From Nitrospirota bacterium (GTDB taxonomy: Bacteria; Nitrospirota; Nitrospiria; SBBL01; JAADHI01): a stretch of DNA of 64,000 bases. A program made the position numbers and the translations under genes. Location of the stretch: assembly GCA_029261155.1 (NCBI GenBank), contig JAJDBW010000047.1:62001-126000 (forward strand), read 5' to 3'. Below are positions 1-64,000 of the stretch, piece by piece. The stretch's first letter is position 1. Every line of letters begins with the position of its first letter. Below the pieces are notes generated by a model. The model ran no database searches. It was not told the origin of the DNA and saw only the letters and a list, made by a program, of their open reading frames with translations.

Positions 1-2
1 TC

Positions 3-500
3 AACCGGGATCCGATTATCCATAACATCCAAGTCTTTCAAAACGAAAAAGGGAATATTATTTTGAATGCCCCTCTTCCGGGCGCAAAGAAGCCGAAGCC
101 GGGGGTCCAGCCGCTTGCTTACAAACCGCGAGGTGGGGTCTTGCATTATAAAAAAGGGAAACGTATTTCGCAGATGATTTGCGGGATGCACGAGTTTATG
201 CAGAGCTGGGGTTTTGTCGTGGACAATCCTTATTTTTCGAAAACGGAAAAAGATGGTCGCTATAAAATTGATGGACTGTTGCCAGGGACCTACACGGTGA
301 GTATTTGGCATCCGCATTATGAAGTCTACGAGAGGAAAGTGACCGTGCGCGCGAATCGGACGACGACCCTCGATTTTGCATTCGATGCCAGCTTGATCAA
401 TAATCCGGAATATGAGTCGCAAAAACAGTTTCGAATCAGCCCCGCAACGCCGGAAGACCATGAGCTGCGCGAAGGAGAAGAGCGCATCATCATGGATTAA
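3..500 (+). CDS. Secreted cupredoxin / carboxypeptidase-regulatory-like protein, 5' end cut by window
   Basis: The frame is open from base 3 to the stop at 498-500, so the gene begins outside the window; an apparent TTG start at 63 is internal. The readable part has a His in an N-x-D-x3-H pattern (codon 21-23), then Cys (180-182), His (189-191) and Met (198-200) spaced C-x2-H-x2-M. That is the type-1 copper ligand order and the amicyanin spacing. A beta-sandwich of the CarboxypepD_reg type follows (PGTYTVSIWHPHYE). The adjacent gene encodes a paralogue with the same layout. Probable role is periplasmic or extracellular electron transfer or copper binding; the function is inferred from motifs only. 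Confidence 0.75.
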   Translation, partial: NRDPIIHNIQVFQNEKGNIILNAPLPGAKKPKPGVQPLAYKPRGGVLHYKKGKRISQMICGMHEFMQSWGFVVDNPYFSKTEKDGRYKIDGLLPGTYTVSIWHPHYEVYERKVTVRANRTTTLDFAFDASLINNPEYESQKQFRISPATPEDHELREGEERIIMD

Positions 501-534
501 GAAGCCCCCTTTCCAGAGGGCAAGGGAATAGGCG

Positions 535-1407
535 ATGTCAAAATTTTTTATCCAGACAGGGGTTTTGAAGGGCGTTCTCTTCTTATTTATCCTGTGGGTC
601 CCGGTTTTGGGCTGGACTTACGAGGAGGTCGAGGTGACCTCCGGTGGGACATTAAAGGGCCGCGCCTTTTTACAGGGGACCACGCCGCCTGCTCGCATCT
701 ATCATCTCATTTTCTCTCCGAATATCGAATTCTGCCGGAATATTTCAGATGGAAATGGAAATCGAATCTTGCGTGAGTTCCGGGTTTCGGATGCGGGTGG
801 GTTTGAAAATGTATTGGTGGCCATCATCGGTGTCGGGAAGGGCAAGCCCTTCGACTTTACGCCAAAAATTAATATTGAGCATTGCCGGATGACCCCCTTT
901 GTGTCGGCCATACGTCATAGGCATCCCATCGCCCTTTCCAACAAAGATCCGATTACGCATGACGTTCAAGCCTATACCTTGAAGGGCGATTATACCTTTG
1001 CGATGTTCAACAAACCCATGCCCGCCAAGACGGAGGCGACACGGCAGGTCCTTTTCCGCGATGGTCATACTTTCTTCAGAACCCAGTGCGGGGTGCACGA
1101 TTATATGCAGTCTTGGGGGATGGCCGTTGGCAATCCCTACTTTGCCGTGACGGACGAGGACGGACACTTCGAAATTCCGGATGTGCCGCCGGGGACCTAT
1201 TATGTGGTGGCCTGGCATCCGCATCTAAAGCCGAAAGCGCAAGAAATTACGATTGAATCGGAAGAAAGCGTTTCAGTCGATTTTAATTTTGATGCCGCAG
1301 AGGTTCATATCCCCCTTCACGACCGTCAACTCAATTACCGCTTAAATACCTGGCTTGAGCCGCATCACCTTGTTCCTCCAACGGTTGAACTACAGATGTA
1401 CAACTAA
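535..1407 (+). CDS. Secreted cupredoxin / carboxypeptidase-regulatory-like protein
   Basis: The 290-residue protein starts with a clear signal peptide (hydrophobic residues 9-27). A region rich in paired His and Cys (residues 60-130) follows, then the probable copper ligands H142 (in NKDPITHDV), C185, H188 and M191. Residues about 200-255 form a CarboxypepD_reg-like beta domain with VPPGTYYVVAWHPH. It lies 34 bp after a paralogue with the same ligand pattern and is probably co-transcribed with it (AAGGGA-type ribosome site before the ATG). The C-x2-H-x2-M spacing matches amicyanins. No substrate or redox partner is identifiable nearby. Confidence 0.8.
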   Translation: MSKFFIQTGVLKGVLFLFILWVPVLGWTYEEVEVTSGGTLKGRAFLQGTTPPARIYHLIFSPNIEFCRNISDGNGNRILREFRVSDAGGFENVLVAIIGVGKGKPFDFTPKINIEHCRMTPFVSAIRHRHPIALSNKDPITHDVQAYTLKGDYTFAMFNKPMPAKTEATRQVLFRDGHTFFRTQCGVHDYMQSWGMAVGNPYFAVTDEDGHFEIPDVPPGTYYVVAWHPHLKPKAQEITIESEESVSVDFNFDAAEVHIPLHDRQLNYRLNTWLEPHHLVPPTVELQMYN

Positions 1408-1408
1408 G

Positions 1409-1434
1409 GGCAAGTTCGTTTGGCAAAACTTGCC
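1409..1434 (+). other. Perfect 8-bp hairpin just after the stop codon of the cupredoxin gene
   Basis: GGCAAGTT (1409-1416) and AACTTGCC (1427-1434) pair perfectly around a 10-nt loop, starting 2 nt after the TAA at 1405-1407. No U-tract follows, so it is not a classical intrinsic terminator. It may protect the 3' end or mark the transcript end. The gene-free stretch up to 1638 holds only a weak 66-codon TTG-started frame (1420-1620), which overlaps this hairpin and has no ribosome site. Confidence 0.4.
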
Positions 1435-1638
1435 ACGGGAAAAGCAGGACATAGTTGTCCAAAATTGGCGGAACGTATTTTATGTCCCATCAAAAAAATC
1501 CGCACGATCAATGTTGCCTTTTTTCCAAAGCGAAAGGAGATGATGCGCGCAGTTGAGAAGGTTCCGCGTTTTTTTAATGACACGACACTGAGATGGGCAA
1601 ACGAAAAAAAGTTTCCTTAATAAATTCAGACCTATAAA

Positions 1639-2187
1639 ATGACTCGTCGATCTTACAGGGGAAGTTTAAGCGCGCTTCAAAACGACCCGATCAGAATTTT
1701 AAAAGCCGAACACAATATATCACTTCTGCGATTGGATGCCATTGAGCGCTCGCTGCAATTTTTGGAAAGTCTTCCGAGGTCCGGAGTGCGAGAGGATAGT
1801 ACAGACGAACAGACGCACCTTCGAGATTGTTTAATCTCGCTTCAGCATCTGCTAGAACTTCATTTCCTTAAAGAGGAAGAGGCCTTATTCCCGGTATTGG
1901 CGGAATATATCGGTCGGGCAGGCGGCCCGATTGATGCGGTGGTCGACGAGCATACGCGTATTCGAAGCGCCTTGGGCGATTTAAGACAAAAGGTCACTGA
2001 TTTATGTGAATATCAGGGCGGTGAGAGGACAGCGATCTTAAGTGGCGTGACAGGCTTGGCCTACAAAACGACCGGCCTCCTTCGACTGCATATCTGCAAG
2101 GAAAATCAGATTCTCTTCGAAATTGGTGAAGACCTGCTCTCGACTGAAGAAAAAAGGAAGATTGCAATAAAGATCAAGACGATGTGA
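1639..2187 (+). CDS. Hemerythrin-like HHE domain protein
   Basis: This 182-residue soluble protein has the spaced His/Glu ligands of a hemerythrin HHE cation-binding four-helix bundle: H25 in AEHN, H75 and E79 in ELHFLKEEEALFP, H105 in VDEHTRIR, and H151 and E155 in LHICKENQILF. The family binds a di-iron centre and serves in O2 or NO sensing, iron storage or repair of nitrosylated iron centres. No regulatory domain is fused here. It stands alone, with the next gene more than 500 bp away, so context does not narrow the role. Confidence 0.85.
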   Translation: MTRRSYRGSLSALQNDPIRILKAEHNISLLRLDAIERSLQFLESLPRSGVREDSTDEQTHLRDCLISLQHLLELHFLKEEEALFPVLAEYIGRAGGPIDAVVDEHTRIRSALGDLRQKVTDLCEYQGGERTAILSGVTGLAYKTTGLLRLHICKENQILFEIGEDLLSTEEKRKIAIKIKTM

Positions 2188-2729
2188 GGCCGATCTGTTT
2201 TTCGTCGCTTTCGTAACAATCAGAGGGACTGGCCGAAGGGGGAAAATCGATCTTCCTTCATGCACATGGTGGTGGACGCTCCTGGATGATGTGTGCTCAA
2301 AAGGGTGAAAAAACGATTTTAGACATCAACCTGACTCCCTTAGCGAAAGGCGGCCTATCTGAACTTTTCTAGGTCCAAGCTCTTTTCTTGCCGGTAGAGC
2401 GACCAGTCTGCGAAGTGATATTATCCCTGTCCTCACAAAAGTGAAGCCTTAAAGATGGATTAAATCTCAGTTTCATACTCGGCTCTATTTATATAAGGTA
2501 GATATTTCCATCCTTTTCCCTCTTTTCTCCGCATAAGATATCGTTTCCTTATTTTGGATCTCCTTTTTCAGGAAAAGGATGTCGGGTGAAGGTATGAGAA
2601 TGCTTCGGATACTTAGAATATAAAAACACCTTCGATGATTTTATGGGTGACTTCCGGGAAGCAAATCCTATAAGATCTTGTTTGTTGTTAGGTTGTATGA
2701 TGAAGTAGACAAGAAAATAAGGAGTAAAC
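2188..2729. other. 542-bp intergenic region without a convincing gene
   Basis: No frame with plausible protein composition is present. A 7-bp AT-rich inverted repeat (TCCTTTT at 2561-2567 and AAAAGGA at 2573-2579) lies in the middle but has no U-tract in either direction. The last 100 bp presumably carry the promoter of the SWIB gene, whose ribosome site AAGGAG is near 2718; no confident -35/-10 pair could be picked out. Confidence 0.4.
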
Positions 2730-3056
2730 ATGGCAGAAGAAAAGGGACTAAAGAAAGCGGTAAAACTAAAGTCAGAGTTAGCAACATTTTTGGGCGAGAA
2801 GGAATTGCCTCGAACTGAGATCACTAAGAAACTATGGGACTACATTAAAAAAAATAAACTGCAAACCAAATCCGTCAACGGAAAGCCGGAAAACGCCGGC
2901 AAATATATTGTGGCTGATTCTAAATTACTCACGATATTTAAAAATACGAAATCGAAAAGCAAGTCAGGCAAGTTGACCGATTTAACCCAGATGAAGGAAG
3001 GCCAAACAATCGATATGATGCAGATGGCCGCCGTTGTCGGAGCGAATGTAGAGTAA
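2730..3056 (+). CDS. SWIB/MDM2 domain protein
   Basis: The 108-residue protein is nearly all one SWIB/MDM2 fold: a Lys-rich start, then LATFLGEKELPRTEITKKLW, DYIKKNKLQ, and IVADSKLLTIF near residues 62-75. In eukaryotes this fold belongs to SWI/SNF chromatin remodelers. Stand-alone bacterial copies occur in Chlamydia and scattered environmental phyla, where a nucleoid or topoisomerase-associated role has been proposed but not fixed. The basic linker (KNTKSKSKSGK) would suit nucleic-acid contact. A strong AAGGAG ribosome site precedes the ATG. The gene is isolated between two long gaps. Confidence 0.85.
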   Translation: MAEEKGLKKAVKLKSELATFLGEKELPRTEITKKLWDYIKKNKLQTKSVNGKPENAGKYIVADSKLLTIFKNTKSKSKSGKLTDLTQMKEGQTIDMMQMAAVVGANVE

Positions 3057-3818
3057 GGCCGAATACCTTGCCGTTAAAGACCGAGGGACCTTCAAGATCG
3101 GAAGACCTTCAGCTGTTCTTTGAAATAGGATCCTCCCGATAAAGCCCAAAAGCGCCCTCATACGCAACCGATTTTTTTCCATTCTCTTGTTTTTGGATGC
3201 CATTTTACCAAGCCTGTCATCGCTGCAGGGCATGCGGTGATCCTCGTTGATTTGTTCGTCCAAATGCCGAAGGTGATCCTAGGGTCAGGTCTCTGCTCGA
3301 GCCGGATCGACCTTTAATTCGGCGAAAGAGAAATTCAGAGCTTCCGGTTTTTCGGCCCTTATTGAAGATTTTCCGGGGATAAAGGCGTAGGTGAAATCCG
3401 TGGCGAAGATCAATGGATTAGGGGCGAAACGAAGCGGGATGGGCTTCCTTTATGGGAGCAGCAAGAAGTCGTCCGGCGACCTCGCGTCTTTGACAGGCAT
3501 GTTCGCTGCGCTGACTTTTCCTCTAGTTTTCGCGGGCAAGTTTATTCCCCTCGTCCTTATGTAGGCTCAGGGGCGACTCAGCGAAACATCTTTTAAAAAG
3601 AGTATAGGATGCGTCGGTGGTGAAGGGCGCTCGCTCCTCCCAAGCCTCTCCGAGTTCTGAGTTGTTCTGAAACACCCTTCCCTTTTGAATTGTATCTGAG
3701 ATGCTGTCGTCATGATCAGGGTATTCGTTTTAAAAACCAATTCAGGACATGCCTTCGATCATGATGACGTTGATTCTTCGAAACAGGCGTTTTACCACAG
3801 CGCTTAAATAGGATAGGT
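3057..3818. other. 762-bp intergenic region, gene-poor
   Basis: The only frame with protein-like composition is the 57-codon membrane peptide listed separately at 3391-3564. A minus-strand frame at 2982-3263 overlaps the SWIB gene and has no family-like features. No tRNA cloverleaf or riboswitch consensus was recognised. The stretch may hold remnants of decayed genes. Confidence 0.35.
3391..3564 (+). CDS. Possible small membrane peptide (57 aa)
   Basis: A GTG-started frame directly follows an in-frame TAG and runs 57 codons to TAG at 3562-3564. The first half is basic and Gly/Ser-rich. The second half (LASLTGMFAALTFPLVFAG onward) is hydrophobic enough to span a membrane once. The ribosome site is poor (a GGGGATAAAGG-like stretch upstream). 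No family is recognised. It could be chance coding in an otherwise empty 760-bp gap. Confidence 0.25.
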   Translation: MKSVAKINGLGAKRSGMGFLYGSSKKSSGDLASLTGMFAALTFPLVFAGKFIPLVLM

Positions 3819-4217
3819 ATGCATTTTTTTATTTCGCCGCAACTTGTTTTGATCGTTATGATCGAGCTCATCCTGTGCTACTTGACCTATCGCAAAGGCT
3901 GGGGTGCATGGCCGCTGAGCGTTGTCATTGTGAGCGTGATCACGCTCTATGTCTTTGCAGCCGGGGCCTATGATACGGCGTTTAGAAATGTGGAACTGAG
4001 ACAGCTTGAATACCGTGCTGAATTCGATCGATTAACAATGACGGGCTCACTGAGCGACCAAAACCTAGCCATGACCCAAATGGACAGCATCAGGCAGATT
4101 GGAATGCTTGAGGCCGAAAATGAAATATCGCTAATCCTCTATAAGATTGCCTTTTTTGGTCTAGGCATCCTTATTCCGCTCATCCTAAAAGAAAAAAAAT
4201 CTAAAAAGAAAAATTAA
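3819..4217 (+). CDS. Hypothetical membrane protein (132 aa)
   Basis: Three predicted transmembrane segments are visible: residues about 6-24, 32-52 and 105-121. They flank a mainly polar segment (about 55-103) and the protein ends in a very basic tail (KEKKSKKKN). The two N-terminal helices are joined by a short basic loop (TYRKGWGAW). No family is recognised and no neighbour suggests a function. The ATG follows ATAGGATAGGT, a weak ribosome site. Confidence 0.6.
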   Translation: MHFFISPQLVLIVMIELILCYLTYRKGWGAWPLSVVIVSVITLYVFAAGAYDTAFRNVELRQLEYRAEFDRLTMTGSLSDQNLAMTQMDSIRQIGMLEAENEISLILYKIAFFGLGILIPLILKEKKSKKKN

Positions 4218-4246
4218 ATTTTCCTGCTTGAGGCCGCCGTCCACAT

Positions 4247-4268
4247 TCAAAAATCACTCTATTTTTGA
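4247..4268. terminator. AT-rich hairpin between convergent genes
   Basis: TCAAAAAT (4247-4254) and ATTTTTGA (4261-4268) form a perfect 8-bp stem around a 6-nt loop, 30 bp after the membrane-protein stop and before the end of the convergent ABC ATPase gene. The position suits a bidirectional terminator, but the stem is AT-rich and has no separate GC clamp, so termination strength is doubtful. Confidence 0.35.
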
Positions 4269-4398
4269 GAGGATGTTTGGAGGCATCGTCGAAGTGCTGT
4301 CTCTTGTCATTTGAAATCGCCTAAATATAAAGTCGTTTTGTGCCCAAGGCATTCGAATGGTCGTCGTATGCCGGGGCGTAGGATTCACAAATCGGCTG

Positions 4399-6429
4399 TT
4401 ACAAATAGAGTATGCAGTTTGTGTGGTGCGTGTCGGTGAGGGTCGCGGATGCGGGAAAATGTTTACGGCACTCCGGCATCATCTGGGGGCAGCGGGGATG
4501 AAAGTGGCATCCCTGAGGGGGATTGATCGGAGAAGGGAGATCGCCTTCGAGTTGAATGATCATTCGTTTTTCTTCTGGATCAACTTGCGGAACGGCCGAA
4601 AGTAAGGCCTGTGTATAGGGGTGTTTCGGATCGCTCAAGACCTCGTCTACCGTGCCGTATTCCACAATCCGCCCGAGATACATCACGGCGACTTCGTGCG
4701 CGAAATATTCCACCACCGACAGATTGTGCGTAATAAACAAATAGGTCAGCCCGAATCTCGCCTGCAGTTGTTTGAGCAAGTTGAGGATCTGCGCCTGGAC
4801 CGACACGTCCAGGGCGCTGGTGGGCTCGTCGCAGATGATGAGTTTAGGTTCGACGGCCAAGACCCGCGCGATGCTGATCCGCTGGCGCTGACCGCCGGAG
4901 AATTCATGAGGATAGCGCCGTTTGGCCTCCGACGGCAGGCCCACCTGGTCCAGCAGTTCGTCCACTCTGCGTTCGCGCGCTTCTTTTTGTCCTTCAATCC
5001 CTTGGGCGATCATGCCTTCCTTGATGATGTCTCCGACCAACATCCGTGGGTTTAGCGAGGAATAGGGATCTTGAAAAATAATTTGAAATTCGCGCCGACG
5101 CGATCGAAGTGCCTCACCCGAAAGCGTGCACAAGTCGCTTCCTTCAAATCGCACCGATCCCGCCGTCGGCCGGATCAACTGTAGAATACCCTTGCCCGCC
5201 GTCGTTTTCCCGCAGCCCGACTCCCCCACCAAGGCGACTGTCCGACCTTTTTGGATGGACAAGGAAATCCCATCCACTGCTTTCACCTGGCCCACCACCC
5301 GTTTGAGCAGTCCCCGTTTTACCGGAAAATGAATCTTGAGATCGGAAACTTCCAGTAGCGGCGTCCCTTCGTCCGCTTGCATCTTCGTCTCCGCTGGGGC
5401 CGCTTGGTCTGCGCTTGGTGCTTGTTTTGTCTCCGGCGGATTTTCGAGTTCAGCCAAGTGGCAGCGCAGCCCGCCATCCGCAGAGGGTGTCCATTCGGGA
5501 ACCACGGTGGCGCAATGCTCCAAAGCGAGGTCGCAACGGTTGGCGAAGCGGCAGCCCGTGAAAACACGGTTTAAGGGCGGGACCGTGCCTCGGATGATTT
5601 CCAGATCCTGTCCGCGTTTTTTCTTCACCGGCAGCGAGCTGAAAAGCTTTTTGGAATAAGGATGCCGGGGGTTGGCAAAAAAGGCCTCGCGCCCAGCCAT
5701 CTCCACGATTTCGCCCGCGTACATCACCGCCACCCGTTCGGCCATTTCCGAGACCACGGCCAGGTCGTGGGTAATAAGTAAGATCGCCATGCCGCGCTCG
5801 GCCTGCAGCTTCCTTAACAGATCCAATATCTGCGCCTGAATGGTCACATCCAGCGCCGTTGTCGGTTCGTCGGCAATCAACAGATCGGGCTCGCCCGCCA
5901 AGGCCATGGCGATCATCACGCGTTGTTTCATACCGCCGGAAATCTGATGGGGATATTCGCCGTAGCGGTTAAGCGGATCGGGAATGCCGACGAGGTCGAG
6001 CAAGTCCACTGCGCGGTCTTTTGCAGCGGCTTGATCGAGCTTAAGATGATGTTCCAGGGTCTCCCGAATCTGATAGCCGATGGTCATCACCGGATTGAGG
6101 CTGGACATGGGTTCTTGAAAGATCATCGAGATCCGTCTACCGCGCAGGCGCCGCATTGCGACCTCCGGAACTTGGCACAGGTCCTCGCCCTCCAGCAAAA
6201 TTTCACCGGAGACGATGCGGCCCGCCGGTTCCGGGACCAGCTTCATAATCGAGAGGGCGGTCATCGACTTGCCGCAACCCGACTCGCCGACGAGCCCAAA
6301 AGTCTGGCCGCGCGGAATGTCGAAGCTCACGCCATCGACGGCGCGAACGAGTCCTTCCTCCGTATGGAACCAGGTCTTGAGGTCTTTGATTTGAAGGAGC
6401 GGCGGGTTTTTTTCAATCGTCTGATGCAT
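4399..6429 (-). CDS. Oligopeptide-type ABC importer, fused double ATPase (DppD-DppF / YejF type)
   Basis: Two complete ABC ATPase domains sit in one 676-residue chain. The first has Walker A at 48-55 (GESGCGKS), signature ISGGMKQR at 163-170 and Walker B LLIADEP at 183-189. The second has Walker A from 402 and signature FSGGQRQR. Each is followed by an oligopeptide-transporter C-terminal segment with Cys pairs (CRFANRC near 293-299 and CHFHPRC near the end), as in Dpp/Opp ATPases. An Ala/Pro/Glu-rich linker (330-355) joins the halves. It follows the DppC-type permease with no spacer and powers peptide uptake with the three genes upstream. Confidence 0.92.
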
Positions 6430-7869
6430 TTACGATCTCCCTCGAAGCCGTGGATCGAAGGCGTCGCGCACGCCGTCGGAAAAGACATTGGCGGAGAGTA
6501 CCAGGCCAAACATCAAAATAAAGGCGGCGGAGAGCGACCACCACACCACAGGTTCGCGCGCCAGCTCCAGGCGGGCGCTGTTGATCATGTTGCCCCAGGA
6601 GATCATGGCCGGGTCCACCCCCACCCCGACATAGGCAAGCACGGCTTCGGCCAGGACGAGGCCGCTGAAATCCAAGACCACCGAAATTAAGATAATGTGC
6701 ATGACATTCGGCAGGATGTGGCGGACGAGAATTGCGCCGTTGCTCACGCCCAAGGCGGTTGCGGCCTGCACGTATTCCAGCTCGCGGAGCTTGAGTGTTT
6801 CTCCGCGCAGTAGGCGGCAGAGGCCGATCCAGCCGGTGACGCCCAGAATGATGCAAAGAAACAAGAGGCGGACGTCGGCCCGTTCCGTCACACTGGAAAA
6901 TGCCTCGGCGTTTTTGTCCATGTAGACCTGAAGAATTAAGACTGCCGCCGCAATGAGCAGGACCCCCGGTATCGAGCTTAAGGTGGTGTAGAGATATTGA
7001 ATGAGATCGTCGATCCAGCCGCGAAAGTAGCCGGCGGCGATGCCCAGGGAGACGGCGAAAGGCAGCATCACAAGTGTCGTCAAGGTGCCGATGACCAAGC
7101 CTGTACGAATGCCTTTCAGCGTGAGATACAGTACATCCTGCCCGACCTTGTCCGTACCAAAAAGATGGTATTGGGTGCTGAGGGGGATGACGACAGCGCT
7201 CAAGATCAGAATCGAGGTGAGGGTGATCAAAATCCCCTTCCAGGCGGTTTCGCATTCGCCGCGCATAACAAGGCCCGCCATTTCTCCGAAGCCTTTTCGG
7301 TGATGTCGGCTTAAGCGCAGGATAAAGGCCCCGGTCAAGATTCCCGCCAGCACGAGGCCCGTCGTCCCACCCCGGAGGACAAGGGCCAGTAGATCGGCGC
7401 TCCGTTCCGTTTCCGGATGTTGAAGGTGCGCACCGCCGTAAACCAAGCGGGGATAGTCGCGGCGCTGCGTGCCGTCTTCGACCGTGATCATTTCTTTGGT
7501 AAAGGCATAGGCGGCCAAGGGCGCGGAGTAGCTGCGTTCGGTGTTGCTTTTCAGGTCTTCCAGAAGCCAGTCGAGGAGAGAGAGCACCTCAGGACTGTAT
7601 TGGATTTCTTGATTCGCTTCGGTCACCGGAAGCGGCTTGCGAAAATGAAAAGAATCCGTGAGGCCGATGGCAATGTAGAAAAGCAAGACGACAAGGGAGG
7701 ACATCACGAGCGGTCGTCGGCGGACTTGCCGCCAAGGGGCGCGGAGATGTTCTCGCTTGATCGCATAAAAGGAAAAAGCCAAGAGCGCGGCCAGGAGCAG
7801 GTAAACCAAGGCATCCGTCCAAAGGACGACGGGTTGAAAAGAGAGCGCGGCCATCTTCGATTCCCCCAT
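6430..7869 (-). CDS. Oligopeptide-type ABC importer permease (DppC / YejE type)
   Basis: A 479-residue inner-membrane permease. The N-terminal part is extended: one helix near 15-35, a second near 53-70, then a roughly 95-residue polar insert and another helix, before the conserved BPD_transp_1 domain at about 260-470. The extension recalls YejE-type permeases rather than short DppC. The EAA-loop region reads EYVQAATALGVSNGAILVRHILPN. The ORF starts at ATG 7869; ATG six codons later (MAALSFQ) is an alternative start. It lies 4 bp after the upstream permease gene and its stop abuts the ATPase start, so translation is probably coupled. Confidence 0.9.
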   Translation of the reverse strand: MGESKMAALSFQPVVLWTDALVYLLLAALLAFSFYAIKREHLRAPWRQVRRRPLVMSSLVVLLFYIAIGLTDSFHFRKPLPVTEANQEIQYSPEVLSLLDWLLEDLKSNTERSYSAPLAAYAFTKEMITVEDGTQRRDYPRLVYGGAHLQHPETERSADLLALVLRGGTTGLVLAGILTGAFILRLSRHHRKGFGEMAGLVMRGECETAWKGILITLTSILILSAVVIPLSTQYHLFGTDKVGQDVLYLTLKGIRTGLVIGTLTTLVMLPFAVSLGIAAGYFRGWIDDLIQYLYTTLSSIPGVLLIAAAVLILQVYMDKNAEAFSSVTERADVRLLFLCIILGVTGWIGLCRLLRGETLKLRELEYVQAATALGVSNGAILVRHILPNVMHIILISVVLDFSGLVLAEAVLAYVGVGVDPAMISWGNMINSARLELAREPVVWWSLSAAFILMFGLVLSANVFSDGVRDAFDPRLRGRS

Positions 7870-7873
7870 GGGC

Positions 7874-8848
7874 CTATAACCTCACGCGGGGATCGACCCA
7901 GGTATAGGAGATATCCGTCAAGATCAATCCGACGATGTAGAGGACAGAGCCCAAGAAAACCATGGCGCGGACGATGCCAAAGTCCTGGCTGTTGATGGCG
8001 TCTATGGTATAGCTGCCCAGGCCGGGGATGCTGAAAAAGGATTCGGTGATGAGGCTGCCCATGAAGAGCAGGGGGATCACGACCACAACGCCCGTTAAGA
8101 TGGGGACGAGGGCATTCCGGAGCACATGGCTGAAAAGGACAGCCAATTCAGAGAGCCCTTTTGCGCGGGCGGAGCGGACATAGTCCTTACCGATTTCTTC
8201 GAGAAAAATCGTGCGGTACCAGCGCATGCCGCTGCCGACGCCAGAGATTAGGCCAACGACCACGGGCAGGACAATGAATTTAATCGCGTCCCATCCGGTG
8301 TCGTAGCCGGAGATGGGCACCAGCCGTAAGGTTTTGCTAAAGATAAATTGCCCGCCGATGATGTAAAACAGCGAGGAGATGGACATCATCGCCACGGCGA
8401 GCACCACGCCGTAGGCGTCGATGTAGGTGGCGCGGAAAAAGGCGATGAGCATGGCCGCCGTGATGTTGACCAGCAGGCCGACAATTAGGCCCGGTACGGC
8501 GATGGCCAGGCTGGGTCCCATGCGCTGCCGAATGTCGGCGCCGATGTTCCGGCCGTCGTCGGCCCGGCCGAAATCGAAGAGAAACAAGCGGATGGATTTT
8601 TCGTAAAAAATGGTGTGGGTGAATTTCGCCATGCCCTCGGCAGCCGGATTGAAGGCGATAGGCTTATCGTAACCGTGGTCGGCCTTCCATTTTTCCATGG
8701 CCTCGGGCGTGACGCGCTTCATGCCCAGATGCAGCCGCGCCATGTCGTCGGGTGTGTTGACCACGAAGAAGAGCAGAAAGGTCAGGAGATTCACGCCAAT
8801 CAGGATGGGGATTGCGTAGGCGATGCGCCGGATGATGTAGCTCAGCAC
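7874..8848 (-). CDS. Oligopeptide-type ABC importer permease (DppB / YejB type)
   Basis: The chosen GTG start (8848) gives a 324-residue protein beginning LSYIIRRIAYAIPILIGVN, the canonical start of DppB/YejB permeases. The frame is open far upstream but only as a shadow of the binding-protein gene. Six helices are visible, with an EAA loop (DYVRSARAKGLSELAVLFSHVLRNALVP) and the terminal WVDPRVRL typical of the family. The insert after helix 1 (MKRVTPEAMEKWKADHGYDKP) is also usual. GTGCTGA at the junction makes the start overlap the upstream stop, a sign of translational coupling. Confidence 0.92.
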   Translation of the reverse strand: MLSYIIRRIAYAIPILIGVNLLTFLLFFVVNTPDDMARLHLGMKRVTPEAMEKWKADHGYDKPIAFNPAAEGMAKFTHTIFYEKSIRLFLFDFGRADDGRNIGADIRQRMGPSLAIAVPGLIVGLLVNITAAMLIAFFRATYIDAYGVVLAVAMMSISSLFYIIGGQFIFSKTLRLVPISGYDTGWDAIKFIVLPVVVGLISGVGSGMRWYRTIFLEEIGKDYVRSARAKGLSELAVLFSHVLRNALVPILTGVVVVIPLLFMGSLITESFFSIPGLGSYTIDAINSQDFGIVRAMVFLGSVLYIVGLILTDISYTWVDPRVRL

Positions 8849-11061
8849 GAAAAATCGCCTCCCGGACCTTTTGTGGATGAACTCTTTTTCAAGGGAGCCC
8901 GTCCGTCTCCGCGTTCTTTCCGGCGGTAGCTTGTGATCGCAGGGACGGTGCCGAGCACCAGGAGCGTTCCCAAGACGACGAGGGGCCCCCATTGGGGGCG
9001 ATTCCATTCGCGCCGTTTTGCCTCGCGAAGCAGGGGATCGACTTTGGTGTACTTTAGGGTGTTGTTCGCCATGAGATTGGGTTTGGTGTTGCCATACCAA
9101 GCGTGGTAGAGGCCGAACTGTTTGGGATGAAATCCGGAGATCCACGGCGCATCGTCCCGAACGATTTGAACCATTTCGTCGATGAGGGTCTGCCGCAAGG
9201 GGCCGTTTTCCATACTTTTCATTTGATCGAATAAGGCATCGAAACGCGGGTTGGCATAGTTTGCGGGATTCTCGCCGTTTTTCCCGACCTTGGCGTTCGG
9301 ACCATAAAGGAGAAAGAAAAAGTTTTCCGGATCGGGATAGTCTGCATTCCAGCCCCATTGAAAGAGTTGCGCCGTGCCCTTGAGCATCTTATCTTGAAAT
9401 CGATTGTAGTCGGTATTCCGGACGACCAATTGAATCTGCAATTTTTCGAATTGCTTGCGCATCCAGTCAAAGTTGGCCTTGACCTCCGGCCCGGTGCCGG
9501 TCGTGTCGAAATGAATGACCAAAGGCTTCCCGCTTTTGAGCTCCCGTCCACCCGGGTAGCCCGCCTCCGCCAATAGCTGCCGGGCGGCTTCGATCGGTTT
9601 TCGTTTTGGCTGCTCGTCTATCCAATCATAGACCCAGGGATTGATGCCCTCTTTTCCCTCGCGATAGCCGAAAATGCCGGGCGGAAGGGGGCCTTGCATG
9701 GCGATGCCGCGGCCATTGCGGAAAATAGCGATAGACTCCTCCTGGTCGATGGCAATGGCCAAGGCCTGTCGAAGCTTACGCGCCGATTCGGTATAGCCGC
9801 CGAGGACGGGATCAAGCATGTTGACCGCCATATAAAAAGTGGTCGTTGCCGTACTGGTGAGTAGGCTGATGCCTTTGCCGGACATCTCCTCTGTGAGTGC
9901 CGCATCGCCGCCGCTTGAGAGCCGGACGGCCTGATCGAAGCTGTCAGAGGAAATGCCTGCGCTGTCATAGTAACCCTGAAGAAACTTGTTCCAAACCGGA
10001 ATGCCTTCTTTTTCCAAGCTGAAGACGACCTTGTCGATAAACGGAAGCGGTTTTCCCGCGTCGGCCAAGAGGCCCGCCTTCGCATCTCCGGGTGCGCCTT
10101 CGTCCGGATAGGCCTCGCCGTGAAAGTTGGGATTGCGCAGCATGACCATCTGGCGATTCGGGTTATTCACGGTAAGCATATAGGGGCCGGTGCCGATGGG
10201 GTACCAATCGAGGGTGATGTTTTTTTTCATCAAGCCCGCTTGGCTGTAGAAGCGGTCGGCCTCATGGGGAATGGGCGCAAAAAAGGGCATGGCCAGCCAA
10301 TAGGGAAACTGCGGGTACTTGCCTTTCAATTTGATCCGATAGCGGTAGCGGTCGATCACCTCTGCGCCTGGCAAGGAAAATTCTCGCAGATCGAGAAAGG
10401 CGTTTTTGTCCGCCGCAAGGTTTTGTATCGCTTCCTGCAAGGCCGCGCCGAGTTCGCCCAAGCCCACAATGTAGGCGGACATAAAGCCATAGATCGGCGA
10501 ATGGATCTTGGGATGCGCCAGGCGCTTGATCTGATAGACGTAGTCCTCGGCAATTAATTCCCGCGTGCCGGTTTCTGGAAAATCGCCCAGGGTTTCGATC
10601 CGGCCGAGCGCGTCTTCGTTCAAGTCGTGATAAAGAAAACGGCTCTCGGCGTCCTGCGCGAAGGCAGGATGCGGTTGGTAGCGTATCCCCTGCTGAATTT
10701 CGATGTCGTAGTGACTCCAGGCGACGGCCTCGGAAGGCGGATCGCCCGCCAAGCCATTTCCCTCGGCATCCAGGTAAACCGGGGACGGGACTTGCTTGGC
10801 AGTTAAAGGGATGAGGGCATAAGGTCGTTTGAGGTAGTGATATTGAAAAGGCGGTTCGTAGATTTGGCCGGTAAAGGTAATTTCGTTGGAGGAATAAGAC
10901 TGGGCCGGGTCGAGGTGTTTTGGCCGCTCGCTGAAGACGCTATAGAGGATGTTTTCATTTCCCTCTCCTTTCGGATAGGGGTTGTTGAGTGGGGTCTTCG
11001 CGCAGCCATAGAGGGTTAGAAAAATTAAAAGCCAAGCCAGTCGTACAGGGCGACACACCAC
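8842..11061 (-). CDS. Oligopeptide-binding lipoprotein of ABC importer (SBP_bac_5)
   Basis: This is a family-5 extracellular solute-binding protein of about 740 residues. GTG at 11061 (or 11058) is chosen because GAGGAG lies 7-10 nt upstream and the product then starts with a compact lipoprotein signal ending LTLYGC. Longer starts run into secG. Family hallmarks are the LDPAQSYSSNE opening, the repeated Tyr/Trp-rich pocket segments and QWGWNADYPDPENFFFLLYG. Oddly, the C-terminus also has a hydrophobic helix (WGPLVVLGTLLVLGTVPAI) followed by a basic tail, so the protein may be anchored at both ends. It delivers peptides to the two permeases encoded next. Confidence 0.88.
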   Translation of the reverse strand: MVCRPVRLAWLLIFLTLYGCAKTPLNNPYPKGEGNENILYSVFSERPKHLDPAQSYSSNEITFTGQIYEPPFQYHYLKRPYALIPLTAKQVPSPVYLDAEGNGLAGDPPSEAVAWSHYDIEIQQGIRYQPHPAFAQDAESRFLYHDLNEDALGRIETLGDFPETGTRELIAEDYVYQIKRLAHPKIHSPIYGFMSAYIVGLGELGAALQEAIQNLAADKNAFLDLREFSLPGAEVIDRYRYRIKLKGKYPQFPYWLAMPFFAPIPHEADRFYSQAGLMKKNITLDWYPIGTGPYMLTVNNPNRQMVMLRNPNFHGEAYPDEGAPGDAKAGLLADAGKPLPFIDKVVFSLEKEGIPVWNKFLQGYYDSAGISSDSFDQAVRLSSGGDAALTEEMSGKGISLLTSTATTTFYMAVNMLDPVLGGYTESARKLRQALAIAIDQEESIAIFRNGRGIAMQGPLPPGIFGYREGKEGINPWVYDWIDEQPKRKPIEAARQLLAEAGYPGGRELKSGKPLVIHFDTTGTGPEVKANFDWMRKQFEKLQIQLVVRNTDYNRFQDKMLKGTAQLFQWGWNADYPDPENFFFLLYGPNAKVGKNGENPANYANPRFDALFDQMKSMENGPLRQTLIDEMVQIVRDDAPWISGFHPKQFGLYHAWYGNTKPNLMANNTLKYTKVDPLLREAKRREWNRPQWGPLVVLGTLLVLGTVPAITSYRRKERGDGRAPLKKSSSTKGPGGDFSC

Positions 11062-11074
11062 ACACTCACTCCTC

Positions 11075-11431
11075 TTATTCCGAAGCGCTGTTTCCTTCCG
11101 ATGCGGCCGGTGTTTCGGCGGCACCTTCTTCCGAGGCCGGCGCGGCGGTCTCATCTTGCGCGTTATCTTTTGTCACTTGGTCGATCACGGTGGAAACGAT
11201 GGGCCGCTCCCGGCTTAAAATCGAAAGGGACAAAGAGGTGACCATAAAAATAACGGCTGCCGCGACAGTGAGCTTACTTAAAAAGGTCGTTGCGCCGCGG
11301 CTCCCAAAGATCGTTTGGCTCGATCCGCCGAAGGCGGCGCCCATTTCGGCCCCTTTTCCGGCTTGGAGCAGAACAACACCAACCAGTATTAAACACACAA
11401 TGACGTGAATGACAACAATCAAAATATACAT
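11075..11431 (-). CDS. secG: Preprotein translocase subunit SecG
   Basis: The 118-residue protein has the SecG layout: helix 1 (about residues 3-22), the conserved loop QAGKGAEMGAAFGGSSQTIFGSRGATTFLSK in which Gly and Ser dominate, and helix 2 (about 54-72). The tail is acidic, Ala/Glu/Pro-rich and low in complexity. SecG is the accessory third subunit of the SecYEG channel. It lies 36 bp after tpiA and 13 bp before the ABC binding-protein gene; the tpiA-secG order is common in bacteria. Confidence 0.95.
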   Translation of the reverse strand: MYILIVVIHVIVCLILVGVVLLQAGKGAEMGAAFGGSSQTIFGSRGATTFLSKLTVAAAVIFMVTSLSLSILSRERPIVSTVIDQVTKDNAQDETAAPASEEGAAETPAASEGNSASE

Positions 11432-11467
11432 GTTTCTCCTTCGTTAATCGGTTCGAATAAAAATAAC

Positions 11468-12280
11468 TTATCTTGAGTTGGGTGCCGGCGCAGCTTGTCT
11501 TTTTGTCCGGGCACCCAAGGCCACAATCTGAAAAAACGAATCGACAGAGAGGCTGGCTCCTCCAATTAGTGCGCCGTCGATGGCCTTTTCTTTCATAAAA
11601 GCTTCAACGTTTTTTTCCGAGACACTGCCACCGTACAGAATACGCGGCGGTACTGTCTCATATCGTTTTGCGAAAAAATCGCCCACTTGCTTGTGAACCT
11701 CGGCGGTTTCTTCGGGGCTCGGGGTTTGGCCTGTTCCAATGGCCCAAACCGGTTCGTAGGCGATGAGCCAATCGGAGATCTTTTCCTTAAAATCGACTTT
11801 TAATGTGTCGGCACCCAATCCTTCCGAGAGCTGTTTCTCGATTATGGCCCAGGTTTGCCCCGCTTGCCTTTCCTCCGCCGATTCTCCGATACAGAAGATA
11901 GGCCGTAGGCCTGCAGTCTGCGCTGCCATGAGCTTGCGATGAATCAGGGCATTGGTTTCGCCAAAAAGTTGCCTTCGTTCCGAATGGCCTATAATAACAG
12001 AACCGCAGCCGAGTGCACAGAGCATGTCCGATGAAATTTCGCCCGTGAAGGCCCCTGCCTTTTCGTTATGGACGTTCTGCGCTGCCAGGCCGATATCAGA
12101 TTTGATCTCGTGAAGGGTTTTTGCCGCCTCGGATAAGGCGGTAAAAGGCGGTGCGATGAGCACGTCCGCCGGATCCGAGGGTGATTTTGTCGACAAGCGA
12201 TTAAAGGCGTGAAGGAAGGCTTCGGTTTCCTTGTGGGTTTTATTCATTTTCCAATTGGCTATAAAGCAGGGTCGTGTCAT
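11468..12280 (-). CDS. tpiA: Triosephosphate isomerase
   Basis: Full-length 270-residue TIM barrel. Catalytic residues are K11 in NWKMN, H99 in IIGHSERR and E176 in AYEPVWAIGTG, and the phosphate-binding segment LYGGSVSEKNV is present. It interconverts dihydroxyacetone phosphate and glyceraldehyde 3-phosphate. A short Ala/Pro-rich tail (RTKRQAAPAPNSR) extends past the usual end. It follows pgk with a 10-bp gap in a gap-pgk-tpiA series. Confidence 0.97.
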   Translation of the reverse strand: MTRPCFIANWKMNKTHKETEAFLHAFNRLSTKSPSDPADVLIAPPFTALSEAAKTLHEIKSDIGLAAQNVHNEKAGAFTGEISSDMLCALGCGSVIIGHSERRQLFGETNALIHRKLMAAQTAGLRPIFCIGESAEERQAGQTWAIIEKQLSEGLGADTLKVDFKEKISDWLIAYEPVWAIGTGQTPSPEETAEVHKQVGDFFAKRYETVPPRILYGGSVSEKNVEAFMKEKAIDGALIGGASLSVDSFFQIVALGARTKRQAAPAPNSR

Positions 12281-12290
12281 GGTGAATGCC

Positions 12291-13502
12291 TTAATCGCGA
12301 CCTTCTTTGTCGGGAAGCACCGTCAAGCCGGGGAGGTCTTCGCCCTCCAAGAGCTGCAGGGCTGCACCGCCGCCGGTGGACATGAAAGAAATTTTTTCCG
12401 ATTCACCCGCTTTATGCACGGCCTGAATGGTTTCACCGCCACCGACGATGGTCAGGGCATAGGCATTGGCCACGGCATGGGCGATGGCCGAGGTGCCGCG
12501 TGCATAGGCGTCGGATTCGAAAAGGCCCATGGGGCCGTTCCATAAAATGGTTTTGGCATTTGCAAGCGCCGCAGTGAAAAGGTGGACTGAGGCCGGGCCA
12601 ATATCAAGTCCTGTCCATCCCTTCGGAATTTCTTGAACCGGTACGAGCTTCGTTTCCGCCGAGGGATCGACGCCGGTCGCGACCACGCAATCGACGGGAA
12701 GATAAAACTTAACCCCGCGTGCGATGGCCCGCTCCCTGATTTCCTTGGCGAAATCTAGCATAGAGTCCTCCACCAGGGAGTCCCCAACCTCGAGCCCGGC
12801 TGCCTTCAGAAAAGTAAAGGCCATGCCGCCGCCGATGATTACTTTATCGACCTTTTTCCCTAAATTTTCGATCACGCCGATCTTCCCGCTGACCTTGGCC
12901 CCACCCAGGATGGCGACGAAGGGCCGGGCGGGATTCGCGACCGCGCCGACCAAGTAGGTCATTTCCTTTTTCATTAAAAAGCCACAGGCTTTGGTATGAA
13001 CGAATTTAGTAATGGCGATGGTCGAGGCATGGTTGCGGTGCGCGGTGCCAAAGGCGTCGTTGATGTAGATGTCGATCCCGAGGTCGGCCAAGGCCTTGGC
13101 GAAGACTTCATCGTTTTTTTGTTCGCCAGGGTGATAGCGGAGGTTTTCCAGTAGGAGGATATCCCCGGCCTTAAGTTTTTCCGCCATTTTCTTGGCTTGA
13201 GGGCCGATGCAGTCCGGTGAAAATGCGACTTCTTTTCCGAGGAGGCGCTGGAGACGCTTAACCACAGGGGCCAAGGAATAGCGTGGATCGTGATCTTTAG
13301 GGCGGCCGAGGTGAGAGGCCAGGATTATTTTGGCGCCTTCGTCGATGGCGTAATTGATCGTGGGTAGCGCGGAACGAATGCGTGTATCGTCTGTGATATT
13401 TAGATCGTGATCGAGGGGCACGTTGAAATCGACGCGGATCAAAAGGCGTTTGCCCTTGATCGGAATGTCCTCGATCGTCATTTTATTGATGTTCATCGTC
13501 AT
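12291..13502 (-). CDS. pgk: Phosphoglycerate kinase
   Basis: The 403-residue protein opens with KGKRLLIRVDFNVPLD and carries HLGRPK, the substrate-binding DAFGTAHRNHAST and the C-terminal nucleotide-binding loop GPMGLFE plus STGGGAALQLLEG. All are standard for phosphoglycerate kinase, which makes ATP from 1,3-bisphosphoglycerate. Several Met codons sit at the start (MTMNINKM), so the exact initiation codon is uncertain by a few residues. It lies 12 bp after gap and 10 bp before tpiA. Confidence 0.97.
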   Translation of the reverse strand: MTMNINKMTIEDIPIKGKRLLIRVDFNVPLDHDLNITDDTRIRSALPTINYAIDEGAKIILASHLGRPKDHDPRYSLAPVVKRLQRLLGKEVAFSPDCIGPQAKKMAEKLKAGDILLLENLRYHPGEQKNDEVFAKALADLGIDIYINDAFGTAHRNHASTIAITKFVHTKACGFLMKKEMTYLVGAVANPARPFVAILGGAKVSGKIGVIENLGKKVDKVIIGGGMAFTFLKAAGLEVGDSLVEDSMLDFAKEIRERAIARGVKFYLPVDCVVATGVDPSAETKLVPVQEIPKGWTGLDIGPASVHLFTAALANAKTILWNGPMGLFESDAYARGTSAIAHAVANAYALTIVGGGETIQAVHKAGESEKISFMSTGGGAALQLLEGEDLPGLTVLPDKEGRD

Positions 13503-13514
13503 GGCTTGATTATT

Positions 13515-14522
<1,008 letters not shown>

Positions 14523-14575
14523 CTACTCCTTTTACGAAAACAGGTCTTTTTCCATTTCGGGTTTGCAGAAAGGGT

Positions 14576-16975
14576 TTAAAAAGCGCTCTCTTCTTGATCG
14601 AATCGGAAGAACTCGCTTGGTGACGCAAGGTCTTGCTTGGTCTCGGTGGGCTCGGTGCCTTTGACGAAAATTTCGTAATCGCCGTCTTCTCCTTCACGGG
14701 ACAGTAACCCTGTTGCACGGTCGACTTTGGTATAGACAATCTCATCTGGAATCGAAAAGGGGATCACGGGCAATAGATCGAGCGCTCCTTCCATATAATC
14801 GATCCATATGGGAAGCGCGGCCCGCCCTCCCGATTCGCGGGAACCCAATGAGCGATTATCATCAAATCCGACCCAAACGCCGGAGGCCAAATTGGGAGTA
14901 TACCCTACAAACCAGGCATCGGTAAATTCATTTGTTGTTCCGGTTTTTCCCGCAATGGGCCGACCGATGACTCTCGCTCGCTTGGCCGTGCCGCGTTGCA
15001 CCACATCTTCGAGAATATTGGTGACGACATAAGCGGTTTCTTTTGAAATGACCCGCGTGGCGATTGGGTCGCGGGATTCGAGGACGCGCCCGTTGTTATC
15101 GGTTACGGATAAAATCATCGCGGGTTCGACACGGACGCCTTCGTTGGCATAAACCCCGAGGGCGGAGGTCAACTCAAGGAGGCCCACGCCCGAGGAGCCG
15201 AGGGCCAAAGAAAGGTCGTGGGTTAAGGGGCTATCGATGCCGATGCGTTTCGCAAAGGTGTCCACAGGACCGATGCCGATCTGCCTCAGCAGCTTGACTG
15301 TCGCCAAATTCCGAGAAAAGGTCAGGGCGTCACGGAGCGAAATTGGCCCGTAGAATTTCTTTTCGTAGTTTTCGGGCTTCCAAACTTTGTTGGTGTCGCT
15401 GTCCGTGAAAATCACCGGATTGTCCACTAGGATGGTTGCAGACGTAAAACCGCGATCGATAGCCGTGCCGTAGATAATGGGTTTAAATACGGAACCGGGC
15501 TGCCGCCGCGCTGTCAGGGATCGGTTGAACTCGCTCTTATTAAAATCGTAGCCGCCGACCATGGCTTTTACCGTGCCGTCTGCGGGATCCAGGGAAATCA
15601 AGCCGCCTTCTACCTGAGGTTCCTGCTCCAGGCTGAAAAAGACTCCTTTACCTCCCCCTTCGATCGACTTGACGCGGACTTGGACGATGTCGTCCAACGC
15701 GAGAATGTCTGCGGGCGTGGGGCGGTCGATGCGTTTTCTGTCTTTTCGAATGTCCGGGCCCGTTAGGCGGTTTGCCGCCCAGGCCATGTCTTCGAGTAAC
15801 ATTTTTCCGATGACGCCATTGGCTTCAAGTGTGGCGTCGTTGCTGTCGCGGGAGAGAACGCGGGCGTTTAAAAGATCACCCACATGAAGCGATGCAGTTT
15901 GGATGCGGGTGGCCTGGCTTTCGCCTGGCGCCCCTTCATTGTCTGGCGTGTATTTTCCGATCGGCCCTCGGTAGCCTTGGCGTTTGTCGATTTCGCGGAG
16001 TCCGCCTTGCAAAGCGCTTTCGGCCATGCGCTGCATTTTTTCATTGAGGGTGGTATACACGTTTAATCCACCTCGGTAGACGACATCGTCACCGTAACGT
16101 GAAATCAAGTATTGGCGAACATGTTCTTTAAAGTAGAGTCCAAAGTCTTCTCCGGAATGGAGTTTCTTAAATATGAGGTCTTTTTCGTAGGCATCGCGGT
16201 ATTCGTTTTGATTAATATAGCCCTCGTCGACCATGCGTTTTAAGACGATGCGTTGGCGATATTTGGCTTTATCGGGATGGCGATAAGGGGAATAATCGTT
16301 TGGGGCTTTTGGGAGACCGGCCAGAAAGGCGGCTTCTTCCAGGTTGATGTCGGCGACGTTTTTTCCAAAGTAGGTTTTGCTCGCGATTTGGACGCCATAA
16401 GCCCCATGGCCAAAGTAGATGTGGTTGAGATAGATTTCAAGTATTTCGTCCTTGGTCAGCATCTCTTCCATTTTCCGGGCAAGGAGGAGTTCCTTGATCT
16501 TTCGTTCCATTGTGCGCTCGGAACTCAGAAAGAGAGATCGCGTGAGTTGCTGCGTAATGGTGCTTGCCCCTTGGCGGATGCGGCCACTCTCGACATTTTT
16601 TATAAAGGCTCGGACAATACGGATGGAATCGAAGCCTTGGTGGTTGTAAAAGCGTGCGTCTTCTACAGCTAAAATCGCTTGAACGAGATTCTTTGGCATT
16701 TGGGAGATCGGAACGAAGACCCTTTTTTCGATGTAGAATTGACCGATGATTCGATTCTCGTCATCGTAGATTCGGGTGGCTTGGCTGGGGATGTAAGCGC
16801 CAAGCGAATCCAGGGGGGGGAGGTCGCGAGAAAAATAATAGAGCACGCCACCGATGCCAAGCAATGCCAGGACGCTGAGGGTGAGGGACACCTTGATCCC
16901 CCACTTGATCCATCGGACCAAATGACTCTCGCGTTTCCCGGCGCGGAGGTCGCCAGAAAATGCCTTTACTTCCAA
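14576..16975 (-). CDS. Penicillin-binding protein 1A (bifunctional transglycosylase/transpeptidase)
   Basis: A 799-residue class A PBP. It has a cytoplasmic basic segment, one membrane helix (about 28-48), then a GT51 domain with catalytic E105 in AVEDARFYNHQG and RQGASTITQQL. The transpeptidase has S495-x-x-K498 (RQPGSVFKP), SRN (554-556) and KTGT (677-680). The insert between domains (about 330-450) contains an OB-like segment, as in proteobacterial PBP1A. It starts at TTG (16975) with GAGG seven bases upstream. It builds and crosslinks peptidoglycan and appears to head the long minus-strand operon. Confidence 0.95.
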   Translation of the reverse strand: MEVKAFSGDLRAGKRESHLVRWIKWGIKVSLTLSVLALLGIGGVLYYFSRDLPPLDSLGAYIPSQATRIYDDENRIIGQFYIEKRVFVPISQMPKNLVQAILAVEDARFYNHQGFDSIRIVRAFIKNVESGRIRQGASTITQQLTRSLFLSSERTMERKIKELLLARKMEEMLTKDEILEIYLNHIYFGHGAYGVQIASKTYFGKNVADINLEEAAFLAGLPKAPNDYSPYRHPDKAKYRQRIVLKRMVDEGYINQNEYRDAYEKDLIFKKLHSGEDFGLYFKEHVRQYLISRYGDDVVYRGGLNVYTTLNEKMQRMAESALQGGLREIDKRQGYRGPIGKYTPDNEGAPGESQATRIQTASLHVGDLLNARVLSRDSNDATLEANGVIGKMLLEDMAWAANRLTGPDIRKDRKRIDRPTPADILALDDIVQVRVKSIEGGGKGVFFSLEQEPQVEGGLISLDPADGTVKAMVGGYDFNKSEFNRSLTARRQPGSVFKPIIYGTAIDRGFTSATILVDNPVIFTDSDTNKVWKPENYEKKFYGPISLRDALTFSRNLATVKLLRQIGIGPVDTFAKRIGIDSPLTHDLSLALGSSGVGLLELTSALGVYANEGVRVEPAMILSVTDNNGRVLESRDPIATRVISKETAYVVTNILEDVVQRGTAKRARVIGRPIAGKTGTTNEFTDAWFVGYTPNLASGVWVGFDDNRSLGSRESGGRAALPIWIDYMEGALDLLPVIPFSIPDEIVYTKVDRATGLLSREGEDGDYEIFVKGTEPTETKQDLASPSEFFRFDQEESAF

Positions 16976-17251
16976 TGTATTACCTCAATAATATGACTCA
17001 TAGCCTAACGGTTTTCATTCCGCTTGTCAATGGAGAGGATGGGACTCAAGCCCTGACCCTGCAGCCTTTGAGAAAAACCGTTTGGGTGATTGGGCGCAAG
17101 AACGCGAACCTCAGTCTGGTGACCGCTTTATGAGAATGCAAGCAGTGAAATCAACTTTGAAGTCCCATCTATGTAAAGAGAGTGACTTCAAGCTTGACTT
17201 CTTTTGGGCTGTTTGAAATAATCCCTTGCGCCAAAAAAAGGTGGAGGTCGA

Positions 17252-17617
17252 ATGAAAAATCTTCGGCAATTTGCCTTGATCGCCTGGATTTCTTTTCAAA
17301 TGGTGGCTTCCGGGTGGCTGGGTATCGTGGTGCAGGACTTGAGCCCTCAATTGGCGATGCGCTACGGTCTGCGTCATCAGGAAGGCGGTGCCGTCGTCTC
17401 TCGCGTCCAGTTCGGCAGTCCGGCCATGAAGGGTGGCCTTCAGGAGGGGGATCTGATTGTTTCCTTAAGCGGGGAGGATATTCCCGATTCGGAAACCCTC
17501 AAGAATATCCTTTCGCGAACGCCGCCAGGATCACGCATTGCGCTTATCGTCATTCGAAACCGCAAAGAATCGTCGCTCGAAATCGTTTTGGGCACGACAC
17601 CGCGTGAGGCGGTATAA
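17252..17617 (+). CDS. Secreted PDZ-domain protein
   Basis: The 121-residue product has a short signal-like N-terminus (residues 5-22) and then a single PDZ domain that fills the rest. The carboxylate loop is WLGIVV, followed by GGAVVSRVQFGSPAMKGGLQEGD and LKNILSRTPPGSRIALIVIRN. The arrangement resembles the PDZ part of DegP/HtrA proteases without any protease domain. A GGTGGAGG-like ribosome site precedes ATG. It probably works in the periplasm as a peptide-binding adaptor. It is divergent from the PBP1A gene; the partner is unknown. Confidence 0.8.
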   Translation: MKNLRQFALIAWISFQMVASGWLGIVVQDLSPQLAMRYGLRHQEGGAVVSRVQFGSPAMKGGLQEGDLIVSLSGEDIPDSETLKNILSRTPPGSRIALIVIRNRKESSLEIVLGTTPREAV

Positions 17618-17661
17618 GTCCCAATCAAAGCGTCCAGATCTAAATCCAAGCGGGTTTTGAA

Positions 17662-17793
17662 TTGAGAAAAAAAAAGCGGGTGACCGTTCAAGAAGGGGCT
17701 GTCGCGACCAACCGATGGGGCTGCGGATGCGCGGTGCTGGTCCTGCTCGGACTGATCGTTGCCATGATGGCCGCAGCACTGATGCAATCCTAG
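17662..17793 (+). CDS. Small single-span membrane peptide (43 aa)
   Basis: A TTG-started frame of 43 codons sits between the PDZ gene and comEC. It has a very basic start (RKKKR), a short polar stretch with a GCGC motif, then one hydrophobic helix (AVLVLLGLIVAMMAAALM) ending two residues before the stop. The composition is what is expected of a real membrane mini-protein. The ribosome site is weak, and GTG at 17680 is an alternative start. No family is recognised. Confidence 0.4.
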   Translation: MRKKKRVTVQEGAVATNRWGCGCAVLVLLGLIVAMMAAALMQS

Positions 17794-17832
17794 TTCTGTT
17801 CTTTAGCGTCGATTTCCCACGCGAGGCGATCC

Positions 17833-19476
17833 ATGGCGGAGCGACCCCTGGTAGCGCTGACCCTGGCCTTTGTCACCGGTCTCCTCCTTGGCGAGGTCTT
17901 TTCCTACTTTCCGCAGGTCTTGATCGGTTTTACGCTTGTACTTCTATTTTTTGAAGCTTGCGACCCCCGCCGGGTGCACCTTCCTTTTCCTAGTCTTCTC
18001 CTTGGCGCCCTCGGCTTCCTCTTTATTCAACTGACAACGCAACCTTTCTATTCCGGTGATTTAAGGTATTACCGCGATGGAGGACCAATCCGGATTCTTG
18101 CCCGCGTTGCGGAGCCCCCACAGTTTTATCCCAAGCAAACGGTGCTCCAAATGGAAGGGATTGAAATCCATAAAGCGGGTCGCCGCAGTCGCGTCCAGGG
18201 CAATTTTCAACTGAAGGTATGGGGCGTGCCGGTGCCGCACCGCTATGGAGACCTGCTTGACCTCGTAATCCGCTTGCGGTCTCCAAGCCAATATCAAAAC
18301 TTTGGATCCTTCCAAATTTCGGATTTTAGGCAACGCACCGGATTAAGCGGTGTGGCCCATCTTTCAGATCTGCGCCAAGTCAGTCGGGTGGGTGAAAGTG
18401 GAAACCCGCTTCTAAAACAAGTATTTCAATGGCGGGAGGAAATAATGGACCAGCTTGCAACAAGCCTGAGGCCAGAGACCGCTGCGCTGATTTCGGCCTT
18501 CGTCCTTGGAGAGCCGGGCGCGCTATCGGAAGAAGTTCGGGAAACTTTTTCAGCCGCGGGCGTTGCACATCTTTTAGCGGTCTCAGGTGCCCATCTTGCC
18601 TTTGTTTCCCTCTTTATATTTGGCCTGAGTCGATGGCTGATCCTCCGCCTTCCCATAGGCATATTACTCCGACTCTCGCTTTGGAAGATTCCCTCGCAAT
18701 GGGCCGCCTTAATTGCCGGCGGTGTGGCCATTTTTTACACCCTTCTGGCCGGTGCACATCTGGGAACCCTCCGGGCCTTGACCATGATTTTGGTCTATTT
18801 ATTCTCGATCTGGATTGGTCGGCGCCGGGACGCCAAAATTAGCCTTAGCATCGCCGCGCTTCTGATTCTCCTATTTCAAGCGCGGGCGATTTTCGAGATT
18901 TCCTTCCAACTTTCATTTATCGCCGTCCTTTCAATGGTGCTCGTCATGGAGGCATGGCAAGAAACCAGTGGTCCAGACCTTGAATTAAAGGAGTCGTCTT
19001 TTAAAAAAGGACTAATTGGACGGATGCGTCTTCTCTTTCTATCGACCTTGGCCGCCACCTTGGGTACGGCCCCCTTAACCCTCTTTTATTTTCATCAGTT
19101 TAGCTGGAGCGGCCTCCTTGCCAATTTTATTCTCCTACCACTTGCGGGATGGATCATGGTGCCCTTCGGTCTTTTGTCCGTGATTGCTGCTCTCGTTTTT
19201 AAAGCGGCGCCCTTCTTCTTGCGATGGCAAGAAGGCCTCTGGTCTTTTTTTTACATGCCTATATACAATTTTCAGCCTCTTCCTTTTTTCACACACTATA
19301 TTGTGTTCAAGCATAGTCACAATTCAAGCATATTGCGCTTGGCTGTGAATACTATAGAGGCAAGTTTTTTTATAAGGTGGTTGCTTTTTTTGCAGATTTT
19401 CCTGGCGCTGATTTTCATTTTGCCTCGCCGCCGCTCATCGTTCTCCTTTCCTATTACGCGGCATTTTTTTTCTTAA
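17833..19476 (+). CDS. comEC: ComEC/Rec2 DNA uptake channel, N-terminal and membrane part (gene interrupted)
   Basis: Residues 1-60 hold two helices, followed by the periplasmic OB-like DUF4131 domain (about 65-190). The multi-helix Competence domain comes next, with the diagnostic AAGVAHLLAVSGAHLAF near residue 245. ComEC forms the inner-membrane channel for transforming single-stranded DNA. Normal ComEC continues into a metallo-beta-lactamase domain, but here that domain is in another frame at 19377-20465. After LWSFF the reading frame enters a 122-bp AT-rich insertion and then misreads the true downstream sequence. Joining tct-ttt to tat-aag restores a continuous, family-like ComEC. The gene is probably inactive or produces two polypeptides. 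Confidence 0.85.
   Translation: MAERPLVALTLAFVTGLLLGEVFSYFPQVLIGFTLVLLFFEACDPRRVHLPFPSLLLGALGFLFIQLTTQPFYSGDLRYYRDGGPIRILARVAEPPQFYPKQTVLQMEGIEIHKAGRRSRVQGNFQLKVWGVPVPHRYGDLLDLVIRLRSPSQYQNFGSFQISDFRQRTGLSGVAHLSDLRQVSRVGESGNPLLKQVFQWREEIMDQLATSLRPETAALISAFVLGEPGALSEEVRETFSAAGVAHLLAVSGAHLAFVSLFIFGLSRWLILRLPIGILLRLSLWKIPSQWAALIAGGVAIFYTLLAGAHLGTLRALTMILVYLFSIWIGRRRDAKISLSIAALLILLFQARAIFEISFQLSFIAVLSMVLVMEAWQETSGPDLELKESSFKKGLIGRMRLLFLSTLAATLGTAPLTLFYFHQFSWSGLLANFILLPLAGWIMVPFGLLSVIAALVFKAAPFFLRWQEGLWSFFYMPIYNFQPLPFFTHYIVFKHSHNSSILRLAVNTIEASFFIRWLLFLQIFLALIFILPRRRSSFSFPITRHFFS
19249..19370. mobile_element. MITE-like 122-bp insertion in comEC
   Basis: Segments 19253-19277 and 19341-19365 are imperfect terminal inverted repeats, matching at 19 of 25 positions without gaps (each begins AC-x-TGCCT when read inward). 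T-runs flank both ends, consistent with insertion in a T-tract, so the exact borders are ambiguous. The interior is AT-rich and codes for nothing convincing. Removing 19249-19370 restores the comEC frame (122 is not a multiple of 3). The size and structure fit a non-autonomous element. No second copy was noticed in the window. Confidence 0.5.
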
Positions 19477-20465
19477 TCTTATGGCGAAAGCCCATAAAAT
19501 CCGTGTTTGTCGTTATGGGCAGTTTCTTTATTTTCTTTTTCGTCTGGGGTGGCGTCCGCATTCCTCCTGAGGGTCTCCGCGTCACTTTTTTAGATGTGGG
19601 TCAGGGCGATGCGACCCTCATTGAATTTTCAAATGGGAAAACCGTGTTGGTGGATGGTGGGAGCAAGGGGGCGGGGAAATTTGCAGTTGCGCCCTACCTT
19701 TGGGAGCGGCGAATCAGAAGGATCGACTACCTCATTAGTTCGCATCCGCAAGCGGACCATATTGGGGGATTGCCTTATTTGATTCGCCGATTTCAGGTGA
19801 AGGCGTTATGGAGTTCGGGTCTAAACCACAAGAGCGCGGCCTGGCAAGCCGTATTGCGTGAATTAGGCGCGAACAAAAGTCGGCATCATATCGTGTCGAG
19901 CGAGACGCCCGCTTTAGAAATTGATGGATGTTCTTTGAAGGTTCTCCATCCCCGAGGAAGCTTTGGTTTGGAAATCGAAAATAAAAATAACCAGTCGCTT
20001 GTGCTGCGTCTGTCTTGCCCTCGCCTTGGCGGGGAGGGGATCTCCTTTCTTTTAACCGGGGATATCGAAGCGGAAGCGGAGGCCGCGCTCATGGAAGCCG
20101 CCGATCGATTGCCGAGTACGATTTTGAAGGTGGCCCATCACGGAAGTAGGAGCTCGACGGGGAAGCGCTTCGTTGCTGCAGTTTCTCCTGAGGTTGCGGC
20201 GATTTCCGCTGGAAGGCATAATCGCTACGGCCACCCGCACCCCGAAGTGCTTGAGGCTTTAGCTGCCCCCGGCACACGGATCTATCGGACAGACCACTCA
20301 GGCGCCATTGTCCTTGAGGCACGGAAGTCCAATTCCGGAAATATCGAATCCAAGCACTTGTGGTCTTATCGTGATCGAAAGGTCGAGAAGATTCAATGGA
20401 ATCGTAACGTATCTGCCCAAGAATGGCGGAATATCGGAAATGTATTAGCCTTTTTCTCCAGATAA
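19377..20465 (+). CDS. comEC: ComEC/Rec2 C-terminal part with metallo-beta-lactamase domain (separated by frameshift)
   Basis: This frame continues the ComEC protein interrupted upstream. It begins with the family segment FFADFPGADFHFASPP, then a last helix pair (LIVLLSYYAAFFFLIL and VFVVMGSFFIFFF). The MBL-fold domain starts at GLRVTFLDVGQGDATLIE and has the metal motif SSHPQADHIGGL, LLTGDIE and VAHHGSRSSTG. In intact ComEC this domain is thought to act as the nuclease or DNA-handling part. A GTG at 19377 could start a separate protein, but its ribosome site is poor. Because the upstream half is in a different frame, a functional full-length channel is unlikely. Confidence 0.85.
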   Translation: MVAFFADFPGADFHFASPPLIVLLSYYAAFFFLILWRKPIKSVFVVMGSFFIFFFVWGGVRIPPEGLRVTFLDVGQGDATLIEFSNGKTVLVDGGSKGAGKFAVAPYLWERRIRRIDYLISSHPQADHIGGLPYLIRRFQVKALWSSGLNHKSAAWQAVLRELGANKSRHHIVSSETPALEIDGCSLKVLHPRGSFGLEIENKNNQSLVLRLSCPRLGGEGISFLLTGDIEAEAEAALMEAADRLPSTILKVAHHGSRSSTGKRFVAAVSPEVAAISAGRHNRYGHPHPEVLEALAAPGTRIYRTDHSGAIVLEARKSNSGNIESKHLWSYRDRKVEKIQWNRNVSAQEWRNIGNVLAFFSR

Positions 20466-20515
20466 AAGCGGGACTTAGATTGACAGCTTCCCACTCATGC
20501 CCTAGACTATTTGAA

Positions 20516-20965
20516 ATGAAGGTGTACCGGATTCTCCCCGCCATCTTTATTGTTCTCGCCTATTTAGCGGTTTCGCCCGCTTCTTACGCCGCCCCTAAAA
20601 CACAAGCCATTCGATTTCCAAGCGGAATCACCATTAACGCGGAAGTCGCCGATACGCCAGCCTCGCGCCGTCGAGGCTTGATGTTTCGTGATCATCTTCC
20701 GGAAGGCGGGGGCATGCTCTTCGTTTTCGAGGAAGACCGGCCCTACCGTTTTTGGATGAAGAATTGTAAGTTTCCGATCGACATTATCTGGCTCGACGCC
20801 CAAAAAGCAGTGGTCTATTTTTCCGAAAATACGCCCCCTTGTTTCTCCGATCCCTGTCCGACTTACGGACCCAAAGAAAGTCCGGCCCGATATGTTATTG
20901 AAGTGGCAGCGGGTTTTGTTCACGAACGGGGTTTGAAGGTCGGCACCGCCATCCACTTCGAGTAA
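20516..20965 (+). CDS. Secreted DUF192 protein
   Basis: ATG at 20516 gives a 149-residue protein with a signal peptide ending near PASYAA; the longer frame from 20423 only adds comEC shadow. The rest is a DUF192 domain: VEVADTPASRRRGLMFRDHLPEGGGMLFVF-type opening, then FWMKNCKFPIDIIWLD and a Cys-containing SDPCPTYGP loop. DUF192 proteins are small beta-rich periplasmic proteins of unknown biochemical role. It follows the comEC fragment by 50 bp and is followed by the large kinase gene. Confidence 0.88.
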   Translation: MKVYRILPAIFIVLAYLAVSPASYAAPKTQAIRFPSGITINAEVADTPASRRRGLMFRDHLPEGGGMLFVFEEDRPYRFWMKNCKFPIDIIWLDAQKAVVYFSENTPPCFSDPCPTYGPKESPARYVIEVAAGFVHERGLKVGTAIHFE

Positions 20966-21002
20966 AGGCCAGGAAGGCCATTTTGTAAGCAGGAGGAAAG
21001 GC

Positions 21003-24000
21003 ATGAAGTACCGATTGAGGCAAAAACTGATCTTTACCATCCTCGCCGTTGGGCTAGTGTCGGTTGCGATTGGCCTGATTATTACGGCCTGGCGGGGAAC
21101 GGATGCCTTGCGTGAAACTCTGGGCGATAACTTCGAGGGTTTGGCCAACGAGACGGCCCAAAAAGTGGATCTCGCCATTACACGAGAAATTGCCGACCTC
21201 AGACACTTAAGCAGCGCGGAAGTCATTATTGCCGCCGTTCAGTCGAGCAATGCCAGCTACGAAGGGCTATCCGAAGGCCAGATTCTCAAAAAAGTTCAAG
21301 AGGGCGAAGACGCTTGGCGAGGGGGCGAAGCGCTGGATAATGCCGGGTCACTGGAGACGCGCGCCAGCTCCTTTCTTGCGGACGCAACAAAAATAGAGAA
21401 AAAAGAACAAATACAATTTGCCTCTTTTGTTACAGATGCTCGGGGGATTCTTGTGGCCGGCACCGATGGAACTGAAGGTCAGGCGCTGATTTCTTATGCG
21501 AACAGTCAGGCGCCTTGGTGGCAGAAAGTCGTCCAAATGGATCGGGAAGCGGTTTTTTTTGGGAATATCTTTCATGACGAAGCCACGAACCAGTTCTTTT
21601 TTAGTTTGGCGATTCCGATTTTAGATCCCTCTGCGACGAAAACCATTGGCGCATTGAAGGTTGTGTTCTATTTAAAGGGCTTTCTGATGCCCTTGATCGA
21701 AAAGACCCGTTTTGGAGAAACCGGGCATGCAATGCTCATCGATTCGGAAGGAACGGTCTTGGCCTGTCCAATTTTGCCAACGGGCATGCATATCCCAGAA
21801 GGTATGCTCATTAGCGCGGTCACGACCATGGAGTCGGGTTGGATTATCGCCGAAGACGATGCCCATGGCGGTAAAAATTCCATCGTTGGGTTTTCGCCGG
21901 TTCAAGGCGTGACGCATTTATCGACTGTTTCTGCCGCAACCCGATGGCATAGCTTTATCCGCCAGGCACCCGAAGAGACCTATGCGCCAATTTCTGCCCT
22001 GCTCCGCGCCATCTTTCTTTCTGGCGGACTCTCCATTGGCTTCCTGGTGATTATCGGTTTTGTCGTGGCCCGGCGTCTGGTTGAACCCATTCATCAGCTT
22101 CAAAGCGGCGCGGAAGCGATTGGAAAGGGAGACCTGGATTTTCGGCTTGATATCCAAACGGGAGACGAAATCGAGGTTCTGGCTGAAGAATTTAACCGAA
22201 TGGCTGGACGCTTGGACGAATCCTATGCCAACCTCGAAGAAAAAGTCAGAGATCGGACAATGGAATTGAGGGAAACCGTTGAGCGCTTGCAGGAGATGGA
22301 CCGGCTGAAATCGGAGTTTCTATCGAATATCAGTCATGAGCTAAGGACGCCCTTGACCTCGATTATCGGTTTTTCAGAAATTCTCCTTGATCAGGTTTCG
22401 GGCGATCTCAATCCGTCGCAAATGGGCTATGTCCGAAATATGTTCAATTCGGGTCATAATTTACTCGAGATCATCAGCAACCTGCTGGATCTTTCGAAGA
22501 TCCGTTCCGGACGCATGCAAATTCACCCGAGACCGTGTCGCTTAGACGAAATCATCGACGCCGTAACGGCGACGGTCGGTCCCTTGGTGGAAAAAAAGCA
22601 TCTGCGATTGGAACGCGCGATCGAAGGGGCGCTCCCCGAAATCTCAGCGGATGAAGGCAAGGTCCGGCAGATTCTGCTGAACCTTTTGAGCAACGCCGTA
22701 AAATTTACAGAACAGGGTGGAACCATTAAAATCGGTGGAAAGGTCTTCCAGTATGAAGGGCAGCCCTATGTTGAACTCTCGGTTACAGACACCGGTGTAG
22801 GCATCCGGCAGAACGATTTGGACATGATTTTTGATGAGTTCAGGCAAGTCGATGCCTCCTATACGCGTGACAATCCGGGTACAGGCCTCGGTTTGCCCAT
22901 CACCAAGCATTTTGTGGAAATGCATGGCGGAAAAATTTCGGTTAAGAGCGTCATGGGCAAAGGCTCCACCTTTAGCTTTTCCTTGCCGGTGGATCATTCC
23001 GCGGTCGAAAGAATTAGGACGGAAGGTCTTGCGGAAGAGCCTAACCTTCCAACACAGCAATTTTCTCGTGATGAAGAACAAAAACAGCCCGAAGGGCCCG
23101 AAGTCGATAAACAGCAAGCGACTATTTTAGTCGTCGAAGACGACCGGCAGGCGAGCGAGTTAATCAGCCTGTATTTAGACCGGGCGGGATACCAGGTTAT
23201 CCATGCCTATGAGGGTCACGAAGCAGTGCAAAAAGCACAAGAACATCTGCCTTTTGCGATTACGCTCGATATTATGCTGCCTGGCATCGACGGTTGGCAG
23301 GTTTTGGATGCTTTGAAATCCAATCCGGAGACACGAGACATTCCTGTCGTCATTCTTTCGATGGTTGAGGATCAAGAGATGGGTTTCAGCCTCGGTGCAG
23401 TCGATTATCTTATGAAGCCACTCGATAAAGACGCTTTGTTAAAAAGCCTAGGGAAATTAGACCTGCTCAGAAAGGTTTTAGACAAACCGGTCACAATCCT
23501 TTTAATTGAGCACGACCCCGAGATCGCCAATATGATCGAGGAGGTTTTGTCGGAGACCTCTTTTGGCGTCATTGTGACCTCCGAGATCGAAGAAGGGGTT
23601 ACCTCTGCATTGGAGGGACAGCCGGATATTATTCTCCTGGGTTTAACGGGCTTCCCGGATCATCACGGGATCGATCTTCCGCAAAGGCTGATGAATTATA
23701 GGATGATCAGAGATATTCCGGTGATTGTCTATCTCCAAGAGGACCTAACCCCTGAGTTAAAGCAAAAATTGGAGGGAGACATTAGAAAGATTATCCAATT
23801 CGACGGCCGATCGATTAAAAACGACTTACTGTCGGAAATTAAAAAGTACGAAAAATTGTATCCCGATAAGGCAAGAATGATAGACGGCTTGACCGGTCTT
23901 TACAACGAACGCTACTTAAGGAGTCGACTTTCCGACGAAGTAGACCGAGCTTTCCGCTATAAACGCACCTTTTCGCTTGTCGTGGCAAATATCGATCACT

Positions 24001-24392
24001 TTAAACAGTTTAACGAACGATATGGCTTGGAGGTCGGCGATCGTGTCCTCAAGGATATCGGAGAGGTTTTTCGGCAAAATTTACGCTTGGCCGATCCCGT
24101 CTGCCGTTTTGGGGGTGCGACTTACATGGTGCTGATGACAGAAACAATTCAACGGCCGGGAGTCTTCGTGGCCGAAAAGCTACGGCGCTTTGTCGAAGAC
24201 CTTTCGTTTTCGGTGCAAGACGGAAAAGAAGAAGTGCATCTGACAATTAGTGTTGGCGTGGCGACTTTTCTAAAAAATGCGAAAACCGGGGAGGGTATGA
24301 TCCGGACCGTCTTCGATGCCTTGGATCGCGCGAAATCCCTTGGCGGAAATCAAGTGGTCTGGGCCGAACCGATGGACGAGAAGGACGCCTAA
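21003..24392 (+). CDS. Hybrid sensor kinase with two receivers and a degenerate GGDEF domain
   Basis: A 1129-residue membrane sensor. Domains in order: helix 1 (10-28), a Cache-like periplasmic domain (30-330), helix 2 (333-355), HAMP (355-410), HisKA with H445 in SNISHELRTP, HATPase_c (about 545-663, DTGVGI and GTGLGLPI), receiver 1 with D756 and K805, receiver 2 (830-945) and a GGDEF-like domain (960-1120). In receiver 2 the phosphoacceptor position holds Gly (G880 in ILLGL). The GGDEF signature is GGATY (1037-1041), so cyclase activity is probably lost. The kinase and receiver 1 look active. A CheY-like gene starts 3 bp later. Confidence 0.93.
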   Translation: MKYRLRQKLIFTILAVGLVSVAIGLIITAWRGTDALRETLGDNFEGLANETAQKVDLAITREIADLRHLSSAEVIIAAVQSSNASYEGLSEGQILKKVQEGEDAWRGGEALDNAGSLETRASSFLADATKIEKKEQIQFASFVTDARGILVAGTDGTEGQALISYANSQAPWWQKVVQMDREAVFFGNIFHDEATNQFFFSLAIPILDPSATKTIGALKVVFYLKGFLMPLIEKTRFGETGHAMLIDSEGTVLACPILPTGMHIPEGMLISAVTTMESGWIIAEDDAHGGKNSIVGFSPVQGVTHLSTVSAATRWHSFIRQAPEETYAPISALLRAIFLSGGLSIGFLVIIGFVVARRLVEPIHQLQSGAEAIGKGDLDFRLDIQTGDEIEVLAEEFNRMAGRLDESYANLEEKVRDRTMELRETVERLQEMDRLKSEFLSNISHELRTPLTSIIGFSEILLDQVSGDLNPSQMGYVRNMFNSGHNLLEIISNLLDLSKIRSGRMQIHPRPCRLDEIIDAVTATVGPLVEKKHLRLERAIEGALPEISADEGKVRQILLNLLSNAVKFTEQGGTIKIGGKVFQYEGQPYVELSVTDTGVGIRQNDLDMIFDEFRQVDASYTRDNPGTGLGLPITKHFVEMHGGKISVKSVMGKGSTFSFSLPVDHSAVERIRTEGLAEEPNLPTQQFSRDEEQKQPEGPEVDKQQATILVVEDDRQASELISLYLDRAGYQVIHAYEGHEAVQKAQEHLPFAITLDIMLPGIDGWQVLDALKSNPETRDIPVVILSMVEDQEMGFSLGAVDYLMKPLDKDALLKSLGKLDLLRKVLDKPVTILLIEHDPEIANMIEEVLSETSFGVIVTSEIEEGVTSALEGQPDIILLGLTGFPDHHGIDLPQRLMNYRMIRDIPVIVYLQEDLTPELKQKLEGDIRKIIQFDGRSIKNDLLSEIKKYEKLYPDKARMIDGLTGLYNERYLRSRLSDEVDRAFRYKRTFSLVVANIDHFKQFNERYGLEVGDRVLKDIGEVFRQNLRLADPVCRFGGATYMVLMTETIQRPGVFVAEKLRRFVEDLSFSVQDGKEEVHLTISVGVATFLKNAKTGEGMIRTVFDALDRAKSLGGNQVVWAEPMDEKDA

Positions 24393-24395
24393 GTT

Positions 24396-24776
24396 ATGCC
24401 GAAGAAAATCTTAGTGGTCGATGACGATCCGTCCGTAAGAGAACTCATCCGCGTGACCTTGAGAGACTACGAGGTGATCGAGTGCGTGAATGGGCTTGAG
24501 GCCTTGGAGAAGGTCGAGATCGAAAAGCCCGACCTGATTCTATTGGACGTAATGATGCCCAAGATGAATGGCTTTGAGGTGATTCGCGAGTTGAGATCCT
24601 CCCCGTCTACTGTAGAGGTTCCCATCCTTCTACTCACAGCACGGGGGGATCGCAGTACCTTGAAACGAAGTCAGGAAGAAGGGGTGGTGACCTACTTTAC
24701 GAAACCTTTTTCTCCACGGGCCTTGGCGCAAAAGGTGGAGTCGGTTTTGGCGGAACTGGGGGGAAGCCCCGAGTGA
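24396..24776 (+). CDS. CheY-like single-domain response regulator
   Basis: This 126-residue protein is a stand-alone receiver domain: acidic cluster D9-D11 (VVDDDPS), phosphoacceptor D51 in LILLDVMMPKMNGF, LLTAR near 80 and the conserved K in TKPFSP. It has no output domain and would act by protein interaction. Because it follows the hybrid kinase by 3 bp it is probably its phosphotransfer target. It ends only 5 bp before the convergent HD-GYP regulator gene. Confidence 0.93.
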   Translation: MPKKILVVDDDPSVRELIRVTLRDYEVIECVNGLEALEKVEIEKPDLILLDVMMPKMNGFEVIRELRSSPSTVEVPILLLTARGDRSTLKRSQEEGVVTYFTKPFSPRALAQKVESVLAELGGSPE

Positions 24777-24781
24777 TCTTT

Positions 24782-25861
24782 TTATTCCGGGTCTTCATAG
24801 TCTTCATTGATCTTTAGGATTTCAGGCAATAATGCAATAAAGCGGTCCACCAGATTCGGATCGAAATGTTTTCCACGTTCTTCCTTCAGCAGTTCCACCG
24901 TGGCCTCAACACTCCAAGCCTTTTTATATTTTCGTGCCGAGGTCAAGGCATCGAAGACATCGGCAATCGCAACGATCCGCCCCTCTAAGGGAATTTCCTC
25001 GCCTTTGAGTCCGTTGGGATAGCCACTGCCATCCCATTTTTCATGGTGGTTGAGGGCGATAATATAAGCAGTCTCCAGTAATTTCGAGTCGTATCCGCTG
25101 AGCATGTCGGCACCGATTTTAGCATGCGTTTTCATAATTTCCCATTCTTCGCCTACCAATTTCCCCGGTTTAAATAAAATGCGATCCGGGATGCCAATTT
25201 TGCCGATATCGTGCATCGGGCTGGCGTTAAAAAGGAGGTCGCATTCTTGCTCGCCCATGCCCATGTCTTTTCCGAGCATGGCCGAAATTTTACTGATCCG
25301 GATGATATGCAGACCGGTTTCGTTATCGCGATATTCCACCGCGCGGCCTAATAGCCGTATGGCTTGAAGCCGAGTTTCGTAGAGCTCCTTGGTCCGTTCT
25401 TGCACTTTTTGTTCGAGCTGAGCATTGTGGTTGCGCAAGGCCTTTTCGGAAAGCGAGATCTTGAGCAAATTTCGAATGCGCGTGAGTAACTCGACTCGGT
25501 TAAAGGGTTTGGCGACGAAGTCGAGTGCGCCTTGGCCCAAAGCACGAATTCGGTGTTCGTGATCATCCAGGGCGGTCAGGACAAGGATGGCGGGGAGTTG
25601 CCCCTCGCCTTGAACCTTCAGCCGATTCATGACTTCGAAGCCATCCATTTTTGGCATCATTAAATCGAGGAGGATTAAGTCGCTCTTGCGCTCTTTAAAT
25701 AAGGCGTTAACTTGGCTGGGGTCTTGGGTGCAGACGACGTTCTTGTAACCCTCGATGTGCAGGACTTCTTTGAGCAACTCGAGCGTGGCCGGATTGTCTT
25801 CTACAACCAAGATTGCGCCGTTTTTTAGATCGGGCTGGCTTCCGCCCTTTTCTTGATCCAT
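24782..25861 (-). CDS. Response regulator with HD-GYP c-di-GMP phosphodiesterase domain (RpfG-like)
   Basis: Residues 15-135 form a receiver with D66 (LILLDLMMPKMDGF). A coiled linker (about 135-165) leads to an HD-GYP domain carrying H217-D218 (MHDIGKIGIPD), HHE near 272 and GSGYP at 278-282, followed by IVAIADVFDALTS. All metal-binding and GYP residues are present, so c-di-GMP hydrolysis is expected. It is convergent with the CheY-like gene, and its neighbour kinase carries only a degenerate GGDEF domain, which fits a local signalling unit that lowers rather than makes c-di-GMP. Confidence 0.93.
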   Translation of the reverse strand: MDQEKGGSQPDLKNGAILVVEDNPATLELLKEVLHIEGYKNVVCTQDPSQVNALFKERKSDLILLDLMMPKMDGFEVMNRLKVQGEGQLPAILVLTALDDHEHRIRALGQGALDFVAKPFNRVELLTRIRNLLKISLSEKALRNHNAQLEQKVQERTKELYETRLQAIRLLGRAVEYRDNETGLHIIRISKISAMLGKDMGMGEQECDLLFNASPMHDIGKIGIPDRILFKPGKLVGEEWEIMKTHAKIGADMLSGYDSKLLETAYIIALNHHEKWDGSGYPNGLKGEEIPLEGRIVAIADVFDALTSARKYKKAWSVEATVELLKEERGKHFDPNLVDRFIALLPEILKINEDYEDPE

Positions 25862-26276
25862 GATACACCCTCTTTTGGTGTTCTGGGTGGAATAGAAAAC
25901 AATGACTCAGTCATCCATCTATCCGGGGCCGCTTCCTCCCGTTTTTTAATCCTACCATCATATCATCATTCGGTCTTGAGTGCATCTTCTTCCTCTGCCT
26001 TGGATCGCCTTTTTTGAGTTTCCAACGAAAGCACTGCGGAGCTTGTCATCTCTGGGTTCGACCGGGTCGCCGCGAACGAGACCGGCTTCATTTCACAAGA
26101 TCCACTAAGACGTCTTGGATATTCTTTACTTAGGTCTAGTTTGTCATTATAATGCAGAGACTTAGGCGGAGAAGCTCCCTCCCTTGAATTGGCGGACATT
26201 TATTTTAATCAACGTGCAGCCCCCATTCGACATGATCTTTTGTAAGCGGGTATCTACTTAATAGAAAGGCATTGCG
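25862..26276. other. 415-bp intergenic region, divergent HD-GYP and bolA promoters expected
   Basis: No convincing gene is present. A 77-codon minus-strand frame (25966-26199) has low-complexity composition, no ribosome site and no family resemblance. The region separates two divergently transcribed genes and must carry both promoters, but no strong -35/-10 pair was recognised. Confidence 0.4.
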
Positions 26277-26579
26277 GTGTCGGCCTTATCGGAAGCGACA
26301 AAAGATAAAATCATTCAAAAAATGAAATCGGAGTTGTTGGCAGGCCCTGTTGAGGTGATCGACGAGAGTTGGAAGCATGCGGGTCATGCCGGTGCTGCGG
26401 CGGGTGGCGGTCATTTTATTCTCTATGTGGTTTCTGAAAAGTTTAAGGGTCTCTCCCTCCTTGATCGAAACAGATTGGTTTTTGAAGTTCTAAAAGAGGA
26501 GATGAAGGGGGAGATTCATGCCTTGGTTATTAAAGCGAAATTACCCGAGGAGATGTCGCCTTCAGACCCGAATGTTTGA
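26277..26579 (+). CDS. BolA family protein
   Basis: The 100-residue product has the BolA fold signature: KIIQKMKSELLAGPVEVIDES, then the Gly-rich loop HAGAAAGGGHFILYVVSEKFKGLSLLDRNRLVFEVLKEE-type segment and a final MKGEIHALVIKAK. The family partners with monothiol glutaredoxins and handles [2Fe-2S] clusters; no glutaredoxin gene is adjacent. The start is GTG (26277), with GAAAGG some distance upstream. The Ala/Gly stretch in the loop is somewhat longer than in E. coli BolA. Confidence 0.88.
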   Translation: MSALSEATKDKIIQKMKSELLAGPVEVIDESWKHAGHAGAAAGGGHFILYVVSEKFKGLSLLDRNRLVFEVLKEEMKGEIHALVIKAKLPEEMSPSDPNV

Positions 26580-26733
26580 TTTTTTCATTGCGTTACAGTA
26601 TAGATCTTAGCGGCGATTGGATGGATAAGATGGATGGCGGCGATCGGTGCACATTGCGTCCACTGTCTTGCAGGGGTACAAGCATCATCCCATGGGCAGG
26701 CGCAAGACAAGCGAGACAAAGGAGGAACTTAAG

Positions 26734-27318
26734 ATGATGGATCAGCTTTTTCCGGGAATGGCATCACTCCAAAATCTGCATCCCTTGTTCGTTCATTTTC
26801 CCATCGCCTTTTTTGTTGGGGCCGCCCTCATGGAGTTTGTCGCAGTTTTTTATAAAGAGCGCTTCCATTTTGTCGCCACCTGTCTGCTTTATTTAGGCGT
26901 TTTTTCTGCTGTCGCTACGGTTGGCAGCGGGATCGGTGCTGAGAACTCCATTGCCGCAAATGATCCGCGCGGCCACAATGCACCGGGGCATGACTTCATT
27001 CATGTCCACAAAAATTGGATGATCGCCGTCACGGCCTTTAGTATCCTGCTGTCGATTTACTATTTATTCGTGAATCAAAAAGGCAAATGGCTGAGTCATC
27101 GCTATGGCCTTTTATTGGGAAGCCTGATCTTATCTCTCTTGGTTAGTATGGGCGCGGACCGTGGCGGACGGCTTGTTTACGAGTTCGGTGCAGGTGTGAA
27201 TCCCAAGATCCTCAAATTGGAATCGAATGGCACAGAAGGAGAACACAGCCATGGCGACGACGCCCTGATGCATGATGAGGGCCTTGGTCCCGATGAAGAG
27301 GAAGACCATCCGCATTAA
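26734..27318 (+). CDS. DUF2231 membrane protein
   Basis: Start at ATG 26734 (or 26737) is supported by AAGGAGG about 9 nt upstream; the frame is open further but without signal. The roughly 195-residue protein has LHPLFVHFPIAFFVG in helix 1, then helices near 41-62, 97-116 and 125-146. Conserved ADRGGRLVYEFGAGV follows the last helix. These are the hallmarks of DUF2231, a family of four-helix membrane proteins often with His residues suited to haem or metal binding. The C-terminal tail is rich in His, Asp and Glu (EGEHSHGDDALMHDE), which suggests metal binding. Function is unknown. Confidence 0.82.
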   Translation: MMDQLFPGMASLQNLHPLFVHFPIAFFVGAALMEFVAVFYKERFHFVATCLLYLGVFSAVATVGSGIGAENSIAANDPRGHNAPGHDFIHVHKNWMIAVTAFSILLSIYYLFVNQKGKWLSHRYGLLLGSLILSLLVSMGADRGGRLVYEFGAGVNPKILKLESNGTEGEHSHGDDALMHDEGLGPDEEEDHPH

Positions 27319-27685
27319 ACGTTGCCGAGCTTTTTTATTGTAACTTACGATGAATAAAATTTTGTTCTGCTTGCACAATACCTACCCGCCCCGATACCAA
27401 GCTATTTAAGCTAAACCTCAGACGACCTGTTTTCAAATCAAAAAAATGTGGCAAGGCCTAAAATGAGTACCGTCCGCGAGAGCCTGGCTTACTAGGACTA
27501 CCCTAGGACGTCCTGCTTCGATCCTGTCGGGGGACATCCTTCGGACCGTGTTTTTTTATCGGAAGGCCTTGGCCTAGACATGCTCAAGGCTGAAAAGGAA
27601 AGGGTGAGGTCTTTTGCAGTATGCGCCGGACGCCTCACTCCTGGGACGTCCGGCGCAGCTCCCCTTCGTGGCGGAGCGTACCTAG
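27319..27685. other. 367-bp intergenic region between convergent genes
   Basis: No gene is seen. Two inverted repeats stand out: a 10-bp palindrome AGGACGTCCT at 27505-27514 and a long GC-rich hairpin at 27622-27657, listed separately. The region separates the plus-strand DUF2231 gene and the minus-strand repeat protein, so transcription must end here from both sides. Confidence 0.45.
27622..27657. terminator. GC-rich 11-bp perfect hairpin between convergent genes
   Basis: TGCGCCGGACG (27622-27632) pairs perfectly with CGTCCGGCGCA (27647-27657) around a 14-nt loop. It lies 28 bp beyond the stop of the minus-strand repeat protein. No U-tract follows on either strand, so it may be a rho-assisted terminator, a 3'-end protecting structure or a copy of a dispersed palindromic repeat. 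Confidence 0.4.
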
Positions 27686-30037
27686 CTAGATTCTCATCGC
27701 TCTCGTTTTTGAGGCGACTTGAAGATTGAGCGACCGTGATGCCTTTCTCAGCAGGCTTAATAAAACGATGCCGATGAGGCTGAGCATGGCGGCCGAATCT
27801 CCTGGACCAGGTGGATTACCTGCGTCGGGCCGAATCATGCCGCAGCCGCCGGAGATCGGGCCTTCGTCCGTCGTGGTTATTGTTGCTGAGGCACCTTTGG
27901 GGGTGGCAGTGGCGAAGACCGTGGTCTGGAAATTTCCACTACCGTCGTAAGCGGTCGCCAGGTAGAAGTAGGTGACGCCATTGTTGAGACCCGAATGCGT
28001 CAAACTCATTTCCTGGGCGGGTGCACCGCTAATGTCACCTAAGAGCGCGCCGTCATTGATATCCGACGGAAGACGGTCGGTTCGGTAGCGGATACGTACG
28101 CCGACAAAATCCGAATCAAGTGGGTTCGCCCAAGTGAGTTGCACCTGCGCGTTTTCCGCAGTCGCAGTGAAATTAACGATGTCCATCGGTGGTGTTGTGT
28201 CGCCCTCCACAGTGGTTTCGAAGCTTCCATCACCCGATGAGGAAAGATTACCATCCGTATCGATGCTCAAAACGCGGTAATGATATTGCGTTCCCGGAAG
28301 CAGTCCGCTTAGGATCTGCGAGTGACTAAAGAGCAAGGTCGCATTCTGTACAGTGCTCTGCCCATAGGCCGTCGTTGTCCCGTATTCCACCTGAGCGGTT
28401 GCGGCTTCATCGGTGGTCCAGTGAACGGTGGCTTGTGTCTGAACAATGTTGTCGATGGTAATGCCCGAAATGAGCGGCGCCGTGGTGTCTGTGGCGCTTG
28501 CCGTCGTGAAGGTTCTGTCGGCCCCGGTGGTGGTGTTCCCTGCCGCATCGCTGCTGATGACGGCATAATGGTAGGTCGTCGAGGCGCTCAGCCCGCTTAA
28601 GGCTCGGCTGTGGCTTGTTACATGGACGGTATTCACGCTTGAGAGGCTGCCGTAGGCGGATGTGCTGCCATAGGCGACCTGTGAAGTTGCCGCTTCATTC
28701 GTGTTCCAGCTCACCGTTGCGGTACTCGCGGCGATATTGACCACGTTGGTGCCGCTAATGACCGGTCCAACAGTGTCGGCGAGATTAGTCGTCGTGAAGG
28801 TGTTGTCTCCCGAGCTCGCAGTATTCCCCGCGGCATCTTGGCTGATGACACGATAATGGTAAGTCGTCGCATCGCTAAGCCCACTGAGGGTGCGGCTGTG
28901 GCTCGTGACCAGATTGTTATCGGTTGAAGTCGATGCGCCGTAGGATGTACTCGTGCCGTACTCTACCCTTGCGCTTGCACCTTCATCCGTGGTCCAGGTG
29001 ATCGTCGCGCCCAGTTCGGAGATGTTGCTGGCCGTGATTCCACTGAGTACAGGAGGACTGGTGTCACCGGTGTTCAGCGTGGTGAAGGTATTGTCTCCTG
29101 AGACAGCCAGGTTACCCGCTGCATCCCGACTCAGTACGCGATAGTGATATGTCGTCGCCGGGTTTAGGCCGCTAAGGATTTGCGCATGCGAGCTGACCAT
29201 TGAGGCATTTAAGCTTGTTAGGGTGCCATACGCGTTCGTCGTCCCGTATTCCACCTGGGTGTCCGAGGCTTCGTCGGTTGTCCAGCCGATGGCGCCGCTT
29301 GTCGTTGTGATGTTGTTGCTGGCGATCGCGGAAAGGGAAGGCGGTGTCGTATCTGCGGCGGATGTCGTCGTAAAAGTATTATCGCCCGAGGTGCCGAGAT
29401 TTCCGGCGGCATCTCTGCTGAGTACACGATAGTGATAAGTGGTTGCTGAATTCAGGTTACTTAATCCTTGGTTGTGGGACGTTACGAATGCGGTGTTGAG
29501 TGTGCTGAGCGAACCGTAGGATGTCGTTGTGCCGAATTCAATTTGGGTATCGGCTGCCTCGTCCGTCGTCCAAGAGATCGAAGCGCTTGCGCTGGTCATA
29601 CTTCCCGCATTAATGCTTGAAATAATGGGGGCTGTGGTGTCGGACGTGGAGATGGCTTTGCTGACTTCGTTTGAAAATCCACTTTCGTTTCCAGAGGTGT
29701 CGATGGCTGTTATGGCAAAAAAATAGGTGCCGTCCGAAAGACCCGTCAAGGTATGGCTCGTTGTATTGCCAACGGAAACGGGGGTGCCGTAATTTCCGGA
29801 TGCGGTTCCCATATAGACTTTGTAGCTGGATAGATCCGGTTCGGTGTTGGCGTTCCAGGAAAGATTTGCCGTGCCACTGTAGGCCAAAGTCGTTGAGATG
29901 AGAAGAAAAAGTGTAGGTAGGCCGACTCTCAGGAGGAGGCTTGCGTTAGAAAAGTATTTAAAATAACCCAATGCGTAGGAAGAGAAGCGCATCACCTTGC
30001 CGAGAAGCCCAGGCGCTTTTAATAATAATTGGCTCAT
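27686..30037 (-). CDS. Surface protein with fibronectin type III repeats and Cys-containing C-terminal sorting-like tail
   Basis: The 783-residue protein has a long N-terminal region and a hydrophobic signal (about 34-52), an FN3 domain (55-130), five repeats and a final FN3 domain (613-715). The repeats start at D133, D229, D325, D421 and D517, exactly 96 residues apart. Each has a WTTDE or similar motif, an EYGTT-like strand and TTYHYRVLSRDAAGN. The C-terminus reads GGCGMIRP, then a Pro/Gly linker, a membrane helix (AAMLSLIGIVLLSLL) and a basic RKASR. That tripartite layout, with Cys before the helix, resembles protein-sorting tails. It is probably displayed on the cell surface. Confidence 0.88.
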   Translation of the reverse strand: MSQLLLKAPGLLGKVMRFSSYALGYFKYFSNASLLLRVGLPTLFLLISTTLAYSGTANLSWNANTEPDLSSYKVYMGTASGNYGTPVSVGNTTSHTLTGLSDGTYFFAITAIDTSGNESGFSNEVSKAISTSDTTAPIISSINAGSMTSASASISWTTDEAADTQIEFGTTTSYGSLSTLNTAFVTSHNQGLSNLNSATTYHYRVLSRDAAGNLGTSGDNTFTTTSAADTTPPSLSAIASNNITTTSGAIGWTTDEASDTQVEYGTTNAYGTLTSLNASMVSSHAQILSGLNPATTYHYRVLSRDAAGNLAVSGDNTFTTLNTGDTSPPVLSGITASNISELGATITWTTDEGASARVEYGTSTSYGASTSTDNNLVTSHSRTLSGLSDATTYHYRVISQDAAGNTASSGDNTFTTTNLADTVGPVISGTNVVNIAASTATVSWNTNEAATSQVAYGSTSAYGSLSSVNTVHVTSHSRALSGLSASTTYHYAVISSDAAGNTTTGADRTFTTASATDTTAPLISGITIDNIVQTQATVHWTTDEAATAQVEYGTTTAYGQSTVQNATLLFSHSQILSGLLPGTQYHYRVLSIDTDGNLSSSGDGSFETTVEGDTTPPMDIVNFTATAENAQVQLTWANPLDSDFVGVRIRYRTDRLPSDINDGALLGDISGAPAQEMSLTHSGLNNGVTYFYLATAYDGSGNFQTTVFATATPKGASATITTTDEGPISGGCGMIRPDAGNPPGPGDSAAMLSLIGIVLLSLLRKASRSLNLQVASKTRAMRI
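28202..29641 (-). repeat. Five tandem 288-bp repeats within the FN3 protein gene
   Basis: Codons for D133 to the residue before D613 form five units of exactly 96 codons, with no insertion or deletion between them. Unit boundaries read DTTAP, DTTPP, DTSPP, DTVGP and DTTAP. Units are diverged in sequence (visibly different codons and residues), so they are not a recent expansion, yet the length is held constant. Confidence 0.85.
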
Positions 30038-30674
30038 TCAGAGACCTCCATCAAAAAATTTGATCTCCTTTGGCGGCTCGGCGGGCATGGAAGCATCGCC
30101 CTATGGGGTGTAGGCTGATTTTACGAAACGAAAACCATATCTCTCCCTCCAGATCAAAGGTTTTTCTATATCTTCTTTAGCCCCGTTACTCTGCGTCTCT
30201 ATTTTTCAATAGATTTGCTCTGAGCAAAGGATTGCTTAATCGCAGGCTCCCATGTTTCAAGTGGGGTGCCAAGTTTCTGAGCAGGGCCAAGAGTAATCAG
30301 CTTATTTCTGTTCTAGGGGCTTGAAATTGAGATATACTATTATTTATATTGAAAAATTATAAGTTTTTGCTCCTGGTGTTTTTCTGTAATATGGTCTCTT
30401 TTTTCCTCAATTATGGAATAGGCTACCGATGTTTTATGGAAGCCATTCCCCAGTTCCGGTCCTCTCTTTCACTCGAAAACCTGTTTTTGAGTAAACCCAT
30501 GTCCGTCCAAATTCTCAAACGAGCAAGGACATGAATCGACAAGGTCTTAAGATAGATGCCCGTGGTGTAGTCAAAAAATTCAATAATTTTAAAGGTTTTT
30601 TACGCCTAAGTCTTCTCGTAAATTGCCTCTCTGGCGTATTGTGGATTTTTAGGGGAGCGTTTATACTTTGGGGG
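30038..30674. other. 637-bp divergent intergenic region
   Basis: The region separates the minus-strand FN3 protein gene from the plus-strand FG-GAP-like lipoprotein gene. It contains TTTGCTC-T-GAGCAAA (30214-30228), a 15-bp near-palindrome suited to a dimeric regulator. AT-rich stretches follow near 30330-30360, including a TATACT hexamer that could be a -10 element. A 61-codon TTG-started hydrophobic frame (30349-30534) and the N-terminal extension of the lipoprotein frame (30531-30674) are not convincing genes. Confidence 0.35.
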
Positions 30675-32138
30675 ATGTCTAAAAATAGTACGTTTTTATT
30701 CTTATTGATGCTCTGCGCAGCGCTAAACTTCGGAGTGGGCTGTTCAACCAGTGGTTCGGAGCTGGGTGTGACAGTGTCAGTCAAACCCAAAACTTTTCGG
30801 ATTCCAAATGGCGGTACGGTTCAGTATTCGGCTGAGGTTTCAGGTACCTTACAAAAAGGCGTAACTTGGGGACTGACCGGGCCTGGAAGCATTGATTCTC
30901 AAACAGGCCGGTATACGGCCGCGGTCGATGGACAGTTGAGCGGTGCCACCATTCTCGCAACGAGCACGGACGATACCACTGCAGTGGGAAGCGGAAATAT
31001 CACCGTGACCCAGTTTACGAAGCGCCAAGGTGAAAAGCTGGACCCAGGGGTCGACGAACTGAGCCTGGGGGGCATGTTTGTTCGAGGGCAGACGGTCGAT
31101 CTCAATGGCGACGGCCTGCTCGACCTCTTGACGCGCAGTGTGAGTAATGGAACGCTGAGTTTCTACGGCGGTCAGGGCAGCGAATTGTTTGTCAAAAAAA
31201 CGATTCCCGTCAACGACCCCGTCGCCATGCTCACTGGTGACTTTGTTGTCAGTGATTTTCTTGCCGATGTTGCGATCGCGAGCGGCGATGATCAAAAGAT
31301 CGTCTTTTATCAAGCACTAGCGGATACCTGGGAGCAACAAGGCTTGCCTGCTTCACCAGGCGAAATTTCGCTGTCCCCACGCCGACCCGTTTCGATGGCC
31401 GCCGGTCGATTCCACGACAGCCATCTCACCGATTTTCCGATATCGGACTTAATTGTCGGAACGGAGGATCAGGAGATCGTCTTTTTTCGACAGGATCGGA
31501 GTGTCGCTTTTTCCTTCAGCGAAGAATCGAGTATTCCCGTGGGTGGTCGGCCGACCCAAATGATCACCGGCGATTTTAACCTAGATGCCTTGCTCGATCT
31601 TGCCGTGGTCCGGGAAGGTTTAAGCGATGTGCTCATCCTCTTCGGCGATGGCAACGGGGGTTTTCCTTCTTCCGGAACCGTCTCTTTTCCGGCTTTGCCG
31701 ACATTCCTGGCCAAAGGGTTTTTTAACGCAGATGCCAGTGTCGACTTGGTTTCGGCGCAAGCCGCTTCGAATCAAATCGCCGTGGCTTTAGGAAATGCCG
31801 ATGGCAGCTTTGCTGCCCCAACGGCCATTGCCCTAACATCTGCCCCCGGCACGCTCACCGTTGGCGATTTTAATGTGGGAGGCAACGACGACATCGCCAT
31901 CGCGCTGCCCGATTCAAACGCGATTCAGGTTCTCTTCGGTGACGGTTCAGGAAGCTTCATCGGGGAATGGCAATACGATGCAGAAGGGCTCTCTCCGGCC
32001 ACGCTCATTTCGGGGTTTTTTACCGGCTTTCAAGCGCCACAAGGCAACCAAAGCGTGGAGCTGGTTTACTTGGGCATCAACACCGGCACGGCCCCGCCTT
32101 CCGACCAGTTCTTCCTTCTCACCAATCAGAATTTTTAA
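30675..32138 (+). CDS. Lipoprotein with VCBS/FG-GAP-like repeats
   Basis: ATG at 30675 (MSKNSTFLF) is preferred over the upstream ATG at 30531 because it places a lipoprotein signal ending FGVGC at the N-terminus; the ribosome site is weak for both. The 487-residue protein has a Big2-like beta domain (about 30-110). Seven-bladed-propeller-type repeats follow with Ca-binding style motifs: DLNGDGLLDLLT, GDFNLDALLDLAVV, GDGNGGF, GDFNVGGNDDIAIA and GDGSGSF. It probably sits on the outer membrane or surface and binds a ligand or partner. No enzyme motif was seen. Confidence 0.78.
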   Translation: MSKNSTFLFLLMLCAALNFGVGCSTSGSELGVTVSVKPKTFRIPNGGTVQYSAEVSGTLQKGVTWGLTGPGSIDSQTGRYTAAVDGQLSGATILATSTDDTTAVGSGNITVTQFTKRQGEKLDPGVDELSLGGMFVRGQTVDLNGDGLLDLLTRSVSNGTLSFYGGQGSELFVKKTIPVNDPVAMLTGDFVVSDFLADVAIASGDDQKIVFYQALADTWEQQGLPASPGEISLSPRRPVSMAAGRFHDSHLTDFPISDLIVGTEDQEIVFFRQDRSVAFSFSEESSIPVGGRPTQMITGDFNLDALLDLAVVREGLSDVLILFGDGNGGFPSSGTVSFPALPTFLAKGFFNADASVDLVSAQAASNQIAVALGNADGSFAAPTAIALTSAPGTLTVGDFNVGGNDDIAIALPDSNAIQVLFGDGSGSFIGEWQYDAEGLSPATLISGFFTGFQAPQGNQSVELVYLGINTGTAPPSDQFFLLTNQNF

Positions 32139-32200
32139 TCCGCGTTCCATTTTCTTAAGTTAAAATAGACGAAAAGACCGATGTGAACCCCGTGAGTCAT

Positions 32201-33178
32201 TCAGGGTTTAAGAAGTACTTTTAGCGTCCCTTTTTGCCCGGCCCTCTTAAAAGCGGCTCTGCCTTTTTTTAACGGATAAATTTCTGAAATGAAGGATGAG
32301 AGATCGATTTCTCCGTCCTTCAGTGCCTGCAAAGCCGGACGAAAGGGTCCGCAGCGGGAGCCGATGACCGTGCATTCATTGATGACAATGGGGGTGAGCG
32401 GATAGCGCGCGCGCCCGGCGCAGGTCGTTTTTAAAATGATGGTGCCCAGAGGTTGGACGAGTTGTTGGGCGAAGGCAAAGCCTCTAGGCTTTCCCGTTGC
32501 ATCGATCCCGATGTTTCCAGATTGACTCAGTGCCTTCCGCTTTGAAGTCGGATAGGATTCGATTCCCCATTTCTCCAATAGTGTTTTTCTTTCCTGGTGT
32601 TTTGTGAGCACCAGAAGCCGGCAGCGTGTTTTGAGGACTTGGGCGATGAGGAGTCCGAGCTTTCCGTCGCCCAATAGAATAACGCGATCCCTTTTTTTGA
32701 TGCGGCATTGTTCGAGGATGCGGAAGGCCGCAGCCAGGGGTTCCGTAAAGACAGCGGCTTCGTCCGAAAGTTTATCCGGAACAAGATGGAGATTTTTCAA
32801 GGGGAGAGAAAGCCGTTCGGCGAAGCTGCCGTTTCTGTTTAAGATGCCGAGGACACTTCGGTGAGGGCAATGGTTTTGCCTCCCGCATTGACAATCCCAA
32901 CATCGACCACAGGCGGCGTTGATCTCTCCCACGACCCGCTTCCCGATCCAAGTCCGATCGGGGGATTCAATCACCTCGCCCACAAATTCGTGTCCGGGGA
33001 TGCCCTGAAAGCCCATGTAGCCCTTTGCGATTTCAAGGTCGGTACTGCTACTCTAAAAAATGGAGCGAGTACCAGAGATTCCGGCGAGGCGAACCTGGAC
33101 CAATGCCTCGCCGGGCCTGTGCACCTCGGGGGCTTTTGATGTGAAGCGGACCGTCTTTTTAAAAACCAGGGCCTGCAT
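32201..33178 (-). pseudogene. Zinc-type alcohol dehydrogenase pseudogene (MDR family)
   Basis: Starting at ATG 33178 (MQALVFKKTV), the frame reads as a medium-chain dehydrogenase. The N-terminal domain has GHEFVGEV and the structural-zinc set CGRCWDCQCGRQNHC; the Rossmann domain has VILLGDGKLGLLIAQ. It is broken by an in-frame TAG at 33053-33055, inside a 27-bp insertion that splits an expected GGTACC into GGTAC and GTACC. Without it the protein would read GISGTDLEIAKGYMGF. The catalytic-zinc Cys of the GICGTD motif is Ser here. Both changes suggest decay. Translation restart at the internal ATG 33016 would lack the catalytic segment. Confidence 0.85.
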
Positions 33179-33194
33179 GGTCGGTGTTGCGCCC

Positions 33195-33509
33195 CTAGAG
33201 GTAATGCCCTTGATATTGGGAGGATGATTTTTCAGGACCGGCTTCGGCCATTTTAATGACCCCGAACTTGTCCTCGAAGCGTTTAATATTGTCTTGAAGT
33301 GCGGCGAGGAGGCGTTTCGTGTGGGCCGGGCTGGTGAGGATGCGCGCGCGGACCTTGGCCTTCGGGGCTTGCGGTTGGATGTAGACAAAATCGATAACAA
33401 ACTCCGTGTCCGTGTGCGAAAGCAAGGCGAGGTTGCTATAGGCCCCCTGCGCGGTTTCGTCGTCGATTTCGATCTTTACTTGAATGGGTTTTTCTTCCGG
33501 CGTCGTCAT
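33195..33509 (-). CDS. DUF3467 protein
   Basis: The 104-residue protein matches DUF3467 in layout: KIEIDDETAQGAYSNLALLSHTD-type start, then EFVIDFVYIQPQAPKAKVRARILTSPAHTKRLL and a helical end (ALQDNIKRFEDKFG). The family is small, soluble and widespread, with no assigned function. It lies 34 bp downstream of rmuC on the same strand and just upstream of the alcohol dehydrogenase pseudogene, so the three may be one transcription unit. Confidence 0.88.
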   Translation of the reverse strand: MTTPEEKPIQVKIEIDDETAQGAYSNLALLSHTDTEFVIDFVYIQPQAPKAKVRARILTSPAHTKRLLAALQDNIKRFEDKFGVIKMAEAGPEKSSSQYQGHYL

Positions 33510-33543
33510 GTCCTTGTCCTCGCGGTTATTAAATTGTGCGTTC

Positions 33544-34758
33544 TTATGAAATGGGCTTGAATAGGTTTTTTTGCTTGGAGTCTTCTTCCGTTAAAGCGCC
33601 TTGTTGCGTGTTCTTGTCTGCTTCATCGATAGTTAAGAGCCGGTCGCCAAGCCGATCGAGCTTTTTGGTTGCGTCTTCGTATTTCCCCCGCGTATTGGAA
33701 AGATGTTTTCCGAGTACGTCGTAATCTTCCCGAAAACGATTGAAATCGCCAGAGAGGCGCTGCAGGCGTTGGTGAATTTCCTGGGCCGATTTTTCAATCC
33801 TTAAACCCTTGAATCCCAGCACAATGGCTTGCAGATAGGCATAAAACGAATTCGGCGAGACCGGGATGACCCGTTTTGAAAGGGCGAAGCTGCACAAGGC
33901 GGCCTCCTCCCCAAAGTTCTCATCTTTGATGATGGTTTCGTAGTAGACGTTCTCGGCGGGGATATACATCAAGGCGAAATCGTAAGTGCCTTCGTCGGCG
34001 AGGATGTATTTCGAGGCGATCTGGGTGATGTGTTTTTTCACGTCCGACCGGAACTTGCGTTGATAGCCCTTTTTTTCTTCCGGATCGGTCGCTTGGATGA
34101 GACGTTGAAAGTTTTCGAGGGGGAATTTTGAATCGACAGAAACCAAGGCCGGGCCGAGGCGGATAACGGCGTCGACGACTTCATTGTTTTTGAATCGGTG
34201 CTGCATGGAAAAATGACTCGGCGGCAGCACCTGTGCGAGCAGTTCGCCTAAAAAAAGTTCGCCGAGGCTCCCGCGCAATTTGGGGGCGCGAAGGATTTCC
34301 TGGAGGCTCGCGATGTCTTTCCCGACGTCGTAAACCTGCTGCGTGGCCTTGGTCAATTCGCCCAGGTTTTGTTTGACCTCTCCGACGACCCGCGATGCGT
34401 TGTCGAGGCGGTTTCCGATTTGACCCGTTGCCGTCGTCAATTGCTGATTCATGGTTTTGAGTTGCTCGTTCACTTGGGTGGTGATCTGTCCCAACTGCTG
34501 ATGCATCGATTGTCCGTTGGCCGTTAAGGTCTCGGAGAGCTGCTGCCGGAGTTGATCGACTTGCTGCTGCATCACGAGCAGGCCGCTGTCCGGAGTCGTC
34601 CGCTCGCCTTTTATTGAACGGAGGATCAAAAAGAGGTTGATTAGGATTAAGATTGTGAGTAGGACCAGGCTGAGTATTTCCAAAATCAGGCTCCATGGCG
34701 GTGAAGCTGCATTACTACCCAAAATAGCGCCTGAAGTCAATTGAGGACTTCGTGACAT
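33544..34758 (-). CDS. rmuC: DNA recombination protein RmuC
   Basis: A 404-residue protein with an N-terminal membrane helix (about 22-46), a long Gln-rich coiled coil (65-150) and the RmuC nuclease-like domain: LRGSLGELFLGELLAQVLPPSHF, VDAVIRLGPALVSVDSKFPLENF, YDFALMYIPAENVYYE and a second coiled coil (about 330-390). RmuC limits certain recombination events at inverted repeats in E. coli and is thought to be a PD-(D/E)XK-type nuclease. It is complete and typical in length. Confidence 0.95.
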   Translation of the reverse strand: MSRSPQLTSGAILGSNAASPPWSLILEILSLVLLTILILINLFLILRSIKGERTTPDSGLLVMQQQVDQLRQQLSETLTANGQSMHQQLGQITTQVNEQLKTMNQQLTTATGQIGNRLDNASRVVGEVKQNLGELTKATQQVYDVGKDIASLQEILRAPKLRGSLGELFLGELLAQVLPPSHFSMQHRFKNNEVVDAVIRLGPALVSVDSKFPLENFQRLIQATDPEEKKGYQRKFRSDVKKHITQIASKYILADEGTYDFALMYIPAENVYYETIIKDENFGEEAALCSFALSKRVIPVSPNSFYAYLQAIVLGFKGLRIEKSAQEIHQRLQRLSGDFNRFREDYDVLGKHLSNTRGKYEDATKKLDRLGDRLLTIDEADKNTQQGALTEEDSKQKNLFKPIS

Positions 34759-34853
34759 TCAGGAAGATTTGCCATTCAATTTTAAGTAGTTGCGTCTTGA
34801 CCTGCACCGTTTCCTAAAGTAGAGTAGGCCTGAATTGCCGAGAGGGGAAGGGA

Positions 34854-36110
34854 ATGTCCGCAAAGAAATGGGACTTGGTCATTGTCGGCGGGGGAGCCGG
34901 AGGTTTGGTGCTTGCCCTCGCTCTGGCGCAGAAAGGGCTTCAAATCGCCCTCCTCGATCAAAAATCACCACCGATCCCACCGCCCCGGGGTGAGATTCTC
35001 CAACCCAACGGCCTACGCATCCTGGATGAGCTGGGGCTATTAAATGATCTCTTGGCTGCAGATGTCCATCGTAATCGCGCCGTCCATTTTTATCGAACCT
35101 CCGGTCAGCACCTTTGTACCATCGACTACGCCCGGCTTCCCGGCCCTTATGCTTACGCCTTAATTCTGTTGCCCGAGGTTCTTCAGCGGCGATTGCTCGA
35201 GGCCTTGACCCGACATCCCAATATTCACACCTATTGGGGAGCGCGCTTCCAATCCGTTTTATGGGAGGATGATCGCGTCGTGGGCGTCGAGGCAGATCGG
35301 GGGGGCAAGCCGCTTTTGTTCCAAGCGCCGGTGGTGGTCGGGGGAGATGGCGCAGGATCGCGTGTCCGGAACGCTTTTGGAATCCGGCATCGCGCGCGCC
35401 AATATGCCGATGGCTATTTCACGACGGTTGTGGATCGGCCCCAGGGAATGAAGGAAGACTCCCGCTATTATTTGGGAAAACGGACGATCTTTGGTGCCTT
35501 TCCGGTATCGCAGAATCGAACCTATCTTTTTTACATGATTCCGCGCGTGCAGCTCGAAGCGGTCAAGGCAAGGGGCCTCGATTCGCTCAAAGACGAAATG
35601 CTTTCTCTTCATCCCGAAATCGCCAGCCTTTTTTCAAATCCGCTCAAGGCGATTTTATCCTGGGATCAGTGCGCCTTCATGCCTTGTTTTCGCGTAAACT
35701 GTGCCGCTTGGACGGTCAAGGGAGGTGCCCTTATTGGCGACGCCGCGCATGCGATGAATCCTCACGTCGCACAAGGCCGGAATGCCGCCATGGAAGATGC
35801 TATGGTTTTGGCACGGGTGCTAGGGGATTGTTATGACCGAGGCGATTTTTCACAGGAGGCTCTTTCCGCTTATGAAAGGGCACGCCGACCTGATGTCGAC
35901 CTCCTACAGGGTTTGGGCAACGAGATGACTGCGCTTTGGAACAGCGGCTTTCCACCTCTGGTTTGGGCGCGGGACCGGATATTTCGCTCGGTTCAGCGCC
36001 ATGCTTCGCTCCATGACAAAATGCTTGGCACGGTGGCGGGTCTTCATCTGCGTCCCTTAAACCTAAGTGATCGTTGGAAAGCCCTTTGCTCAACGGGAGG
36101 GAGTCGGTGA
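34854..36110 (+). CDS. FAD-dependent monooxygenase (UbiH/PHBH type)
   Basis: The 418-residue protein has a Rossmann FAD site (IVGGGAGGLVLALALAQKG), the second FAD/NADPH segment VVGGDGAGSRVRNAFG and the third, GDAAHAMNPHVAQGRNAAMEDA, as in group A flavin hydroxylases. The middle domain (180-290) shapes the substrate pocket; the substrate cannot be told. Ubiquinone-type, aromatic or polyketide substrates are all possible. It is a single gene with a good AGGGGAAGGGA ribosome site and no pathway partner beside it. Confidence 0.85.
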   Translation: MSAKKWDLVIVGGGAGGLVLALALAQKGLQIALLDQKSPPIPPPRGEILQPNGLRILDELGLLNDLLAADVHRNRAVHFYRTSGQHLCTIDYARLPGPYAYALILLPEVLQRRLLEALTRHPNIHTYWGARFQSVLWEDDRVVGVEADRGGKPLLFQAPVVVGGDGAGSRVRNAFGIRHRARQYADGYFTTVVDRPQGMKEDSRYYLGKRTIFGAFPVSQNRTYLFYMIPRVQLEAVKARGLDSLKDEMLSLHPEIASLFSNPLKAILSWDQCAFMPCFRVNCAAWTVKGGALIGDAAHAMNPHVAQGRNAAMEDAMVLARVLGDCYDRGDFSQEALSAYERARRPDVDLLQGLGNEMTALWNSGFPPLVWARDRIFRSVQRHASLHDKMLGTVAGLHLRPLNLSDRWKALCSTGGSR

Positions 36111-36152
36111 GCTTTAGGGCCGGGTCTGTTATGCCTAATTTGAATAAAATAC

Positions 36153-36161
36153 TGCTATAAT
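36153..36161 (+). promoter_or_regulatory. Extended -10 promoter for the EPS locus start
   Basis: TGCTATAAT at 36153-36161 is a perfect TGnTATAAT extended -10 element, about 120 bp before ugd. No good -35 hexamer lies at 16-18 bp spacing, which extended -10 promoters can tolerate. It would transcribe ugd and the coupled TPR gene. Confidence 0.5.
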
Positions 36162-36282
36162 GGAAGCTGAAACTGTATTCTATGTCATTGAAGCCTTATG
36201 CACCTGCAAGAAGGTATCGCATCAAAATCACAGTAAGTGGATTTTCCATGAATAATTCAATATTAGCCGTTGGGAGAGACTG

Positions 36283-37617
36283 ATGAATATTACGATTATT
36301 GGAAGCGGATATGTGGGCTTGGTTACGGGGGCCTGTTTTTCGGAACTTGGGGTGACCGTAACCTGTGTGGACAAAGAGGAAGACAAGATTGCGAAACTGC
36401 AGAAAGGCATTATCCCGATTTACGAGCCGGGCCTAGAGGAATTGGTTAAAAAAAATGCGGAGGCCGGACGGCTTTCGTTTACCACGGATTTGGGTCAGGC
36501 CATCCAGGAGTCGCTTGTGATCTTTATTGCTGTGGGGACGCCGCCAAGAGGCGACGGCTTCGCCGATCTCTCTCATGTCGAGGCGGTTGCGGAGACCATC
36601 GCCGACCAAATGAACGGCTATAAAGTCATTGTGACCAAGAGTACGGTGCCGGTTGGCACCGGGGCCAGGCTAACCAAAATTATTGGAAGTCGCCTTAAGG
36701 AGCATTTCGATTTCGACATTGTCTCGAATCCGGAGTTTTTAAGGGAAGGTTCGGCGATTGAAGACTTCATGCACCCCAACCGTGTCGTCATTGGGGCGAG
36801 AAGCCAGCAGGCGGCCGCCATTATGCGGGACCTTTACCGCCCGCTCTATCTCATCGAAACGCCCATGCTTATTACCGACATTCCGACGGCCGAGATGGTG
36901 AAATATGCCTCGAACGCCTTTTTGGCGACCAAGATTTCCTTTATCAACGAGGTCGCCAATATTTGTGAAACGCTTGGTGCCGATGTGCAGCAAGTGGCCA
37001 AAGGCATGGGGCTGGACCGCAGGATTGGCTCTAAGTTTCTGCATGCCGGACCCGGCTATGGCGGATCTTGTTTTCCCAAGGACGTTTCGGCCTTGGCGCA
37101 AATTGCCAAAAATTGCGATTACGAGTTTAGCATCATCGAGGCCGTCCTCCGGGTGAATAAAAACCAGCGTGAGCGTATGGTGGAAAAAATTAAGGCGGAA
37201 GTGGGGGATCTTCAAGGCAAGCGCTTGGCCATTTTGGGCTTATCTTTTAAGCCGAATACCGACGATATGCGCGATGCGCCTTCCATCCCGATTATTGAGG
37301 CCTTGCAGAAGCTGGGTGCCGAAATTGTGGCCTGCGATCCCGCAGCGATCGAGGAGGCGGAAAAGGTCTTGTCGAATGTGACCTATGCCGCAGATCCCTA
37401 CGAAGCCATTGAAGGGGCCGACGCGATGATCTTAATGACGGAGTGGAACCCCTATCGGAGTCTCGATTTGGACCGGATAAAAGCCGCGATGAAATCGCCG
37501 ATCGTCATCGATTTACGCAATATCTACGATCCAAAACAGATGGCGGAGATGGGTTTTCAATATGCCAGCGTTGGACGTCCAAAGCTACAAGCCCATGCGG
37601 AGGAAAAGGCAGGTTGA
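36283..37617 (+). CDS. ugd: UDP-glucose 6-dehydrogenase
   Basis: Full-length 444-residue UGD. The NAD site is IIGSGYVGLVTG, the substrate-clamp segment is KSTVPVGTG and VSNPEFLREGSAI, and catalytic C263 lies in GPGYGGSCFPKD. It oxidises UDP-glucose to UDP-glucuronate, a precursor for acidic polysaccharide. It is the first gene of the EPS locus, preceded by GGGAGA and an extended -10 promoter. Its stop overlaps the TTG start of the TPR lipoprotein gene, so the two are translationally coupled. Confidence 0.96.
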   Translation: MNITIIGSGYVGLVTGACFSELGVTVTCVDKEEDKIAKLQKGIIPIYEPGLEELVKKNAEAGRLSFTTDLGQAIQESLVIFIAVGTPPRGDGFADLSHVEAVAETIADQMNGYKVIVTKSTVPVGTGARLTKIIGSRLKEHFDFDIVSNPEFLREGSAIEDFMHPNRVVIGARSQQAAAIMRDLYRPLYLIETPMLITDIPTAEMVKYASNAFLATKISFINEVANICETLGADVQQVAKGMGLDRRIGSKFLHAGPGYGGSCFPKDVSALAQIAKNCDYEFSIIEAVLRVNKNQRERMVEKIKAEVGDLQGKRLAILGLSFKPNTDDMRDAPSIPIIEALQKLGAEIVACDPAAIEEAEKVLSNVTYAADPYEAIEGADAMILMTEWNPYRSLDLDRIKAAMKSPIVIDLRNIYDPKQMAEMGFQYASVGRPKLQAHAEEKAG

Positions 37618-39911
37618 GGCCTCGGAATCATCCGAATTCGTTTTATGTGTGTTTCTTCATCGTCTGGATGTGTGGACTGGCGATGACCTCCTGTACTTCC
37701 GCCGAGCAAAAGAAAAAAGATCATTTTGAACGCGGTCTCGATTATGCCGCTCAAGAACAACTTGAAGAGGCGATGATCGCGTTTCGCAATGTCATTCAGC
37801 TTGCCCCGGACGACGCCGATGCCAAGTATCAACTTGGCTTGATCTACATCAAGAAAGGAGGCATGGCGAATTTGAACAACGCCTTCAAGCTTTTGAGCGA
37901 GGCTGTGGAGGTGAAGCCAGCGCTCTTGGATGCCCAATTAAAGCTTGGGGCTTTTCATCTTTTGTCGGACGATTTGAAGGCCGCGCGTGAAAAAGTCGAT
38001 CTTGTCTTGAAGAAAGAACCTCAAAACAGCGAGGCCTACTTGATGAAGGCGAGAATCCATATGAAAAAAGGACGATTCGATGCGGCGGAAGAAGCCTACA
38101 AGAGGGTCTTATCGATTGATCCGAAAAGCATTCCGGTTTATCGGGAGCTGGCGGCGGCCTATTTAAGGGAAAAAAATCCCGAGGCCGCCGAGGCCATCCT
38201 CAAGCAGGGGCTTGCCGTTGACAGGGCTTCCGTGGTCTCTCACATCGCGCTTGCCCAGTTTTACCAAGTCAGCCAAAATGCCGCCGAGGCGGAAATTTAT
38301 TACAAAAAAGCGCTTTCTTTATCCCCGAAGGACAAAGGGCTTTATTTTGCGCTGGCCAATTTTTATTTGGCCGATCATCGGCCCGAAGCGGCGAAGGCAA
38401 GCCTTGTAGAGGCGAGCGGGATCGATCCAGACGATCCGGATCCTTATCTTGCTTTGGGAGATTACTCCGAAAAACAGGGTGATGCGAAAGAAGCGGAAGC
38501 CTACTTTATTAAGGCGCAGGGGCTGGAACCGGGTGGCATGGTCAGCCGCAAGCGCCTGGTGAGCCTGTACCTAAAACGCGGAGACATTGCATCGGGCCGT
38601 TCGGAGATCGATCAGATTCTTCAGGTCGATCCAAAAGACCAAGATGGCCTTTATTTGAAGGGCCGTCTTTTTCTCCTCGAACGCAAAGGCCGCGAGGCGG
38701 GCGATCTGTTCCGCCAGCTACTCCAGGCGAATCCGCTTTATCCGGAGGCGCGACATGCCTTGGGTTTGGCCTTCCTTTTGGAAGGCGATGTCCAGCAGGC
38801 CAAGGCGGCATTTTCTGAGGCTGTTGAAAGACGACCGGCAGATCTACCTTCCAGACTGGCCCTCGCAAAACTTCATTTAAAATCTGGTGCTTACGACTTG
38901 GCCATGGAGGCTGTCGAAGAGGTGGTCAAACAAGACAACACGAACCCTGAGGCTTATATTGTCCGAGGCGATACGGCCATGGGTTTGCGTGATGCCGCCA
39001 AAGCCGAGGAAAGTTATCAAAAGGCGCGCGTCTTGTCCCCGAAAGACCCTATCGCTTATTTCCGCTTAGGGTTCCTGCGTCGGGCCGAAAAAAAAGAAGC
39101 GCTTGCGATAGGCCGATTTGAAGAAGCGCTCTCCTTGAATCCCAAGGCGATTGAGGCCTTGGCGCAAATTGTGTCAATCAGGATCGCCCAAAACGATATC
39201 GACGGGGCGATCAAGCGTGTGGCTTCCCAAATCGCGCTAGTCCCCCAGCAAGGTGTCTATTATCGGCTTCGGGCTGGCTTGTACGCGGCTAAAAAAGAAG
39301 CCGTGCGGGCGGAAGCCGATTATAAAAAGGCCATCGAACTCGATCCCAACGATTTGGCGGCTTATCTCGACTTCGGTCAATTTTATGGCCGTGAGAAAAA
39401 ATACACACAGGCCTTGAAAGAATTAAACGAAGCCCTTAAAGTCAACCCAAAGGCCGTTCAGGTCTATATGTTGCGCGGCGTCATTTACGAGGCACAAGCA
39501 GATGTCGAAAGTGCACGGGCTGATTATGAAAAGGCCCTGGAGATTGATCCCCAGTTTGGACCCGTGGCAAACAACTTGGCTTGGATTTATGCGGAACATG
39601 GCGGAAATATCGACAAGGCGCTTGATTTAGCACGTTTGGCCAAAGAAAAATTCCCTGATAATCCAGCGGTTTCCGATACTTTGGGCTGGATTTACTATAA
39701 GAAGAATGTGTTTTTAAAGGCAGTGGCATTATTGAAAGAAAGTGCCGAAAAGCTCCCGGACAATCCTGTGGTGCGCTATCATCTCGGCATGGCTTACGCG
39801 AAAGAAGGGAGCAAGGCCTTGGCGACGAAAGAATTAAAGGCGGCCCTGGATTTAAATGACCGCTTTCCAGGCGCAGAGATCGCCAAGAAGACCTTGGAAT
39901 CAATATCATAG
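37614..39911 (+). CDS. TPR-repeat lipoprotein of exosortase-type EPS locus (PrsT-like)
   Basis: TTG at 37614 is chosen because it yields a basic start and a lipoprotein signal ending AMTSC; it overlaps the ugd stop (TTGA). The longer frame to 37443 is a ugd shadow. The 765-residue product is nearly all tetratricopeptide repeats of about 34 residues, with recurring A-x-A-Y/F, ALSLNPK and ALEIDPQ motifs from residue 30 to the end. Similar long TPR lipoproteins accompany XrtA-type EPS loci and are thought to scaffold export or secretion. The order ugd-TPR is at the front of the locus. Confidence 0.85.
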   Translation: MRPRNHPNSFYVCFFIVWMCGLAMTSCTSAEQKKKDHFERGLDYAAQEQLEEAMIAFRNVIQLAPDDADAKYQLGLIYIKKGGMANLNNAFKLLSEAVEVKPALLDAQLKLGAFHLLSDDLKAAREKVDLVLKKEPQNSEAYLMKARIHMKKGRFDAAEEAYKRVLSIDPKSIPVYRELAAAYLREKNPEAAEAILKQGLAVDRASVVSHIALAQFYQVSQNAAEAEIYYKKALSLSPKDKGLYFALANFYLADHRPEAAKASLVEASGIDPDDPDPYLALGDYSEKQGDAKEAEAYFIKAQGLEPGGMVSRKRLVSLYLKRGDIASGRSEIDQILQVDPKDQDGLYLKGRLFLLERKGREAGDLFRQLLQANPLYPEARHALGLAFLLEGDVQQAKAAFSEAVERRPADLPSRLALAKLHLKSGAYDLAMEAVEEVVKQDNTNPEAYIVRGDTAMGLRDAAKAEESYQKARVLSPKDPIAYFRLGFLRRAEKKEALAIGRFEEALSLNPKAIEALAQIVSIRIAQNDIDGAIKRVASQIALVPQQGVYYRLRAGLYAAKKEAVRAEADYKKAIELDPNDLAAYLDFGQFYGREKKYTQALKELNEALKVNPKAVQVYMLRGVIYEAQADVESARADYEKALEIDPQFGPVANNLAWIYAEHGGNIDKALDLARLAKEKFPDNPAVSDTLGWIYYKKNVFLKAVALLKESAEKLPDNPVVRYHLGMAYAKEGSKALATKELKAALDLNDRFPGAEIAKKTLESIS

Positions 39912-40041
39912 AGGCAGTTTAGGTCTTTGGGCCGACAAGGTCCAAGCCTGATTGGCTCTTTATGCTATTTCATGTTTCTTTCAATCCACAGGAGTGTTCA
40001 AGGCTGAAGCCTTTCCTCGCAAGATTGAGGAGTATATCGAA

Positions 40042-41349
40042 TTGAACGAACAGCAGCTTTTACGAAAAAATCGCCTCATTGAAAAACTCCAAGGGCTCAA
40101 CGTCCCTAAATTGGGTGTCGATGGATTTTTTCAGAAGGTCTTCATTCTTCTCCAAGAAGAAATCGATATTCAGATGAGCTGGTATTTTCCCGTTGAGTCC
40201 ACGTCGTTACAGAGAACTGTCTGCAGCTTGCATATGGCTCGCACCGACTCGCCACAGATAGAAGCAGAGCGGATTCTCCTGGATGATCGCTTGTTTCCAA
40301 GCGTTCAGAACCTGCTCAAGGCCGATGGCAATGCAATTCGGGGCGAAGCCTGGTGGACAGCTTCACAGCTTATGCGACACCCAATGTACTGGAAGCGCCT
40401 CAAGCCAAACGACCTTTTTTTCTCCTTTATTTCTCTGCTTATAGATGACCAAAGACGATGCATTGGCTATCTCGTGCTTTGGAAGACGAAGAATGCGGGC
40501 CATTTTAGCGACCGTGATTTTTCCTTATTGTCGGATCTCTCTCCTGTTATTGGCGGTCTCTTGCAGAATTTGTCTAATGGCGCGAAGATCCCGGAGAAAA
40601 AAAAGGAGCCGACTAAAGCGCCTGCACGCTTGCTCAATCCCATCCAGCAGATATCCGGGATTGACGATGAGGAACTCTACTCCTTAATTCGAAGACGCGC
40701 CCAGCCGGGTGTTTTGATTTTGAGTGAAGCAGGGAAAGTGGTGTATTCCAATCAAAATGCCCGAAATTTTCTAGAAAAAATGGTTGCAAAACCGATCTTG
40801 CCGAATCCCTCGGCCCCAAAAGAGACAAAACAGTCGGAGCAGGAAGAAGCGGAAAGGGTTCAAAAGCAAATGCCTAAGGATGAGCCTGGCCTATCCTTGC
40901 CTGATATTGTCCATGAACTTTATGACCATTTTGTTAAATCGCTCATTCGGCTGGACGAAAATAAAGATAAGGAAAATCAATCATTTAATTTGGAAAAACC
41001 GACGGTAAATCGAATTTGTATCCATGGGGGAATGGTTTATCTGCTTCGGGCTTTGCAACTTTATCAACATGAAGCAGGGGGTCCCCGTGCCGAAATTATG
41101 ATCTTAGTCGAACGGGTTTCAGAAGGAGTACGCGTAGATCAAATTGGAGAGACCACGAAGCTGACACCCAGAGAAAGTGAAGTGGTCCAACTCTTATTGG
41201 AAGGAAAAACGAACAAAGAGGTCGCCGTTTGTATTGAAATTGGAGAATATACGGTAAAAGACCATATTAAGCGGATTATGAAAAAACTTGAAGTCACCAC
41301 TCGAGCCGGTATTGTCGCCAAAGTACTTCAGTCTCATTTTCCTGCGTAA
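40042..41349 (+). CDS. LuxR-family transcriptional regulator of the EPS locus (EpsA-like)
   Basis: TTG at 40042 has GAGGAG nine bases upstream; a TTG at 39952 is possible but has no such site. The 435-residue protein has a long N-terminal region with a GAF-like portion (about 20-190), a PAS-like stretch (PGVLILSEAGKVVYSNQNARNFL) and a C-terminal LuxR/GerE helix-turn-helix (LTPRESEVVQLLLEGKTNKEVA, then YTVKDHIKRIMKKLEV). It probably senses a small molecule or cell state and switches the EPS genes. It lies between the ugd-TPR pair and the export genes. Confidence 0.85.
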   Translation: MNEQQLLRKNRLIEKLQGLNVPKLGVDGFFQKVFILLQEEIDIQMSWYFPVESTSLQRTVCSLHMARTDSPQIEAERILLDDRLFPSVQNLLKADGNAIRGEAWWTASQLMRHPMYWKRLKPNDLFFSFISLLIDDQRRCIGYLVLWKTKNAGHFSDRDFSLLSDLSPVIGGLLQNLSNGAKIPEKKKEPTKAPARLLNPIQQISGIDDEELYSLIRRRAQPGVLILSEAGKVVYSNQNARNFLEKMVAKPILPNPSAPKETKQSEQEEAERVQKQMPKDEPGLSLPDIVHELYDHFVKSLIRLDENKDKENQSFNLEKPTVNRICIHGGMVYLLRALQLYQHEAGGPRAEIMILVERVSEGVRVDQIGETTKLTPRESEVVQLLLEGKTNKEVAVCIEIGEYTVKDHIKRIMKKLEVTTRAGIVAKVLQSHFPA

Positions 41350-41677
41350 ACACATCCCCCTCCTTTGAGGGGCTTGACCTTTTGGGCTCTCATCACCTAC
41401 AGTTAAACAGCTCTTGTTGACGAAGATTTAATCATCCTCCTGGAAATTTACCCTTGGCGGATATTTAAATGATTCAATTTCCATATAATTTAATCGTGAT
41501 GTCCTATTGAAAAGGAAGGCTCCCTTACAATATTTTAGGGTGAAACACAGAGCCAGGTGCCAAAATCTCGAATTAGACCTGCCAATGAAAAAATTCTTGT
41601 AGTAGAAATAGATCGTCGAGATTTTTTGGAAGAAAGGGGTTTGTGTGCAAAGGGATACACTAAAAAGAGGTGATGTT
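41350..41677. other. 328-bp intergenic region before the EPS export genes
   Basis: The left end holds a terminator-like hairpin (listed separately). The rest is AT-rich and is the expected promoter region for the export lipoprotein gene and those after it, possibly the target of the LuxR regulator. No confident -35/-10 or sigma-54 (TGGC-N8-TTGC) element was recognised. Confidence 0.4.
41357..41372 (+). terminator. Hairpin after luxR-type gene
   Basis: CCCCTC (41357-41362) and GAGGGG (41367-41372) form a strong 6-bp stem with a 4-nt loop, 8 bp after the stop codon. The following bases hold only a short T-run (CTTGACCTTTT), so termination may be partial. Confidence 0.5.
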
Positions 41678-42361
41678 ATGGGGACAAAAAAAATGTTGTG
41701 GATCGGCCCTCTCGCCGTTCTTGCGATCACCTTTTTTATGAGTGCCTGTGGCATGGTTCAAGTCATTCCAAAATCGGATGACGGTAAATTTCGTTCTCAA
41801 AATTCTACTTCAAGTAAAGGGCGGATGGTCGCATCGATTTCGCCTTCTGTGCTGCCTGGATCAAGCGATCCAAATGCGACAGATTATATATTGGGAGAAG
41901 AAGACCATATCGAGATTCTTGTGTGGAAGAATGAAGAGCTTTCTCGGACCGTCTTTATACGGCCTGATGGCAAGATCTCCCTTCCTTTAATTGGAGATGT
42001 GCAAGCTGCTGGCCTGACGCCAAACGAGTTGAAGGATTCCATTAAGGTCCTCCTCAGAAGGTTTAAAAAGACGCCGGAGGTCTCCGTCATTGTCAGGGAG
42101 ATTAACAGCCTCACAGTTTTTCTAATCGGAGAAATTCTGCGGCCCGGAAAAATACAGCTTCGTAGCGAAACCACACTTCTCCAGGCGATTACCTTGGCCG
42201 GGGGCTTTTCAGAATTCGCCAACAGGAAAAAAATTGTCCTTTTAAGGAAGGAAAATGGGATCGATAAAAGGATTACCATCAATTACAACGATATATTGAG
42301 TGGGAGAAATTCGGAGGCCAACGTTGTTTTAAAGCGTGGCGATACGATCCTGGTCCCTTGA
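41678..42361 (+). CDS. Polysaccharide export outer-membrane lipoprotein (Wza-like, XrtA-type)
   Basis: ATG at 41678 has AGAGGTGAT just upstream and gives a lipoprotein signal ending FFMSAC. The 227-residue protein carries the poly_export domain: YILGEEDHIEILVWKNEELSRTVFIRPDGKISLPLIGDVQAAGLT, with SVIVREINSLTVFLIGEILRPG forming the following SLBB domain. It is shorter than E. coli Wza and of the size found in exosortase-associated EPS loci. It should form or gate the outer-membrane export channel. Confidence 0.9.
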   Translation: MGTKKMLWIGPLAVLAITFFMSACGMVQVIPKSDDGKFRSQNSTSSKGRMVASISPSVLPGSSDPNATDYILGEEDHIEILVWKNEELSRTVFIRPDGKISLPLIGDVQAAGLTPNELKDSIKVLLRRFKKTPEVSVIVREINSLTVFLIGEILRPGKIQLRSETTLLQAITLAGGFSEFANRKKIVLLRKENGIDKRITINYNDILSGRNSEANVVLKRGDTILVP

Positions 42362-42413
42362 TCCCTTTTTTCAATAAAATGTATACGACCTTTTACGAGA
42401 AACGAGCATATTG

Positions 42414-43991
42414 ATGAATGGCGCGGTAAAAAAAACGGATTACCAAGAAATCGTTTATGCTTATCTGGCGATTGCCTGGCGACGAAAATTGTGGATCGTT
42501 CTTCCCGTAATCCTGGGAACAGCGGTTTCGTTTTATTTGATAAAGACCCTTCCAAAAATCTATCAATCGAGCACCTTGATCTTAGTGGAAGGTCAAAAGG
42601 TTCCCCAAAAAATCGTAGAAGCCGCGGTAACGGGCACGGCTGAAGACCGACTCTCGACGATTAAGCAGCAGGTTTTAAGCCGCTCATTTTTACATCGGAT
42701 TATTGAAAAGTTTAATTTGTACGAGAAGGCCTCCGCCGGAAAAAAAATGAGCCAAGGGGCTAAAATAAATCGAATTCGAGAAGATATTGAAGTCGAGACA
42801 AGGGGCCGCAGGCGACTCGAGAGTTTCTCTATTTCTTTTAAAGGAGAAAACCCCGAAACGGTGATGAACGTGACGAATGAGTTGGCCTCCCTCGTCATGG
42901 AAGAAAATTTAAAAATTCGGGAAGAATTCGTCGAAGGCGCGATTGTCTTTCTCGACGTGGAGTTGGATAATTTAAAGGCAGAATTAGAGCGCCAGGAATC
43001 TCGAATTGGTGAGTATAAACGGACGCATTTAGGTGAACTGCCTGAGCAGCTCGATTCGAACCTCAGGGCGCTGGATCGATATCAGGCCAATTTGGATTCG
43101 ATCCACATGGCGAAGAAAGCAGCTCAAGATCGGATCGTTGATTTAGAAAGAATGCGTGATTCGGCAATGCGTAAAGACCGTGAGTCGGATTTTAGCGGAG
43201 CTCCGGAAGTGCTTGCTCCCTCTGCCCTAAAACAGCAGTTGGAGCATCGAAGACAGGAGCTCACCGATCTTCTGACCGAATACAGTGAAGACTATCCCGA
43301 TGTTCTCATTATGAAACGAAATATTCTCTTGCTCGAAAACAAGATCTCTAATAATAAGACCGAAGAGCGTCCCTCTTCCAAGAACGAAGCCCCCAGTCCT
43401 TCGGTTGTTGATGATGAGTCCCAAGAGGTTATCACCCTGCGCCAGCAGATTGTAAAAATGAGCGAAGAGATCAACTTTTTGGTAAAAAAAGAGAAAGAGA
43501 TCCGCGCTCAAATTCAGCTTTATGAAGTACGTGTCGAAAACACGCCGAAGCGCGAACAAGAAATGATTATCTTAAGGCGGGACTACGATAATATTGCAGG
43601 AAACTACCAAGCGCTGTTGAATAAAAAATTAAATGCCAAAATCTCGGAGAACCTCGAAAAGAGACAGAAAGGGGAGCAGTTCCGGATCATCGATTCTGCA
43701 AACTTTCCTGAGAAGCCAATTTCGCCAAATACCTTGTTCATTGCCCTTTTAGGGGTTTTGGGCGGCTTTGGCTTCGGGCTGGTGATGGTTTTCATTCGTG
43801 AGCAACTCGACAATTCCATCCGTCACCCCGAAGAGGTTGAAAGAATTACCTCGATGCTCGTCCTCGCTGAAATCCCTGATTTTTCGGATGAGATGAAAAA
43901 GCGTGAGAAGCATCTAAAGCAAAAAGTGGTCGACCTTGAGCAGTTTGCTGGCCGGAAAAAACAGCTTCAACGCAAAGGATTAAAGGGATGA
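42414..43991 (+). CDS. Polysaccharide chain-length determinant (Wzz/GumC-like, XrtA-type)
   Basis: The product of about 525 residues has an N-terminal helix (WIVLPVILGTAVSFYLIKTLP), a Wzz domain with YQSSTLILVEG, a long periplasmic coiled coil (about 180-420, broken by PSSKNEAPSPS) and a second helix near 445-465 followed by RHPEEVERI. No ATPase domain is fused; the cognate kinase is the next gene (ATGA overlap). It sets chain length and works with the autokinase. ATG at 42414 is preferred to the adjacent TTG. Confidence 0.92.
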   Translation: MNGAVKKTDYQEIVYAYLAIAWRRKLWIVLPVILGTAVSFYLIKTLPKIYQSSTLILVEGQKVPQKIVEAAVTGTAEDRLSTIKQQVLSRSFLHRIIEKFNLYEKASAGKKMSQGAKINRIREDIEVETRGRRRLESFSISFKGENPETVMNVTNELASLVMEENLKIREEFVEGAIVFLDVELDNLKAELERQESRIGEYKRTHLGELPEQLDSNLRALDRYQANLDSIHMAKKAAQDRIVDLERMRDSAMRKDRESDFSGAPEVLAPSALKQQLEHRRQELTDLLTEYSEDYPDVLIMKRNILLLENKISNNKTEERPSSKNEAPSPSVVDDESQEVITLRQQIVKMSEEINFLVKKEKEIRAQIQLYEVRVENTPKREQEMIILRRDYDNIAGNYQALLNKKLNAKISENLEKRQKGEQFRIIDSANFPEKPISPNTLFIALLGVLGGFGFGLVMVFIREQLDNSIRHPEEVERITSMLVLAEIPDFSDEMKKREKHLKQKVVDLEQFAGRKKQLQRKGLKG

Positions 43992-44707
43992 CAAACCTAA
44001 GTACAGAAAGCGCGGTTTGCGATAAAAATATCGTCGTATTGGATGAGATGGACACACTCCTTACGGATCGCTACCGCCTCTTGTTTGCGAAGTTGGACCT
44101 GGTCAGCCGAAAAGAACAAAAGAAAGTAATCGCAGTAACCAGCGCGCTAAAAGGAGAAGGAAAGACAACCACCACATCCAATTTGGCCATTGTCTCCGCC
44201 CGGGATTTCGGGAAGCGCGTTTTGCTGATCGATGGCGATTTTAAAAACCCTTCCATTTCCAAGGCATTTGGTTTGTCTCGAATGCCTGGGTTAACCAACG
44301 TGGTCTCGGAGGAATATTCTCTCGAAGGCGTGCTTAGAAATGGACCTGTTGAGGGATTAAGTATTCTGACCATGGGGGGGCGATCGCCAAAAGACGCGGA
44401 CGACAGCATTCGAAAAGATGAAGGACATATATGGACCGGTCATGGGATTAAGGCTGTATTAAACCAAGTACGGGAATCTTACGACTATATCTGGATCGAT
44501 GCGCCCCCGATCTTACCCCTCTTCGATATGAGCGTCATTTCTGAAACCGTAGATGGTATTTTGATTGTGATTCGAACAGGAGAGACCTCTGAGGCCGTCT
44601 TAACCCAAGCAGTCAAGTCGCTCAACTCCGACAAGGTGATCGGGAGCGTCCTGAATCGATCTAAGAAAAACTGGGGCTCCCGATATTACGATTATGGGTA
44701 TTACTAA
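43988..44707 (+). CDS. Tyrosine autokinase of EPS locus (CpsD/BY-kinase type)
   Basis: The 239-residue cytoplasmic ATPase has Walker A SALKGEGKTTT, Walker A' LLIDGDFKNP and Walker B IDAPPILPLFD, as in bacterial tyrosine kinases. The C-terminus ends in a tyrosine cluster (RYYDYGYY), the autophosphorylation sites. It overlaps the chain-length gene by four bases (ATGA), so the pair works as a split BY-kinase. Phosphorylation cycles control chain length and export. Confidence 0.93.
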   Translation: MTNLSTESAVCDKNIVVLDEMDTLLTDRYRLLFAKLDLVSRKEQKKVIAVTSALKGEGKTTTTSNLAIVSARDFGKRVLLIDGDFKNPSISKAFGLSRMPGLTNVVSEEYSLEGVLRNGPVEGLSILTMGGRSPKDADDSIRKDEGHIWTGHGIKAVLNQVRESYDYIWIDAPPILPLFDMSVISETVDGILIVIRTGETSEAVLTQAVKSLNSDKVIGSVLNRSKKNWGSRYYDYGYY

Positions 44708-44851
44708 GCGTTCGTTCATTATTTAATGGGGAAGACCGAATTCGGCGAATTAGGCAAGGCCTTGATTCAAGACGCCTAGTAAATTGTCCGAGCTGTTTTC
44801 TTAAAGAACGTCACCTTTACTCTCGTTTTATAAATAGAATACAATTATATT

Positions 44852-46189
44852 ATGTTTAGAATATTTAACAGATATTATTCTGTAAGGCATACATTTTACT
44901 TTGCCTTCGAGAATGTGTTGATCCTGATTTTTCTCATGTGGGGAGCCATTGTCGGAGGAGAATGGACCAGCCTGATCTTGGCGCCGATTGTTTGCCAAGT
45001 GTGCCTCTATTATAACGAGCTCTCCCCGCCTTTTTCCCGGTTTTCGATTAAGGAGTTTTGGATAAAGCATTTGCAGTCGATGCTCTGGGCGACCGCAATC
45101 TTGGTCTTCTTTTATTGGATGATGCCGCCTCCCATGGCCGAGTTGGGTCCTTTTTGGTGGCGTTTGGCTTTCTTCCCTTTAATTCTTATTGGGCTTCGTT
45201 TAGGCTATCAAGCCCTAGCAACCACGCGGAAGCTGGACACGCCCATTTTGATATTGGGGTCTGGTACGGTGGCCACAGCCTTGAAGTCCTTTTTATCGCA
45301 GGAAGGGAATTGGGGTTATCGTGTTTTTCATTTTCAGTGGGACTTGACTTCCTCAAGTAAAGTAGACGATCAATTAGAGAATTTGACTGATTTTGTTAAA
45401 CGTCAAAAAATCAAACAAGTCGTTGTGGCCTTGCATGATCGTCGGGGTCAGCTTCCAGTTCGATCTTTGCTCCAGCTGCGGGTCCAAGGGATAGAAATTG
45501 TAGAAGCGGTTTCCTTTTATGAGCGTATTGCCGGTAAGTTCTGTGTCGAATGGATGAAGCCCAGCACGCTGATTTTTAGCGAAGGTTTCAACCGAGTGAA
45601 TCTTTCGCGGATCAGCAAGCGCGTGTCGGATATTCTATTCTCTGTGGTCGGTTTGATCCTTTCGCTGCCGATCTTTTTAATCCTGCCGATCTTGATCAAA
45701 TTAACGTCCAAGGGCCCCGTTTTTTATCGGCAGGAACGCGTTGGCGAAAAGGGTCGCCCTTTTATGCTCATGAAGTTCCGATCCATGCGGCAAGACGCCG
45801 AAACGTTAAGTGGTCCGGTTTGGGCGATGGAAGACGATCCGCGTGTGACCCCCCTTGGGAAGATTTTAAGGCTCATTCGGTTAGATGAAGTTCCACAGAT
45901 GGTGAATGTTCTAAAGGGCGAGATGAGCTTTGTCGGTCCGCGTCCCGAAAGGCCGCTTTTTGTGAAGCAGCTTCGTGAGAAAATCCCTTATTACGATCTT
46001 CGATTTACGGTTAAGCCGGGATTAACAGGCTGGGCTCAAATAAAATATCAGTATGGCGCGACGGAGAAAGATGCGCTTGAAAAACTCCAATACGATCTTT
46101 ATTACATCAAGCACCTTTCTCCGCTATTCGATCTGACAATCGTTGTCGATACAATTCGCGTCGTCCTACTCGGAAAAGGCGCGCGTTAA
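44852..46189 (+). CDS. Exopolysaccharide sugar-phosphate transferase (EpsB/WbaP type)
   Basis: The 445-residue protein starts MFRIFNRYYSVRHTFYF, then four helices (about 15-120), a soluble NAD-like linker domain and a bacterial sugar transferase domain from about 255. The latter opens with a helix (ILFSVVGLILSLPIFLI) and has PVFYRQERVGEKGRPFMLMKFRSM, DEVPQMVNVLKGEM and VGPRPERP. It moves the first sugar phosphate onto undecaprenyl phosphate. The N-terminus fits the XrtA-associated EpsB subgroup. About 140 bp separate it from the kinase gene. Confidence 0.92.
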   Translation: MFRIFNRYYSVRHTFYFAFENVLILIFLMWGAIVGGEWTSLILAPIVCQVCLYYNELSPPFSRFSIKEFWIKHLQSMLWATAILVFFYWMMPPPMAELGPFWWRLAFFPLILIGLRLGYQALATTRKLDTPILILGSGTVATALKSFLSQEGNWGYRVFHFQWDLTSSSKVDDQLENLTDFVKRQKIKQVVVALHDRRGQLPVRSLLQLRVQGIEIVEAVSFYERIAGKFCVEWMKPSTLIFSEGFNRVNLSRISKRVSDILFSVVGLILSLPIFLILPILIKLTSKGPVFYRQERVGEKGRPFMLMKFRSMRQDAETLSGPVWAMEDDPRVTPLGKILRLIRLDEVPQMVNVLKGEMSFVGPRPERPLFVKQLREKIPYYDLRFTVKPGLTGWAQIKYQYGATEKDALEKLQYDLYYIKHLSPLFDLTIVVDTIRVVLLGKGAR

Positions 46190-46198
46190 GCGGGATCT

Positions 46199-46217
46199 GG
46201 GGTCCGTCCCCCCTTTT
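46199..46217 (+). terminator. Weak terminator-like element after the sugar transferase gene
   Basis: GGGG (46199-46202) and CCCC (46208-46211) form a short stem followed by CCTTTT. The stem is only four pairs, so termination is uncertain. It lies before the NusG/RfaH-like gene, whose product might suppress such pauses. Confidence 0.25.
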
Positions 46218-46391
46218 GTTGAGCCATAAAATTAATCTGTCACGTCGGAGCATCATTCGGTTGTCCATGTTCAGTTTCGCTTTCAGTCGAGGCTTTTGAT
46301 CGTGAATTGACAAGTCATGGACCTTCAGTTAAGCTTTTCTTCAAAGACCTTTCCGGAGTATCATCCCACATCTTATAGGATCAGCTAAGAA

Positions 46392-46889
46392 ATGAATTGG
46401 TATGTCGTCAATATCAAACCTAAGCAGGACCGGATCGCGATTTTAAGCCTTCAACGGCTCGGCCTTGAAACGTTTTACCCGAAGATCAGGGAGCACCGGG
46501 TGATTAGAAGGAAAAAATGCCTTGTTTCCGGGCCCTTATTCCCTGGCTATTGCTTTGCTCGCTTTAATGTCGCCTTACATTATAAGGCGGTTCATTATGC
46601 GCATGGCGTCCGCGGTTTGGTGTCTTTTGGGGTTTCCCCAGCCCGTGTTGAAGACGAAGCGATCTATTCGATTAAGTCGAGAATCGAAGGCGATTTTATT
46701 GTCATTCCGCCGCCTGCTTTTCAGGCGGGCCAATCCGTAAGAATACAAGACGGTCCCTTTGAGGGCTTAGAGGCTATTTTTGAACGTGAGATGCCCGCGC
46801 AGCAACGTGTTGTATTGTTATTAAAGATGTTGTCATATCAAGCAAGTATTATTGTAGATCGAGATTGTGTCGCCTTAGCAGCGAATTAA
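46392..46889 (+). CDS. NusG-like antitermination factor (RfaH/UpxY type)
   Basis: The 165-residue protein has an NGN domain starting NWYVVNIKPKQDRIAILSLQ, with the characteristic FPGYCFARF strand, and a short KOW domain (FQAGQSVRIQDGPFEGLEAIF). It is a specialised NusG paralogue of the kind encoded in capsule and EPS operons, where it lets RNA polymerase read long operons through. No ops sequence was found just upstream. Its place near the middle of the EPS locus supports a local antitermination role. Confidence 0.9.
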   Translation: MNWYVVNIKPKQDRIAILSLQRLGLETFYPKIREHRVIRRKKCLVSGPLFPGYCFARFNVALHYKAVHYAHGVRGLVSFGVSPARVEDEAIYSIKSRIEGDFIVIPPPAFQAGQSVRIQDGPFEGLEAIFEREMPAQQRVVLLLKMLSYQASIIVDRDCVALAAN

Positions 46890-47067
46890 CCGGCGCTGTT
46901 TTTAGCAAGCGTCTTGTCTATGCTAGAACCAAATGGTGCCGAGGTGGCTGGCCTATCGGCAGGTACCCAAAAGAAGTAGGATTTGTTTTGTCGGCCCTGT
47001 TTTCTATTCGAACAACGAATTGTCGTTTCATCGTAGGTGTTCCATAAATAAGATTGCTCACCGTGCC

Positions 47068-48348
47068 ATGCACCGGTATGGCGGCAGCCTGCCGGCGTCC
47101 CAGGAGTGTTGTATCTACAAGGCCTTCCCGAATTCTCATGTTATTAAAAAGGGATTATGGGTCCTTTTCTTCCTTGTTTTTGTCGTTTCTTTTCCTGTTG
47201 GCTTGTCTCAGGCAGCAGTCATTCTCAATTCTTCTCTTTCAATTTCTGGCGAGTATACGGATAACCTTTTTTTCTCCGAGACGGATAAAAAATCGGATTT
47301 CTCTACCATTGTCTCTCCTGCTATGAAGATCGATTTTACAAGCCGACATGTCACGCTCAACGTGGGATATCGCGGCTCTGCAATTTTTTATTCTCAGAAT
47401 TCCCAAGCCGATGGATATTTTCAATCCCTTGCCTTTGATATCGATTTTCCAGGGCTCAATCGCCAGATCAGAGGTTTGAAAGTGAAATTTATAGAAAGGG
47501 TGTCGTTTTCGCCCGAACTGAATGCCTATTCTTTTGGAGATCCAAATTTGACGCAAGAAGAACGCTTTAGTCAGGTGCTTCAGGAAGGCGAAGGAATTCA
47601 AGGCGATCGAGTGGATACATTTCGGAATGTCGCAGGTGTCGAATTGTCTTATTCTTGGACGCAGAATTTTGAAACCACCGCCACATACACAAATGTCATT
47701 ACGCGGTATTCCGGCAGTGCAATTGAAGATACCGAAGTGAATGTCACGACTCTAGATGGCACTTATCATTATCAAGTCACATCTAGGACAGAATGGAAGG
47801 CCAGATATGGCGTTGCCGCAAGCTTTGGTGATAACCAAGAAAGAGACGCCCTAATTCATCAAGTGAGTGTCGGTGTCGAGCATCAAGTGACCCGTCTCCT
47901 CTCCGTGAATGGGGATATTGGGGTTTCTTTTGTCGAAGGGGAGTCTCCTGAGATGCTCTTTGAGGCTGGAATCACCAAGCGATATCGTAAAGGCATCCTC
48001 AGCCTTCAGTATACAAGCAATGTTGTGGCGGGCTTGGGCGTGATACAAGGCGCCGTTCGCCGCGAAAGTGTTGTTGGCGAAGCCACACGTTCGATTGGAG
48101 AGGTCACGACATCCTATCTTCAAGTGGGTTATGCCAACAACCGAAGCTTCGAAGCCAATCGAATCGATGTCAGCACCTACACGGTTCAAACTGGGGTCTC
48201 GACCCGCTTGCTCTCCTGGCTTCAAGGGATGATCAGTTATTCCTATCTAAAACAACGAGATCAAGGAAATTTTTCCGAAAATGGCGTGAGAAATGTAATC
48301 AATATCTCCCTAACGGCGAGCGCTCCTGCAATGCGGCTTATAAAATGA
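47068..48348 (+). CDS. Outer-membrane beta-barrel protein of EPS locus (XrtA-associated family)
   Basis: ATG at 47068 is the last in-frame ATG before the signal sequence (LWVLFFLVFVVSFPVGLSQA); no strong ribosome site is visible. The mature part has the alternating pattern of a transmembrane beta-barrel: SLSISGEYTDNLFFSE, RHVTLNVGYRGSAIFYSQ, TATYTNVITRYSG, TSYLQVGYANNRSF and a final INISLTASAP. It resembles the PEP-CTERM-associated putative outer-membrane proteins near EPS export genes. It may be the outer-membrane export pore. It overlaps the next gene by four bases (ATGA). Confidence 0.85.
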   Translation: MHRYGGSLPASQECCIYKAFPNSHVIKKGLWVLFFLVFVVSFPVGLSQAAVILNSSLSISGEYTDNLFFSETDKKSDFSTIVSPAMKIDFTSRHVTLNVGYRGSAIFYSQNSQADGYFQSLAFDIDFPGLNRQIRGLKVKFIERVSFSPELNAYSFGDPNLTQEERFSQVLQEGEGIQGDRVDTFRNVAGVELSYSWTQNFETTATYTNVITRYSGSAIEDTEVNVTTLDGTYHYQVTSRTEWKARYGVAASFGDNQERDALIHQVSVGVEHQVTRLLSVNGDIGVSFVEGESPEMLFEAGITKRYRKGILSLQYTSNVVAGLGVIQGAVRRESVVGEATRSIGEVTTSYLQVGYANNRSFEANRIDVSTYTVQTGVSTRLLSWLQGMISYSYLKQRDQGNFSENGVRNVINISLTASAPAMRLIK

Positions 48349-48734
48349 AATCCATCACATTGTCTGCATCGCTTATCTACATGTGGGTACTCTACTGGCT
48401 TTCATCACTTCCTGGCACGGGGACTTCGGAAAACCTTTTATCGACGGTTCCTTCGTTTTTCCAGAATATGTTACATCTGCCCGCTTATGGTCTTCTTGTC
48501 CTATTGTGGATTGCTACCTTTAAAGCCCGTCGCTATCAAGACAGTCGAGCGATATGGCTTTCGGCCAGCCTGGCAACGGCCTATGGGGCGGGACTCGAAC
48601 TTTACCAAGCCTATGTGCCTGGGCGGTTTCCTTCTTGGACCGATTTGATATTAAACCTAATGGGAATCCTCCTTTTTTCGGCCGGGTATCGTTTTTTTAA
48701 GCCCTATCTTCTCATTTTTCGTATGGGTGTGTAA
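48345..48734 (+). CDS. VanZ-like membrane protein
   Basis: A 129-residue protein with four helices: about 5-23, 38-58, 69-87 and 96-116. It has the VanZ-type motif YQAYVPGRFPSWTDLILNLMG near residue 90. VanZ-like proteins often occur in XrtA-type EPS loci, fused to or near the exosortase; their biochemical role is unsettled. Its ATG overlaps the preceding stop (ATGA), so it is translationally coupled to the outer-membrane protein. Confidence 0.85.
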   Translation: MKSITLSASLIYMWVLYWLSSLPGTGTSENLLSTVPSFFQNMLHLPAYGLLVLLWIATFKARRYQDSRAIWLSASLATAYGAGLELYQAYVPGRFPSWTDLILNLMGILLFSAGYRFFKPYLLIFRMGV

Positions 48735-48872
48735 GCAAGGACGCGGATGCAAGACCAAGCCCAGAGTAATATATTATTGAGCCCGTTTGGAATAAATCCG
48801 AGAGACAAAAGCCATTATCAATCCGAGGTTTTTGTTGGGGCGTTCATGCGTTTGGCAAGGCAGAGTCCATAG

Positions 48873-49709
48873 ATGATTAATGCCCTTTCAATCGATGTGG
48901 AGGATTACTATCAGGTTTCCGCATTCGAATCCGTTGTTTCACATAGTGAATGGGAGGGATTCGAAAGTCGGGTTCAAAGGAACACGGATCTCCTTTTGGA
49001 TATTCTGGACGAATTTCAAACCAAGGCCACTTTTTTTATCTTGGGTTGGGTTGCCGAGCGGCACCCGGCGCTTGTTAAAAAAATTCACCAGCGTGGGCAT
49101 GAGGTGGCCTCTCATGGATATCAACATCAACGAGTCTATACTCAACAACCAGAAATATTTAAGGAGGAAACACGGAAATCGAAAATAATCCTCGAAGACC
49201 TCATCGGTCAAGCCGTGAAAGGATATCGGGCGGCGAGTTATTCGATTACCAAAGAGAGCCTTTGGGCGCTCGACATCCTGATTGAAGAAGGTTTTTCATA
49301 CGATTCGAGCATCTTTCCCGTAATACATGACCGTTACGGTATTCCCGATGCGGAACGTTTCTCCCATATCATCAAACGCGAATCGGGAAGCATTCGAGAA
49401 TATCCCCTATCAACATTGCGATTTGGCAAGATGAACATGCCCGTAGGGGGCGGTGGTTATCTCCGACTTTTCCCCTATCCCATTACGCGATGGGCGATTA
49501 ACCGCATTAATACCTTGGAGAAGCAACCTTCGATCGTTTATCTGCACCCTTGGGAGGTCGATCCCGGACAGCCGCGGATTCAAGGAAGCCTGCTCTCTAA
49601 GTTTCGTCATTACGTCAACCTAAATAAGACCGAGAACACGGTCAGAAACTTACTGAGGGATTTCAACTTTGCTCCGCTTGGTGAGTTGGTGTCAAAGAAC
49701 GCGCAGTGA
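48873..49709 (+). CDS. Polysaccharide deacetylase (XrtA-associated, DUF3473 type)
   Basis: The 278-residue NodB-type deacetylase has the motif SIDVEDYYQV (catalytic Asp and metal-binding Asp), FFILGWVAERHP, HEVASHGYQHQRV with the two metal His, GYRAASYSI and the C-terminal DUF3473-type segment MPVGGGGYLRLFPYP. It removes acetyl groups from amino sugars of the polysaccharide in the periplasm or membrane. This subgroup accompanies exosortase-type EPS loci. It has no signal peptide. Confidence 0.92.
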   Translation: MINALSIDVEDYYQVSAFESVVSHSEWEGFESRVQRNTDLLLDILDEFQTKATFFILGWVAERHPALVKKIHQRGHEVASHGYQHQRVYTQQPEIFKEETRKSKIILEDLIGQAVKGYRAASYSITKESLWALDILIEEGFSYDSSIFPVIHDRYGIPDAERFSHIIKRESGSIREYPLSTLRFGKMNMPVGGGGYLRLFPYPITRWAINRINTLEKQPSIVYLHPWEVDPGQPRIQGSLLSKFRHYVNLNKTENTVRNLLRDFNFAPLGELVSKNAQ

Positions 49710-49902
49710 GTACGACAAAACCACGCTATTTTTTAAATTTTCCTAGCCCTTCTTTATTCTTCGTAAATTAAAACGCTCAAATGCCGATGATCTATCTGAA
49801 TAATGAACGGCTATTAATGCATACGAAGGATAACTGTACAAGCGCTTTTCGTGGGCAGGATTACTTGACAGGCCTTCGCATAAAACGAGGCGACCCCGAT
49901 AG

Positions 49903-50751
49903 ATGGAAAATAAAAACTTGAAAAACCTTATTCTTTTCGACAGCCATGTTCATATCTATGATTGCTACGATATGAATCGTTTTTTCACGATGGCCTATGA
50001 CAATTTTCTGACTATTTCAAAGCGGGATTTTGAGGGAGCCCTTTTTAGTGGCATTCTGCTGTTGTCGGAAACAGCAAGAGACCATTGGTTCGAAAAATTG
50101 GCGGCCTTGCCGGAAGTTGCTAGGAGACAGGGAAAAGAGGATTGGCTTTTTACGAAAACATCTGAATCTTGTACCTTGGCGGCACGATCAGGGACGCGTC
50201 AATTGTTTATTATTGCCGGGCGACAAATCGTCACGGCGGAAAATTTAGAAGTCCTCGCTTTGTGTTCCAGAAAAACCTATGCGGAGGGGCAGCCGATCGA
50301 TAAAGTCTTAGATCTTGTGATCGAGCAAGGCGGTATTCCTGTGATTCCCTGGGGAACAGGAAAGTGGCTCGGCAGGCGCGGAAAGATTTTGAATCGGCTC
50401 CTGGAAAACCGTCCGCAGGATTTTTTTCTCGGTGACAACAGCGGCCGACCCGTGTTTTGGACAAAGCCTGCGCATTTTAAAAAAGCAAGGGCTAAAGGTG
50501 TTCGCATCCTTCCTGGGAGTGACCCCCTTCCCTTTCCAGGGGAGCTGTCACAAGTAGCCTCCTTTGGTGCGGCTTGCAAGGCGAGAATGGATGCCAGTCG
50601 TCCCGCACACACCCTTAAAGAACTCTTTCGTGCACCCGGCACAATTGTTTCCTCCTATGGGGATTTGGAATCTCCATTGCGTTTTATTAAAAACCAAATC
50701 GCCATGCAACGCGTGAAACAGCTTCGGGATCGGGTGCCACAGCCATCATGA
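49903..50751 (+). CDS. Putative PHP-like metallohydrolase of EPS locus
   Basis: No named family is certain. The 282-residue protein begins with a His-rich metal motif (FDSHVHIYD), and later has PWGTGKWLGRRG, FFLGDNSGRP and GVRILPGSDPLPF, which recall the metal-binding loops of PHP or amidohydrolase folds (D-x-H-x-H at the start, S-D near the end). It has no signal peptide or membrane helix. It overlaps the glycosyltransferase gene by four bases (ATGA), so it belongs to the EPS operon. Substrate unknown; a phosphoesterase or deacylase on a glycan precursor is possible. Confidence 0.7.
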   Translation: MENKNLKNLILFDSHVHIYDCYDMNRFFTMAYDNFLTISKRDFEGALFSGILLLSETARDHWFEKLAALPEVARRQGKEDWLFTKTSESCTLAARSGTRQLFIIAGRQIVTAENLEVLALCSRKTYAEGQPIDKVLDLVIEQGGIPVIPWGTGKWLGRRGKILNRLLENRPQDFFLGDNSGRPVFWTKPAHFKKARAKGVRILPGSDPLPFPGELSQVASFGAACKARMDASRPAHTLKELFRAPGTIVSSYGDLESPLRFIKNQIAMQRVKQLRDRVPQPS

Positions 50752-51926
50752 AGGCCTTGGTCATCGCGCCACAACCTTTTTTTTCCCCTCGGGGTACGCC
50801 CTTTAGTGTTTACTACCGGACCGCTATTGCCGCTGAGTTGGGTCTAGAAATTGATTTGCTGACCTATGGTCAAGGGCAGGATGTCGATATTCCGGGTGTC
50901 AATATTATTCGAATTCCAAGCTTCAAATTTCTGGGAGAGGTGAAGGTTGGGCCCTCCCTATTAAAACTGTTTCTCGATTTCATCATGATTTTTAAAACCA
51001 TCGGCCTCCTGCTTAAAAACAATTACGATGTCGTGCATGCCCACGAGGAGGCAGTCTTTTTTTCCTATGTCTTAAAGCCCCTGTTTCGATACAAGCTGAT
51101 CTACGACATGCATTCCAGCCTGCCTCAGCAACTGGAGAATTTCAAATTTACGCAATCGCGTCTGCTCATCGGTTTGTTCAGCGCGCTCGAAAACCGTTGC
51201 CTCCGAAGCGCCGAGGCTGTCATCACCATTTGTCCTGCCTTGGCCGATTATGCCTTGAGTCTCTTGTCAAAAAAAGAGAAGCATTTTCTCATTGAAAATT
51301 CTCTTTTCGATCCGGTCAAACTTAGCCACAAGGACTCTGTCCCATCGGCCACAACGTCGCTTGATAGGAACCTGATCGACCTGCCCTTGGATAAAAAATG
51401 CTTGGTCTATGCCGGGACCCTGGAACCCTATCAAGGCATCGACTTAATGCTCAAGGCCTTTGCCCAAGCGAAATTAGAGGATGCGGTCTTGCTTGTCGTC
51501 GGTGGGCAAGCCGCACAGGTCCTGCGCTACCGTGCGCTGGCAGATCAACTTGGTCTTTCGCACGCTTGTTTTTTTACAGGGCAATTAAGTCAGCAGTGCG
51601 CCCAGGAATATATGAATAATGCCGATGTCTTGGTTTCGCCTCGGATAGAAGGGAATAACACCCCTTTAAAGGTCTATCAATTGTTGGCGAGCGAGATTGC
51701 GATCGTGGCCACCAAAATCTATTCGCATACCCAGGTCTTGAATGAAGAGGTCGCCTTTCTCGTCGATCCGACGCCGGAGAGCATGGCGAAAGGATTTGTG
51801 GCCGCGTTGAATCAAGACCCCACCCACGCTCGAAAGGTTTCCAACGCACTTCGTCTCTATCAAGAAAAATATTCGCGAGAGGCCTATGTTGCGAAGATGC
51901 GGGCCTTGCTGGAGATCCTTCGCTGA
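50748..51926 (+). CDS. Glycosyltransferase family 4 protein
   Basis: A 392-residue GT-B enzyme. The N-terminal domain begins LVIAPQPFFSPRGTPFSVYYR and has YDVVHAHEEAVFF and LIYDMHSSLP. The C-terminal domain has VYAGTLEPYQGIDLML and the nucleotide-sugar motif DVLVSPRIEGNNTPLKVYQLLASE (a variant of the usual E-x7-E). It resembles the exosortase A-associated glycosyltransferases and would add a sugar to the lipid-linked EPS unit. It overlaps the PHP-like gene by four bases and the AsnB gene by one, so all three are coupled. Confidence 0.9.
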   Translation: MKALVIAPQPFFSPRGTPFSVYYRTAIAAELGLEIDLLTYGQGQDVDIPGVNIIRIPSFKFLGEVKVGPSLLKLFLDFIMIFKTIGLLLKNNYDVVHAHEEAVFFSYVLKPLFRYKLIYDMHSSLPQQLENFKFTQSRLLIGLFSALENRCLRSAEAVITICPALADYALSLLSKKEKHFLIENSLFDPVKLSHKDSVPSATTSLDRNLIDLPLDKKCLVYAGTLEPYQGIDLMLKAFAQAKLEDAVLLVVGGQAAQVLRYRALADQLGLSHACFFTGQLSQQCAQEYMNNADVLVSPRIEGNNTPLKVYQLLASEIAIVATKIYSHTQVLNEEVAFLVDPTPESMAKGFVAALNQDPTHARKVSNALRLYQEKYSREAYVAKMRALLEILR

Positions 51927-53806
51927 TGTGTGGAATCGTCGGCCTCATGTATCATGACCGCCAAAAACCGGTCCGCCAAGAAAGCGTTAAAAAAATGTGC
52001 GACACCCTTGTTCATCGCGGACCGGACGACGAAGGTTTTTATGTCGATCGAAACGTCGGGATCGGCATGCGGCGTCTCACGGTGATCGATTTAAGTACGG
52101 GCCATCAACCGATGACCAATGAGGATGGGCGGTACTGGATTGTCTTTAACGGGGAAATTTATAACTACCCCGAATTAAGGAAAGAATTGGAATCGAAAGG
52201 GCATCGGTTTGCAACCAATACCGACACCGAAACTATCGTCCATGCCTATGAAGAATTTGGCGAGGCTTGTGTCGAGAGATTAAACGGCATGTTTGCCTTT
52301 GCCCTCTGGGACCGGGAGGAAGAGAAGCTGGTCCTGGCAAGGGACCGGCTGGGCGTTAAACCCCTTTATTATTATGAGGGCGCCGACCGCTTTGTTTTCG
52401 GTTCTGAGCTCAAAGCCGTTCTTGCCGATCCGGACGTTCCGCGGGTGATCGATTTTCGGGCGCTCGACCGCTTTCTCACCTTTGAATATATCCCTTCGCC
52501 CCTGTCGATTTTTCAAGGCATTCGTAAGCTTCCGCCGGGCCACCTCTTAACCCTCGAAAAAGGGAAGACATCGCTAAAGCAATATTGGAACCTCCCGACC
52601 TATGTTCATCACAAAAGTGAAGAAGAGCTCACCGAGGTTTTCTATGATCTCATGAAAGATGCGGTGAAAATTCGATTGATCAGCGATGTGCCTCTGGGGG
52701 CGTTTCTCAGTGGAGGCGTCGATTCCAGCACCATCGTTTGCATGATGAGCGAACTCATGAATCAACCCGTGAAGACCTTTTCGATCGGGTTTGACGATCC
52801 CTCCTACAACGAGTTGGACTACGCGAGAGCCGTTGCAAAGCACTATGGGGCCGAGCATCAGGATCTCATCATTCAGCCCAATATCGTTGACTTGGTCGAG
52901 GATCTCATCAAGTATTTGGATGAACCCCTTGCCGATGTCTCGGTCTTTCCCACTTACTTGGTGTCCAAACTTGCGCGTGAACAGGTTACGGTGGTCCTTT
53001 CCGGCGATGGCGGTGATGAACTCTTCGGCGGATACGATTGGTATCTTGCCGAGAAGGTATCGCGGTCCTATCAAAAATTGCCTTTATCAATTCGAACGAA
53101 ACTGATTCCTTTTCTGATGAACGCGGTGCCACCCTCCTCCCAAAAGAAGGGACTCGTAAATAAGGCGAAGCGTTTTGTGGAAGGGGCCCAACTTCCGGAA
53201 GCGCTCCAGCACTTTCGCTGGAATATCTTTTTGAGTGAAGACCGAAAGAGCACACTTTACCAGGATGGGCTCAGCGCCTCTCTTGCCGGAGAAAGCGCCT
53301 ATGCGCCGCACCTAAGTTATCTTCGAGAAATGCAAGGGTCCGATCCGCTGTGGCAGCAACAATATGCTGACATAAAAACCTTCATGGTCGATGATATTTT
53401 GGTGAAGGTCGATCGAATGAGTATGGCAAATTCCTTAGAGGCCCGGACGCCCTTTTTGGATTACCGGGTCGCGGAGTTTGCCGCTGGGCTTCCGTCCGAC
53501 CTAAAATTAAAGGGATTCAAAACGAAGTGGTTTTTAAAACAGGCTATGAGAAAGAAGCTGCCTCCCTTCGTTATCGATAGAAAGAAAGAAGGTTTCAGCA
53601 TCCCCATGAAAAATTGGCTAAAGGGCGATCTGAAGCCAATGATGCAAGATCTTCTTTCGCCGGATCGGATTAACAAAGAAGGTCTTTTTCAATCGGATTA
53701 TATCGAGAAGATGAAGAAAGAGCATCTGGCGGGGACGGCCAATCATGCACATCAACTTTGGTCCTTGATGGTGTTTGAGACCTGGCGGGATCTCTATCTC
53801 AATTGA
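51926..53806 (+). CDS. asnB: AsnB-type glutamine amidotransferase 1 of EPS locus
   Basis: The 626-residue protein has an N-terminal glutaminase with Cys2 (MCGIVGLMYHD) and HRGPDDEGFY, and a synthetase domain with the ATP pyrophosphatase loop LSGGVDSS (about residue 260) and LSGDGGDELFGGYDW. All catalytic residues are in place. In EPS loci such asparagine-synthase-like enzymes amidate uronic acids or other carboxyl groups; XrtA loci often carry one. It may act on the glucuronate supplied by Ugd. It starts with a one-base overlap to the glycosyltransferase gene. Confidence 0.9.
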   Translation: MCGIVGLMYHDRQKPVRQESVKKMCDTLVHRGPDDEGFYVDRNVGIGMRRLTVIDLSTGHQPMTNEDGRYWIVFNGEIYNYPELRKELESKGHRFATNTDTETIVHAYEEFGEACVERLNGMFAFALWDREEEKLVLARDRLGVKPLYYYEGADRFVFGSELKAVLADPDVPRVIDFRALDRFLTFEYIPSPLSIFQGIRKLPPGHLLTLEKGKTSLKQYWNLPTYVHHKSEEELTEVFYDLMKDAVKIRLISDVPLGAFLSGGVDSSTIVCMMSELMNQPVKTFSIGFDDPSYNELDYARAVAKHYGAEHQDLIIQPNIVDLVEDLIKYLDEPLADVSVFPTYLVSKLAREQVTVVLSGDGGDELFGGYDWYLAEKVSRSYQKLPLSIRTKLIPFLMNAVPPSSQKKGLVNKAKRFVEGAQLPEALQHFRWNIFLSEDRKSTLYQDGLSASLAGESAYAPHLSYLREMQGSDPLWQQQYADIKTFMVDDILVKVDRMSMANSLEARTPFLDYRVAEFAAGLPSDLKLKGFKTKWFLKQAMRKKLPPFVIDRKKEGFSIPMKNWLKGDLKPMMQDLLSPDRINKEGLFQSDYIEKMKKEHLAGTANHAHQLWSLMVFETWRDLYLN

Positions 53807-53828
53807 AGCCTAGGAAACGAAGGGGATG

Positions 53829-53851
53829 GCCTCTCGCCGCAAGGCGGAGGC
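53829..53851 (+). promoter_or_regulatory. GCAA-tetraloop hairpin covering the ribosome site of the GlpD-like gene
   Basis: GCCTC-T-CGCC (53829-53838) pairs with GGCG-GAGGC (53843-53851) around a GCAA tetraloop, with one bulged T. The 3' arm includes GGAGG (53846-53850), the only ribosome-binding sequence before the ATG at 53864, although the spacing is long. The structure could limit translation of the GlpD-like gene. Confidence 0.45.
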
Positions 53852-53863
53852 AGTAAGCAGAAA

Positions 53864-55534
53864 ATGAAAAGGGATCTCTCCAAACTTTCGAACCATCGCT
53901 ATGATCTTCTCGTGATCGGCGGCGGAATCTATGGGGTTTCCATCGCACGGGATGCGGCCTTGAGGGGCTTGAAGGTCGCCCTTGTGGAAAAAGGTGATTT
54001 CGGCGCCGCAACGTCTTTCAACAGTTTGAAGATCGCGCACGGGGGGCTGCGCTATCTTCAACATCTGAACTTTGCACGGATGCGGGAATCGATTCGGGAG
54101 CGGACGGTGCTCATGCGCATCGCGCCACACCTCGTTCGCCCCCTTCCTTTTCTAATTCCAACTTACGGCTGTGGCCTCCAAAGCAAGCAGGTCCTGCGCA
54201 TGGCGCTCACCATTAATGACTGGGTCAGTTTCGATAGAAACCCATTCGACGATCCGGAAAGAAGGCTGCCGCCAGGGCGGGTAATTTCGAAATCCGAATA
54301 TCTTGAAATTGTTCCGGACAGCATCCAAAAGGATCTCAGTGGCGGCGCGGTTTGGCACGATTGCCAAATCCAAAATTCCGAACGCTTATTGATTTCTGTA
54401 TTGGAAGGGGCGGTCGAACAGGGTGCCGAGGTGGCGAACTACATCGAAGTGAAAGACCTCTTGCGTCAAAAAGAGACGGTCGTCGGCGCCCAAGCGGTCG
54501 ATGTGTTTACAGGAGATAAATTTGATATCCAAGCCAAAATCACCGTCAATGCTGCGGGGCCTTGGGTTCAGCAAATACTCAATACCCTAGGTCCTCAGCA
54601 GCCAGAACGCCTCGTCTTATCGAAGGCGATGAATTTGGTGTGCAAACGTCCGCTGGTAAAAAAATATGCCGTGGGCCTGACCAGTGTTCATTCCTTTGTC
54701 GATAAGCATGCCGTTCTCAATAAAGGAAAGCGGCTCCTCTTTCTCGTCCCTTGGCACCAGTTTACTTTAATTGGGACAACGCATACGGCCTATCATGGCT
54801 TGCCCGATCACTTTTCGGTGACGGAAAGCGAGATTGAGTCTTTCATTGCCGAGATCAATGCCGCCTATCCCGGAGCGAAACTCCAACGGGAAGACATTCC
54901 CTTTGTCTATGGGGGCATGCTCCCGATGAATGCCAACCAAGAGGAGGGTGCGGATGTCTCCCTGCAAAAGCGGTATAAGATTATCGATCATGAAGCAGTG
55001 GATCGGGTAAAGGGTCTGCTTTCGGTCGTGGGGGTTAAGTTTACAGAGGCGCGATATGTTGCCGAGCAAACGGTGAATAGGGTTTCGGAGAAGATAGGGG
55101 GGGAAAGGTCGGTGTGCAAGACGCATGAGATTCCGATTCATGGGGGTGACATCGAACATTTGGGCAATTATATTTCTCAGGAAATGAAAAAAAATCTCCA
55201 AGGCTTGGATGAATCGGTTTGTCGTCATCTTATACACACTTATGGAACGCGTTATCGAAAAATATTAAGCGATATCGATGAAGATCCGAAATTAGGCGCG
55301 CGAGTTTCCGAGGCATGTCCGGTCATCAAAGGCGAGATCCTTCACGCCGTACGTGAAGGTATGGCGCAAACCCTAAGCGATGTGGTTTTTCGTCGAACAG
55401 AATTGAGAATGCATGGGCACCCTGGCGGAGAATCTTTAAGGGCCTGTGCCGAAACGATGGCCCTAGAACGAGGATGGGACGAAGCGAAAGTGCTGCAGGA
55501 GGTGAACAGCGTTGAAGCGCTATTCCCATCCTAA
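53864..55534 (+). CDS. glpD: GlpD-like FAD-dependent glycerol-3-phosphate dehydrogenase
   Basis: The 556-residue flavoprotein begins with an FAD site (LLVIGGGIYGVSIARDAALRG), then KIAHGGLRYLQHLNFARMRESIRER, VNAAGPWVQQIL and GGMLPMN. The C-terminal GlpD-type helical domain has YGTRYRKIL. The family oxidises glycerol 3-phosphate to dihydroxyacetone phosphate with a quinone acceptor. Its presence inside an EPS locus, between an AsnB and a methyltransferase gene, is unusual. It may supply or recycle a glycerol-phosphate substituent or act on a related hydroxy-phosphate. An intrinsic terminator follows. Confidence 0.85.
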   Translation: MKRDLSKLSNHRYDLLVIGGGIYGVSIARDAALRGLKVALVEKGDFGAATSFNSLKIAHGGLRYLQHLNFARMRESIRERTVLMRIAPHLVRPLPFLIPTYGCGLQSKQVLRMALTINDWVSFDRNPFDDPERRLPPGRVISKSEYLEIVPDSIQKDLSGGAVWHDCQIQNSERLLISVLEGAVEQGAEVANYIEVKDLLRQKETVVGAQAVDVFTGDKFDIQAKITVNAAGPWVQQILNTLGPQQPERLVLSKAMNLVCKRPLVKKYAVGLTSVHSFVDKHAVLNKGKRLLFLVPWHQFTLIGTTHTAYHGLPDHFSVTESEIESFIAEINAAYPGAKLQREDIPFVYGGMLPMNANQEEGADVSLQKRYKIIDHEAVDRVKGLLSVVGVKFTEARYVAEQTVNRVSEKIGGERSVCKTHEIPIHGGDIEHLGNYISQEMKKNLQGLDESVCRHLIHTYGTRYRKILSDIDEDPKLGARVSEACPVIKGEILHAVREGMAQTLSDVVFRRTELRMHGHPGGESLRACAETMALERGWDEAKVLQEVNSVEALFPS

Positions 55535-55548
55535 TTTTTATCTGCGCC

Positions 55549-55570
55549 AATCCCGTTTGGGATTTTTATT
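55549..55570 (+). terminator. Intrinsic terminator after the GlpD-like gene
   Basis: AATCCC (55549-55554) and GGGATT (55559-55564) form a 6-bp stem with a GTTT loop, followed by TTTATTAT. It lies 15 bp after the stop codon and suggests that the genes from 55744 form a separate transcription unit or a sub-operon. Confidence 0.6.
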
Positions 55571-55743
55571 ATAATCCATGCTGCATTGGAAAATGATAGA
55601 CCCGATTTATATTGCCCTTAATGTGTAAATGAATAAACCGACAAGATCCAAGACCAACGGACATTGCGATATATCTTTGGGCGGCAATGATTTGATGAAG
55701 TCCTGAATTGAATAGAATAGACAAAATCAGTGAGGTGTAAACA

Positions 55744-56550
55744 ATGACAGATGATCGACCTTGGCAATTAAAAATGTTCGACAAATCTTTGAAGAAGCAG
55801 TTGAAAGTAAGAGGACTGAAGAAGCATTTCGGCCCGCTCGATGGAAAGAAATGTTTACTCGTCACTTGTGGAGACAACAATGGCGCAACGAACTATCATA
55901 TTCGGGAGGCCGGTGGCGAGTGGACCTGGGGCGATTTTGAGGATAACGCGATATCCGAGATCGAGCAACTGATCGGAGAGAAGGTTCACCTTTTTGACAA
56001 AGACACAGGAAAGATCGACATGCCGGATAAGAGCTTCGATTTGGTGGTCACCATCGATGTGCATGAGCATCTGAGTGATCCGCTTCCGGTGACGAAAGAG
56101 CTTCGACGTATCGTAAAAGACAATGGCAAAGTCGTTGTGACCACGCCTAACGGGGACGAGACCAAGTTGGCCGTTCGTATCAAACACCTCCTCGGCATGT
56201 CAGCCAAGGAATATGGGCATGTTCGAATCGGCTTCGATGTGCCGGACTTAGAGGAGGTGCTTTCCCTGGGAGGCTTTCAGCCGGGCCGTTCGAGTAGTTA
56301 TTCAAAGTTTTTCACAGAAATGTTGGAGCTCGTTATCAACTTTGCGTATGTGAAGGTCCTTTCGAAGAAGAGCAAGGCGAAGGTTGAAGAAGGGCAGATT
56401 GCCCCGACGACTGAAGATCAGCTTAAGTCTGTTCAGAAAAGTTATAAGATCTATTCCTTGGTTTATCCTTTTTTCTGGACGATTTCCCAGTTGGATGCCT
56501 TACTCTTTTTTAAAAGAGGCTACGCAGTGATTGTTGAGGCCAAGCCATGA
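55744..56550 (+). CDS. Class I SAM-dependent methyltransferase
   Basis: The 268-residue protein has a Methyltransf_11-like Rossmann core: KCLLVTCGDNNGATNYHIREAG (motif I region), IDMPDKSFDLVVTIDVHEHLSDPLPVTKEL and NGKVVVTTPNGDE. Motif I (VTCGDNNG) departs from the common GxGxG. The C-terminal third (about 195-268) is hydrophobic in places and may contact the membrane. The gene's ATGA overlap with the epimerase gene suggests joint action, perhaps O-methylation of a sugar or of the lipid-linked precursor. Target not identified. Confidence 0.85.
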   Translation: MTDDRPWQLKMFDKSLKKQLKVRGLKKHFGPLDGKKCLLVTCGDNNGATNYHIREAGGEWTWGDFEDNAISEIEQLIGEKVHLFDKDTGKIDMPDKSFDLVVTIDVHEHLSDPLPVTKELRRIVKDNGKVVVTTPNGDETKLAVRIKHLLGMSAKEYGHVRIGFDVPDLEEVLSLGGFQPGRSSSYSKFFTEMLELVINFAYVKVLSKKSKAKVEEGQIAPTTEDQLKSVQKSYKIYSLVYPFFWTISQLDALLFFKRGYAVIVEAKP

Positions 56551-57536
56551 TCGTTACCGTCACCGGCGCAAACGGTTTTATCGGGCGCCACTTGGTCGAA
56601 GACCAGCTCGCGCAAGGCCGACAGGTTCGTGCCGTCGATATCTCACTTTCTCAGCTGGGTGATTTTTCGAGCAACCCATCGGTCGAGCTGATTCAGGCCG
56701 ACATTCGAGATGCCGATCGCATGAAGGCGGCGGTTGAGGGTAGCGAAATCGTTTTTCACTTGGCGAGCGCGCACCTCTCCGTTTCGCTCTCGGAAGACGA
56801 ATATTGGAAGATCAATCGCGACGGCTGCCGCGCTTTTGTCGAACTTTGCCATCGGTCCGGCGTCTCCCGTTTTGTGCATTGCAGCAGTGTGGGTGTCCAT
56901 GGGGAAATTGAAAATCCACCGGCCAATGAAGATTCTCCCTGCCATCCCGATTTGATTTACGAAAAAACGAAATTGGCCGGAGAAGAAGGGGTTTTGAGTT
57001 ACTACAAAGAGACGCAGTTTCCCATCGTGGTTGTCCGGCCCGTTTGGGTCTACGGTCCGCGCTGTTCGCGGACGGAAAAGCTCTTGCGCATGGTGAAGAA
57101 GGGCCGCTTCTTCTTTGTGGGCGATGGAAAAACCCTCCGGCACTGCATCTATATTTCGGACATGGTCGCGGCCTTCAACCTTTGCGCAGAGCATCCGAGT
57201 GCGCCGGGCCAGGTCTTTATTATTGGAGATCAATCAGCGGTGACCATCCGAGAGTTGATAAATCGCATTGCGGAGGCGGTCGGTGTCGCCCCCCCGAAGC
57301 TTGCTCTGCCGCTTGGTGTTATGAAAATCGTCTGTGCTTTTTTCGAGCGGAGCTTTTCCGTTTTGGGAAAAGAGCCGCCCGTTTCGAGCCGATCGCTCAA
57401 ATTTTTTACGAACAATACCAGTTTTGATATCAGCCGGGCACAAAAAGCAATCGGTTACCAACCCAAGGTGTTGCTTCGAGACGGTTTGGCCTTAACTTAT
57501 GCAGCCATGACAAAACAAGCTCAGGAAAGAGGATAG
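56547..57536 (+). CDS. NAD-dependent epimerase/dehydratase
   Basis: The 329-residue short-chain-type NDP-sugar enzyme has the NAD site VTVTGANGFIGRHLVE, D60-type segment LIQADIRDADRMKAAVEG, FVHCSSVGVHGE (catalytic Ser region) and YEKTKLAGE with catalytic Tyr and Lys (Y-x3-K). The C-terminal part forms the sugar pocket. The reaction could be epimerisation, dehydration or reduction; the sequence resembles extended SDRs and 3-beta-hydroxysteroid-dehydrogenase-like enzymes. It overlaps the methyltransferase gene by four bases. Confidence 0.88.
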   Translation: MIVTVTGANGFIGRHLVEDQLAQGRQVRAVDISLSQLGDFSSNPSVELIQADIRDADRMKAAVEGSEIVFHLASAHLSVSLSEDEYWKINRDGCRAFVELCHRSGVSRFVHCSSVGVHGEIENPPANEDSPCHPDLIYEKTKLAGEEGVLSYYKETQFPIVVVRPVWVYGPRCSRTEKLLRMVKKGRFFFVGDGKTLRHCIYISDMVAAFNLCAEHPSAPGQVFIIGDQSAVTIRELINRIAEAVGVAPPKLALPLGVMKIVCAFFERSFSVLGKEPPVSSRSLKFFTNNTSFDISRAQKAIGYQPKVLLRDGLALTYAAMTKQAQERG

Positions 57537-57540
57537 TCCG

Positions 57541-59406
57541 ATGTGCGGCATCTGCGGATTTAATTGGCAGGACGAAGAGACGGTTTCCCGCATGACGGCC
57601 ACGATGCAGCATCGTGGCCCAGATCAAGGCGGTACCTATGCCAATCAAGCGGTCTCCTTGGGGCATCGGCGTCTAAGCATTATCGACCTAAGTGAGCGGG
57701 GTCGACAGCCGATGGGCAGCGAAGACAAGCGGGTTTGGCTGGTGTTCAATGGGGAGATCTTTAACCATCGAAGCATCAGAGCCTCTTTGGAAAAGAAGGG
57801 CTATGTTTTTCGGAGCGGGACGGATACGGAGGCCATCCTTCATGCCTATCAAGAATATGGATACAAATGCCTCGAACATTTTAATGGGATGTTTGCCTTT
57901 TGTATTTGGGATGCGCGAAATCACACCCTCTTTCTTGCCCGTGATCGGCTTGGCATTAAGCCCCTTTATTACTATTATGATGAAGCCTCAAACAAACTAA
58001 TCTTTGCCTCAGAGATCAAAGCCATGCTTCAAAACCCGGCCCTTTCTCAGGAGATCGATCCGCAGGCGCTATACGATTTTATCGGCTTTGAATTTGTCCC
58101 GAGTCCGAACACGATATTCAAGAAGATCCGGAAGCTGCCCGCCGGACACTACATGACCTTATCGGAAAAGGGTTTGGAGGTGCTTCCCTATTGGGATGTC
58201 TCCTTCGATACCGTCGTGAGGCCCCGGGAAGAGATCGAATCCGAGTTGGTGTCCAGATTGGAAGCCGCTGTCCGTCTGCGCCTTGAAAGTGACGTGCCCT
58301 TGGGTGTCTTTCTTTCCGGCGGGATCGATTCGAGTTCCGTTGTCGCGATGATGAGCCGTATCATGGGCGAGGGCGTGCCGACCTTCTCGCTGGGTTATCG
58401 GGAAGCGGCCTTTAGCGAGTTTTCTTATGCCAAAAAAGTCGCCGATCATTTCAAGACAAAACATACGGAGCTTCTGATTGATCCCGTATCCGAAGAGGAC
58501 ATCGAAAAGGTTATCTGGCATCTCGACGAACCCTTGTCTGAGTTTTCTGTACTTCCGTATTATTTAATCTGCCGTAAGGCCAGAGAGCATATTACGGTCT
58601 GCCTCAGCGGAGAGGGGGGAGATGAATTATTTATCGGCTATGACCGCTTTAAGGCCAGCAAGTTTGAGCGCCTGTTTAGATCCATGCCTTATCCCATGCG
58701 TTGGAGCCTATTTAAAGCCGCGCGCATGATTACGGATTCGCCCAAGAAAAAAGGCTTTCTCAATAGTGCGAGACGCTTTTTGGAAGGGGCGGCGCTCGAT
58801 GCCTCTGGCTATCAAATGCGCTGGCAATATTTTTTGGGCCGACGTGATCGCGATGCCCTTTTTCTTAAGGATTATGTCAATCAGGTCGACATGGATCCTT
58901 TTAAGCCGATCCGCCGTCTTCTTGAGTCATCGGGTATGGAAAGTGAGCTTGATCGCGCACTTTATGTTGAGCAGCGGTTTATGATGGCTGAGAACCCCCT
59001 GATGAAAGTCGACAAAATGAGCATGGCCCACGGCTTGGAGATTCGGACGCCACTGCTCGATTACGAGTTTGTGGAGTATGCGAACAGTATCGCCGGTTCG
59101 CTTAAATTGGAAGGTTGGACCACGAAATCGATTTTAAAATCGGCGATGAAAGACATCCTTCCAGAAGGGATCGCTTACCGACCGAAGCATGGTTATAGTT
59201 TTCCGATCAAGCATTGGCTTCGCAAAGAGCTCAGCGGCTACATGCAAGAGACCTTGCTGAATTCTTCCATTTTGAAAGACTATTTTGAAATGGCCTATGT
59301 TCGACGCCTGATTCAGGAACATCAGGGCGGACAACACAACCACAGCCATATATTGTGGTCGCTGATGAATTTTGCGGTGTGGCACCGTTTGTTTATAAAA
59401 AATTAA
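57541..59406 (+). CDS. asnB: AsnB-type glutamine amidotransferase 2 of EPS locus
   Basis: The 621-residue enzyme has glutaminase Cys2 (MCGICGFNWQD), HRGPDQGGTY and WLVFNGEIFNHR, then the synthetase ATP loop LSGGIDSSSV and LSGEGGDELFIGYDR. It is a distinct paralogue of the amidotransferase 3.7 kb upstream, differing at many positions. Two such enzymes in one glycan locus suggest amidation of two different carboxyl groups, or one genuine asparagine synthetase plus one modifying enzyme. It follows the epimerase gene by 4 bp. Confidence 0.9.
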   Translation: MCGICGFNWQDEETVSRMTATMQHRGPDQGGTYANQAVSLGHRRLSIIDLSERGRQPMGSEDKRVWLVFNGEIFNHRSIRASLEKKGYVFRSGTDTEAILHAYQEYGYKCLEHFNGMFAFCIWDARNHTLFLARDRLGIKPLYYYYDEASNKLIFASEIKAMLQNPALSQEIDPQALYDFIGFEFVPSPNTIFKKIRKLPAGHYMTLSEKGLEVLPYWDVSFDTVVRPREEIESELVSRLEAAVRLRLESDVPLGVFLSGGIDSSSVVAMMSRIMGEGVPTFSLGYREAAFSEFSYAKKVADHFKTKHTELLIDPVSEEDIEKVIWHLDEPLSEFSVLPYYLICRKAREHITVCLSGEGGDELFIGYDRFKASKFERLFRSMPYPMRWSLFKAARMITDSPKKKGFLNSARRFLEGAALDASGYQMRWQYFLGRRDRDALFLKDYVNQVDMDPFKPIRRLLESSGMESELDRALYVEQRFMMAENPLMKVDKMSMAHGLEIRTPLLDYEFVEYANSIAGSLKLEGWTTKSILKSAMKDILPEGIAYRPKHGYSFPIKHWLRKELSGYMQETLLNSSILKDYFEMAYVRRLIQEHQGGQHNHSHILWSLMNFAVWHRLFIKN

Positions 59407-59453
59407 GTCTCTCTTCATTCTGAAATTTCTAGATTTATAAGGTGAACAATTCA

Positions 59454-61268
59454 ATGGATACATTCAAAGACATTATTTCCTCAAAGAATCCGACGGGCAT
59501 TTCGGATTACTTTTCGCTTTATCGTCGCTTAGATAAGGCGAGTCGGGAAAATCCGCCGACGTATGACAAGGAGATAAAGATTGCAATTTTATCCAGCTTC
59601 ACAAGTAATGGCATTAAAGAGGCGCTCTATGTAAAGTGTTGTGCCTTGGGCATTTTTCCAAAGATCTACGTCTCCGAATATAACCAATACATGCAAGAGA
59701 TCTTGAATCCGGAGAGTGGCTTTTATCGATCTTCCCCAGACTTGGTCGTCCTGTTTATAGATGCCATGACCCTGTGGGGCGATGACTATTTTGAACCCTA
59801 TCGCAGGTCCGATGCGTCAAGAAAGGAATGGGTTTCCGAAAAGACGGGAGAACTCGAATCGCTTATCGGAGCAATCAAGGCACAATCGTCCGCGAAGATC
59901 ATCTTGCATAACCTGGCGGTCCCGACCCATTCTCCATTAGGCATCCTCGAGAATAAACAAGGCTTTGGATTTTTAGAAGCGACGGAAGCATTGAATGGTT
60001 CTTTGAGGGAGACTTTTAGGTCGGATCGGCAGGTTTTTCTCTTCGATTACGATGCCTTTTGCGCAAGTGTCGGAAAACACAATCTCACCGATCACAAGAT
60101 GTATTATATCGGCGATATGAAGTTAAGTTTAAATCACATGCCAGCCCTGGCGGACAAGTACATCGCTTACATTAAGCCTTTGATGTCCATGACCAAGAAG
60201 TGCCTGGTACTGGACTTGGATAACACCCTGTGGGGTGGTGTGATCGGAGAAGACGGTATCGAAGGGATCAAGCTGGGGCCGACACCGGATGGCCGACCGT
60301 TTTGGGAATTTCAAAAATACATCCTCTCCCTTTTCGAACGCGGGGTTATTTTAGCCGTGAACAGCAAGAACAACTTCGACGATGCCATCAAGGCGATTCG
60401 AGAACATCCCTATATGGTGTTGCGGGAAAACCATTTTGCGGCCATGCGGATCAATTGGGAGGACAAGATTTCCAATATAAAATCGATTGCCGAAGAGATA
60501 AACATCGGCACGGCAAGCCTCGTGTTTCTTGATGATGATAAATTGAATCAAGAGATGGTCCGCAGTGCGTATCCGGAAGTCTTGGTGCCGGTTATGCCCG
60601 ATGATCCGTCACTTTATTTAAAGACATTGATGGAGATCGACGATTTTAATAGTTTTCAAATCACGGATGAGGACAAAAACAAGGGTCGGATGTATGCAGC
60701 GCAGAAACAAAGAAAAGAAATTCAGACGACGGCCACGGACCTGACGGAATACTTGAAACAATTAGAAACGAAGATCACGATTGAAGAAGCGACCCCCTTT
60801 ACCATTCCTAGAATTTCTCAGCTCACGCAAAAGACAAACCAATTTAATATGACAACGCGCCGCTATCTCGAAGAAGAGATCCGGGCCTATTCAGCGGATG
60901 CCCAGGTGATTGTCCTGTCCTTAAAAGCAGAAGATAAGTTTGGCGACAATGGCATAACGGGCGTCGCCATTATAAAAAAAGGGACGACGCAATGGGAAAT
61001 AGACAGCTTCTTGCTGAGCTGCCGTGTGCTTGGCCGAAAGATCGAAGATGCTTTCATCGCGTTCATCGGGGAGTGGGCGAGAAAAGAAAAGGCAACAAGG
61101 CTTGTGGGCGAATTGATCCACACCCCCAAAAATGCACCGGCAAGGGCGTTTTATCAAAAAATCGGATTTGCGCTGCGCGAAGAGGACAGCGGAAAAACGC
61201 TTTGGGAGTATGACTTAAGCCGCGAATTTCCATTTCCCGATTTTATTCACCTCAATAGGAAAGATTAA
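59454..61268 (+). CDS. FkbH-like HAD-IIIC domain protein with GNAT domain
   Basis: ATG at 59454 has AAGGTGA nine bases upstream; GTG at 59442 is less likely. The 604-residue protein has an N-terminal SGNH-like domain (about 40-240), a HAD-IIIC phosphatase core (KKCLVLDLDNTLWGGVIGEDG, with LAVNSKNN and SLVFLDDDKLNQEMV) and a C-terminal GNAT acyltransferase-like domain (RAFYQKIGFALREEDSGKTLW). FkbH-type proteins dephosphorylate 1,3-bisphosphoglycerate and load the glyceryl group on an acyl carrier protein. An ACP gene follows by 4 bp, which fits that reaction. Confidence 0.88.
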   Translation: MDTFKDIISSKNPTGISDYFSLYRRLDKASRENPPTYDKEIKIAILSSFTSNGIKEALYVKCCALGIFPKIYVSEYNQYMQEILNPESGFYRSSPDLVVLFIDAMTLWGDDYFEPYRRSDASRKEWVSEKTGELESLIGAIKAQSSAKIILHNLAVPTHSPLGILENKQGFGFLEATEALNGSLRETFRSDRQVFLFDYDAFCASVGKHNLTDHKMYYIGDMKLSLNHMPALADKYIAYIKPLMSMTKKCLVLDLDNTLWGGVIGEDGIEGIKLGPTPDGRPFWEFQKYILSLFERGVILAVNSKNNFDDAIKAIREHPYMVLRENHFAAMRINWEDKISNIKSIAEEINIGTASLVFLDDDKLNQEMVRSAYPEVLVPVMPDDPSLYLKTLMEIDDFNSFQITDEDKNKGRMYAAQKQRKEIQTTATDLTEYLKQLETKITIEEATPFTIPRISQLTQKTNQFNMTTRRYLEEEIRAYSADAQVIVLSLKAEDKFGDNGITGVAIIKKGTTQWEIDSFLLSCRVLGRKIEDAFIAFIGEWARKEKATRLVGELIHTPKNAPARAFYQKIGFALREEDSGKTLWEYDLSREFPFPDFIHLNRKD

Positions 61269-61272
61269 ATGT

Positions 61273-61509
61273 ATGAAGAGATTAAAGGCAATTTTGTCTG
61301 ATGTGTTGGAGATTGACGAGGATTCTATTAATGATGAAACTTCGCCGGAAAATGTGGAGACTTGGGACTCTTTGAACGGTCTTGTTTTGGTGACCGAACT
61401 GGAGAGCCAATTTAATATTAAGTTTTCAATGGAGGAAGTGACTTCCGTGAAATGCGTTGGCGAGATCAAAAAAGCCTTAGAAGGTCACGGCGTCGTTCTA
61501 TCCGAATAG
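61273..61509 (+). CDS. Acyl carrier protein
   Basis: The 78-residue protein has the ACP four-helix pattern and the phosphopantetheine attachment Ser in TWDSLNGLVLVTELESQFN. It is distinct from housekeeping AcpP (DSLNGL instead of DSLD-x-V/T). It lies 4 bp after the FkbH-like gene and 97 bp before the MaoC start, so it is the likely carrier for this operon's acyl or glyceryl groups. No phosphopantetheinyl transferase gene is seen nearby. Confidence 0.92.
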   Translation: MKRLKAILSDVLEIDEDSINDETSPENVETWDSLNGLVLVTELESQFNIKFSMEEVTSVKCVGEIKKALEGHGVVLSE

Positions 61510-61606
61510 GTTAATGTTTAAAGGCCATCTCTCCTTTGCAGGAGGAGGTCGATCCGGAATCTATTTTTGTTTACCCAGCTCAGAAAAACCGGTTTTTAAT
61601 CCGAAC

Positions 61607-62047
61607 ATGACAAAAAAAATACATCAGCCCGCGACGCTGAACTACAGCGATATTGAAATTGGCGCGGTGTATGAATTTTCAAAGCGAATCACCGAGGCTG
61701 AAGTCGATGCCTTCGCGCATTTAACCGGCGATTTTAACCCGCTTCATTGCGATCCATCCTATGGCGAAAAAACGCAGTTTCATCGTAACATCGTGCATGG
61801 CATGCTGGTTGGAAGTCTATTCTCCACGCTGGTGGGCATGCATTGCCCGGGTAAAAAATGTCTCTATTTAAGCCAGACCCTGCGCTTCAAAAAGCCGATT
61901 TTTATGGGAGACGAGGTGCTTGTTCGAGGTACGGTTACCGATAAAAGCGACAGTGTCAAGGTGATCACCATCAAAACCGAAGTGCTGGTTGATCAAGTGG
62001 TTACAGTGAGTGGAGAAGCAAAGGTGACTTTGCTGGAGGCGGTCTAG
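61607..62047 (+). CDS. MaoC-like (R)-hydratase
   Basis: ATG at 61607 gives a 146-residue protein of normal family length; the frame is open to ATG 61514, but the extra segment is unlike the family. It is a hot-dog fold with the hydratase motif LTGDFNPLHCD (catalytic Asp and His) and NIVHGMLVGSLFSTLVG. The family hydrates trans-2-enoyl thioesters to (R)-3-hydroxyacyl forms, or dehydrates in reverse. Between an ACP and an SDR gene it probably works on ACP-bound short acyl chains. Confidence 0.87.
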   Translation: MTKKIHQPATLNYSDIEIGAVYEFSKRITEAEVDAFAHLTGDFNPLHCDPSYGEKTQFHRNIVHGMLVGSLFSTLVGMHCPGKKCLYLSQTLRFKKPIFMGDEVLVRGTVTDKSDSVKVITIKTEVLVDQVVTVSGEAKVTLLEAV

Positions 62048-62048
62048 G

Positions 62049-62801
62049 ATGCCGAAGACGGCCTTGATTTTAGGAGGAAACGGCGGAATTGGGACGGCGG
62101 TTTCTGAGGTGCTCTTGGCCCAGGCCATGCCGGTTTATGCCAGCTATTTTCGGAATAGAGAGAATCTTGATCGTCTTCAAAGTGTCTATCCGAATTGTGA
62201 GGGAATTCAGTGCGATATTCGGAATGAAGCGGAAGTTAAAAGCCTTGTTGAATCGGTTCTTCAGAAAACGAATCATGTCGATCTCGTGGTGAACTGTGTC
62301 AGTGGTGCGCTGCAACTCAAACCATTTGATCGCTTAAGCAGCAAGGAATTCCATGATGATATGAACGCGATATTGTTCGGGGCGATCGACTTCTTTCAGG
62401 CGATTCTCCCTCAGATGAAAAAACAAAAATCAGGCGTAATGATTAATATATTGACGTCGACGGTGACCGAAACGCCGCCAGCCAGAATGTCGTCTTATGT
62501 GATCGCGAAATATGCCTTATTGGGTTTGACAAAATGTCTGGCAACGGAATTGGACCGATTTAAGGTGAAAGTCTTTGGCCTTTCTCCCGCCTTCGTGGAA
62601 ACGGAGATGATTAACTGTTTTCCGGAAAAACTGATCGAAATGGAAAAAGCGAAGCAGGACGACAATAGACTTCTGCAGCCACAGGATATCGCAGAAGCCG
62701 TTTGGCATTTTTTCGAACACGCCGATCGTCATCAAACAGGAGAAAACGCCGTCATCAAAACTAAAAAAGATCTCCTCGCTCTGAAACGGTGCCTGGTTTA
62801 G
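62049..62801 (+). CDS. Short-chain dehydrogenase/reductase (FabG-like)
   Basis: The 250-residue enzyme has the cofactor motif LILGGNGGIGTAV (a TGxxxGIG variant), VNCVSGAL in place of the usual NNAG, ILTSTVTE with catalytic Ser region, and Y-x3-K in SSYVIAKYALLGLTK. The C-terminal part (LSPAFVETEMI) fits SDR reductases. A 3-oxoacyl-ACP reductase role suits its place after the ACP and MaoC genes. It starts 1 bp after the MaoC stop. Confidence 0.9.
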   Translation: MPKTALILGGNGGIGTAVSEVLLAQAMPVYASYFRNRENLDRLQSVYPNCEGIQCDIRNEAEVKSLVESVLQKTNHVDLVVNCVSGALQLKPFDRLSSKEFHDDMNAILFGAIDFFQAILPQMKKQKSGVMINILTSTVTETPPARMSSYVIAKYALLGLTKCLATELDRFKVKVFGLSPAFVETEMINCFPEKLIEMEKAKQDDNRLLQPQDIAEAVWHFFEHADRHQTGENAVIKTKKDLLALKRCLV

Positions 62802-62811
62802 GGCGAACTCA

Positions 62812-63339
62812 ATGAAGATCATTCGACTCCTTAAGCGATTTCTGATCCCAGGTGTGTTCGTGAGTTTAGTCTATTTTATAAAGTATCGGTGTATCATCAG
62901 TCCACGGGCGGAAGTCGAAACCAGCCCGTATCTTGTGGTTGGGAAAAAAACAATGATCAGCTCATTTTGTAAAATTAAGACATCTCATGGTCCGCTTACC
63001 ATTGGCTCAAACGTGTCTATCGGGCCGGGTTGTTTTATCTCTTCGAGTAAAAATGGGGTCGGGATTGGCGATCATTGTTTGATTGGTCCGAACGTGACCA
63101 TCATCGGGAACAAATATAAATATGATCGGCTCGATATTCCTATTTATATGCAGGAAGAGACCTCGGAAGGGATTCGTATTGGGGAAAACGTCTGGATCGG
63201 TGCTGGGACGGTTGTGATCGATGGCGCCTCGATCGGAGACAATGTGATCATTGCCCCGAATTCTGTTGTGACTAAAAATATTCCCAATAATGCCATTGCG
63301 CAGGGCAATCCGGCGAAAGCCATTTTTATAAGAAGGTAG
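62812..63339 (+). CDS. Hexapeptide-repeat O-acyltransferase (LbH family)
   Basis: The 175-residue protein starts with a short hydrophobic segment (FLIPGVFVSLVYFI) and then shows left-handed beta-helix hexapeptides: LTIGSN, VSIGPG, VGIGDH, CLIGPN, IRIGEN, VWIGAG and ASIGDN, ending in GNPAKAI. It resembles serine and sugar O-acetyltransferases. A His in SHGPL or DHCLI is a candidate catalytic base. It may transfer the ACP-bound group from this operon, or an acetyl group, to a sugar. It starts 10 bp after the SDR gene. Confidence 0.9.
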   Translation: MKIIRLLKRFLIPGVFVSLVYFIKYRCIISPRAEVETSPYLVVGKKTMISSFCKIKTSHGPLTIGSNVSIGPGCFISSSKNGVGIGDHCLIGPNVTIIGNKYKYDRLDIPIYMQEETSEGIRIGENVWIGAGTVVIDGASIGDNVIIAPNSVVTKNIPNNAIAQGNPAKAIFIRR

Positions 63340-63343
63340 AGGG

Positions 63344-64000
63344 ATGTTAAATCGAAACATAAAGAAATCTGTGATTTGGGGTTCTTTGCTCGGTAGTATT
63401 ATTATTGTCGGGATGTTGCTCTGGGCTGGGCCGGAAGCCTTTTTTGATCAAATAAAAAATGTCAGCCTGCCGCATGTGCTCATCTACATCTTCTCGTCAA
63501 TGGTCGTTTATGTTTTCCGAGCGCTGCGCTTCCGCCTGCTTGTTGGAAACCGGGGCTCCCTGGCCGAGTTGTATAGCGTTGTGAGCATCCATACCTTTTT
63601 GTTGAACATTCTTCCATTCAGTAGTGGCGATCTTTCTTTGCCCCTCTTACTTCAAAAATTTAAGATATCCGATTCTTATCTTGAGGGCATTCCGAGTTTG
63701 GTGGTTGCGCGCTTGCAGGATCTTATTATCACCCTTCTGTTTCTGGGGGTTTCCTTACTTTGGGTCGGCAAAATAGGGGACCTGTATCGCGCAACAGATC
63801 TAATGCTTGGGATTACGATTGGATTCATTAGTCTCGGTGTTCTCTTTTTCTTTGGGCGTAAAAAGATGCGTTCGCTTGATCTTTCCAAGTTGCAAGCGCG
63901 ATGTGAAAGCATCCCTATTTTAAATAAAGTGATGGCCATTGCCAAGCCTGCGATCATCTCCGCAAAGGAGATTAGCCGCATTATTATTGTGCAAACGATA
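63344..64000 (+). CDS. Lysylphosphatidylglycerol synthase TM-region (UPF0104) flippase-like protein, 3' end cut by window
   Basis: An ATG at 63344, preceded by AGAGGG, opens a frame that runs off the window at 64000 (219 codons seen). It has several helices (about 10-28, 44-62, 75-95, 119-140, 149-168), with RALRFRLLVGNRGSLAELYSV-type and LLNILPFSSGDLSLPLLL segments that mark the UPF0104/MprF membrane family. These proteins flip lipids or lipid-linked products. Its position at the end of an EPS and acyl-group operon suggests a role in moving a modified lipid-linked unit. It starts 4 bp after the acyltransferase gene. Confidence 0.85.
   Translation, partial: MLNRNIKKSVIWGSLLGSIIIVGMLLWAGPEAFFDQIKNVSLPHVLIYIFSSMVVYVFRALRFRLLVGNRGSLAELYSVVSIHTFLLNILPFSSGDLSLPLLLQKFKISDSYLEGIPSLVVARLQDLIITLLFLGVSLLWVGKIGDLYRATDLMLGITIGFISLGVLFFFGRKKMRSLDLSKLQARCESIPILNKVMAIAKPAIISAKEISRIIIVQTI

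Follow-up and report, generated by a model that had tools for sequence, protein, structure and literature searches.

The comEC gene analyzed here is broken in two by a 111-bp mobile element, and we consider it very probable that this element is a MITE of the IS1595 family that was mobilized by an IS1595-type transposase, inserted into a T-tract of the gene and truncated ComEC. The gene lies in a 64-kb stretch (hereafter the window), which corresponds to bases 62001-126000 of the 216-kb contig C42 in a draft genome of 3.56 Mb and 90 contigs (G000). The GapA protein encoded in the window has its closest match (73%) in a MAG named Nitrospirae bacterium nzgw272, ahead of Nitrospira sp. (68%), a MAG named Deltaproteobacteria (67%), Desulfurobacteriaceae (66%) and Nitrospirae MnB_6 (66%), so the bacterium probably belongs to the Nitrospirota.

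The inserted element occupies positions 19254-19364 on the + strand. Its terminal inverted repeats are imperfect, the left one (CATGCCTATATACAATTTTCAGCC, 19254-19277, + strand) matching the right one (CTTGCCTCTATAGTATTCACAGCC on the - strand, 19341-19364) at 18 of 24 positions. Perfect 8-bp target duplications, TTTTTTTA, bracket the element at 19246-19253 and 19365-19372; the left copy falls within a T8 run (19245-19252) and the right copy holds a T7 run (19365-19371). The net insertion is 119 bp, made up of the 111-bp element and one 8-bp duplication. A sequence-only reading had proposed a 122-bp insertion at 19249-19370, ending in 25-bp inverted repeats with 19 matches and flanked by T-runs. 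The insertion and its repeats stand, but the duplications move the borders and shorten the length to 119 bp, the outermost A/T pair of the proposed repeats belongs to the target duplication, and the T-runs, although present, are not a separate feature but TTTTTTTA occurring twice. The inverted arms alone are weak evidence, since the repeat finder, at its settings, listed no inverted repeat. When both window strands were scanned for either end at a threshold of at least 17/24, only 2 of 127,952 24-mers matched, the number expected from the element's own two ends. Folding of the 122-base stretch as RNA gave a moderately stable structure (z -2.66, with 3 of 200 shuffles equally good), as expected from the inverted ends, and an Rfam search returned no match in the element. 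The single Rfam match in the window was a c-di-GMP-I riboswitch (RF01051, 50.6 bits) at 30069-30229 on the - strand, upstream of a 783-aa open reading frame (ORF) on the same strand (27686-30037).

The two halves of ComEC lie in different frames, as had been claimed from the sequence, with ORFs at 17833-19476 (547 aa) and 19377-20465 (362 aa) offset by 2 mod 3. This frame shift follows from the net insertion, since 119 bp is itself 2 mod 3. The 5' part of the gene (17833-19253, + strand, including the left target copy) encodes DUF4131 together with the larger part of the Competence domain; the Pfam search of 17833-19248 recovered both, the latter over profile positions 2-221 of 270. The 3' part (19373-20465, + strand), whose listed ORF starts at a GTG at 19377, covers the last portion of the Competence domain region and the metallo-beta-lactamase domain, matched by Pfam as Lactamase_B. 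When the 119 bp are left out, the flanks join into an 837-aa ComEC that is gapless against its relatives at the junction, with a length difference of one to two residues about 16 residues upstream. The junction then reads S-F-F-Y-K; the previously proposed S-F-Y-K had rightly restored the frame but not the residues, the removal of 122 bp instead of 119 giving one residue fewer. The conclusion on the frame survives this border correction because both lengths are 2 mod 3.

Comparison with relatives, which had been suggested as a check, revealed the empty site. The Competence profile (PF03772) matched in 39 of 41 genomes, with one match in G000; among the 38 relatives that matched, comEC forms one open stretch in 37. 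The alignment took in 30 of these 38, and the insertion point was uninterrupted in all 30. ComEC of the relatives is about 840 aa long and carries DUF4131, Competence and Lactamase_B in one frame, whereas G000 has the same domains spread over two ORFs; the nearest ComEC, from the same genus, is 50% identical to the flank-joined frame. The one relative with comEC in two pieces, G017 of the same order (C1:2400383-2401248), may carry a genuine frameshift, or its sequence may be in error, the assembly being 86% complete. A simple frameshift or indel in the comEC of G000 was also considered and is ruled out, since the inserted sequence recurs in the genome and is bordered by target duplications.

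The search for further copies, likewise proposed beforehand, provided the strongest support for a mobile origin. A genome search with a 128-base query found six full copies, five of which have identical 111-bp cores, while the sixth carries 1 change in 111. Each of the six is flanked by its own perfect 8-bp duplication, and all six duplications are different (TTTTTTTA, TTGTTTTA, TTGTTTAA, TTCTTAAT, AATTGTAA and TTAAATAT). Six full copies, each with a perfect duplication, exclude chance as the origin of the element in comEC and bear out the earlier view of a non-autonomous mobile element in a T-tract. The targets are rich in A/T (44 of 48 bases, versus about 49% A/T in a background of roughly 100 kb of sampled sequence with some overlap within the sample). 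The element has no transposase coding capacity in six-frame translation, five frames containing stops and the stop-free one amounting to 36 codons within the element. It is thus short, lacks a transposase gene and has terminal inverted repeats, near-identical copies and target duplications, the features of a MITE.

At E <= 1e-4, this MITE was found in no other genome searched. Among 40 relatives, nothing beyond short, weak matches turned up (best E 0.05), and a class-wide search of 269 genomes, in which the top three candidates per genome were scored, matched G000 only, with none of the 268 others reaching E <= 1e-4. Its exact left end was absent from genome_contigs and viral_contigs, where records near the window's genome are possibly missing, and blastn against plasmids and phages gave no match. 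Copies differing by at most 1 in 111, together with the lack of matches at E <= 1e-4 elsewhere in the class, support the earlier suggestion that the insertion is recent.

On sequence grounds, the element is best interpreted as a MITE of the IS1595 family that would be moved by a transposase made elsewhere. Hallmarks described for the IS1595 family include 8-bp target duplications and the DDE_Tnp_IS1595 domain (PMC8101967), and duplications of this length are present at 6/6 MITE copies. In a profile search, this domain (PF12762) matched six stretches of G000. Contig C7 encodes an intact 351-aa transposase without any of the ends searched for. Among the other matches, the copy on C42 (at 29 kb) is frameshifted and the one on C72 decayed, and two are fragments close to the ends of contigs. 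IS1595 transposases usually carry an N-terminal zinc ribbon; both PF12762 and PF12760 were matched in the IS1595 elements that reside alongside the MITE. The genome also contains a high-copy IS1595-family element, known from its ends alone because its middle is absent from the assembly, with 11 left and 13 right ends located almost exclusively at contig breaks. Its C-terminal fragment matches PF12762, its targets are also rich in A/T (180 of 192 bases), and 7 of the 11 left ends pair with a right end of identical 8-bp target, the one on C78 fitting two right ends. As a side observation, this element explains much of the fragmentation of the assembly (C42:216194-216332 is an example of a contig end), and the shared 8-bp targets suggest contig joins such as C43-C70, C34-C22 and C28-C2.

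The ends of the MITE resemble those of these elements. The best pair is formed by its left end and the left end of the decayed C72 copy (21/24), and its right end matches the high-copy ends at 19/24 (right end) and 18/24. Overall, MITE ends match high-copy ends at 17-19/24, and the other pairings of MITE and IS ends give 15-18/24. The earlier idea of looking for a transposase with matching ends was therefore borne out in part: IS1595 elements with similar ends are present, but none with identical ends was found, the similarity stops at the ends, and the C72 copy lacks matching target duplications. A search for a better source element among 28 PF12762 loci from relatives and three from G000 returned, at 17/24 or better, only the two G000 copies already known and one further locus (L225, 17/24), compared with one in a shuffled control. 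The MITE thus shares with the IS1595-family insertion sequences of G000 similar 24-bp ends (17-21/24 for the best pairs) and 8-bp A/T-rich targets; unlike them, it has only the ends in common and encodes no transposase, so we regard it as a derivative and not as an IS1595 insertion sequence. A comparable case is described from the archaeon Haloquadratum walsbyi, whose IS1595-related MITE (165 bp, 7 copies, IR 25, DR 8) is linked to ISHwa6 (PMC3852290). Both are short, non-autonomous, present in few copies, bounded by inverted repeats and 8-bp direct repeats, and accompanied by an IS1595 element in the same genome, but they differ in host and length, and the likeness drawn here is one of description. 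A second repeat family with IS1595-like ends was also noticed outside the window. This 173-bp repeat (C42:171797-171969; L014:2798-2970) has near-full relatives on C47, C58 and C31, and the copy on C42 lies between perfect 8-bp target repeats (TTTTTTTA on one strand); the palindromes in its middle (CCCCCTTT...AAAGGGGG) also occur alone at many places in the genome (57 matches, E <= 0.01).

We propose that an IS1595-type transposase, supplied from elsewhere in the cell, recognized the inverted ends of the MITE, which would then have inserted into the comEC T-tract while copying the 8-bp target. The 5' frame of comEC stays open across the element and, shifted by the net insertion, would stop 74 codons past the left target copy, at 19476. 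The predicted product of 547 codons, of which the last 74 derive from the element or the wrong frame, would lack the end of the Competence domain and the whole metallo-beta-lactamase domain. ComEC is described as the pore for DNA import (PMC4774983). Since both the last part of the Competence domain and the metallo-beta-lactamase domain lie beyond the break, DNA uptake has probably been lost and natural competence broken, as far as can be judged from the sequence. Other transformation genes were detected in G000, with a dprA match over the cut-off, five matches to PilQ (two of them over the cut-off) and a ComEA-like match just below it (50.0 versus 53.1 bits).

A functional ComEC could still arise from two separate polypeptides or through frameshifting, in which case uptake would be kept; we judge this to be very unlikely. 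Both halves are open, but a recent insertion means that open halves need no explanation. Only one of the six frames of the element is stop-free, and comEC enters exactly that frame. Moreover, a promoter-like match lies on the + strand within the element at 19288-19317 (2 such matches in the region versus 0.4 expected), making separate expression of the second half possible. As for frameshifting, slipping back by one base within the right-border T7 run would produce a read-through ComEC of 877 aa with about 40 extra residues. These residues would, however, sit in a conserved membrane region of the protein, and a run of seven falls short of the nine bases from which selection against slippage is reported to be evident in many bacteria, although the same source allows that shorter runs may slip in some (PMC1088944). 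A comEC whose full-length product depends on slippage of RNA polymerase or the ribosome, so that the 877-aa form (about 40 of its residues encoded by the MITE) would be rare and competence low-level or switchable, is in our estimate highly improbable, and we hold it so because comEC contains one more T7 run and one more T8 run, which means that the T7 at the border is nothing special.

We give an equally small chance to the idea that the MITE has been kept in comEC by intragenomic conflict, blocked transformation shielding mobile elements from removal. Disruption of competence genes by mobile elements is described in several species (PMC4774983, PMC11472951, PMC12955456). Against a role of this kind here, the comEC target is no more than an A/T-rich site, an element of 111 bp without its own transposase would be a poor agent for blocking transformation, and a single genome gives no test of selection. 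Furthermore, no competence ORF is joined at any of the five other MITE copies, one of which splits a NicO-like gene, so there is no sign that competence genes are targeted. The NicO-like gene, interrupted by the copy at C27:20343-20453 (L011:1444-1554), encodes a NicO/DsbD_2-like transporter. It lies about 4 kb from dprA, a proximity that had suggested comM as the gene split on C27, a candidate we rejected on the identity of the gene. At the other four sites, ORFs joined from the flanks do not span the junction. Two of six copies in genes are compatible with a general A/T preference. Least credible of all is an assembly artefact or a strain mixture, with the short repeat mis-stitched into comEC or the insertion carried by some of the population. 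In its favour, the assembly is a draft of 90 contigs, many of which end at the high-copy IS. Against it, the comEC copy lies deep inside its 216-kb contig, and all six MITE copies are internal to contigs and bear perfect 8-bp duplications that differ from one another, which mis-joining would not create.

The IS1595-family MITE in comEC can be set beside known disruptions of the same gene. Transposable elements are described as interrupting comEC in Piscirickettsia salmonis (PMC12955456), where, as here, mobile DNA breaks comEC and other transformation genes remain. In contrast to the single recent MITE, open halves and one genome of the present case, that report describes several distinct transposase-bearing elements and, in all sequenced genomes, eroded remains of the gene. 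In Streptococcus pneumoniae, a mefA cassette is described as inserted in comEC (PMC4774983), again mobile DNA inside the gene, but a large cassette with cargo genes and not a MITE. No published MITE in comEC was found in the open-access literature, subscription journals lying mostly outside the search.

Disruption of comEC by mobile DNA is described as rare (PMC12955456), and the present locus, probably from a member of the Nitrospirota, offers a clean example: a MITE interrupts the DNA-uptake channel gene, the target is duplicated, and relatives have the empty site. Apart from this, the insertion is ordinary mobile-element biology and a known kind of gene breakage. The 111-bp family adds to the few IS1595-related MITEs described, and if DNA uptake has indeed been lost, this lineage should import less DNA by transformation.
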